Shown here in pieces: positions 1 through 34,125 of a stretch of DNA of 34,125 bases. Below the pieces are notes generated by a model. The model saw only the letters and a list, made by a program, of their open reading frames with translations. It searched no databases and had not been told where the DNA came from. The position numbers were made by a program, and so were the translations under genes. Within the stretch, counting starts at the first letter, position 1. Every line of letters starts with the position of its first letter. Source of the stretch: Lachnospiraceae bacterium (GTDB taxonomy: Bacteria > Bacillota > Clostridia > Lachnospirales > Lachnospiraceae); contig JAFSBX010000018.1 of NCBI GenBank assembly GCA_017437065.1, positions 1-34,125 on the forward strand, given 5' to 3'.

Positions 1-22
1 AGCTGCGTAACGCAGTTCTAAA

Positions 23-565
23 CTAACATAAGTTTATCAAAGAAGGTGATGCCTGCCAAGAGGAAAATGCAAATTTAATAAAGTTTTCCACAAAAAAATA
101 AAATTGGATAACTATAAATATAGGATGTGGATAACTTTTGTATTTTATTGCAAGTACAAAACATATGTTTGCTTTTTGCTGAAAAGGCAGGCTATAGATA
201 AATTTACCTTTCATTGCTGCCTTAAGGATGCATACCATTTCATTCGTCAGTTCAGGTAATCTTTTCAAGCAAGGCAACTTCTTCTTAGCATTTGCATATG
301 GATGACGCGTATCAAAATAAAATTGGTTATTTGTAAGTTTTCTTTTTTTAGCATTTTTGTAAAAATCTTTGGCTGACAAATTTATTTCTACACCGGTTAA
401 ATGAAGAAAATGATTTACCGGAAAGGATACTTCAAAAAATTCTTCACCATATACATATAGAAAAGCTTTGCCGGCCAGATTTTTACTATATATACCAGCT
501 GAGTCTATAATATCTTGTCGTATTGCATTTTTCTTATCTGTTTTTAGTAGCCATTTATACCTCAT
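23..565 (-). CDS. PBECR4-like predicted nuclease, possible toxin (C-terminus may be degraded)
   Basis: The 180-residue product starting MRYKWLLKTDKKNAI resembles, from memory, the PBECR4 family (barnase/EndoU/colicin/RelE-like predicted RNases). Key motifs are NLAGKAFLYVYGEEFFEVSF, then FLHLTGVEINLSAKDFYKNA and a Lys/Arg-rich segment. I chose the ATG at 565. A GTG at 592 also opens the frame, but it lies inside a stem-loop and sits one base from a GGAG. Neither start has a well-placed ribosome site, so translation may be weak. The last 50 or so residues are aromatic and hydrophobic and look unlike the rest, so the 3' end may be frameshifted or eroded. It has no protein-coding partner. Upstream is a tandem structured RNA with a terminator-like hairpin between it and the gene, which suggests a toxin under RNA control. 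The family call is moderate and the toxin role is inference. Confidence 0.6.
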   Translation of the reverse strand: MRYKWLLKTDKKNAIRQDIIDSAGIYSKNLAGKAFLYVYGEEFFEVSFPVNHFLHLTGVEINLSAKDFYKNAKKRKLTNNQFYFDTRHPYANAKKKLPCLKRLPELTNEMVCILKAAMKGKFIYSLPFQQKANICFVLAIKYKSYPHPIFIVIQFYFFVENFIKFAFSSWQASPSLINLC

Positions 566-570
566 ACGTA

Positions 571-597
571 AAGAGGAGTGTGACAAATGCACACTCC
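571..597 (-). terminator. Terminator-like hairpin between the tandem RNA and the nuclease gene
   Basis: On the minus strand GGAGTGTG (597-590), a 7-nt loop and CACACTCC (582-575) form a perfect 8-bp stem, followed by TCTTT. The U-tract is short and interrupted, so some read-through into the gene starting at 565 is expected. A leaky terminator between an RNA and a toxin gene is the arrangement known from ToxIN-type loci. Confidence 0.6.
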
Positions 598-631
598 ATC
601 AAGAATTTCTTTTAAAAAGAGTTTTCTGCTG

Positions 632-782
632 GTTGTCAGCCTCGGTACCCAGTTAAGATACCTTTAACGACGTGGAAATCATTAAGTCCCCCACGTGGAC
701 TGCAGCTTTATCCAAGCTGTCAGGCTCAATGTCCGGTTAAGACATCTGATGATATGGAAATTTACCCTGCTCCATTTGCAGC
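632..782 (-). repeat. Two diverged direct-repeat RNA units
   Basis: Unit A runs 782-716 and unit B 706-632 on the minus strand. Shared blocks in order are GCTGCA, ATTTCCAYRTC, CTTAACYGG and GAGSCTGACARC. The segments between are different in sequence but keep pairing. Confidence 0.7.
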
Positions 783-832
783 CCAACTTTTAACGATGCT
801 CTTACATCGAGAACATTACTGTTCTTACCTAT

Positions 833-870
833 ATTATAATCAATTTAGTGAAAAAACAACAGATATCTGT
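833..870 (-). promoter_or_regulatory. Promoter of the tandem RNA with adjacent palindrome
   Basis: On the minus strand there is TTGTTT (859-854), a 15-nt gap and a consensus TATAAT (838-833). A perfect 12-bp palindrome ACAGATATCTGT covers 859-870, touching the -35 box, and could be an operator. The 15-nt spacing is short; shifting the -35 by one or two bases gives 16-17. Confidence 0.5.
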
Positions 871-922
871 GATTTTTGTTTGAATTAATTCATTCCTCCC
901 CGCTGCCTTTCACGGGATTTCC

Positions 923-952
923 TTGACAGAAAAATTTTGCATATAGTATGAT
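923..952 (+). promoter_or_regulatory. Promoter of the subtilase gene
   Basis: TTGACA at 923-928 and TATGAT at 947-952 are separated by 18 nt. The start codon of the protease gene is at 999, preceded by the ribosome site GGGGGAG at 985-991. Confidence 0.7.
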
Positions 953-998
953 GATAAATAGAACAAAGGAAAAGTGAACTGAATGGGGGAGCATCAAG

Positions 999-3900
999 AT
1001 GAAGAAAAAGTGGAAAAGTGGACTTGCCTTATTTTTAGCCGGAGTTATTGCCTTAACACCGACAGTGGAGAGTATGGCAGCGAATTTATCGGTGGATAAT
1101 GCAACGGAAGTTGTTATTGCGGATGAAACTGTAGAAGACGGTAGTCGGGAGAATGAAAATACAGTAGAAATTGAGTCAGAAAGTGGAAAAGAAAGCATAC
1201 CGGAAACAGAAAATGAGACCGAAATAGCGTTGGAAACCGAGGTGGAAACGGAAAACGAAGTTGAAACAGGAGCCGAAAATGAGTCTGAAATTGAGACAGA
1301 ATCGGAATCTGAAACTAAGATTGAAAATGAAACAGAATTAGAAACTCAAATTGAGAATGAAACAGAAAGTGAAACGGAAACAGAAATTGCGACTGAGCCG
1401 GAAGTTGAAACGGAATCAGAAATTAATATAGAAATTGAAACAGAATTATCGCAGGAAACAGTGGCTGAAACAGAAACAATGACAGAAGAAGCTACTGAAT
1501 CAACAGGAGAGGAAGAAGAGAACGAATCCGGTCATAAAGAACCAAAGCTTGAAATGAATCTTTCCGCAGCAATGCAGGCAGAAAAGCGTGAACTCGCAGG
1601 AACTGCGGAGCATTTGACTGAGCTTCGGAAGGGGATTGAATATGTGGCAAATGAAGCAGTATTTATTGCTTCTTCTGAAAACTATGCGAAACGAGTTGCA
1701 GAAGGTTATGGTGCCTCATTATCAGCTTATGAAGATGGACTTGCAATCATGACCTTTGAAGATGAAGTAACAGAAATTATTGCGATGGCGGAAGATAATG
1801 AAGTAAAGCTTCCGGCGGTTTATCCGAATTATCTGTATACAGTTTATGGTGATGTGGATACCGCTTTAGTGGAAAGTGATGCCATGGCAACAGCAAGCGG
1901 TACAGATGCTATGTTGTCAAAGCAGTATTATCATGATGAGATTCATACAAAAGAAGCATGGAATTATAATTCTGCTGCCGGAAAAGGAATCAAGGTTGCG
2001 GTAATTGACAGTGGAATTAACAAAAGTCATGAAGATTTGAGCAAGAGAGTGGCTTCTGTAACAGTTACCCACAGTGAACCATATAACAAAAGTGAAGACA
2101 ATGATGGACAGGGAACACATGTGGCAGGGATTATTGCGGCAAACAGAAATAATGCAGTAGGCGGAGCCGGAATTGCATATAATGCATCTATTGTTTCCGT
2201 GAAAGCACTGGAAGAAAACCCATTGTTTCCGGAGGAAACAGCAGCCGGCAGTACTTCAAGTATTTTAAAAGCAGTAAATGCATCAGTGAAAAGCGGGGCA
2301 AGAGTTATTAATATGAGTTTTGGTGGCCGTTACTATGATGCGTTGCTTGAAGAAGCTGTAAATGAGGCAGTAAATAAAGGAATTGTTGTAGTTGCAGCTG
2401 CGGGAGATGAATCTATAGAATTATCAAATAATATCAGAGATATTCAAAACTATCGTTCACCTGCCAGTTTTGAAAATGTTATTACGGTATCATCAAAGAA
2501 AAATGGAAGTAGTTCGTTGGCAGCTTCCTCTAACTATGGAGCAGGTATCGTTGATATTACTGCACCGGGAGTGGGAATACTTTCCAGTGTTCCGGCAAAT
2601 GTGTATGGGAAGAAATATGAAAGCATGAGTGGAACATCACAGGCTGCATCCATGGTGTCGGCGACAGCAGCATATATTCTTTCCGTAAATTCAGATTTAA
2701 AAAATAAGAAAAACAAACAAACGGTAGATACGATTAAAAAGATTTTGCAGGATTCAGCATCAAAAGAAGGGTTTAGTGATGCTTCTAAGTTTGGTGCGGG
2801 GCTCTTGAACGTGGAAGCAGCAGTGAAAATGGCGGCACCTTCAAAAGAAATTGGGACAGAACTGCAGGCACCTGTTGCGACAATCAATGGGATAGAGCTT
2901 AAAAATAATAATAAAGTACAGACGATTCAGCATACAGATTTTATTACACTTTCTGCTTTGCTGGGAGAAAATGTTGATGAAAATGTTAAGATTTACTATA
3001 CATTAAATGGAAAAACTCCGACAGAAAACAGTACACTTTATACAGAGCCTTTCAAATTGGAAATGTCCGGTAATAAAACATTAAAAGTAATTGCCGTATA
3101 TTATGGAAAGAAAAGTAAAGTTACAACAATAAAAGTAAAAGTAAATGCTTACGCACAAAACTTTTCTATTACATCCAAATCGGGATATAATTGTGTATGT
3201 TCAGGGAAGAAACTGACTTTATCGGCAGGACAATGGGAACCTTCTTATACAACAAAGAAGAAAGTACAATGGTCCATTATTTCCGGTGGAGAGTATGCTC
3301 AAATTGATAAGAATAAAGGTATAGTGACAGCCAAGAATGTGGATGCAATACAGAAAGTAACAGTGCAGGCAATGGCAACTGACCAAAAAGAAGGACAGGC
3401 TGCGGCGACAATTGAGATTTCAATTATACCAAAAGTAAAGAGTTTGAGTTTAAAGAATGCGGCGGATAAAAAAGAAGTACAGATGAATTATCCGGCGACA
3501 AAGAAGATGGAAGTAGTGGTAAATCCTACAGGAACACCGATTGTTTATTCAAGTTCAAACAGTAAGGTTGCGACGGTAGATCCAGTAACAGGAATTATTA
3601 GTACAGTAGGAGCAGGAAAGGCAACAATTACTGCAAAGACAATAGACGGAAGTAATAAAAAGGTTACGATGAAAGTTAAAGTAACAAAAGCAGTTACTTC
3701 GGTCAAGGTAACTTCGAAAAATGGCGAGTATCAGGTTGCGGCCGGAAAGAAATTACAAATGGTTGCAACCATACCAAGCGATGCTTCAGATAAAAAAGTA
3801 AAATGGAGTATTACAAAAGGGGCAGAAGGAGTATCGATTTCAGATAAGGGTGTTCTTTCTGTGAATAAAACGAAAATTAAAGAAGTTACAAAAGTTACTG

Positions 3901-4856
3901 TAAGAGCTACCGCATGGAACGATGCACGGAAATATGACGACAAGGCAGTTACAATTTATCCTGTTGCTACTGATAAGATTACAATGGAAGGCAATAAGAC
4001 TACTTATCATCTTGGAACGATAAACAAAGGAGATTTGAAAACCGGCATACAGTTGTATCCTTATAGCAATAACTATACAGATGGTTTATTTGGAAGAAAA
4101 CAGGGAAGTGGTACAACTAATTTAGACAGGTTTACATATAAATCTACTAATACCAAGGTTGCAACAGTTAGTGAAAAAGGACTTGTGACTGCAAAAACAG
4201 CAGGAACTGCAAAGATAAAAATTACTGCAAGAGATGGAAGCGGAAAGAGCTTTACCTGTACTATAAAAGTTTTAAATCCGGTAATTAAAGTGGCTGTTTA
4301 TTCAAAGTCAGGCGTAGATTTTCTGGCAAAAGGAAAAACGATGTCCATGGGAGCGTTAGTATATGGCAATGCTTCTAATAATAAAATTGAATGGACAACT
4401 TCCAACAAGAAAATTGCCACGGTTAGTGCAGGCGGAAAAGTAACAGGCAAAGAATACGGTACAGCTGTTATTACTGCAAAGGCTTTAGATGGAAGCGGAA
4501 CAACAGGTTCATTTACGATAACAATAAAGCCACTCATTAAGAAACTGGGATATTTTGAAAAAGCGGAAAGCAGTAATTTGAAAACTACGATTAGTGATGT
4601 GATGTATGTGGATGAACATAAAGGGTTAGAACAGTTTATGCCTTATTATGTAGATGAATCTTCAAGTCAGATAAAATACGAAGATGTGGACAGTCTTGTA
4701 AGCTGGAAATCTACAAATATAAATGTGATCCAGATTGTGAGAGATAAAGATAGGAAGTTACAGGTAGTAGCAGTAAATCCGGGAAAAGCCGAACTTATAT
4801 TTAAAGCACTGGATGGTTCGGGCAAGACAGCAAAAGTAAAGATAACAGTAAAATAA
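999..4856 (+). CDS. Secreted S8 (subtilisin-like) serine protease with Glu/Thr-rich stalk and Ig-like (Big_2) repeats
   Basis: A 1285-residue exported protease. Residues 1-29 are a signal peptide (KKKWK, hydrophobic core, AAN). Residues 35-185 are a low-complexity stalk of E-T-E and E-N-E repeats, very acidic. A propeptide-like segment follows. The catalytic domain carries Asp337 in AVIDSG, His374 in GTHVAG and Ser547 in SGTSQAAS. The oxyanion-hole position, normally Asn in AAGNE, is Asp470 (AAAGDE). Around 630-720 a chitobiase C-terminal-like fold is suggested by YTLNGKTPTENS. From about 720 to the end come several Big_2-like Ig domains with SSNSKVATVDPVTGIIS and similar. There is no LPXTG anchor, so it is probably secreted or held non-covalently in the wall. 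It has its own promoter and terminator. Substrate is unknown. A peptidase S8 call is firm; activity is less sure because of Asp470. Confidence 0.93.
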   Translation: MKKKWKSGLALFLAGVIALTPTVESMAANLSVDNATEVVIADETVEDGSRENENTVEIESESGKESIPETENETEIALETEVETENEVETGAENESEIETESESETKIENETELETQIENETESETETEIATEPEVETESEINIEIETELSQETVAETETMTEEATESTGEEEENESGHKEPKLEMNLSAAMQAEKRELAGTAEHLTELRKGIEYVANEAVFIASSENYAKRVAEGYGASLSAYEDGLAIMTFEDEVTEIIAMAEDNEVKLPAVYPNYLYTVYGDVDTALVESDAMATASGTDAMLSKQYYHDEIHTKEAWNYNSAAGKGIKVAVIDSGINKSHEDLSKRVASVTVTHSEPYNKSEDNDGQGTHVAGIIAANRNNAVGGAGIAYNASIVSVKALEENPLFPEETAAGSTSSILKAVNASVKSGARVINMSFGGRYYDALLEEAVNEAVNKGIVVVAAAGDESIELSNNIRDIQNYRSPASFENVITVSSKKNGSSSLAASSNYGAGIVDITAPGVGILSSVPANVYGKKYESMSGTSQAASMVSATAAYILSVNSDLKNKKNKQTVDTIKKILQDSASKEGFSDASKFGAGLLNVEAAVKMAAPSKEIGTELQAPVATINGIELKNNNKVQTIQHTDFITLSALLGENVDENVKIYYTLNGKTPTENSTLYTEPFKLEMSGNKTLKVIAVYYGKKSKVTTIKVKVNAYAQNFSITSKSGYNCVCSGKKLTLSAGQWEPSYTTKKKVQWSIISGGEYAQIDKNKGIVTAKNVDAIQKVTVQAMATDQKEGQAAATIEISIIPKVKSLSLKNAADKKEVQMNYPATKKMEVVVNPTGTPIVYSSSNSKVATVDPVTGIISTVGAGKATITAKTIDGSNKKVTMKVKVTKAVTSVKVTSKNGEYQVAAGKKLQMVATIPSDASDKKVKWSITKGAEGVSISDKGVLSVNKTKIKEVTKVTVRATAWNDARKYDDKAVTIYPVATDKITMEGNKTTYHLGTINKGDLKTGIQLYPYSNNYTDGLFGRKQGSGTTNLDRFTYKSTNTKVATVSEKGLVTAKTAGTAKIKITARDGSGKSFTCTIKVLNPVIKVAVYSKSGVDFLAKGKTMSMGALVYGNASNNKIEWTTSNKKIATVSAGGKVTGKEYGTAVITAKALDGSGTTGSFTITIKPLIKKLGYFEKAESSNLKTTISDVMYVDEHKGLEQFMPYYVDESSSQIKYEDVDSLVSWKSTNINVIQIVRDKDRKLQVVAVNPGKAELIFKALDGSGKTAKVKITVK

Positions 4857-4867
4857 TTCTTACGAAA

Positions 4868-4897
4868 GGGCAGCACGTGTGATAGTGCTGTCTTTTT
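4868..4897 (+). terminator. Rho-independent terminator after the subtilase gene
   Basis: GGCAGCAC at 4869-4876 pairs with GTGCTGTC at 4885-4892 (one G-U), followed by TTTTT. It isolates the protease gene from rpoB. Confidence 0.8.
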
Positions 4898-4957
4898 CCA
4901 TTAATACTAAATTTTATGCTTGAAGAAATTATACTTGACAAAATCTGTAAAATATGC

Positions 4958-5000
4958 TTGACTTGCAAAAATGCTTGTAGTAGAATGGATAGTGCACTAT
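4958..5000 (+). promoter_or_regulatory. rpoBC promoter with palindrome at the start site
   Basis: TTGACT (4958-4963), 17 nt, TAGAAT (4981-4986). A perfect 12-bp palindrome ATAGTGCACTAT covers 4989-5000, where transcription should begin. A second TTGACA at 4935-4940 has no good -10 partner. The untranslated leader would be about 90 nt. Confidence 0.65.
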
Positions 5001-5080
5001 TGTGGTGTGGTATGCAATTTTTTTGAAAAGAAAATACCGACAAATAGGCCAAAAATCATAAAGAACGGGGTGAAATGTCA

Positions 5081-8000
5081 ATGGAAAAGAACAGAATACG
5101 TCCTATATCATCCGGCAGCGGTAAGAATGTACGTATGAGTTATTCACGACAAAAAGAGGTTTTGGAGATGCCGAACTTAATAGAAGTCCAGAAGGATTCC
5201 TATAAGTGGTTTTTAGAAGAAGGCTTGAAAGAAGTTTTCGATGATATATCTCCGATTGCAGATTACAGCGGACATTTAAGTCTTGAATTTGTAGACTTTG
5301 AGCTGTGTGAGGATGATGTCAAGTATTCTATTGAAAAATGTAAGGAAAGAGATGCAACATATGCAGCACCTTTAAAGGTGAAAGTCCGTCTTTACAACAA
5401 AGAAAAAGAAGAAATCAGTGAACATGAAATCTTCATGGGCGACCTTCCTTTAATGACAGAAACAGGTACATTCGTTATTAATGGTGCGGAACGTGTTATC
5501 GTTAGCCAGTTAGTACGTTCACCGGGTATTTATTATGCGATTGGACATGATAAAATCGGTAAGACTCTGTACTCTTCCACAGTTATTCCTAATCGTGGTG
5601 CATGGCTGGAATATGAAACAGATTCCAATGATGTTTTTTATGTACGTGTAGACAGAACAAGAAAGGTGCCGATTACAGTACTTCTTAGAGCACTTGGAGT
5701 AGGCACAAACGACGAAATCAGAGAACTGTTTGGTGACGAACCTAAAATCGAAGCAAGTTTTGCGAAAGACACTTCTGAAAACTACCAGGAGGGTCTGTTA
5801 GAGTTATACAAAAAGATTCGTCCGGGTGAACCTTTAAGCGTAGAAAGCGCTGAAAGTTTGATTACCGCTATGTTCTTTGACCCCAGAAGATATGATTTGG
5901 CGAAAGTCGGAAGATATAAATTTAATAAGAAGCTGGCACTGAAAAACAGAATCAGACATCAGGTTTTAGCAGAAGACGTAATTGATACAACAACCGGAGA
6001 AGTTCTTGCAGCAGCAGGAACAAAAGTGACAGCAGATCTTGCTGATACAATTCAGAATGCAGCTGTTCCTTACGTATGGATTCAGACAGAAGAAAAGAAT
6101 GTAAAAGTTCTTTCCAACATGATGGTAGACATTACCAATTATGTAGACTGCGATCCGAAGGAACTTGGCATTACAGAGCTTGTATACTATCCGGTATTAC
6201 AGCAGATTTTAGAGGAATATGCAGACAATGCAGAAGAGCTTGCAGATGCAATCCAGAGAAATGTGTATGAGCTTATTCCGAAACATATTACAAAGGAAGA
6301 TATTTTAGCTTCCATTAACTACAACATTCATTTGGAATATGGTCTTGGAAACAGCGACGATATCGACCACTTAGGAAACAGACGTATCAGAGCTGTCGGT
6401 GAATTATTACAGAATCAGTATCGTATCGGTCTTTCCAGAATGGAAAGAGTTGTTCGTGAAAGAATGACAACACATGATTCCGAAGAAGTATCACCGCAGG
6501 CACTTATTAATATTAAACCGGTGCAGGCAGCGGTAAAAGAATTCTTTGGTTCTTCCCAGCTGTCACAGTTCATGGATCAGAACAACCCTCTTGGTGAGCT
6601 GACTCATAAGAGACGTTTGTCCGCATTAGGACCGGGTGGTTTGTCCAGAGACAGAGCCGGATTCGAGGTTCGAGACGTTCACTATTCCCACTACGGAAGA
6701 ATGTGTCCTATCGAAACTCCGGAAGGTCCGAACATCGGTCTTATCAACTCCCTTGCAAGTTATGCAAGAATTAACGAATATGGTTTCGTAGAAGCACCAT
6801 ATCGTAAAATTGACAAAACAGATCCTGCGAATCCGCGTGTAACGGATGAAGTTATTTATATGACCGCAGATGAAGAAGATAATTATCATGTAGCACAGGC
6901 GAACGAAGCCCTGGATGCAGAAGGACATTTCGTAAAGAATTCCGTATCCGGTCGTTACAGAGAGGAGACACAGGAATATCCAAAGACCATGTTTGATTAC
7001 ATGGACGTATCTCCTAAGATGGTATTCTCCGTAGCTACAGCGCTCATTCCTTTCCTTGAGAACGACGATGCGAACCGTGCGCTGATGGGTTCCAACATGC
7101 AGCGTCAGGCAGTGCCGCTTCTCATTACGGAAGCTCCGGCAGTAGGAACAGGTATGGAAGTAAAAGCAGCCGTTGACTCAGGTGTTTGTGTAGTTGCTAA
7201 AAAAGCAGGTACAATTGATTACGTTTCTTCCAACTTAATCAAAATGACATATGATGACGGTGGAAAAGAAGAATATCGTTTGACAAAATTTGCACGAAGC
7301 AACCAGTCTAACTGCTACAACCAGAAGCCTATCGTATTTAAAGGCAACCATGTTGCAGCAGGACAGGTAATCGCAGACGGTCCTTCTACTTATGAAGGTG
7401 AACTTGCCCTTGGTAAGAACCCGTTAATCGGTTTCATGACATGGGAAGGTTACAACTACGAAGATGCTGTATTATTAAGTGAAAGATTAGTTCAGGAAGA
7501 TGTTTATACTTCCGTTCATATTGAAGAATACGAAGCAGAAGCACGTGACACCAAATTAGGACCGGAAGAAATCACAAGAGACGTTCCGGGTGTTGGTGAT
7601 GATGCACTGAAAGATTTGGATGACAGAGGTATTATCCGTATCGGTGCAGAGGTTCGTGCGGGTGATATTCTTGTCGGTAAAGTAACTCCTAAGGGAGAAA
7701 CAGAACTGACAGCAGAAGAAAGACTTCTTCGTGCTATTTTCGGTGAAAAAGCAAGAGAAGTAAGAGATACTTCTTTGAAAGTACCTCATGGTGAATATGG
7801 TATTGTTGTAGATGCGAAAGTATTTACAAGAGAAAATGGTGATGAATTATCTCCGGGTGTAAATCAGGCAGTTCGTATTTACATTGCACAGAAGAGAAAA
7901 ATTTCTGTTGGTGATAAGATGGCCGGTCGTCATGGTAACAAGGGTGTCGTTTCCCGTGTATTACCTGTAGAAGATATGCCTTACTTACCAAACGGACGTC

Positions 8001-8953
8001 CGCTTGACATCGTACTGAATCCTCTGGGCGTACCTTCCCGTATGAACATTGGACAGGTACTTGAAATCCATTTAAGTCTTGCAGCAAAAGCACTTGGCTT
8101 TAACGTAGCAACACCGGTATTCGATGGTGCAAACGAAAAAGACATTATGGATACTTTGGATTTAGCAAACGATTATGTAAATCTTGAATGGGAAGAGTTT
8201 GAAAGCAAACACAAAGAAGAACTCTTACCGGAAGTTATGCAGTATTTATCTGATAACAGAGATCATAGAGAATTGTGGAAAGGTGTTCCGATTTCAAGAG
8301 ATGGTAAAGTAAGACTTCGTGACGGTAGAACAGGTGAATATTTCGACAGCCCGGTAACTATCGGACACATGCACTACTTAAAACTCCATCACTTGGTAGA
8401 CGATAAGATCCATGCACGTTCCACAGGTCCTTACTCCTTAGTAACACAGCAGCCGTTAGGTGGTAAAGCACAGTTCGGTGGACAGCGTTTCGGAGAAATG
8501 GAAGTTTGGGCACTGGAAGCTTATGGTGCATCTTATACATTACAGGAAATCTTAACTGTAAAATCCGATGATGTTATCGGACGTGTTAAGACTTACGAAG
8601 CAATTATCAAAGGTGAAAATATTCCTGAACCGGGAATCCCTGAATCTTTCAAAGTATTATTGAAAGAATTACAGTCACTTGGATTAGATGTGCGTGTGCT
8701 TCGTGAAGATCAGACAGAGGTTGAAATTATGGAAACCATCGAATATGGTGACACAGATTACCGTTATGAGATGGAAGGTGATTCCAAAAACTATGACTAC
8801 GAAGATGCTTCTTTAGGTTCCATGGGCTACCAGAAACAGGAATTTGACGCAGAAAGCGGCGAACTGGTAAGTGCGGAAGAAGAGATGGCAGAAGATGATG
8901 AATTTTTTGCAGAAGAAATGGAAGAGGATTTCGTAGATTCCTTTGACGAATAA
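5081..8953 (+). CDS. rpoB: DNA-directed RNA polymerase subunit beta
   Basis: Beta subunit of RNA polymerase, which forms the catalytic cleft with beta'. All conserved blocks are present, including the rifampicin pocket [14 protein letters not shown] and [13 protein letters not shown]. Counting from an ATG at 5075, the positions matching E. coli Asp516, His526 and Ser531 are Asp501, His511 and Ser516, so this pocket is wild type. The late motif [15 protein letters not shown] is intact. The C-terminus is extended and strongly acidic. Two ATGs are possible: 5075 sits only two bases from GGGGTG (5067-5072), while 5081 has a normal gap and gives the usual start MEKNRIRP, so I prefer 5081 (1290 residues). 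rplJ-rplL, the common upstream neighbours, are absent here. It is co-transcribed with rpoC. Confidence 0.97.
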
Positions 8954-8991
8954 TTGGAGAACATCCACAAACTTTGGAAGGAGAGCCACAA

Positions 8992-11900
8992 ATGTCAGAA
9001 ACAAAAAACGAAGTTTATCAACCGATGACATTTGATGCTATCAAAATCGGATTAGCATCACCTGATAAAATCAGAGAATGGTCAAGAGGAGAAGTTACAA
9101 AACCGGAGACCATTAACTATAGAACATTAAAGCCGGAAAAAGACGGTCTTTTCTGTGAAAGAATTTTTGGACCCAGCAAAGACTGGGAATGCCATTGTGG
9201 TAAATATAAAAAGATTAGATATAAAGGTGTTGTCTGCGACAGATGCGGTGTTGAAGTAACAAAAGCAAATGTGCGTAGAGAACGTATGGGACACATCGAG
9301 CTTGCAGCTCCGGTGTCTCATATCTGGTACTTTAAAGGAATTCCGAGCCGTATGGGATTAATCCTTGACTTGTCCCCGAGAGTATTAGAAAAAGTATTAT
9401 ATTTTGCATCTTACATTGTACTTGATAAAGGAGAATCCAATTTAGAGTACAAACAGGTATTATCTGAAAAAGAATATCAGGATGCAAGAGAAACTTACGG
9501 AAACAAATTCCGTGTTGGTATGGGTGCGGAAGCTATCAAAGAACTGCTTCAGGCAATTGATTTGGAAGGTGAAGCAGTAGAATTAAAAGCAGGATTAAAA
9601 GATTCTACAGGTCAGAAACGTGCCAGAATTATCAAACGTCTTGAAGTAGTAGAAGCTTTCCGTGGTTCAGGAAATAAACCGGAATGGATGATTATGGATG
9701 TAATTCCTGTAATTCCTCCGGATTTACGTCCGATGGTTCAGCTGGATGGTGGACGTTTTGCTACATCTGACTTAAATGACTTATACAGAAGAATTATTAA
9801 CAGAAATAACCGTTTGAACAGATTACTTGAATTAGGTGCACCTGACATTATCGTTCGTAATGAAAAGAGAATGTTACAGGAAGCAGTAGATGCCCTGATT
9901 GATAACGGAAGAAGAGGAAGACCTGTTACAGGACCGGGTAACCGTGCATTAAAATCCTTATCCGATATGTTAAAAGGTAAATCCGGACGTTTCCGTCAGA
10001 ACCTTTTGGGTAAGCGTGTTGACTACTCAGGACGTTCCGTTATCGTTGTAGGACCGGAACTTAAGATTTACCAGTGTGGTCTGCCAAAAGAAATGGCTAT
10101 CGAATTGTTTAAACCTTTTGTTATGAAAGAGCTTGTATCAAGAGGTATTTCACAGAACATTAAAAATGCCAAAAAGTTAGTAGAAAGACTTGATACTCAG
10201 GTTTGGGATGTTTTGGAAGAGGTTATTAAAGAGCATCCGGTTATGTTGAACCGTGCCCCCACACTTCACAGACTTGGTATTCAGGCATTTGAGCCGATTT
10301 TAGTAGAAGGTAAGGCAATCAAATTGCATCCGCTTGTATGTACCGCGTTCAACGCCGATTTCGACGGTGACCAGATGGCTGTACATCTTCCACTTTCCGT
10401 GGAAGCACAGGCAGAGTGCCGTTTCCTTTTATTATCACCGAATAACCTGTTAAAACCTTCCGATGGTGGTCCGGTAGCCGTTCCTTCACAGGATATGGTA
10501 CTCGGTATTTACTATCTGACACAGGAAAGACCGGGTGCAAAGGGTGAAGGCAAATTCTTCAAGAATGTAAACGAAGCTATCCTTGCATATGAAAATGGTG
10601 CAATTACATTACATTCCAGAATTAAAGTAAGAGTAAGCAAAGAAAATGCAGACGGAGAAGTGATTACAGGTAATGTGGAATCTACATTAGGCCGTTTCAT
10701 TTTCAATGAAATTCTTCCACAGGATTTAGGATTTGTAAAAAGAGAAGATCCTGAAAACTTCTTAAAACTGGAAGTAGACTTCCACGTTGGTAAGAAGGGA
10801 TTAAAACAGATTCTTGAAAAAGTAATCAATACACACGGTGCTTCCAAAACAGCAGAAGTATTGGATGATATTAAAGCAACCGGTTATAAATATTCTACAA
10901 GAGCAGCGATGACTGTATCCATTTCCGACATGACAGTGCCGGAGAAGAAACAGGAAATGCTGGATGCTGCACAGGCTACTGTTGACAGAATTTCACAGAA
11001 CTTCCGCAGAGGTCTTATTACAGAAGAAGAAAGATATCGTGCAGTAGTAGAAACATGGAATGAAACAGATAAAGAGTTAACAGATACACTGCTTGCAGGT
11101 CTGGATAAATACAATAACATCTTTATGATGGCTGACTCCGGTGCCCGTGGTTCCAATCAGCAGATTAAACAGCTTGCAGGTATGCGTGGTTTGATGGCAG
11201 ATACAACCGGTAGAACAATCGAGTTGCCAATCAAATCAAACTTCCGTGAAGGTCTTGACGTATTGGAATACTTTATGTCAGCTCACGGTGCGCGTAAAGG
11301 TCTTTCCGATACAGCGCTTCGTACAGCCGACTCCGGTTACTTAACCAGACGTATGGTTGACGTTTCACAGGAACTCATTATCCGTGAAATCGACTGTTGT
11401 GAAGGCAGAGAAGAAATTCCGGGTATGGTTGTAAAAGCCATTATGGATGGTAAAGAAACTATCGAAGGCTTAAAAGACAGAATTACAGGAAGATTCTCCT
11501 GCGAAACAATTACTGACAGAGACGGAAATATGATTGTTAAAAGAAATCATATGATTACACCGAGCCGTGCAGAGAAAATCTTAAGTGTTGGTGTAAATGC
11601 AAAAGGTGAACCGATTGAAGAAGTGAAGATTCGTACTATTTTAGGATGTCGTTCACATAACGGTATTTGTGCAAAATGTTATGGTGCAAACATGGCAACC
11701 GGTGAAGCAGTACAGGTTGGTGAGGCAGTTGGTATTATTGCAGCACAGTCTATCGGTGAACCGGGTACACAGCTTACCATGCGTACATTCCATACTGGTG
11801 GTGTTGCCGGTGACGATATTACACAGGGTCTTCCTCGTGTCGAGGAGCTTTTTGAGGCAAGAAAGCCGAAGGGTCTTGCAATCATTGCAGAGTTTGGTGG

Positions 11901-12717
11901 TACAGCCGTTATTAAAGATACAAAGAAAAAACGTGAGGTTATCATTACGAACCGTGAGACAGGTGAAACAAAGTCATACTTAATTCCTTATGGTTCCCGT
12001 ATCAAAATTTTGGACGGAGCAGTATTGGAAGCAGGTGACGAACTTACAGAAGGTAGTATCAATCCTCATGACCTGTTAAAGATTAAAGGTATTCGTGCCG
12101 TTCAGGACTACATGATTCGTGAAGTTCAGAGAGTATACCGTTTACAGGGTGTTGATATCAGCGATAAGCATATCGAAGTAATTGTACGTCAGATGCTGAA
12201 AAAAGTTCGTATCGAAAATAATGGAGATTCTGATTTCTTACCGGGTACATTGGTAGATGTATTAGACTTTGAAGATATGAACGAAAAATTATTAGCAGAA
12301 GGCAAAGAGCCGGCAGAAGGAAGCAGAGTAATGCTTGGTATTACCAAGGCATCCCTTGCAACAAATTCCTTCATGTCAGCAGCTTCTTTCCAGGAAACAA
12401 CCAAGGTTCTTACAGAAGCGGCAATTAAAGGAAAAGTTGATCCATTGATTGGTTTGAAAGAAAACGTAATTCTTGGTAAGCTGATTCCTGCCGGAACAGG
12501 TATGAAGAGATATCGTGATGTCAGACTGGATACAGATGATATGTTGAAAGCTTCATTGGAGTTTGATGAGGAAACTGATTTTGATGAAGAAGCAGCAGAT
12601 TTTGCAGATGACAATGAAGTAATGGCAGAAGCAGAAGAAATGCCGGATGATGCAGAATTTGATGAAATTGCTGATGAAGAAGTTGAAGAGGCAGATGAAA
12701 CAGCAGTTGAAGAATAA
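8992..12717 (+). CDS. rpoC: DNA-directed RNA polymerase subunit beta'
   Basis: Beta' subunit of 1241 residues. The N-terminal zinc-binding cysteines are in CHCGKY and CDRCGVEV. The catalytic NADFDGD motif holds the Mg-binding aspartates 456, 458 and 460. The second Cys cluster is at [13 protein letters not shown], and the trigger-loop region is [21 protein letters not shown]. The tail is acidic like that of RpoB. The start is the ATG at 8992, with AAGGAG at 8978-8983; an in-frame TTG at 8974 lies before that ribosome site and is unlikely. It follows rpoB by 38 nt, so the two form an operon that ends at the terminator after 12735. Confidence 0.97.
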
Positions 12718-12735
12718 AGCAAATTAAGAAATGTA

Positions 12736-12771
12736 AAAAAGAGCAGTTACAGGTTGTAATTGCTCTTTTTT
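12736..12771 (+). terminator. Terminator of the rpoBC operon
   Basis: GAGCAGTTAC (12741-12750) pairs with GTAATTGCTC (one mismatch), flanked by an A-run before and TTTTTT after. It could act on both strands. Confidence 0.85.
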
Positions 12772-12810
12772 CAAGTGTTGAAAGAAAGATGAAAGGATGG
12801 AGAATACATT

Positions 12811-13863
12811 ATGGAAAATCAGGAAAAACAGCATAAGCGTCGTGTACGTTATTCAGGAACGCATCCTAAGAGATATAAAGAAAAATATAAAGAACACAAT
12901 CCCGAAAAATATGCAGATACCATAGAAAGAGTTATCCAAAAAGGCGGGACTCCGGCAGGGATGCATATTTCTATTTGTGTAAACGAGATTCTGGATTTCT
13001 TACAAATTAAACCGGGACAAATCGGGGTAGATGCTACTTTAGGATATGGTGGTCATACGAAAGAAATGTTGCGGTGTCTGGAAGGACAAGGACATATTTA
13101 TGCACTTGATGTCGACCCGATAGAATCAGCAAAAACGAAAGAACGCCTTGAAAAACAGGGATTCGGGGAAGAGATTCTGACGGTAAGACTACAGAATTTT
13201 GCAGATATTGATATGGTTACAAAAGAAACAGGGAAAAAATTTGATTTTATTCTTGCGGATTTGGGAGTATCTTCCATGCAGATAGACAATCCGGACAGGG
13301 GCTTTTCATATAAAGTAGATGGTCCACTCGATTTGCGTATGAATCCGTTAAAAGGGGTGAGTGCAGCGCAGCGTCTGAAAGAGGTAACTCAGGAAGAGCT
13401 TAGCGGAATGCTCATGGAAAATGCGGACGAGCCTTATGCAGAAGAAATTGCAGCTACTGTTATGAAGTGGTTTAAAAAGGGAAAGGAAATTGAAACTACC
13501 AGACAGATGAAAGCAGTCATAGAAGAAGCACTTGTCTATGTTCCGAAGGCAGAGCGTGAGGAAACAGTCAAAAAGTCTTGTGCAAGAACTTTTCAGGCAT
13601 TGAGAATTGATGTGAACAGTGAATTTGAAGTGTTGTATGCATTTTTGGAAAAACTTCCGGAGGTTCTTGCACCTAATGGCAGGGTTGCAATTTTGACATT
13701 CCATTCCGGAGAAGATCGTTTAGTGAAGCGTTCCTTTAAACAATTGCAGGAGGCAGGAGTTTATAGTGAGGTCTGCAAAGATGTAATTCGTCCGTCCGCA
13801 GAGGAATGTGCCAGAAACAGCAGGGCGAAGAGTACAAAAATGCGTTGGGCGATAAAGGCATAG
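12811..13863 (+). CDS. RsmH-like SAM-dependent 16S rRNA methyltransferase paralogue
   Basis: A 350-residue protein of the RsmH/MraW family; the classic member N4-methylates C1402 of 16S rRNA. Motifs follow the family with changes: SAM-binding VDATLGYGGHT (73-83; usual DGTLGRGGHS), LADLGVSSMQIDNPDRGFSY, GPLDLRM, FQALRIDVNSE, LTFHSGEDRLVKR (usual FHSLEDR) and RAKSTKMRWA. A basic extension of about 50 residues (KRRVRYSGTHPKRYKEKYKE) precedes the domain. The typical rsmH lies in the mraZ-ftsL cell-division cluster; this copy lies between rpoC and rpsL, so it is probably a second, specialised paralogue. Its target may be C1402 or another rRNA base. The start ATG follows AAAGGATGGAG. The family call is firm; the exact substrate is open. 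Confidence 0.88.
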   Translation: MENQEKQHKRRVRYSGTHPKRYKEKYKEHNPEKYADTIERVIQKGGTPAGMHISICVNEILDFLQIKPGQIGVDATLGYGGHTKEMLRCLEGQGHIYALDVDPIESAKTKERLEKQGFGEEILTVRLQNFADIDMVTKETGKKFDFILADLGVSSMQIDNPDRGFSYKVDGPLDLRMNPLKGVSAAQRLKEVTQEELSGMLMENADEPYAEEIAATVMKWFKKGKEIETTRQMKAVIEEALVYVPKAEREETVKKSCARTFQALRIDVNSEFEVLYAFLEKLPEVLAPNGRVAILTFHSGEDRLVKRSFKQLQEAGVYSEVCKDVIRPSAEECARNSRAKSTKMRWAIKA

Positions 13864-13921
13864 TCATAGAGGAGAATATGTAACAGTGCGGAAAAATGCG
13901 GAATTTCAAGTAAAAAACATA

Positions 13922-13986
13922 TTGACAACGGTCAAGTGAAAACGTATAATAACGTAGTGTGTGAAGAAAAAGCACACTACGTTATT
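13922..13986 (+). promoter_or_regulatory. Consensus promoter of rpsL with an inverted repeat overlapping the -10 box
   Basis: TTGACA (13922-13927), exactly 17 nt, TATAAT (13945-13950): a full-consensus promoter. A perfect 14-bp inverted repeat follows, with arms 13948-13961 and 13973-13986 (core AACGTAGTGTG / CACACTACGTT) and an 11-nt spacer. It overlaps the last three bases of the -10 box. As DNA it looks like an operator; only part would be in the RNA. Confidence 0.75.
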
Positions 13987-14041
13987 TATTTTGCTGTACA
14001 AAAGATGCAGCGTGTTAATTTATCACAGGAGGTGAAACAGA

Positions 14042-14461
14042 ATGCCAACATTTAACCAGTTAGTAAGAAAAGGACGTCAGACAACTGTAAAGAAATCTAC
14101 AGCACCGGCTCTTCAGAAAGGATACAACTCCCTTCATAAGAAACCGACAAACGCTTCTTCTCCACAGAAGAGAGGTGTTTGTACAGCTGTTAAGACAGCT
14201 ACTCCTAAAAAACCTAACTCAGCTCTTAGAAAAATCGCCAGAGTTCGTCTTTCTAACGGAATCGAAGTAACAAGCTACATTCCGGGTGAAGGTCACAACT
14301 TACAGGAACATAGCGTTGTTCTTATCCGTGGTGGTAGAGTAAAAGACTTACCAGGTACAAGATATCACATTATCCGTGGTACTTTGGATACAGCAGGAGT
14401 TGCTAACAGAAAACAGGCTCGTTCAAAATACGGCGCTAAGAGACCAAAAGCTGGAAAATAA
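14042..14461 (+). CDS. rpsL: 30S ribosomal protein S12
   Basis: A 139-residue S12, part of the decoding centre. The conserved [11 protein letters not shown] and [13 protein letters not shown] are intact, so the lysines whose change gives streptomycin resistance in E. coli (here Lys56 and the Lys of RVKDLPG) are wild type. An insertion of about 14 residues near 25-40 ([15 protein letters not shown]) is typical of Firmicutes. The ribosome site AGGAGGTGA lies just before the ATG. It is the first gene of the str cluster rpsL-rpsG-fusA-tuf. Confidence 0.98.
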
Positions 14462-15150
<689 letters not shown>

Positions 15151-15210
15151 TACGAAAATTATTTCGGAACTATCAGAAGCTGTTGCTTAATAAATTAGAT
15201 TTCGTGCAGG

Positions 15211-15249
15211 AGAAGACTCATCGCTTTAAATTACTGCAATGAGTCTTCT
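15211..15249 (+). other. Stem-loop between rpsG and fusA
   Basis: AGAAGACTCAT (15211-15221) pairs perfectly with ATGAGTCTTCT (15239-15249), an 11-bp stem with a 17-nt loop. There is no T-run after it, so it is more likely an RNA stability or leader element than a full terminator. The fusA ribosome site follows 15 nt later. Confidence 0.55.
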
Positions 15250-15278
15250 TCGTGAAATAATAATAGGAGGAAAAAATC

Positions 15279-17396
15279 TTGGCTGGAAGAGAATATCCGT
15301 TAGAGAGAACCAGAAATATCGGTATTATGGCTCATATTGATGCTGGTAAAACAACAACAACAGAGCGTATTCTTTACTATACCGGTGTTAACTATAAGAT
15401 TGGTGATACTCATGAAGGTACTGCTACCATGGACTGGATGGAACAGGAGCAGGAAAGAGGTATCACAATCACATCAGCCGCTACTACATGTCACTGGACA
15501 TTGCAGGAAAACTGCAAACCAAAGGACGGGGCATTAGAGCATCGTATCAATATCATTGATACACCAGGTCACGTTGACTTCACAGTAGAAGTAGAACGTT
15601 CACTCCGCGTACTTGATGGCGCTGTCGGCGTATTTTGTGCAAAGGGTGGTGTAGAACCTCAGTCAGAAAACGTATGGCGTCAGGCTGACACATACAACGT
15701 ACCAAGAATGGCATTTGTAAACAAAATGGATATTTTGGGTGCAAACTTCTATGCTTGTGTGGATCAGATTCGTACAAGATTAGGTAAAAATGCGATTTGT
15801 CTTCAGTTACCAATTGGTAAAGAAGATGATTTCAAAGGTATCATTGACTTATTCGAGATGAAAGCTTACATCTACAATGATGATAAGGGTGATGACATTT
15901 CCATCACAGATATTCCGGATGATATGAAAGATGATGCAGAACTTTATCATTCTGAATTAGTAGAAAAAATCTGCGAATTAGATGATGATTTAATGATGGC
16001 ATACCTTGAAGGCGAAGAACCTTCTGTTGAAGAGTTAAAAGCTGCTTTAAGAAAAGGTACTTGCGAATGTGCAGCTATCCCGGTTTGCTGTGGTACTGCA
16101 TACAGAAATAAAGGTGTTCAGAAATTATTGGATGCTGTTATTGAATTCATGCCATCTCCAATTGATATCCCTGCTATCAAGGGTGTTGATATGGAAGGAA
16201 ATGAAATCGAGAGACATTCTTCAGATGATGAACCGTTCTCTGCTTTAGCATTCAAGATTATGAGCGATCCATTCGTAGGTAAGTTAGCATTCTTCAGAGT
16301 TTACTCCGGTACAATGAACTCCGGTTCTTATGTATTGAATGCTACAAAAGATAAAAAAGAACGTGTTGGTCGTATCCTTCAGATGCATGCGAACAAGAGA
16401 GCAGAACTTGATAAAGTTTACTCCGGTGATATCGCAGCTGCAGTTGGATTTAAGTTTACAACAACAGGTGATACAATCTGTGACGAACAGCACCCGGTAA
16501 TCTTAGAGTCCATGGAATTCCCTGAACCGGTTATCGAGCTTGCTATTGAGCCGAAAACAAAAGCAGGACAGGGCAAAATGGGTGAAGCTCTTGCAAAACT
16601 TGCAGAAGAAGATCCTACATTCCGTGCTCATACTGATCAGGAAACAGGTCAGACAATTATCGCTGGTATGGGTGAACTTCACCTTGAAATTATCGTAGAC
16701 AGACTTCTTCGTGAATTCAAAGTAGAAGCTAACGTAGGTGCTCCTCAGGTAGCATACAAAGAAGCTTTCACTAAAGCAGTTGACGTTGACAGTAAATATG
16801 CTAAACAGTCCGGTGGTCGTGGACAGTACGGTCACTGTAAAGTTAAATTCGAGCCGATGGATGCAAACGGTGAAGAATTATTCAAGTTTGAATCTACAGT
16901 TGTTGGTGGTGCTATTCCGAAGGAATATATCCCGGCAGTTGGTGAAGGTATCGAAGAAGCAACAAAAGCTGGTATCCTTGGCGGATTCCCGGTTGTTGGT
17001 GTTCATGCTACTGTTTATGATGGTTCTTACCATGAAGTCGATTCATCCGAAATGGCATTCCACATTGCCGGTTCATTAGCATTCAAAGATGCTATGCAGA
17101 AAGCAGCTCCGGTACTTCTTGAGCCGATTATGAAGGTTGAAGTTACTATGCCGGAAGAGTACATGGGTGATGTTATCGGTGATATCAACTCCCGTCGTGG
17201 ACGTATCGAAGGTATGGACGACCTTGGCGGCGGTAAGATTGTCAGAGCATTCGTTCCACTTTCTGAAATGTTCGGATACTCTACAGACTTACGTTCTAAG
17301 ACACAGGGACGTGGTAACTACTCTATGTTCTTTGAAAAATATGAGCAGGTACCGAAGAACGTTCAGGAAAAAGTATTGGCTGCAAAGAAAGGCTAA
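15279..17396 (+). CDS. fusA: Translation elongation factor G
   Basis: EF-G of 705 residues, the GTPase that drives ribosomal translocation. GTP-binding motifs are [20 protein letters not shown] and NKMD; the switch region is [11 protein letters not shown]. Domain IV has the [11 protein letters not shown] and [14 protein letters not shown] blocks, and the C-terminal domain has SRRGRIEGM. The start is a TTG at 15279, supported by AGGAGG at 15265-15270 with an eight-base gap and by the usual EF-G start [15 protein letters not shown]. This is the third gene of the str cluster. Confidence 0.97.
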
Positions 17397-17450
17397 TGAT
17401 GCTTATAAGCTAAAAGTTAGCAGTTAATTGCAATCTTTATGAATTAATGC

Positions 17451-17490
17451 TTGAAAATATTGGCTATCTTTAATATAATTGGAGATAGCC
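17451..17490 (+). promoter_or_regulatory. Promoter of tuf
   Basis: TTGAAA (17451-17456), 17 nt, TATAAT (17474-17479). A hairpin-forming pair GGCTATCT (17462-17469) and AGATAGCC (17483-17490) overlaps it. tuf can therefore be transcribed separately from fusA. Confidence 0.7.
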
Positions 17491-17541
17491 GAGTAACTAA
17501 AATAAAAATTATTAAATGGAAAATAAGGAGGACTTTTCAAA

Positions 17542-18729
17542 ATGGCTAAAGCTAAATTTGAAAGAACTAAACCACATTGTAACATTGGTACCATCGGTCA
17601 CGTAGATCATGGTAAAACAACTTTAACAGCTGCAATCACAAAAGTACTTTCTGAAAGAGTTGCAGGTAACGAAGCTACAGATTTCGAAAACATCGATAAA
17701 GCTCCGGAAGAAAGAGAACGTGGTATCACAATTTCTACAGCTCACGTAGAATATGAAACAGATAACAGACACTATGCACACGTTGACTGCCCTGGACATG
17801 CTGACTACGTTAAGAACATGATCACAGGTGCTGCTCAGATGGACGGTGCTATCTTAGTAGTAGCTGCTACTGACGGTGTTATGGCTCAGACAAAAGAACA
17901 CATCCTTCTTTCACGTCAGGTAGGTGTTCCTTACATCGTTGTATTCATGAACAAATGTGACATGGTAGACGATCCTGAATTACTTGAATTAGTAGAAATG
18001 GAAATCACAGATCAGTTAGCTGAGTATGATTTCAATGACTGCCCAATCATCAAAGGTTCTGCTTTAAAAGGTCTTGAAGATCCTAACGGCGAATGGGGTG
18101 ACAAAATCATGGAATTAATGGCAGCAGTAGATGCTCATATTCCAGATCCTCAGCGTGCTACAGATCAGCCATTCCTTATGCCAGTAGAAGACGTATTCAC
18201 AATCACAGGTCGTGGTACAGTTGCTACAGGTAGAGTTGAACGTGGCGTTCTTCATGTAAACGAAGAAGTTGAAATCGTTGGTATCAAAGAAGAAATCCAG
18301 AAAACAACTGTAACAGGTATCGAAATGTTCCGTAAACTCTTAGACGAAGCTCAGGCTGGTGATAACATCGGTGCTCTTCTTCGTGGTATCAAGAGAGAAG
18401 ATATCGAAAGAGGTCAGGTTCTTTGTAAACCTTCTACAGTAACATGCCATACAAAATTCACAGCACAGGTTTACGTTTTAACAAAAGATGAAGGTGGACG
18501 TCATACTCCTTTCTTCAACAACTACAGACCTCAGTTCTACTTCAGAACAACTGACGTAACAGGTGTTTGTAACTTACCTGCAGGTACAGAAATGTGCATG
18601 CCTGGTGATAACGTAGAAATGTCTATCGAACTTATCCATCCAATCGCTATGGAGCAGGGTCTTACTTTCGCTATTCGTGAAGGTGGTAGAACAGTAGGTT
18701 CAGGACGTGTTGCTACAATTATCGAATAA
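17542..18729 (+). CDS. tuf: Translation elongation factor Tu (3' end probably supplied by the mobile element)
   Basis: EF-Tu of 395 residues, which delivers aminoacyl-tRNA to the ribosome. GTPase motifs are GHVDHGKT (19-26), [12 protein letters not shown] and NKCDM; domains II and III are complete. AAGGAGG at 17525-17531 fixes the ATG. The last 18 codons (18676-18729) have a second, diverged copy at 28020-28073 beyond the integrase. The simplest reading is that the element inserted in this 3' end and replaced it with its own copy, keeping the protein functional: [17 protein letters not shown] here, against ...ATIVE in the displaced copy. Confidence 0.97.
18676..18729 (+). repeat. Left attachment site (attL) within tuf
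   Basis: 45 of 54 bases match 28020-28073. The shared runs are CGTGAAGGTGG (18676-18686), GTAGGTTCAGG (18694-18704) and CGTGTTGCTACAAT (18706-18719). Similarity to the right copy stops abruptly upstream of 18676, so the crossover probably lies in the first run. Confidence 0.75.
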
Positions 18730-18751
18730 TTGTAAAAAACATTGATTTTAT

Positions 18752-18784
18752 GGGGCTTTCCAGTAATGGAGAGCCTCTTTTTTT
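18752..18784 (+). terminator. Terminator after tuf (probably element-borne)
   Basis: GGGGCTTTCC (18752-18761) pairs with GGAGAGCCTC (18768-18777, with G-U pairs) and is followed by a T-run to 18784. It is closely related to the terminator at 28096-28127, so the duplication covers the terminator as well as the coding end. Confidence 0.85.
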
Positions 18785-19045
18785 GTGCTTGAAATTGGAT
18801 ATAAAAAAGGCTTGTGACGCTATTTTGACGTTATTTTTGCACTTGTGACCTTATTTGTGATACCGCATGATACAGGGTTATAGGTGCTTTTTAATTTAAA
18901 ATTGAATAATAATGGCTATGTAATCGTAGTCATAACTTTTAAGATTTGACACCGTTCTAAAGTCAACGTATTTATAGGCTTTGTGCGGTGTCATTTCTTA
19001 TGGTCAAAAGTAAATCAGCTACACACGAAAGGAAGATAAAGAATT
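18785..19045 (+). other. Left-end non-coding region of the element
   Basis: No gene is seen. Besides the direct repeats there is an 8-bp inverted repeat, TGACACCG (18947-18954) and CGGTGTCA (18986-18993), upstream of the recombinase gene. It could be a recombinase or regulator binding site. A possible promoter is TTGACA (18946-18951), 17 nt, TATTTA, with a poor -10. Confidence 0.45.
18814..18854 (+). repeat. Direct repeats, candidate integrase arm-binding sites (left)
   Basis: GTGACGCTAT (18814-18823), TTGACGTTAT (18825-18834) and GTGACCTTAT (18845-18854) are in the same orientation; the first two are 11 bp apart. The decamer AAAAAAGGCT (18803-18812) just before them recurs at 27924-27933. 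Related repeats lie just inside the right end. Confidence 0.5.
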
Positions 19046-19615
19046 ATGAAATATGGATATTGCCGAGTAAGTACCAAAGGACAGTTAGACGGAAACAGCA
19101 TTGAAGAACAGACCACAGCTATTAAGAATGTATATTCTGATACGGAAATTATTGTAGAAAGCTATTCCGGGGCAAAGGAAAGACCTTTATTTAATCAGAT
19201 ATTAGATAAAACACAAAAAGGTGATTATGTAATCGTTACAAAACTGGATAGATTTTGCAGAACTACCAAAGAGGGATTGGAATATATCGACCTTTTACTT
19301 AATAAAGGTGTAAAAATCCATATCTTGAATATGGGGTTAATCGAAAGTAGTCCTATGGGAAGATTGATTGTAACCAATCTCCTAGCCTTTGCAGAATTTG
19401 AACGTGCTATGATTATCGAAAGAACGCAAGGCGGTAAAGCTATTGCAAAACAGAGAGCAGATTTTAAAGAGGGTAGACCACCCAAATACAACAAGAAGAA
19501 AATCAATCATGCCTTAGATTTGTTGGAATCCTATTCTTACAAGCAAGTTGAAGAATTGACCGGGATTAGCAAATCAACACTTATAAGAGCAAAGAGAAAA
19601 CAAGCCGTATCTTAA
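19046..19615 (+). CDS. Small serine recombinase (resolvase/invertase family)
   Basis: A 189-residue protein. The catalytic serine is Ser9 in YCRVSTKGQ; other family blocks are [34 protein letters not shown] and the long E helix with [14 protein letters not shown]-terminal Hin-type helix-turn-helix contains [16 protein letters not shown]. The length is normal for resolvases and invertases, far shorter than large serine integrases. Known members resolve dimers or invert DNA, so here it may resolve element multimers. The actual integrase is probably the tyrosine enzyme at the right end. It is the first gene of the element, with AAGGAAG upstream of the ATG. Confidence 0.92.
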
Positions 19616-19652
19616 AATCGCCAGTATAGAGAAAAATTATATATAAATTTTT

Positions 19653-19728
19653 AGAGCCAGTTAGTTAATGGTTCTTGAAAGTAATCTTTAGTTATGAACC
19701 CGACGCTATTTGTATGAGGTTCTTTTTT
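19653..19728 (+). terminator. Two hairpins after the serine recombinase gene
   Basis: AGAGCC/GGTTCT (19653-19675) has no T-run. The second, GAACC (19696-19700) with GGTTC (19718-19722), is followed by TTTTTT and looks like a terminator. The same AGAGCC...GGTTCT design recurs at 20806-20830. Confidence 0.55.
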
Positions 19729-19792
19729 ATTGTCCTAAGCATGACACAAAACTGCTTTTTTTACTTTGCCAAAATGAAAGGAGAAACGAAAA

Positions 19793-20278
19793 ATGAAATG
19801 GTTCAAAGGAGTAAAAACAATCGAAGAACTAAGAAAAATGTACCGGGAACTGCTAAAAGAACACCACCCGGACAATGGTGGTAATGTGTCAGATATGCAA
19901 GAAATAAACAGCGAATATGATGTGTTGTTTAAACGTATATCAGCCTCATTTAAAGAGGAAAAAACATCAGATAACCAATCTTATACCTACGATAAAGACG
20001 AGGAAAATAAGGCATTTAAAGAGGTTATAAACCGGATAATTAACATCAATGCAGATATAGAAATTATCGGTCTTTGGGTGTGGGTTCATGGTGGATATGA
20101 GTACCGAGAACTGTTGAAATCCATAGGTTTTAAGTATGCACCGAAGAAAAAATGTTGGTGTTGGCACTTTGGAGAATATCGCAGACACAGCAAAACAGAA
20201 GTGTCTTTAGATGATATTAGGAACAAATATGGGTCACAAAAAGTAAAGAATAAAACAAGGCAATATGTCTTGAATTAA
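19793..20278 (+). CDS. J-domain (DnaJ-like) small protein
   Basis: 161 residues. The N-terminal 60 or so form a short J domain with the HPD motif at 25-27 (EHHPDNGG) and helices TIEELRKMYRELL and MQEINSEYDVLF. The rest has a conserved-looking aromatic core, GLWVWVHGGYEYRELLKSIGFKYAPKKKCWCWHFGEYR, described here only by its ends and centre. J domains stimulate Hsp70 ATPase activity; a plausible role is to recruit host DnaK to an element protein such as Rep, as lambda and P1 do. AAAGGAG at 19777-19783 fixes the start. It begins a run of small genes. The J-domain call is good; the partner is unknown. Confidence 0.85.
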   Translation: MKWFKGVKTIEELRKMYRELLKEHHPDNGGNVSDMQEINSEYDVLFKRISASFKEEKTSDNQSYTYDKDEENKAFKEVINRIININADIEIIGLWVWVHGGYEYRELLKSIGFKYAPKKKCWCWHFGEYRRHSKTEVSLDDIRNKYGSQKVKNKTRQYVLN

Positions 20279-20293
20279 GGGGGTGAGAATTAC

Positions 20294-20485
20294 ATGAGTA
20301 AAGAGGATTTTATCAAAATATTTGAAATGACACTACTATCTGCCAATCTTGAAGTTACCGGGTTATCCCTTATTGATGATGATAACGTACTGATTCATTT
20401 TAAAGGTGGTGGTAGAAAAAGGGTAAACATAACCGCAGACAGTTATGGAGCAATCGTTTTAGACATTATGAAGTATGTATTTTAA
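20294..20485 (+). CDS. Hypothetical protein of 63 residues
   Basis: A short protein (MSKEDFIKIFEMTLLSANLE...) with mixed helix and strand, no signal peptide and no motif I recognise. The ribosome site GGGGGTGA lies upstream, 16 nt after the J-domain gene stop, so it is in the same operon. The next gene starts 19 nt after its stop. Confidence 0.65.
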   Translation: MSKEDFIKIFEMTLLSANLEVTGLSLIDDDNVLIHFKGGGRKRVNITADSYGAIVLDIMKYVF

Positions 20486-20504
20486 GGAAAGAGAGGATTT
20501 TATT

Positions 20505-20807
20505 ATGAACACAGAAATTAAAACATTAAAGGGTTGGAATGAATTTGCAGAACAGACCGGAAAATACAGTTGGTACGAATATGCAAAGGTTGGTGATATT
20601 GTTGATGAAAGTATTATAGACAATTTTACAAATATTCTGCCACCAAAAACCATGTCTTACGGATATTTGCAAGTCGGTGAACCTTACAGCCATAGATATG
20701 ACCTTGACCGCAGATTAAAGCCAACTTACATGACCTTTGCTAAATGTGATGGAATTTGGAGATATTATGGACACTGTTTTTCTTATGAAACCATTAACCG
20801 AGATTAG
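20505..20807 (+). CDS. Hypothetical protein of 100 residues
   Basis: Starts MNTEIKTLKGWNEFAEQTGK at the ATG at 20505, with GAGAGG at 20491-20496; the frame opens earlier at 20475, but that lies within the preceding gene. Rich in aromatic residues (SWYEYAK, YGYLQVGEPYSHRYD, IWRYYGHCFSYE). No family recognised. It is followed at once by a terminator hairpin. Confidence 0.65.
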   Translation: MNTEIKTLKGWNEFAEQTGKYSWYEYAKVGDIVDESIIDNFTNILPPKTMSYGYLQVGEPYSHRYDLDRRLKPTYMTFAKCDGIWRYYGHCFSYETINRD

Positions 20808-20838
20808 AGCCTATTTACATAGTAGGTTCTATTTTTTT
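20806..20838 (+). terminator. Terminator after the 100-residue gene
   Basis: AGAGCCTA (20806-20813) pairs with TAGGTTCT (20823-20830, one G-U), followed by TTTTTTT (20832-20838). Confidence 0.75.
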
Positions 20839-20862
20839 GCTTTAGAAAGGGGGTGAAACATT

Positions 20863-21036
20863 ATGTGTATGATGAATTATCAGCCAGTAAATGAATATTG
20901 CAGTCCTTGTGGCAGATGTCCGGAATATCTTTGCAGTTGTATGCCCGTTGTTGTGAATGGATTGGTTGCCGGGGAATGCGATTTGATTGCTTGTGAATTT
21001 TGTAATTATGAGGATTGCCAAGAAAGGAACTGTTAA
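20863..21036 (+). CDS. Very Cys-rich small protein (57 residues, 11 cysteines)
   Basis: A reading frame from ATG 20863 to TAA 21034-21036. Cysteines fall at 2, 13, 16, 19, 24, 26, 39, 44, 47, 52 and 57, giving CSPCGRCPEYLCSC and CEFCNYEDC. The CxxC and CxC spacing suggests zinc or iron-sulfur binding. There is no signal peptide, so it is probably cytoplasmic. A strong ribosome site GGGGGTGA lies 7-14 bases upstream. The next gene starts two bases after its stop. I know no named family for it. Confidence 0.6.
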   Translation: MCMMNYQPVNEYCSPCGRCPEYLCSCMPVVVNGLVAGECDLIACEFCNYEDCQERNC

Positions 21037-21038
21037 AG

Positions 21039-21302
21039 ATGAAGTTATTAAATTACGACCACCGGGAACTCATTATGCAGAATGTCCGGTCTACTACAAA
21101 AGAAATACCACCAACATACACCAAAAGCCAGTACAAAATCTTATGCCGATTTATCCGACAAAAACGGATTACAAAGCAGTTTTTTGATTTTTTGTTGCTA
21201 CAACTATTTGATTTATTAGATTGGAGACAACTGGATTATTCGCAGATGTACCAATTGATTCACATTTTAACTTATTGGAATTACGGAAAGAGAGGAAACT
21301 AA
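21039..21302 (+). CDS. Hypothetical protein of 87 residues
   Basis: Starts MKLLNYDHRELIMQNVRST at ATG 21039, two bases after the Cys-rich gene, with AAAGGA at 21023-21028. The central part is hydrophobic and aromatic (FFDFLLLQLFDLLDWRQL), followed by YSQMYQLIHILTYWNYG. It could be amphipathic or membrane-associated. No family recognised. An alternative frame over 20987-21187 has no ribosome site and breaks the tight gene spacing. Confidence 0.6.
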   Translation: MKLLNYDHRELIMQNVRSTTKEIPPTYTKSQYKILCRFIRQKRITKQFFDFLLLQLFDLLDWRQLDYSQMYQLIHILTYWNYGKRGN

Positions 21303-21305
21303 ATT

Positions 21306-21545
21306 ATGTCAGAATTATTAGTAGAAATTTTTAATCATCTTTTGGAAAGAGATGAGGATGCAAAAGAAATGCAGAATAAGGTAAATTTGGAATTGGAACG
21401 TATGTTGATTCCATATAAGAATAAATTTACGGAAGAAGAAAAGGAAAAAGCATATACTTTTCTTTATGATATAGTGTATATTTCAGAACGTGAAGCTGTG
21501 CTATACGGAATAAAACTAATGATGAAATTATTTTTAGAACTATAA
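21306..21545 (+). CDS. Hypothetical helical protein of 79 residues
   Basis: MSELLVEIFNHLLERDEDAKEM..., with EEEKEKAYTFLYDIVYISEREAVLYGIKL near the end, is almost all helix and rich in Glu and Lys. GAGAGG lies upstream of the ATG and the preceding gene ends three bases before it. It resembles small helical proteins common in Firmicutes mobile elements (possibly the DUF6809 type, from memory only). Its 3' end overlaps the convergent repressor gene by 6 bp. Confidence 0.65.
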   Translation: MSELLVEIFNHLLERDEDAKEMQNKVNLELERMLIPYKNKFTEEEKEKAYTFLYDIVYISEREAVLYGIKLMMKLFLEL

Positions 21546-21857
21546 AACTTTGGCTATTCTTAGCAATGTTTCCAGTTTCACATTATCCATATCTTTAATC
21601 GTATTGAGCAGTTCTTTTTCTATTACAGAGGTCGGATTTGAATATTCATTTTCCAACAGATAATCTAATGTTATTCCCAAAGTATTACAAATAGACACAA
21701 TCAAAGTAAGACTAACCTTTACTTTGTTAGTTTCAATGTTGCTAATATGGGAAACATTCACATTTGTTGCATTAGCAAGAAATTCTTGTGTTAAATGTTT
21801 TTCACATCTGACCTCTTTAATCCGCTGACCGATTAGAGCAAAATTAAGTTCTTTCAT
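21540..21857 (-). CDS. XRE-family transcriptional repressor
   Basis: 105 residues with an N-terminal Cro/C1-type helix-turn-helix (9-70): IGQRIKEVRCEKHLTQEFLA, then NVSHISNIETNKVKVSLTLI and LGITLDYLL. A short helical tail follows. It is read opposite to the rest of the element and divergent from the large gene at 22018, the usual place for the regulator that keeps an element quiet. A TATAAT (21896-21891 on the minus strand) lies upstream; the ribosome site is weak (AAAGTGG). Confidence 0.9.
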   Translation of the reverse strand: MKELNFALIGQRIKEVRCEKHLTQEFLANATNVNVSHISNIETNKVKVSLTLIVSICNTLGITLDYLLENEYSNPTSVIEKELLNTIKDMDNVKLETLLRIAKVL

Positions 21858-22017
21858 AAAATTGCACCACTTTCTATAAATATTAATGCAATTATAGTAT
21901 TTGTTTAGTTTTGGAATAATAATGCAAAACTAGAAAATATATAGTGTAAAATTAAGTGTGGTGTTATAATGACGATATATAAGGTATGCAGAATTATTAT
22001 TACGAAAGGAAATGAAT
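21858..22017. promoter_or_regulatory. Divergent control region of the element
   Basis: The rightward promoter is an extended -10 (TGTTATAAT, 21962-21970) with a weak -35. The leftward promoter has TATAAT at 21896-21891. Matching words GCACCAC near the repressor start (about 21864-21870) and GTGGTG beside the rightward -10 (about 21958-21963) are candidate operator half-sites. Confidence 0.5.
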
Positions 22018-23736
22018 ATGTTTGAGAGTTTTAAGAAATTATTTAAGAAACCTACTGTTCAACAGCAAAATCAAATAACCAAAGTATCTGTAGAAATGTA
22101 TAGGGATACGTTAAGAAGATATTATGAGAGATATGAGAACAATGTATTTCAGCAGAATATTTTATTAATGTTACATAATCATACAGGGTATAGCATTGAA
22201 CAAATAAGGCATGATTTGAAAGAGATACGGAAAGAATTGGGATATGTTACTGTTAATGGGCAGAATGTAAAAATAAATTCTAATCCGATTAGTAATGAGG
22301 AATATCTTTTACAGTTAGCGGAATTGTATCTTAAATTTGGTAATAATGCATTTCAACGTCTTAAAAGCATAAAGGAGCAAACCAACTATGATATCGAAAC
22401 TATCAAGCGTGATTTAACAAGCGTTCGTGACAGAATTAATAGAGAAGCTGTGGAAGAATATGCTTTAAAACATGGATTTCCAAAGAGCAATGCTGATAGT
22501 AAGAATATATCTATTGATAAAAGCAATAATACAAAATATGGAACAGCTACGTTTCAAGAGCAGTATTTTCAACAATTAAGACAGCTGTATCAGACTTATG
22601 GAAGTGTCGCTTTTCAGCGATTAGGTGAAATACAGAAACAAACGCAGTACCCTATGTATGTTATTAAACAGGATTTGAAAAAATTAAGGGAAGAAGAGTA
22701 TTCTTTACAGTTGGAAGAACTATGTATTAAATACGGAAAATCGGCTAAAAATCATACAAAAGAATTAGAAAGACATAGTGGATATACAAGAGATAAAATA
22801 GTTGCTGATTTAAAGAAAGTTCGACCGAAAGCAAGAAGCATAAATACGAACATTACTGTAACTGGTAGGGAAGAGATTAGTCATAATACTAATATCGGAA
22901 AAGAGCATGGGGAGGTTCAAACTGAGGTTTTGGAAGTATCTGAAGAAATCAATAAAAATGGAATGAAAAGGATGCTGGCAGTAACGATGAAGTGGGTAAT
23001 CCATTACACAGACGGAGACACATGGGTACAAACTAATACCTATCCGTATGATTATGATACTTTGTTTTATAAAAGAAAAGAAATTATTGAAGAATGTGTG
23101 ATGATTTATGGCGATAATATTGATTACATTGATTTTACGGTAATAGTGAGTAAAGGTGTTGAAACAAAATTAGACAGATACTTGCATAGAAAAATGAGCA
23201 GATTAGAAATTTCAATTAAATTAAATAAGGATAAAAACAAACTTTATGTGGAATGTTTTGATGATGAAACATGTAAAAATATTACAGATTTTAGGGACGC
23301 ATGGGTAGCATTGAATGGTATGAGGTATTATGGAGAAAATCTTGCAAAATATATGTGTGAATTAAGCCAAAAATCCGAGTATCATGGTGGTATGCCAGAG
23401 GTTATGTTTAAACTATCGTTACAATGCCTGCAATCACTAACACCAATACAGAGAGAAACATTAACACGTGCTTATGAATGGGGTGCAGAGCATAATAGTA
23501 TAGTTTTTTTATGTGATAAGAAAGAAATTTTGGATAATTATTTCTTTAAAAAGATTGCGGAGATATTTGGGGACGAGGGAAAAGTTTTACACATCTTTGA
23601 AGATGAAAGACTTAATAGCATTTATAAAAAATATGCAAATTATCATTTGAATATTGCAGATGACTATTATCGAACAAAAGACTGGAGAGGAAATTTAGTT
23701 TCACCATTAGATAATAGTATTACAATAATAAGATAA
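22018..23736 (+). CDS. Unknown element protein with four tandem helical (HTH-like) repeats
   Basis: 572 residues from ATG 22018; an ATG at 22012 is only one base from the ribosome site GAAAGGA (22004-22010). The N-terminal half has four related modules of 44-50 residues, at about 26-75, 95-140, 181-224 and 226-269. Each carries a pattern like LxxLYxxYGnxaFQrL, then TxYxIexIKxDLkkiR, so each may fold as helix-turn-helix. A short linker follows. The C-terminal half (from about 305) starts AVTMKWVIHYTDGDTW and has no motif I know. It is the first gene to the right of the divergent control region, so it is likely repressor-controlled. The repeats suggest binding to repeated DNA or to partner proteins; function unknown. 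Confidence 0.75.
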   Translation: MFESFKKLFKKPTVQQQNQITKVSVEMYRDTLRRYYERYENNVFQQNILLMLHNHTGYSIEQIRHDLKEIRKELGYVTVNGQNVKINSNPISNEEYLLQLAELYLKFGNNAFQRLKSIKEQTNYDIETIKRDLTSVRDRINREAVEEYALKHGFPKSNADSKNISIDKSNNTKYGTATFQEQYFQQLRQLYQTYGSVAFQRLGEIQKQTQYPMYVIKQDLKKLREEEYSLQLEELCIKYGKSAKNHTKELERHSGYTRDKIVADLKKVRPKARSINTNITVTGREEISHNTNIGKEHGEVQTEVLEVSEEINKNGMKRMLAVTMKWVIHYTDGDTWVQTNTYPYDYDTLFYKRKEIIEECVMIYGDNIDYIDFTVIVSKGVETKLDRYLHRKMSRLEISIKLNKDKNKLYVECFDDETCKNITDFRDAWVALNGMRYYGENLAKYMCELSQKSEYHGGMPEVMFKLSLQCLQSLTPIQRETLTRAYEWGAEHNSIVFLCDKKEILDNYFFKKIAEIFGDEGKVLHIFEDERLNSIYKKYANYHLNIADDYYRTKDWRGNLVSPLDNSITIIR

Positions 23737-23814
23737 ACTTGCGTTGGGGAGTTACCCCTAGTGTATGGTTACTAATATCTGTAGATTTCATAAAAAATGT
23801 AACATAAGGTTGCA

Positions 23815-23853
23815 GGAGATACTTCATATTGAGAGGTATCTCCTTTTCTTTTT
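23815..23853 (+). terminator. Terminator after the four-repeat protein gene
   Basis: GGAGATAC (23815-23822) pairs with GTATCTCC (23836-23843), followed by TTTTCTTTTT. Confidence 0.85.
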
Positions 23854-24328
23854 CGTATGGTGGAACTTACACCGGAGCAATAACTAAAATAAAGTATTCT
23901 GAAATAACATCATAGTTCTTAGGGGATTTTACTGCTACCTTGCAGGAAATAAAGTCAGTTTTACTCATAATTTGGTTAAAAGAATATACCGCCTAAAAGT
24001 CAAATCTGTCAAAGGGTCAAGTAGTCGTTAATGCACTTTAAGGAAATATCTTCTTGTAAAGGAAAACAAATTTAGTGAAAATGCAATATTTGCAAAGAGA
24101 ATTTGCTGTACGCGACTTTAATTAACAGACAATTTATAATTAAATTTGAAAAAGAAGTTATATTTTTGCGTTTATAATATGCTAAAAATACCCCTAAACG
24201 ATATGTAAATTTATGCGTCCGCTGTTTTGATAAGGTATTATGGGTGATAGAAACAACACCAACAACAAACGTATAAAGCTAGCTATTGTTTGTGTAGTTT
24301 CTAAATAATTATATGGAGGAAATTCAAA
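23854..24328 (+). other. Non-coding region ahead of the HTH gene, with nested inverted repeats
   Basis: No convincing gene in 475 nt. Three GTCAA words lie 8-9 bp apart (23999-24020). TATAAT boxes at 24135-24140 and 24173-24178 are possible -10 sites. Two nested inverted repeats, TAGAAAC/GTTTCTA (24248-24254, 24297-24303) enclosing ACAAAC/GTTTGT (24265-24270, 24288-24293), would form a long hairpin in the leader of the next gene. Just before this region, GGGG/CCCC (23746-23758) makes a small hairpin. The region could hold an origin or regulatory sites. Confidence 0.45.
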
Positions 24329-24520
24329 ATGAATAATGAACAAATAAGAGAAGTTATGCGTGAAAACAACATTTATATGTGGCAGGTGGCAAAGAAGTTG
24401 AATATTTATGAAACATCATTCTGCAAGTGGTTTCGTGAGGAACTTTCAGAGGAAAGAAAGAAACAGGTTTTGTCAGCCATTGAGGAAATTAAGTTAGACC
24501 GCTTAAAACAACAGAAGTAA
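24329..24520 (+). CDS. Small helix-turn-helix protein (63 residues)
   Basis: MNNEQIREVMRENNIYMWQV then AKKLNIYETSFCKWFREELS: a minimal helix-turn-helix of the XRE-like or Tn-associated type, with a basic helical tail. GGAGG sits upstream of the ATG. It lies 200 nt before the possible Rep gene, so it may regulate replication or transfer functions. Confidence 0.75.
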   Translation: MNNEQIREVMRENNIYMWQVAKKLNIYETSFCKWFREELSEERKKQVLSAIEEIKLDRLKQQK

Positions 24521-24540
24521 TGATGAGGAAGAATGACTTA

Positions 24541-24702
24541 TACAAATGTCCTTCGGAGTTTGTATTGTAGTCTTTAGGCTAACAGCAACAGCAGAAACCA
24601 ACGTATCTATGAAATGCATTAAATAAGCGTAAAATCAAGGATTTTCCACTTATTTAAAGACGGAAATGTAAAGTTTTGCGTTGCTGTATATACATAGTAT
24701 AT
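24541..24702 (+). other. Hairpin-rich region upstream of rep, candidate origin
   Basis: Three inverted repeats fall within 160 nt. TACAAA/TTTGTA (24541-24564) has a TTCG in its loop. TTAAATAAG (24619-24627) with CTTATTTAA (24649-24657) encloses a second stem AAAATC/GATTTT (24631-24645). ATATAC/GTATAT spans 24688-24702. Such stem-loops next to a rep gene are typical of rolling-circle origins or oriT sites. Confidence 0.45.
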
Positions 24703-24723
24703 GTCATTTGCAGGAGGTTTATA

Positions 24724-25782
24724 GTGCATACGTTTGAATTGAGTTGCAAAATATCTCCAGTTTCCTATCAGTATCTGCATGATAATCTTCCTCATCTTGT
24801 AAAAGTAAGCAATTATGTGGAGCGAACAAACTATTACTCTGCAAAGGGTGTTATGCAGATTGAATTGCGAACATATGAATATGCCAAATATGGAATGATG
24901 ATGAAACGATATTATCTTGTACTTCGGTGCAATCCGTCAATCATTATGGGGAAGAGTAAAATACTTCTCGTGGATTTAGAGGAATATTCTTCTACTGAAA
25001 TACTGGAAAAACTGATGAAGCGGATTTATGAGATTAATGAATTACGTTATATCCGACTGGATAAACAGCCAGTAGCATTGTTTCTAACAAGCAGGGCAGA
25101 TGTGGCAGCGGATATATTGGTTGATTTTCCACAGATTGTAGTATGGCTTTGTAATATGTCATTTCCGTATGGCTACCATAACATGAAGCGGAAAGCAATC
25201 AAGAAAGAAGCGGACAGATTATACATTGAGAGTTGTTGCTTTTGCAATGGTTCAAGAGCAATTAATATCTACTATAAAATGATTGCTCTCATTAACACAG
25301 GGAAAGAGATACCGACAGAAGAACAGGAGCAGATACAGCATGCAGTCCGACTGGAAGCACAGCTTGAAAAGAGAGGTATTTATAACATGAAGTTACCGAC
25401 AAAGCGTTCAATCGAACCATTTTTAGAAAAGGATTTCTGCCATAAATACCTTGAAAAAGAAATCAAAGCCATATTTGGCATACAAAAATATGTCAGCAGG
25501 GGAAAAGCGGTTGAAATGATTAACAACAGTCAGTACAAGCCATATGATAAAGCAGTCATGCTTTCAATTGTAGATATGATACATCAATTTAAAGGTTTGT
25601 ATGAACTGGAAAAAGCGATTGCAGACAGCAAAATACATACACCGCCTCAGTATGGAAATTTACGTTCATTTAAAGAGCGTTGGTTGAAGAAGTTTAAAAA
25701 TTTAGGCATACAGCCAATAACAATTCTCGATAGTTTGGGGATTGATGAAGTACCAAGTATCTATAATTTATTAAGAAAATAA
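24724..25782 (+). CDS. Possible rolling-circle replication initiator or relaxase
   Basis: 352 residues from GTG 24724, with AGGAGG at 24712-24717; an in-frame ATG at 24676 lies before the ribosome site. Features that recall phage/plasmid Rep proteins (CRI/gpII or Rep_trans type): YYLVLRCNPSIIMGKSK near 74-90, RLDKQP at 111-116, a tyrosine pair INIYYK at 180-185, and VRLEAQLEKRG at 208-218, similar to the conserved hRhExqL motif. The tyrosines could be the nicking residues. The upstream hairpins fit an origin. The assignment rests on pattern alone and is tentative; it could also be an unrelated element protein. Two small genes follow in the same operon. Confidence 0.5.
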   Translation: MHTFELSCKISPVSYQYLHDNLPHLVKVSNYVERTNYYSAKGVMQIELRTYEYAKYGMMMKRYYLVLRCNPSIIMGKSKILLVDLEEYSSTEILEKLMKRIYEINELRYIRLDKQPVALFLTSRADVAADILVDFPQIVVWLCNMSFPYGYHNMKRKAIKKEADRLYIESCCFCNGSRAINIYYKMIALINTGKEIPTEEQEQIQHAVRLEAQLEKRGIYNMKLPTKRSIEPFLEKDFCHKYLEKEIKAIFGIQKYVSRGKAVEMINNSQYKPYDKAVMLSIVDMIHQFKGLYELEKAIADSKIHTPPQYGNLRSFKERWLKKFKNLGIQPITILDSLGIDEVPSIYNLLRK

Positions 25783-25806
25783 TAAGGTGAAAAGGAGACT
25801 AAAAGT

Positions 25807-26091
25807 ATGGATAAGGAAATTATTATATACAACAAAGATGTTTTAAATGATATGAAGAGAGCGATAGCCAAAGATTTGCAAGAATTGTACCGCATATTTC
25901 CCGAAAAATATAGTGAGAGTAATGCTATGAAATTTTTAGATAAGGCTTTAATGAAATTAACAGAGGAATATGACGGAACAGATAATCAGTATATTGATTT
26001 TTGGGTATTAGCTTGTTTAACGGGAGACCTGTTGGTTGCGTTGACATTTTGTGATGAAAGCGTAGTTAATGGAATTATAGTTAGTGAATGA
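25807..26091 (+). CDS. Hypothetical protein of 94 residues
   Basis: MDKEIIIYNKDVLNDMKRAI... is a helical acidic protein without a recognised domain. AAGGAGA precedes the ATG. It starts 24 nt after rep and is followed 19 nt later by another small gene, so it belongs to the rep operon. Confidence 0.65.
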   Translation: MDKEIIIYNKDVLNDMKRAIAKDLQELYRIFPEKYSESNAMKFLDKALMKLTEEYDGTDNQYIDFWVLACLTGDLLVALTFCDESVVNGIIVSE

Positions 26092-26110
26092 AGAAAGAAA
26101 GGGTTAAAGT

Positions 26111-26407
26111 ATGATAACAAATTGTAGAAGCAAAATAATTGAAGATGAACAAGGAACACACATCATTCTTGATGAAGAAACAACGGAAAGTCTAAACGCT
26201 ATTGTAATGAAGACAAATACTTTTTTGATAGAACCATTAACAATGGAGCAGGGAGAAGAACTTATTGGTAGCATTATTGATTTTTACTTTTCACATAGCG
26301 ATGATGTGACAGAGTTTGAAGATTTTGTGGATTATATCGCAAGATTTATGGAGTTGCTTGCAGATAATATACACAGAAGAAGTACAAATATGGTAGCAGA
26401 CGAATAA
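26111..26407 (+). CDS. Hypothetical acidic protein of 98 residues
   Basis: MITNCRSKIIEDEQGTHIIL..., strongly acidic (many Glu and Asp) and helical, with no recognised motif. AAAGGG lies upstream. It is the last gene of the rep group before the attenuator-like region. Confidence 0.65.
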   Translation: MITNCRSKIIEDEQGTHIILDEETTESLNAIVMKTNTFLIEPLTMEQGEELIGSIIDFYFSHSDDVTEFEDFVDYIARFMELLADNIHRRSTNMVADE

Positions 26408-26441
26408 TATACTAACTGAATATAAGGAAAGGAAGTGGAAG

Positions 26442-26565
26442 ATGAGAAAATATACTACATACACAACAAAAGGTTAAGAGCCACCGACCAAAGTAAACTC
26501 TTAACCCATACAAAATGCAAGGAATACTCCTGCTAAAAGATTATAACATAGTGAGAGTATTCCTT
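26442..26565 (+). promoter_or_regulatory. Attenuator-like region: 11-codon ORF and two hairpins ahead of the excisionase gene
   Basis: A tiny ORF (26442-26477, MRKYTTYTTKG) has a good ribosome site (AAGGAAAGGAAG). Its stop codon lies inside the left arm of a perfect 9-bp hairpin, GGTTAAGAG/CTCTTAACC (26472-26480, 26498-26506). A second 11-bp stem, AAGGAATACTC/GAGTATTCCTT (26519-26529, 26555-26565), follows and could terminate, though its T-tract is weak. The layout suggests translation-coupled control of the excisionase and integrase genes. Confidence 0.5.
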
Positions 26566-26599
26566 TCTACATGAAAATGAGCGAAAGGAGAATATCGTA

Positions 26600-26809
26600 A
26601 TGATAGAAATAGAAAAAGTATTTTATTCTGCTACAGATATTGTTGAAATGTTGGATGTATCAAGAGCGACTGCTTACAAACTTATTCGTCAAATGAACAA
26701 TGAGTTACAGGCTTCGGGATATATTATTTTGCAAGGAAAAGTACCAAAAGCATATTTCAATCAGAAATGGTACGGATTAAACAAGACACAGTTGACAGAG
26801 GGTGCATAG
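26600..26809 (+). CDS. Excisionase-like helix-turn-helix protein
   Basis: 69 residues with a MerR-like winged HTH: YSATDIVEMLDVSRATAYKL, then QMNNELQASGYIILQGKVPK and YFNQKWYG. Proteins of this shape directly before a tyrosine integrase usually act as excisionases or directionality factors. GAAAGGAG lies upstream of the ATG. Integrase starts 29 nt after the stop, so the two are co-expressed. Confidence 0.8.
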   Translation: MIEIEKVFYSATDIVEMLDVSRATAYKLIRQMNNELQASGYIILQGKVPKAYFNQKWYGLNKTQLTEGA

Positions 26810-26838
26810 GCACTCTCTTTTTTGAAAGGAGATTTATT

Positions 26839-27891
26839 ATGCCTGCTTATAAAGATAAAGAAAGAGGTACATGGTGCTGTAAATTTTATTATGAAACTTG
26901 GGACGGACAGCGTAAGCATACTACCAAAAGAGGTTTTAAGACGAAAAAATTAGCATCGGAATGGGAGAATGAATTTAAGGCTTCTGTTAAAGCAGAAATG
27001 ACTATGACACTTGCTTCATTTACCAAAGTTTATTTCAATGATAAAAAGGGGGAGTTAAAGGAGCGAAGTATACGAAACAAAAAGTACATGATAGAAGCTC
27101 ATGTTCTTCCGTATTTTGGAGAGCGTAAGATGAATGAGATTACACCATCCGATATTATTCAATGGCAAAATATGATGAGAGAAAAACAATACTCTGAAAC
27201 TTATTTGCGAATGATACAAAATCAGATAACAGCATTATTTACTCATGCTTACAATATTTATGGTTTATCAAATAATCCATGTAAGAAAGTGAAGAAAATG
27301 GGAAAGGCAGATGCAAACAGACTGGATTTTTGGACAAAAGAAGAATATGATAAATTCATTGCTACAATAGAGCATGATGATAGATATTATACTTTGTTTG
27401 AAATCCTCTTTTGGACTGGCTGTAGAATTGGAGAAGTTTTAGCTTTAACAAAAGACGATATAGACTTTACTAACAATCGTATTCATATTACGAAAACATA
27501 TTATCGTATGAATGGTGAGGATATAATTACCACACCTAAGACGGAACAATCTGTAAGAACAATAGATATTCCCGAATTTTTAAAGAATGAAGTGGCTGAT
27601 TATGTAAGTCGGATATATGCGTGTACAGGAAGTCAAAGACTGTTTCCAGTAGTTGCAGAAGCGGTACAGCATAAAATGAAGCGTCATACAGAAAAGGCAG
27701 AGGTAAAGAAAATCAGAGTGCATGATTTAAGACACTCTCATGTTGCCTATCTGATATTTCAAGGTGTTCAGCCACTCATTATCAAGGAAAGATTAGGTCA
27801 CAGAGATATAAAAATTACGTTGAATACATACGGACATTTATATCCAAGTGAACAAAAGAAAGTCGCAGAGTTATTAAACAGCATGAAGTAA
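26839..27891 (+). CDS. int: Tyrosine recombinase, element integrase
   Basis: 350 residues from ATG 26839, with GAAAGGAG at 26824-26831; the frame opens 24 codons earlier but overlaps the excisionase gene. The N-terminus is an AP2-like arm-binding domain (WCCKFYYETWDGQRKHTTKR). A SAM-like core-binding domain follows at about 60-150. The catalytic residues are all present: Arg196 (TGCRIGE), Lys234 (TPKTEQS), His295 and Arg298 (HDLRHSH), His321 (LGHRD) and Tyr331 (NTYGHL). It is of the Tn916/ICE and phage integrase type. It sits next to the right attachment site and should catalyse insertion into and excision from tuf. Confidence 0.95.
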   Translation: MPAYKDKERGTWCCKFYYETWDGQRKHTTKRGFKTKKLASEWENEFKASVKAEMTMTLASFTKVYFNDKKGELKERSIRNKKYMIEAHVLPYFGERKMNEITPSDIIQWQNMMREKQYSETYLRMIQNQITALFTHAYNIYGLSNNPCKKVKKMGKADANRLDFWTKEEYDKFIATIEHDDRYYTLFEILFWTGCRIGEVLALTKDDIDFTNNRIHITKTYYRMNGEDIITTPKTEQSVRTIDIPEFLKNEVADYVSRIYACTGSQRLFPVVAEAVQHKMKRHTEKAEVKKIRVHDLRHSHVAYLIFQGVQPLIIKERLGHRDIKITLNTYGHLYPSEQKKVAELLNSMK

Positions 27892-27895
27892 AAAT

Positions 27896-27916
27896 GTGAC
27901 AATATGGTGACGTTAA
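27896..27916 (+). repeat. Direct repeats, candidate integrase arm-binding sites (right)
   Basis: GTGACAATAT (27896-27905) and GTGACGTTAA (27907-27916) are 11 bp apart and in the same orientation as the related pair at 18814-18834. An 8-bp inverted repeat CATTGAAA/TTTCAATG (27954-27961, 27992-27999) lies between them and the attachment site. Confidence 0.5.
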
Positions 27917-28019
27917 AAAAGTGAAAAAAGGCTATTTTTATTATAAAAATGTACATTGAAAGTTGCTGAAAACCCTTTAAAATCAATATATTTTCAATGA
28001 GTAGACGCTCAAATGAAAG

Positions 28020-28073
28020 CGTGAAGGTGGACGTACTGTAGGTTCAGGCCGTGTTGCTACAATCGTTGAGTAA
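28020..28073 (+). pseudogene. tuf: Displaced 3' end of tuf (attR)
   Basis: Encodes the last 17 residues of EF-Tu ([17 protein letters not shown]) and a stop, with no upstream coding part. 45 of 54 bases match the current tuf end; 8 of the 9 changes are silent or in the same degenerate codons, and only one residue differs. It is probably the original host tail left behind by the insertion, though the opposite origin cannot be excluded. Confidence 0.85.
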
Positions 28074-28095
28074 TTAAAAATTATACTGATTTTAA

Positions 28096-28127
28096 GGGCT
28101 TTCCGATTACTCGGAAAGCCTTTTTTT
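28096..28127 (+). terminator. Terminator after the displaced tuf end
   Basis: GGGCTTTCCGA (28096-28106) pairs with TCGGAAAGCC (28111-28120), followed by a T-run. It is probably the ancestral tuf terminator and closely resembles the one at 18752-18784. Confidence 0.85.
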
Positions 28128-28147
28128 CTTTTTTTTGAATTAAATGC

Positions 28148-28176
28148 TTGACTACAGTAGGAGTGCGAGATAGTAG
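28148..28176 (+). promoter_or_regulatory. Possible promoter of the chemoreceptor gene
   Basis: TTGACT (28148-28153), 17 nt, TAGTAG (28171-28176). The -35 box is good and the -10 box poor. No clear flagellar-sigma site was seen. Confidence 0.4.
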
Positions 28177-28226
28177 ACCTTGTGAACTGTTTCAAAATTA
28201 AAGGGGATTATACCAAGGAGAATGAT

Positions 28227-29942
28227 ATGCAAAGAAAAGTACGTAAAATGAAATTAAGTGGAAAGATAACGATTACATCAATGCTGATTGCGTTGGGGAT
28301 TAGTTTGCTAATTGGCGGAATCAGTATTTATTACATGAGAAATTATTTGTTAAACGTCAGCCGTTCCCATACAATATCTGTAGCAGAAACAGCAGCAGCA
28401 ATAATAGATGGAGAACAGATTGCAAAAATTCAGGTAGGAGACGAGGAAACAGAGGACTATAAGGAAATATTGGAACAATTGCAGTCTTTTTTAGTAGATG
28501 AGGACGTGGCATATATCTATACAATGCGACAAGTAGAAGGCTGTGTGCAGTTTGTGGTGGATGCGGATACGGAAGAAGGAGCATCAATTGGAGAAGAGTA
28601 TGAGACTTATGATAAGATTGATATTGCCTTTACGGGAGAAGTTGCGATAGATGATGAAGTAACCACAGATGAATGGGGGAGTTTTTACAGTGCATTTGCC
28701 CCGATTTTTGATGATAATGGTGCGATAGTAGCTATTGTAGGAGTTGACTGTACCGTAGATAGTATTAATGAAAAGATTTATGACATGGTGATGACATTGG
28801 TAATCGTTGAGGTGATCTGTATATTGGCAGCATTTATTATTTCCATGATTACCGGGCAGTTGATGGCACGTAATGTACTGAAAATTAATCGTAAAATGAA
28901 GGAATTGGCAGGAAGTGATGGTGATTTAACTCAGGAAATTGAGATTTTTAGTGGGGATGAGATTGAGAATGTTGCAAACAGTTTTAATATTTTCATGAAA
29001 AAACTTAGAAAGATGCTTTTGTCGGTTAAGGATAGCGAATTAAAATTAGAAAATGCAACCTATCGTACCAGTAGAGAGATACATAAAGCCACAGATGAAT
29101 TAAATCAGATTTCAGGGACTTTGAATGAGATGACAAGGACGATGCAGGATACGAATGAGGCTGTTACAGAGATTGAGGAAGCAGCAGTGAATGTTAAAAA
29201 GATGTCTGTAGATTTGTACCAGCAAACCAAGTCAGGTGCGGCTTATGCAGATGATGTCAGCAAGACAGCAGATATGGCAAGGCAGACCTGCCAGACTTCA
29301 AAAGAGCAGATGAGTCAGGTGGTTGGGAAATTGTCAGATACGCTGACTGATAAGATTGAGGAATCTAAAGAAATAGAAAAAATCATAATGTTGACGAAAA
29401 ATATCATTTCTATATCAGAGCAGACGCAAATGTTAGCATTGAACGCCAGTATTGAGGCAGCGCGAGCAGGAGCAGAAGGCAGAGGGTTTGCTGTAGTGGC
29501 AGATGAAGTTGGTAAATTGGCAGATGTTACTGCAAACATTGCGAAGGAGATTGAAGGTATCAACAAGTTTACCATAGATACAGTAAATGAGTTGGCAGAT
29601 ATTTCGAAGGAAATGATTGATTATATAGAGAATGTGATTAGTCAGGATTATGATAAGATGGTTGAAATCGGACAATCTTATCATAATGATTCGATAGAAT
29701 TTATGAATCAGTTCAAACAATTTCGTCGGCTTTCTGAACAGCTTTCCGGAAACATGGAAACTATCGAAGGGCATATCCGAAAGATTATGGAAGTGATAGA
29801 AGGGGAAACGGCAGGCATTACAAGTGTTGCAGAAAATGCAGATGTTATTTATGAAAAAATGCGGAAAGTAAACAAGAATGAAGAAATTAATGAAGAAATT
29901 ATAGGCGAATTAAGCAAGATGCTGTGCAAATTTACTGTATAA
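28227..29942 (+). CDS. Membrane methyl-accepting chemotaxis protein
   Basis: 571 residues from ATG 28227, with AAGGAG at 28215-28220. The membrane segment at about 13-36 is followed by an extracellular sensor of about 150 residues that is Cache-like ([40 protein letters not shown]). The second membrane segment is at about 187-210, then a HAMP domain. The signalling hairpin tip is [20 protein letters not shown] (Asn406) with [11 protein letters not shown]. It senses an external ligand and controls CheA through CheW. The ligand is unknown. The cluster continues with FIST and a second receptor, but no cheA or cheW lies in the window. Confidence 0.93.
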
Positions 29943-29977
29943 ACTTTTCATGGATGGCTTAAAAGCACAAAAATGTA

Positions 29978-30028
29978 TTGTTGAAATGTCTATATTGTGC
30001 TAAAATTTTTGTGTAACATTATACAAAA
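29978..30028 (+). promoter_or_regulatory. Promoter and palindromes ahead of the FIST gene
   Basis: TTGTTG (29978-29983), 17 nt, TAAAAT (30001-30006). AGCACAA/TTGTGCT (29964-29970, 29995-30001) flanks it. A near-perfect palindrome TTTTGTGTAA/TTATACAAAA (30007-30028) lies at the start site, as expected for an operator. Confidence 0.5.
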
Positions 30029-30047
30029 TACACAAAGGTGGATAAAT

Positions 30048-31151
30048 ATGGAATATAATATAGGGGTTGGTAAAAGTACAAATCCGGAGACATGTGTACA
30101 GGAGGCAACTGCCAAATTCCGTAAGCCAAAATTAATTTTATTTTTTTCACCGGTAGAGAATTTTGACAAATATACCGAAATAATGCATCAAAAATTTCCG
30201 GAAAGTATATGTATGGGGGCAACATCAATTGCCATGTTTAGCCAAGATGGGGCAGAAAAAAATGTATTAAAAACCGTGGGGATTGAGAGTGGAATTAAAT
30301 GTAGTGCAGATGTACTGGAGGATGTTGATAAATATCCGATTAAGTACGTGGAACGAGTAAAACGATGTGTGGACGAGGTACGGGATACTAAAAATACAAT
30401 TTGCCTTGAGTTTACGACAGCATTACTTTGTGCAGAAGAATCCGTATTATCTGCATTGAATACAGTGTTGCTGGATAAAGGAATTCCGGTATTCGGGGGA
30501 ACAGCGGATGACGGAGGTACTGCTACAGGGACGAAGGTTTCCTTAAACGGCAGAGTGTGTGAGCGAAGCAGTGTATTTGCAATTATACATAATGAAAGCG
30601 GTGCAATTAAAATTTTCCGTGAAAATATTTATAAGCCAGTAACCGGAAATGTGCTTACGGCGACGAAGGCAGATGGACAGAAGCGTACCGTATTTGAATA
30701 CAATCATCAACCGGCGGCAAAGATTTTTGCAAAGGAACTGGGGGTATCTGAAAGTCAGATTACTAATTATTTTGACACCAATCCGTTAGGAAGAGTTGTA
30801 GGTAATGAATTGTATATTACGGCAAACTGTGCTATGGCAGGAAGTCAGGGTGTTACATATCATGCAAGAATTTATAACAATTCCAAGGTTATGGTATTAG
30901 GACCGGATAACTATAAGGAAACCATTGCACAGACTATGCAACAAATAAAACAGGCTGTTCCACGCCCGGCATTTTCTATTATGTGTCACTGTCTTGCAAG
31001 AACGTTATTGTTTGACGGAGATGGTTATTTGACAGAGTATGCAAAAACAATGAGTTCTGTTCTCGGAAATTATATCGGTTTTTCCGGTTATGGAGAACAA
31101 TCTGGAGAGCAGCATTTTAACCAGACAATGACAGTTGCAGTATTTGAATAA
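30048..31151 (+). CDS. FIST-domain sensory protein
   Basis: 367 residues from ATG 30048, with AAAGGTGG upstream; 17 codons before it lack a ribosome site. The N-terminal FIST domain has [29 protein letters not shown] and [10 protein letters not shown]. The C-terminal FIST_C part includes [20 protein letters not shown] and [23 protein letters not shown] proteins are thought to bind small ligands such as amino acids and feed signal pathways. No membrane segment is present, so it is cytoplasmic. It is followed 26 nt later by a soluble chemoreceptor that lacks a sensor, so the two probably act together. Confidence 0.9.
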
Positions 31152-31177
31152 CCGGAGGGAAGGAGCAGGCTGGAGAC

Positions 31178-32128
31178 ATGAGTATTTTTAAGAAAAAGCA
31201 GAATACGGAAAATAATATGAATAATGTAATCGAAAGGAAAAGCACCGAAGAAAGCGGATACATGAAATATGGTGTTGATTTTCTTCTGAAACGTATGGAT
31301 TTATACATGGATGAGGAAACAAATCTTTCCACATGTATGGATACCATCAGAGAAAAGACATTGACTACAAAAGAAAGACTGGATGGAAGTAAGGAAAATC
31401 TGGATGTAATTCATCAGAGTTATAGTGAACTTAGGACGAATGCGGATGAGATTTATGAAGTAATGGAAAAGTCCGACAGGAGAATTTTGGAATCAGACCA
31501 GAATATGCAACAGTTGACTATGCAGATTGGTAACTCCAGAGAGCAGCTTTCTAATATGACAGAAACGTTCGAACGATTGGAGACGGATTTTAACAACATT
31601 ACGTCTTTGACTGCTGATATTACCGGAATATCTTCCAGAACGAATTTGCTTGCATTGAATGCTTCTATAGAAGCGGCAAGGGCAGGTGAGGCCGGAAGGG
31701 GATTTGCGGTAGTAGCAGAGCAGATAAGGGAACTTTCTTCGTCAACAGCATCACTTGTAAATGGAATAGAGGAATCTATTGAAACGTTGAAGAATACGTT
31801 GCTTAGTTTACAAGGTGAAATTAATAAGACCTCGGATATGATGCAGTCAAATATTGAATATGCAGGAGGTTTGAAAGAGTCGATTGATCAGGTAAAAGAA
31901 TGTACGGATCAGGTAAAGCATGTTAGTAACACTATTGTAGATTCAATTCTTAAAAATAGCAGTCAGATTGATGATGCTGTGCGTGATATGGGTTATATAA
32001 AAGATGCAGTACAAGGCATTGAAGATGAAGTGATGAACTTGAATATGAAGAGTAGTGAGAAATCTACAGCACTCTGCGAAATGGATGATATTTTAAATCA
32101 GTTTAGTATAATACTTCATGAAAAATAA
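31178..32128 (+). CDS. Soluble methyl-accepting chemotaxis-type signalling protein without a sensor domain
   Basis: 316 residues with no membrane segment or recognisable ligand domain. After about 60 N-terminal residues comes one long coiled coil. The hairpin tip is [20 protein letters not shown] (Asn161) and [20 protein letters not shown]. The length is about half of a usual receptor. A likely role is to pass signals to CheA or a similar kinase from a partner, with the FIST protein upstream the best candidate. AAGGAG and GGAG precede the ATG. The domain call is firm; the partnership is inferred from gene order. Confidence 0.92.
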
Positions 32129-32519
32129 AAGTTAGTTACTTTTCATATCCGGGCGAAGAGTGGTAAGTAATTGACAGATACAAATTTTTCAATTAAACTT
32201 TAGAAAAAATGATGAAAGAGAGGACTATATGTTAAGCATTGTTAGAATGGAGAATACAGCTAATTAAATAGTTGGAAAAGGTCATCTTTGAGTTTTCCTG
32301 TTCGGAGTATGCCCTTTTATATCTGCCATACAATATGCTTTATATATTTCCGTTTTCATTACATTTTGTTATATTATGAATGTAAATTTACAGCATGGAG
32401 TATTTCCATGCTGTTTTTGCGTCTTTTATAATGAGAAACCACGGAGTATTATGCCTGATGGCAGATGCACGTGGTTTTTGCTGTATTCGGGAATTATTTT
32501 TTGACACAAGGAAAAATGG
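32129..32519 (+). other. Non-coding region with promoter, 12-codon ORF and terminator-like hairpins
   Basis: A good promoter, TTGACA (32171-32176), 17 nt, TAAACT (32194-32199), faces a 12-codon ORF at 32229-32267 (MLSIVRMENTAN) with ribosome site AGAGAGGAC. Then come GGAAAA/TTTTCC (32274-32298), a strong terminator ACAGCATGGA/TCCATGCTGT with TTTT (32390-32417), and a second hairpin ACCACG/CGTGGT with TTTTT (32438-32479). It may encode a small RNA or leader. No longer gene is seen. Confidence 0.45.
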
Positions 32520-32762
32520 ATGGAACTGGCGTATACACAGGAAACAAAAGAAAAAATAGCCCGGACACAAATCTGCTTGTCAGACAGCTTTAGTACAATT
32601 AGAAACGGCAGAATCTGTATTCCGGTAAAAAAGGAATACAAGTTCAAAATAGGCGGAACGGTGATTGACAAATCATCTACGGGAAATACCTTATTTATTG
32701 AGCCGAAAGAGGTAGGAAAGGAAAGAAATCTATCTATAATTTCGGCACCTGTTGATGTATAA
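32520..32762 (+). pseudogene. Fragment of a MutS/MutS2-type protein
   Basis: 80 residues containing IRNGRICIPVKKEYKFKIGG and SSTGNTLFIEPKEV, the core-domain motif just before the ATPase in MutS and MutS2-like proteins. The full proteins are over 500 residues; here the ATPase part is absent and the frame ends soon after the motif. There is no good ribosome site. It is a decayed remnant. The next gene overlaps its last bases only as an open frame; its real start is at 32782. Confidence 0.7.
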
Positions 32763-32781
32763 TAGAAAGGAATATTTTGCT

Positions 32782-33393
32782 ATGGGAAAAGTATTTGTTC
32801 ATGGATTAGGACAAACACCGGAGAGTTGGAATGCGGTGCTTTCGTCTATGGATGAGACGGAGAAATGTGTGTGTCCTAATTTGCTAGAAAGCGCAAAGAA
32901 TCAAAATGTGAACTATAAAAATTTGTATAATGCATTTTTAGAACTGTGTGATAAGTTCGCTGAACCAATTGATTTGTGTGGGCTGTCATTAGGTGGTGTT
33001 TTGGCATTAAATTATGCCATTGAAAGGCCGGATAATGTAAAATCGTTGGTTCTTATTGCGACTCCATATAAGATGCCCAAAATACTTTTGAAATTGCAAA
33101 ATATATGCTTTCGATTTATGCCAAAGTCCATGTTTCAGCAGATGGGTTTTGAGAAAAAAGATTATATTGGTTTGTGCAAATCCATGATGGAGTTGGATTT
33201 TACGGATAGATTGGATAATATATCGTGTCCGGTAATGATAGTTTGCGGAGAAAAGGACAATGCAAATAAAAAAGCTGCAAAGGAATTGGCAACGCTTTTG
33301 AAGAATGCTAGATTAGAGATTGTTAGCGGTGCAGGGCATGAAGTGAATGTTGAAGCTCCGGATAAATTGGGGAAATTGCTGCGTTCAATATAA
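32782..33393 (+). CDS. Alpha/beta hydrolase
   Basis: 203 residues from ATG 32782, with AAAGGA upstream. Oxyanion motif HGLGQTPESW, nucleophile Ser69 in CGLSLGG, acid Asp159 in CGEKDN and base His186 in GAGHEVN form the complete triad. The cap region between strands is short. No signal peptide, so cytoplasmic. The substrate cannot be told; esterase, lipase or peptidase-type members share this pattern. It is followed 19 nt later by a metallo-hydrolase. Confidence 0.88.
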   Translation: MGKVFVHGLGQTPESWNAVLSSMDETEKCVCPNLLESAKNQNVNYKNLYNAFLELCDKFAEPIDLCGLSLGGVLALNYAIERPDNVKSLVLIATPYKMPKILLKLQNICFRFMPKSMFQQMGFEKKDYIGLCKSMMELDFTDRLDNISCPVMIVCGEKDNANKKAAKELATLLKNARLEIVSGAGHEVNVEAPDKLGKLLRSI

Positions 33394-33412
33394 GTGAGGT
33401 TGAATATATATT

Positions 33413-34051
33413 ATGGTTAATATACATAGAATTAGTTCGGGTAATGTGAATTGTTATATCGTGGTTGATAGAGATAAAGCCATATTAATTGATACGGGCA
33501 GAAAAAAATATCGGGAAAAGATTTTAGATAAGTGCAAAGAGTATCATGTGAGCTTAATAGTACTCACACATGGACATATGGATCATTGTCAGAATGCAGC
33601 TTATCTTGCGAATGCTTTGAAGATTCCGGTAGCTATGAGCAAAAAAGATATTAATATGATACCGGATAATAGGAAACAAAAAATGTCGGCAAAAACTCTT
33701 TTGGGAAAGATAGTATTATTAGTATCTTTAAGTAGTTTTGAAAAGGATACTTTAGATATATTTGAACCAATGTTGTATTTGCAGGATGGAGACAACTTGA
33801 ATGAATATGGTGTTGATGCAAAGGTTGTAGAATTGCCGGGACATACAGAGGGTTCTATTGGTTTGGAGATAGAAGGAGACAAACTGTTTGTGGGAGATGC
33901 TTTAATGAATATGTTTTATCCAACCATATCAATGCTGTACACAGATAAAGAAAAAATGTTAGAAAGTGCAAAACGCATTGGTGAAATGGGAGCGAAAATA
34001 ATTTATTTTGGACATGGGAAACAAAAACGAAATCGGAAATGGGTGAAATAA
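33413..34051 (+). CDS. Metallo-beta-lactamase-fold hydrolase
   Basis: 212 residues. The metal-binding motif is THGHMDH (52-58), with further ligands in ELPGHTEGS and FVGDAL and near the end in YFGHGK. It is of the glyoxalase II/MBL superfamily, not a drug-resistance enzyme by sequence. The ribosome site is weak (GAGG about 13 nt upstream). It is probably co-transcribed with the alpha/beta hydrolase, and the next gene starts one base after its stop. Confidence 0.88.
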   Translation: MVNIHRISSGNVNCYIVVDRDKAILIDTGRKKYREKILDKCKEYHVSLIVLTHGHMDHCQNAAYLANALKIPVAMSKKDINMIPDNRKQKMSAKTLLGKIVLLVSLSSFEKDTLDIFEPMLYLQDGDNLNEYGVDAKVVELPGHTEGSIGLEIEGDKLFVGDALMNMFYPTISMLYTDKEKMLESAKRIGEMGAKIIYFGHGKQKRNRKWVK

Positions 34052-34052
34052 A

Positions 34053-34125
34053 ATGGATATTGTTAAATTTAATGTTGATATGCAGGAGCAAGTGAATGAT
34101 TTTTTTGAAAAATGTTTTTCTGCCG
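34053..34125 (+). CDS. Start of a gene cut by the window end (possibly GNAT acetyltransferase)
   Basis: ATG at 34053, just after the hydrolase stop, opens a frame to the window end: MDIVKFNVDMQEQVNDFFEK CFSA. The pattern of a short strand followed by a helix ending FFEKCFS recalls the N-terminus of GNAT acetyltransferases, but 24 residues are too few to be sure. Confidence 0.5.
   Translation, partial: MDIVKFNVDMQEQVNDFFEKCFSA

Follow-up and report, generated by a model that had tools for sequence, protein, structure and literature searches.

The minus-strand locus extending from 859 to 23 of the window (by which we mean the whole stretch of DNA analyzed, 34,125 nucleotides of a Lachnospiraceae bacterium) is best explained as a type III-like toxin-antitoxin module with a decayed toxin, a reading to which we give a probability of about 0.75. 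The locus comprises a promoter-like site, a structured RNA, a weak terminator and an open reading frame for a PBECR4 protein. The window spans an entire contig of its assembly, and the contig ends at window base 1.

The first-pass annotation of this DNA had suggested a type III-like reading, which is supported by the present analysis, and a restraint of the protein by the RNA, which we infer in the following form. In the intact copies of the module that exist in relatives, a single promoter would drive a short structured RNA that mostly ends at the weak terminator, and read-through would give a small amount of mRNA for the predicted PBECR4 RNase; the RNA would be made in excess because transcription mostly ends at that terminator. 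The RNA, built of head-to-tail pseudoknot units, would bind the RNase and block its activity, and the RNase would process the RNA at its A-rich ends. When the supply of RNA is lost, by loss of the plasmid or island or by phage takeover of transcription, the longer-lived RNase would be freed, cut RNA and halt growth.

Layout and structure of the window RNA

A minus-strand promoter had been proposed for this locus, and a promoter-like site does lie at 833-859, with TTGTTT at 859-854, a 15-base spacer and TATAAT at 838-833, though the -35 element is poor and the TATAAT was absent from the output of a generic promoter scan of 540-990. A TATAAT or near variant is also located 5' of the RNA in most relatives by pattern search (none in L115, L129 and L132). 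The structured RNA, which we propose as the antitoxin, follows on the same strand at 828-619 and is supported by an alignment, covariation and a covariance model. The two units described in the first-pass annotation are present and related to each other, but the RNA is longer than the two stems on which that description was based. A weak intrinsic terminator at 597-570 separates the RNA from the gene: its hairpin, GGAGTGTG/CACACTCC (597-590/582-575) with a short T-run, is the leaky terminator-like hairpin noticed before and was recovered by our custom script, though not by a stricter scan demanding at least five T in eight bases.

The fold of the RNA region is more stable than expected (z -3.53; equal stability in 2 of 200 shuffles). 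We aligned 31 two-unit RNAs, including those of the window and of L037. RNAalifold, unaided, predicted 53 pairs from this alignment, with changes on both sides in 30 of them. Our own structure, which includes pseudoknots, groups 57 pairs into 11 helices; 97.2% of its cells are paired, a measure biased towards the structure because it was drawn from those same sequences, and both-side changes occur in 36 of the 57 pairs, which is the stronger evidence. None of 500 shuffles was as good, and shifting the partner columns by 1 to 3 left only 30-48% of the cells paired.

Two hairpins open the RNA, the first at 825-810 with both-side changes in all six pairs and the second, CGATG/CATCG followed by an A-run, at 809-794 with 100% of cells paired and both-side changes in one of five pairs. 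Each unit then combines an H-type pseudoknot with a hairpin whose loop is TTAACYG. The pseudoknot of unit 1 (781-752) pairs CTGC at 781-778 with GCAG at 770-767 and the loop at 777-771 with 758-752; its helices (4 and 5) show both-side changes in 2/4 and 5/7 pairs, with one mismatch in the window's own copy. It is followed at 746-728 by the stem GATGTC/GACATT (746-741/733-728) with the loop TTAACCG (helix 6, 4/6 pairs). A junction helix at 719-703 joins the end of unit 1 (CAGC, 719-716) to the start of unit 2 (GCTG, 706-703), with 100% of cells paired and both-side changes in 3/4 pairs (helix 7). In the pseudoknot of unit 2 (701-670), AGTCC at 701-697 pairs with GGACT at 689-685 and ACGTGG at 696-691 with CCACGT at 675-670 (helices 8 and 9, both-side changes in 4/5 and 5/6 pairs), and the stem GGTATC/GGTACC (662-657/649-644) with the loop TTAACTG occupies 662-644 (helix 10, 3/6 pairs). 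The two stems and their shared loop had been noticed before, as had a second covarying stem pair; the former covary across the 31 RNAs and the latter belongs to the two pseudoknots. The last hairpin, GCTG/CAGC at 640-628, carries in its loop CAAC (635-632), which pairs with GTTG (787-784) at the start of unit 1 (helices 3 and 11); this long-range GUUG/CAAC pairing is changed to GCCG/CGGC in L130 alone. The A-rich end region of the RNA, AGAAAAC at 627-621, is conserved in the 31-sequence alignment and is a candidate processing site.

A scan of the window against Rfam gave no family at its gathering score, and a loose threshold gave two chance-level rows only. A known riboswitch or small RNA was therefore rejected as the identity of the window RNA; a match to a known riboswitch family, which the first-pass annotation had held to speak against its reading, is thus missing at the gathering score. 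The drum model (RF02958) had no match in the window or in the window-type loci L103, L130, L133 and L134, and the abiF RNA model (RF03085) had none in the window or in nine loci of the window-type model, some of them weak. A nucleotide search of 98 related genomes with the window RNA returned the RNA itself and one 40-base match.

Some riboswitches have tandem units. This fact, together with the common strand and promoter and the position of the terminator just 5' of the gene, would also suit a cis-acting leader, either riboswitch-like or a protein-sensing attenuator, that sets read-through into PBECR4 and yields no separate RNA. Such a leader is unlikely, however, given the lack of an Rfam riboswitch match, and the terminator is a separate hairpin that by eye is not visibly exclusive with the last stem of the RNA; evidence from relatives, given below, also speaks against it. 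Base-pairing of the RNA with the toxin mRNA, as in a type I-like pair, might be suggested by the short RNA adjoining the gene, and 14 consecutive bases of the L122 RNA are complementary to the start region, a run that exceeds those of 60 shuffles. But the RNA lies upstream on the same strand as the gene, and in 16 of 17 window-type loci the longest complementary run was no longer than the longest obtained with shuffled mRNA, so that such a pair is very improbable; antisense action was rejected for this lack of excess complementarity.

The PBECR4 gene of the window

The 180-residue open frame at 565-23 (minus strand) matches Pfam PBECR4 (PF18813; E 2.8e-22, profile positions 1-148 of 188), in agreement with the PBECR4-like gene proposed before, but the gene is not intact. 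Its score is 80.4 bits against 101.3 for the full-length L103 (Pfam cut-off 27), and in relatives, L103 and L105 among them, the gene codes for about 210 residues. The window protein follows the full-length relatives to about residue 115, so that homology is limited to about 565-221, and then continues as unrelated sequence; by reading, the start codon of the relatives is out of frame in the window gene. All of 77 PBECR4 proteins have the His of an HLxG motif, and 75 have a Ser/Thr some 100 residues further on; the window gene and L025, both truncated C-terminally, are the exceptions. The window gene thus keeps the His and lacks the predicted catalytic Ser/Thr. In the accessible part of the paper on polyvalent phage proteins, His and Ser/Thr form the active site in five of six PBECR families, with PBECR4 not singled out (PMC5512222). 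The end of homology near 221 and the lost Ser/Thr suggest that the window probably holds an antitoxin that outlived its toxin: judging from the sequence, the RNA half alone still looks functional, and a working toxin is probably missing.

The first 220 bases of the window, where the 3' part of the toxin gene would be expected, are unrelated to PBECR4 and hold a TTATCCACA motif. The sequence here may stem from a rearrangement or from a join made in assembly. Elsewhere in the window, reading of the open frames revealed a large secreted subtilisin-like protease at 999-4856 that is oriented away from the RNA locus; its N-terminal stretch is rich in Glu and Thr, and its Ig-like domains are repeated. 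An apparent integrated mobile element lies at 19046-27891 between tuf and chemotaxis genes, with resolvase-like, small DnaJ-like, XRE-like regulator and excisionase-like frames and a tyrosine integrase.

The predicted structure of L103 is confident (mean pLDDT 87), but a sequence search gave no solved relative, and fold searches were weak, without a convincing match and with RelE and MazF at noise level only. The RNase fold is therefore a prediction from the Pfam name and the two conserved residues. The PBECR domains of polyvalent phage proteins are likewise predicted to be metal-independent RNases with His and Ser/Thr (PMC5512222, accessible part). PBECR4 genes here stand alone behind RNAs, whereas the accessible part of the same paper mentions solo versions in phages and no RNA partner (PMC5512222).

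Ten PBECR4 proteins from several clades scored above the Pfam cut-off to PBECR4 alone; the same panel had no PADLOC match, and its NCBIfam rows were far below the cut-off. No homology to ToxN, CptN or TenpN was found among these ten proteins with Pfam, PADLOC or NCBIfam, as expected from the earlier remark that the window protein does not look like ToxN. A ToxN-type toxin was rejected for want of a sequence match, with no solved relative and weak fold searches.

PBECR4 genes and structured RNAs in relatives

A three-protein alignment was searched against genome contigs (one genome per species) and viral contigs, which yielded 31 genome-contig loci and two viral-contig loci. Going by titles, most of the former are from Lachnospiraceae, two from Oscillospiraceae and one from Selenomonadaceae. 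The window-type RNA lies upstream of PBECR4 in all 33 loci, with two units in 29 and one unit in four (L119, L120, L121 and L128). It is hardly conceivable that RNA and gene are neighbors by chance or as shared mobile cargo, an idea to which the existence of solo RNAs lends something, in view of this 33/33 and of the agreement between RNA class and protein clade, which needs the minimum number of changes (see below).

We then considered two genome samples. Of 299 genomes of the family 57 carry PF18813, as do 29 of 391 genomes of the class (the samples overlap in part), and upstream sequence was read at 70 loci fetched from the family sample and most of the class sample. The order of promoter, structured RNA, terminator and gene recurs there with quite different RNAs. 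The first-pass annotation had reasoned that homologues lacking the RNA would count against it; a structured RNA, often of another class, is located upstream of 64 of the 65 near-full PBECR4 genes, and the sole exception, L145, lacks its own N-terminus (the first 15 profile positions). Among 27 broken genes 20 retain the RNA, L049 being counted as without it since only the terminator remains. These 92 loci omit L069 and the repeat copies L149, L151, L157, L159 and L163, and every locus was scored as having an RNA except those on a by-eye list of seven, which means by class label in 76/92 and by reading in 8/92. A near-full toxin is thus almost never without an RNA and an RNA is often without a working toxin, as an antidote predicts.

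Within the window class, an intact gene stands behind 25 of 30 two-unit RNAs and behind none of four single-unit RNAs (p 0.0027, a generous value because some broken loci share descent); the other 5/30 two-unit RNAs precede a broken gene, and the window is one further such case. A terminator-like hairpin with a score of at least 20 precedes 79 of 96 PBECR4 genes, whereas among the control open frames from the same loci 11 of 42 have one, in a comparison where the control stretch was 30 bases longer and the 96 loci included the near-copies L149, L151 and L163 and the false hit L069. The script misses long loops, and several of the 17 uncalled PBECR4 loci show a terminator by eye. A terminator before the toxin gene is therefore a family-wide feature, weak in the window itself.

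PBECR4 relatives also occur on 80 plasmid records, of which 74 are from Enterococcus and 55 were typed as conjugative; the one Enterococcus record that was read, L167 (NZ_OR251469.1), has tandem repeats and a terminator upstream of PBECR4. Two of three PBECR4 queries had no match among phage records, and the third matched one record. RNA-protein pairs can act as effectors in other defence systems. The patchy distribution in the genomes and the presence on plasmids and viral contigs would also be in place if the RNA were a guide, sensor or cofactor that activates the nuclease against invaders and not an antidote. We think this quite unlikely, because near-full proteins without RNA are almost absent and RNA without a working protein is common, an asymmetry that argues against activation since a mere cofactor could be lost without harm. 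Moreover, the window-type RNA has no obvious variable guide region, with a mean column identity of 84%.

The window-type RNA is not tied to PBECR4 in every genome. Its model gave 16 matches in the 299 genomes, namely four PBECR4 loci, one remnant, seven strong solo RNAs and four weak matches. An RNA before unrelated genes had been named in the first-pass annotation as a point against its reading: the four PBECR4 loci and the remnant are in its favor, and the seven strong solo RNAs are not, although they have no downstream gene in common. Their neighbors are CobO-like (by eye) or Abi_2 genes, or there is none. Such varied neighbors speak against a riboswitch for one pathway and fit antidotes that outlive their toxins. 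In addition, the solo loci L172, L174, L176 and L178 keep the TATAAT-like box, the structure and the terminator with no PBECR4 behind, which is a further argument against a cis-acting leader.

One solo RNA, at 1501-1695 of L181, lies with a terminator 5' of an Abi_2 gene (Pfam E 5e-19). The window-type model scored at none of 30 other Abi_2 loci; 20 more Abi_2 loci gave only L224, at chance level and on the far side of the gene, and 20 loci with relatives of the L181 Abi_2 protein gave only the same place again (L236). Abi_2 was accordingly rejected as a second partner, and L181 was taken as a chance neighborhood. Another RNA of this type, at 1501-1702 of L179, is directly 5' of a small open frame and a 193-residue one, which by eye resemble an acetyltransferase toxin pair, though Pfam matches neither.

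RNA classes, proposed ring pairing and relation to known systems

At least six classes of RNA precede PBECR4. The commonest in the family sample is drum (RF02958), an orphan small RNA of Rfam that is of a different class from the window RNA. When coordinates were compared in the 299 genomes, 23 of 30 drum matches were directly before a PF18813 match; of the other seven, L076 is at a contig edge, L079 precedes a C-terminal remnant of PBECR4 and five have no recognizable PBECR4. With cmscan, drum was found before PBECR4 in 11 of the 18 loci scanned first and, in a later set, above threshold in 9 of 17 loci, one of them viral, where L054 is exactly at threshold and L150 and L152 are near-copies. 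The drum matches are single units without tandem repeats. A 2017 paper in NAR is said to describe drum and may contain an earlier remark on its gene context. In the accessible parts of the drum-related literature, which includes the Rfam database paper (PMC7779021), drum serves only as a folding example with no function given (PMC7657543, PMC12510878).

Three further classes were seen, one in L038, L045, L046, L048 and L051, one in L041 and L060, and one in L061, L064, L065 and L067. Rfam scans upstream of L041, L048, L051, L061, L064 and L067 gave no fitting RNA family, and the rows of L051 were animal microRNAs only, below threshold.

The classes follow the protein tree. On a quick tree with long branches, made from 77 of 111 proteins after unclassified and short ones were dropped, the labels of six RNA classes need 5 changes, which is the minimum, against a mean of 39.1 for shuffled labels and with none of 200 shuffles as low as 5. 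The labels came from Rfam, from patterns and partly by hand (L027, L054, L059, L067, L153-L156 and L162), L153 and L154 being below the drum gathering score and L155 and L156 without a drum match. The window class and the C class each form a single group with support 99 and the A class one with support 82; drum is not one group because classes E and F nest inside it. At least six RNA classes that follow protein clades fit co-evolution of RNA and protein better than the sensing of a ligand by a cis-acting leader.

Units of the A class are arranged in tandem, measure about 50 nt and end with GTTG-loop-CAAC and an A-run, so that A-runs flank the units. The leader of L027, placed in this class by hand, has its repeats broken up by a long stretch. 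Pairing between units was counted in 20 of 24 A-class loci, some of them close relatives; L025, L027, L032 and L147 were left out. Unit 1 has a loop that can pair with the beginning of unit 2 in 17/20 loci by Watson-Crick pairs alone, with seven sequence types, and in 19/20, with eight types, when G-U is allowed. Between the loop of unit 2 and the start of unit 1, pairing is seen in 20/20. The first of these is the cleaner result, because the choice of the unit 1 start among four tetramers favors its pairing. The within-unit alternatives pair in 3 and 2 of 20 loci (12 and 2 with G-U), and when partners were re-dealt the means were 3.9 and 12.5, the observed number being reached in none of 2000 trials. 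The window class is connected in the same way, through GUUG/CAAC and CAGC/GCUG. From these sequence patterns, we read the chain of units in both classes as closed into a base-paired ring. In ToxIN complexes, toxin and RNA together form a ring (PMC5086642, accessible part), and no description of ring closure by RNA base pairs was found in the parts of the literature covered.

The arrangement had been compared with type III systems before, and promoter, tandem units, pseudoknots, terminator and nuclease gene indeed come in the matching order. According to the accessible part of PMC5086642, ToxIN, CptIN and TenpIN likewise have a promoter, a tandem pseudoknot RNA, a Rho-independent terminator and an endoribonuclease gene, and a published type III screen required tandem repeats, then a terminator and behind it a gene homologous to ToxN. 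Tandem RNA repeats are present in the window class and the A class, not in drum, and both pseudoknot stems covary in the window class. On the other hand, the protein here is PBECR4, and the RNA units are larger and of several unrelated classes. The PBECR4 module would thus work like a type III system, of which, with no ToxN homologue, it is a candidate member only. The closest precedent is the AbiF system, where the motif occurs twice and is followed by a terminator and the toxin gene: in the accessible part of PMC12373285, the AbiF RNA of C. difficile (RCd22, RF03085) has two copies of the Rfam motif and a terminator and neutralizes its toxin by direct binding. The toxin of that system is Abi_2, however, and its RNA belongs to another family.

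The word PBECR4 was absent from the literature searched, a scope with many subscription journals and all bioRxiv preprints outside it. No description of PBECR4 paired with a structured RNA was found among the matches listed (titles and abstract openings) for type III, drum and related terms, and the pairing is unmentioned in the accessible parts of papers on RelE-like toxins (PMC11980606) and designed type III pairs (PMC12804078).

These sequences are best read as a type III-like toxin-antitoxin group of large size, in which both the toxin family and the RNAs are new. We lean towards the broader view that PBECR4 is an unrecognised superfamily of RNA-restrained toxins, present in Clostridia, Negativicutes, Enterococcus plasmids and phages. 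Its RNAs would belong to at least six unrelated families, drum being one, each tied to a protein clade, and those of the two tandem classes would form a base-paired ring able to stay together even when cut into units. If this is true, drum RNA would gain a function and RNA-antitoxin systems a new toxin family. It would also mean that several unrelated RNA solutions exist to one protein target, and tandem antitoxin RNAs would be seen to assemble by a new principle, that of ring pairing.
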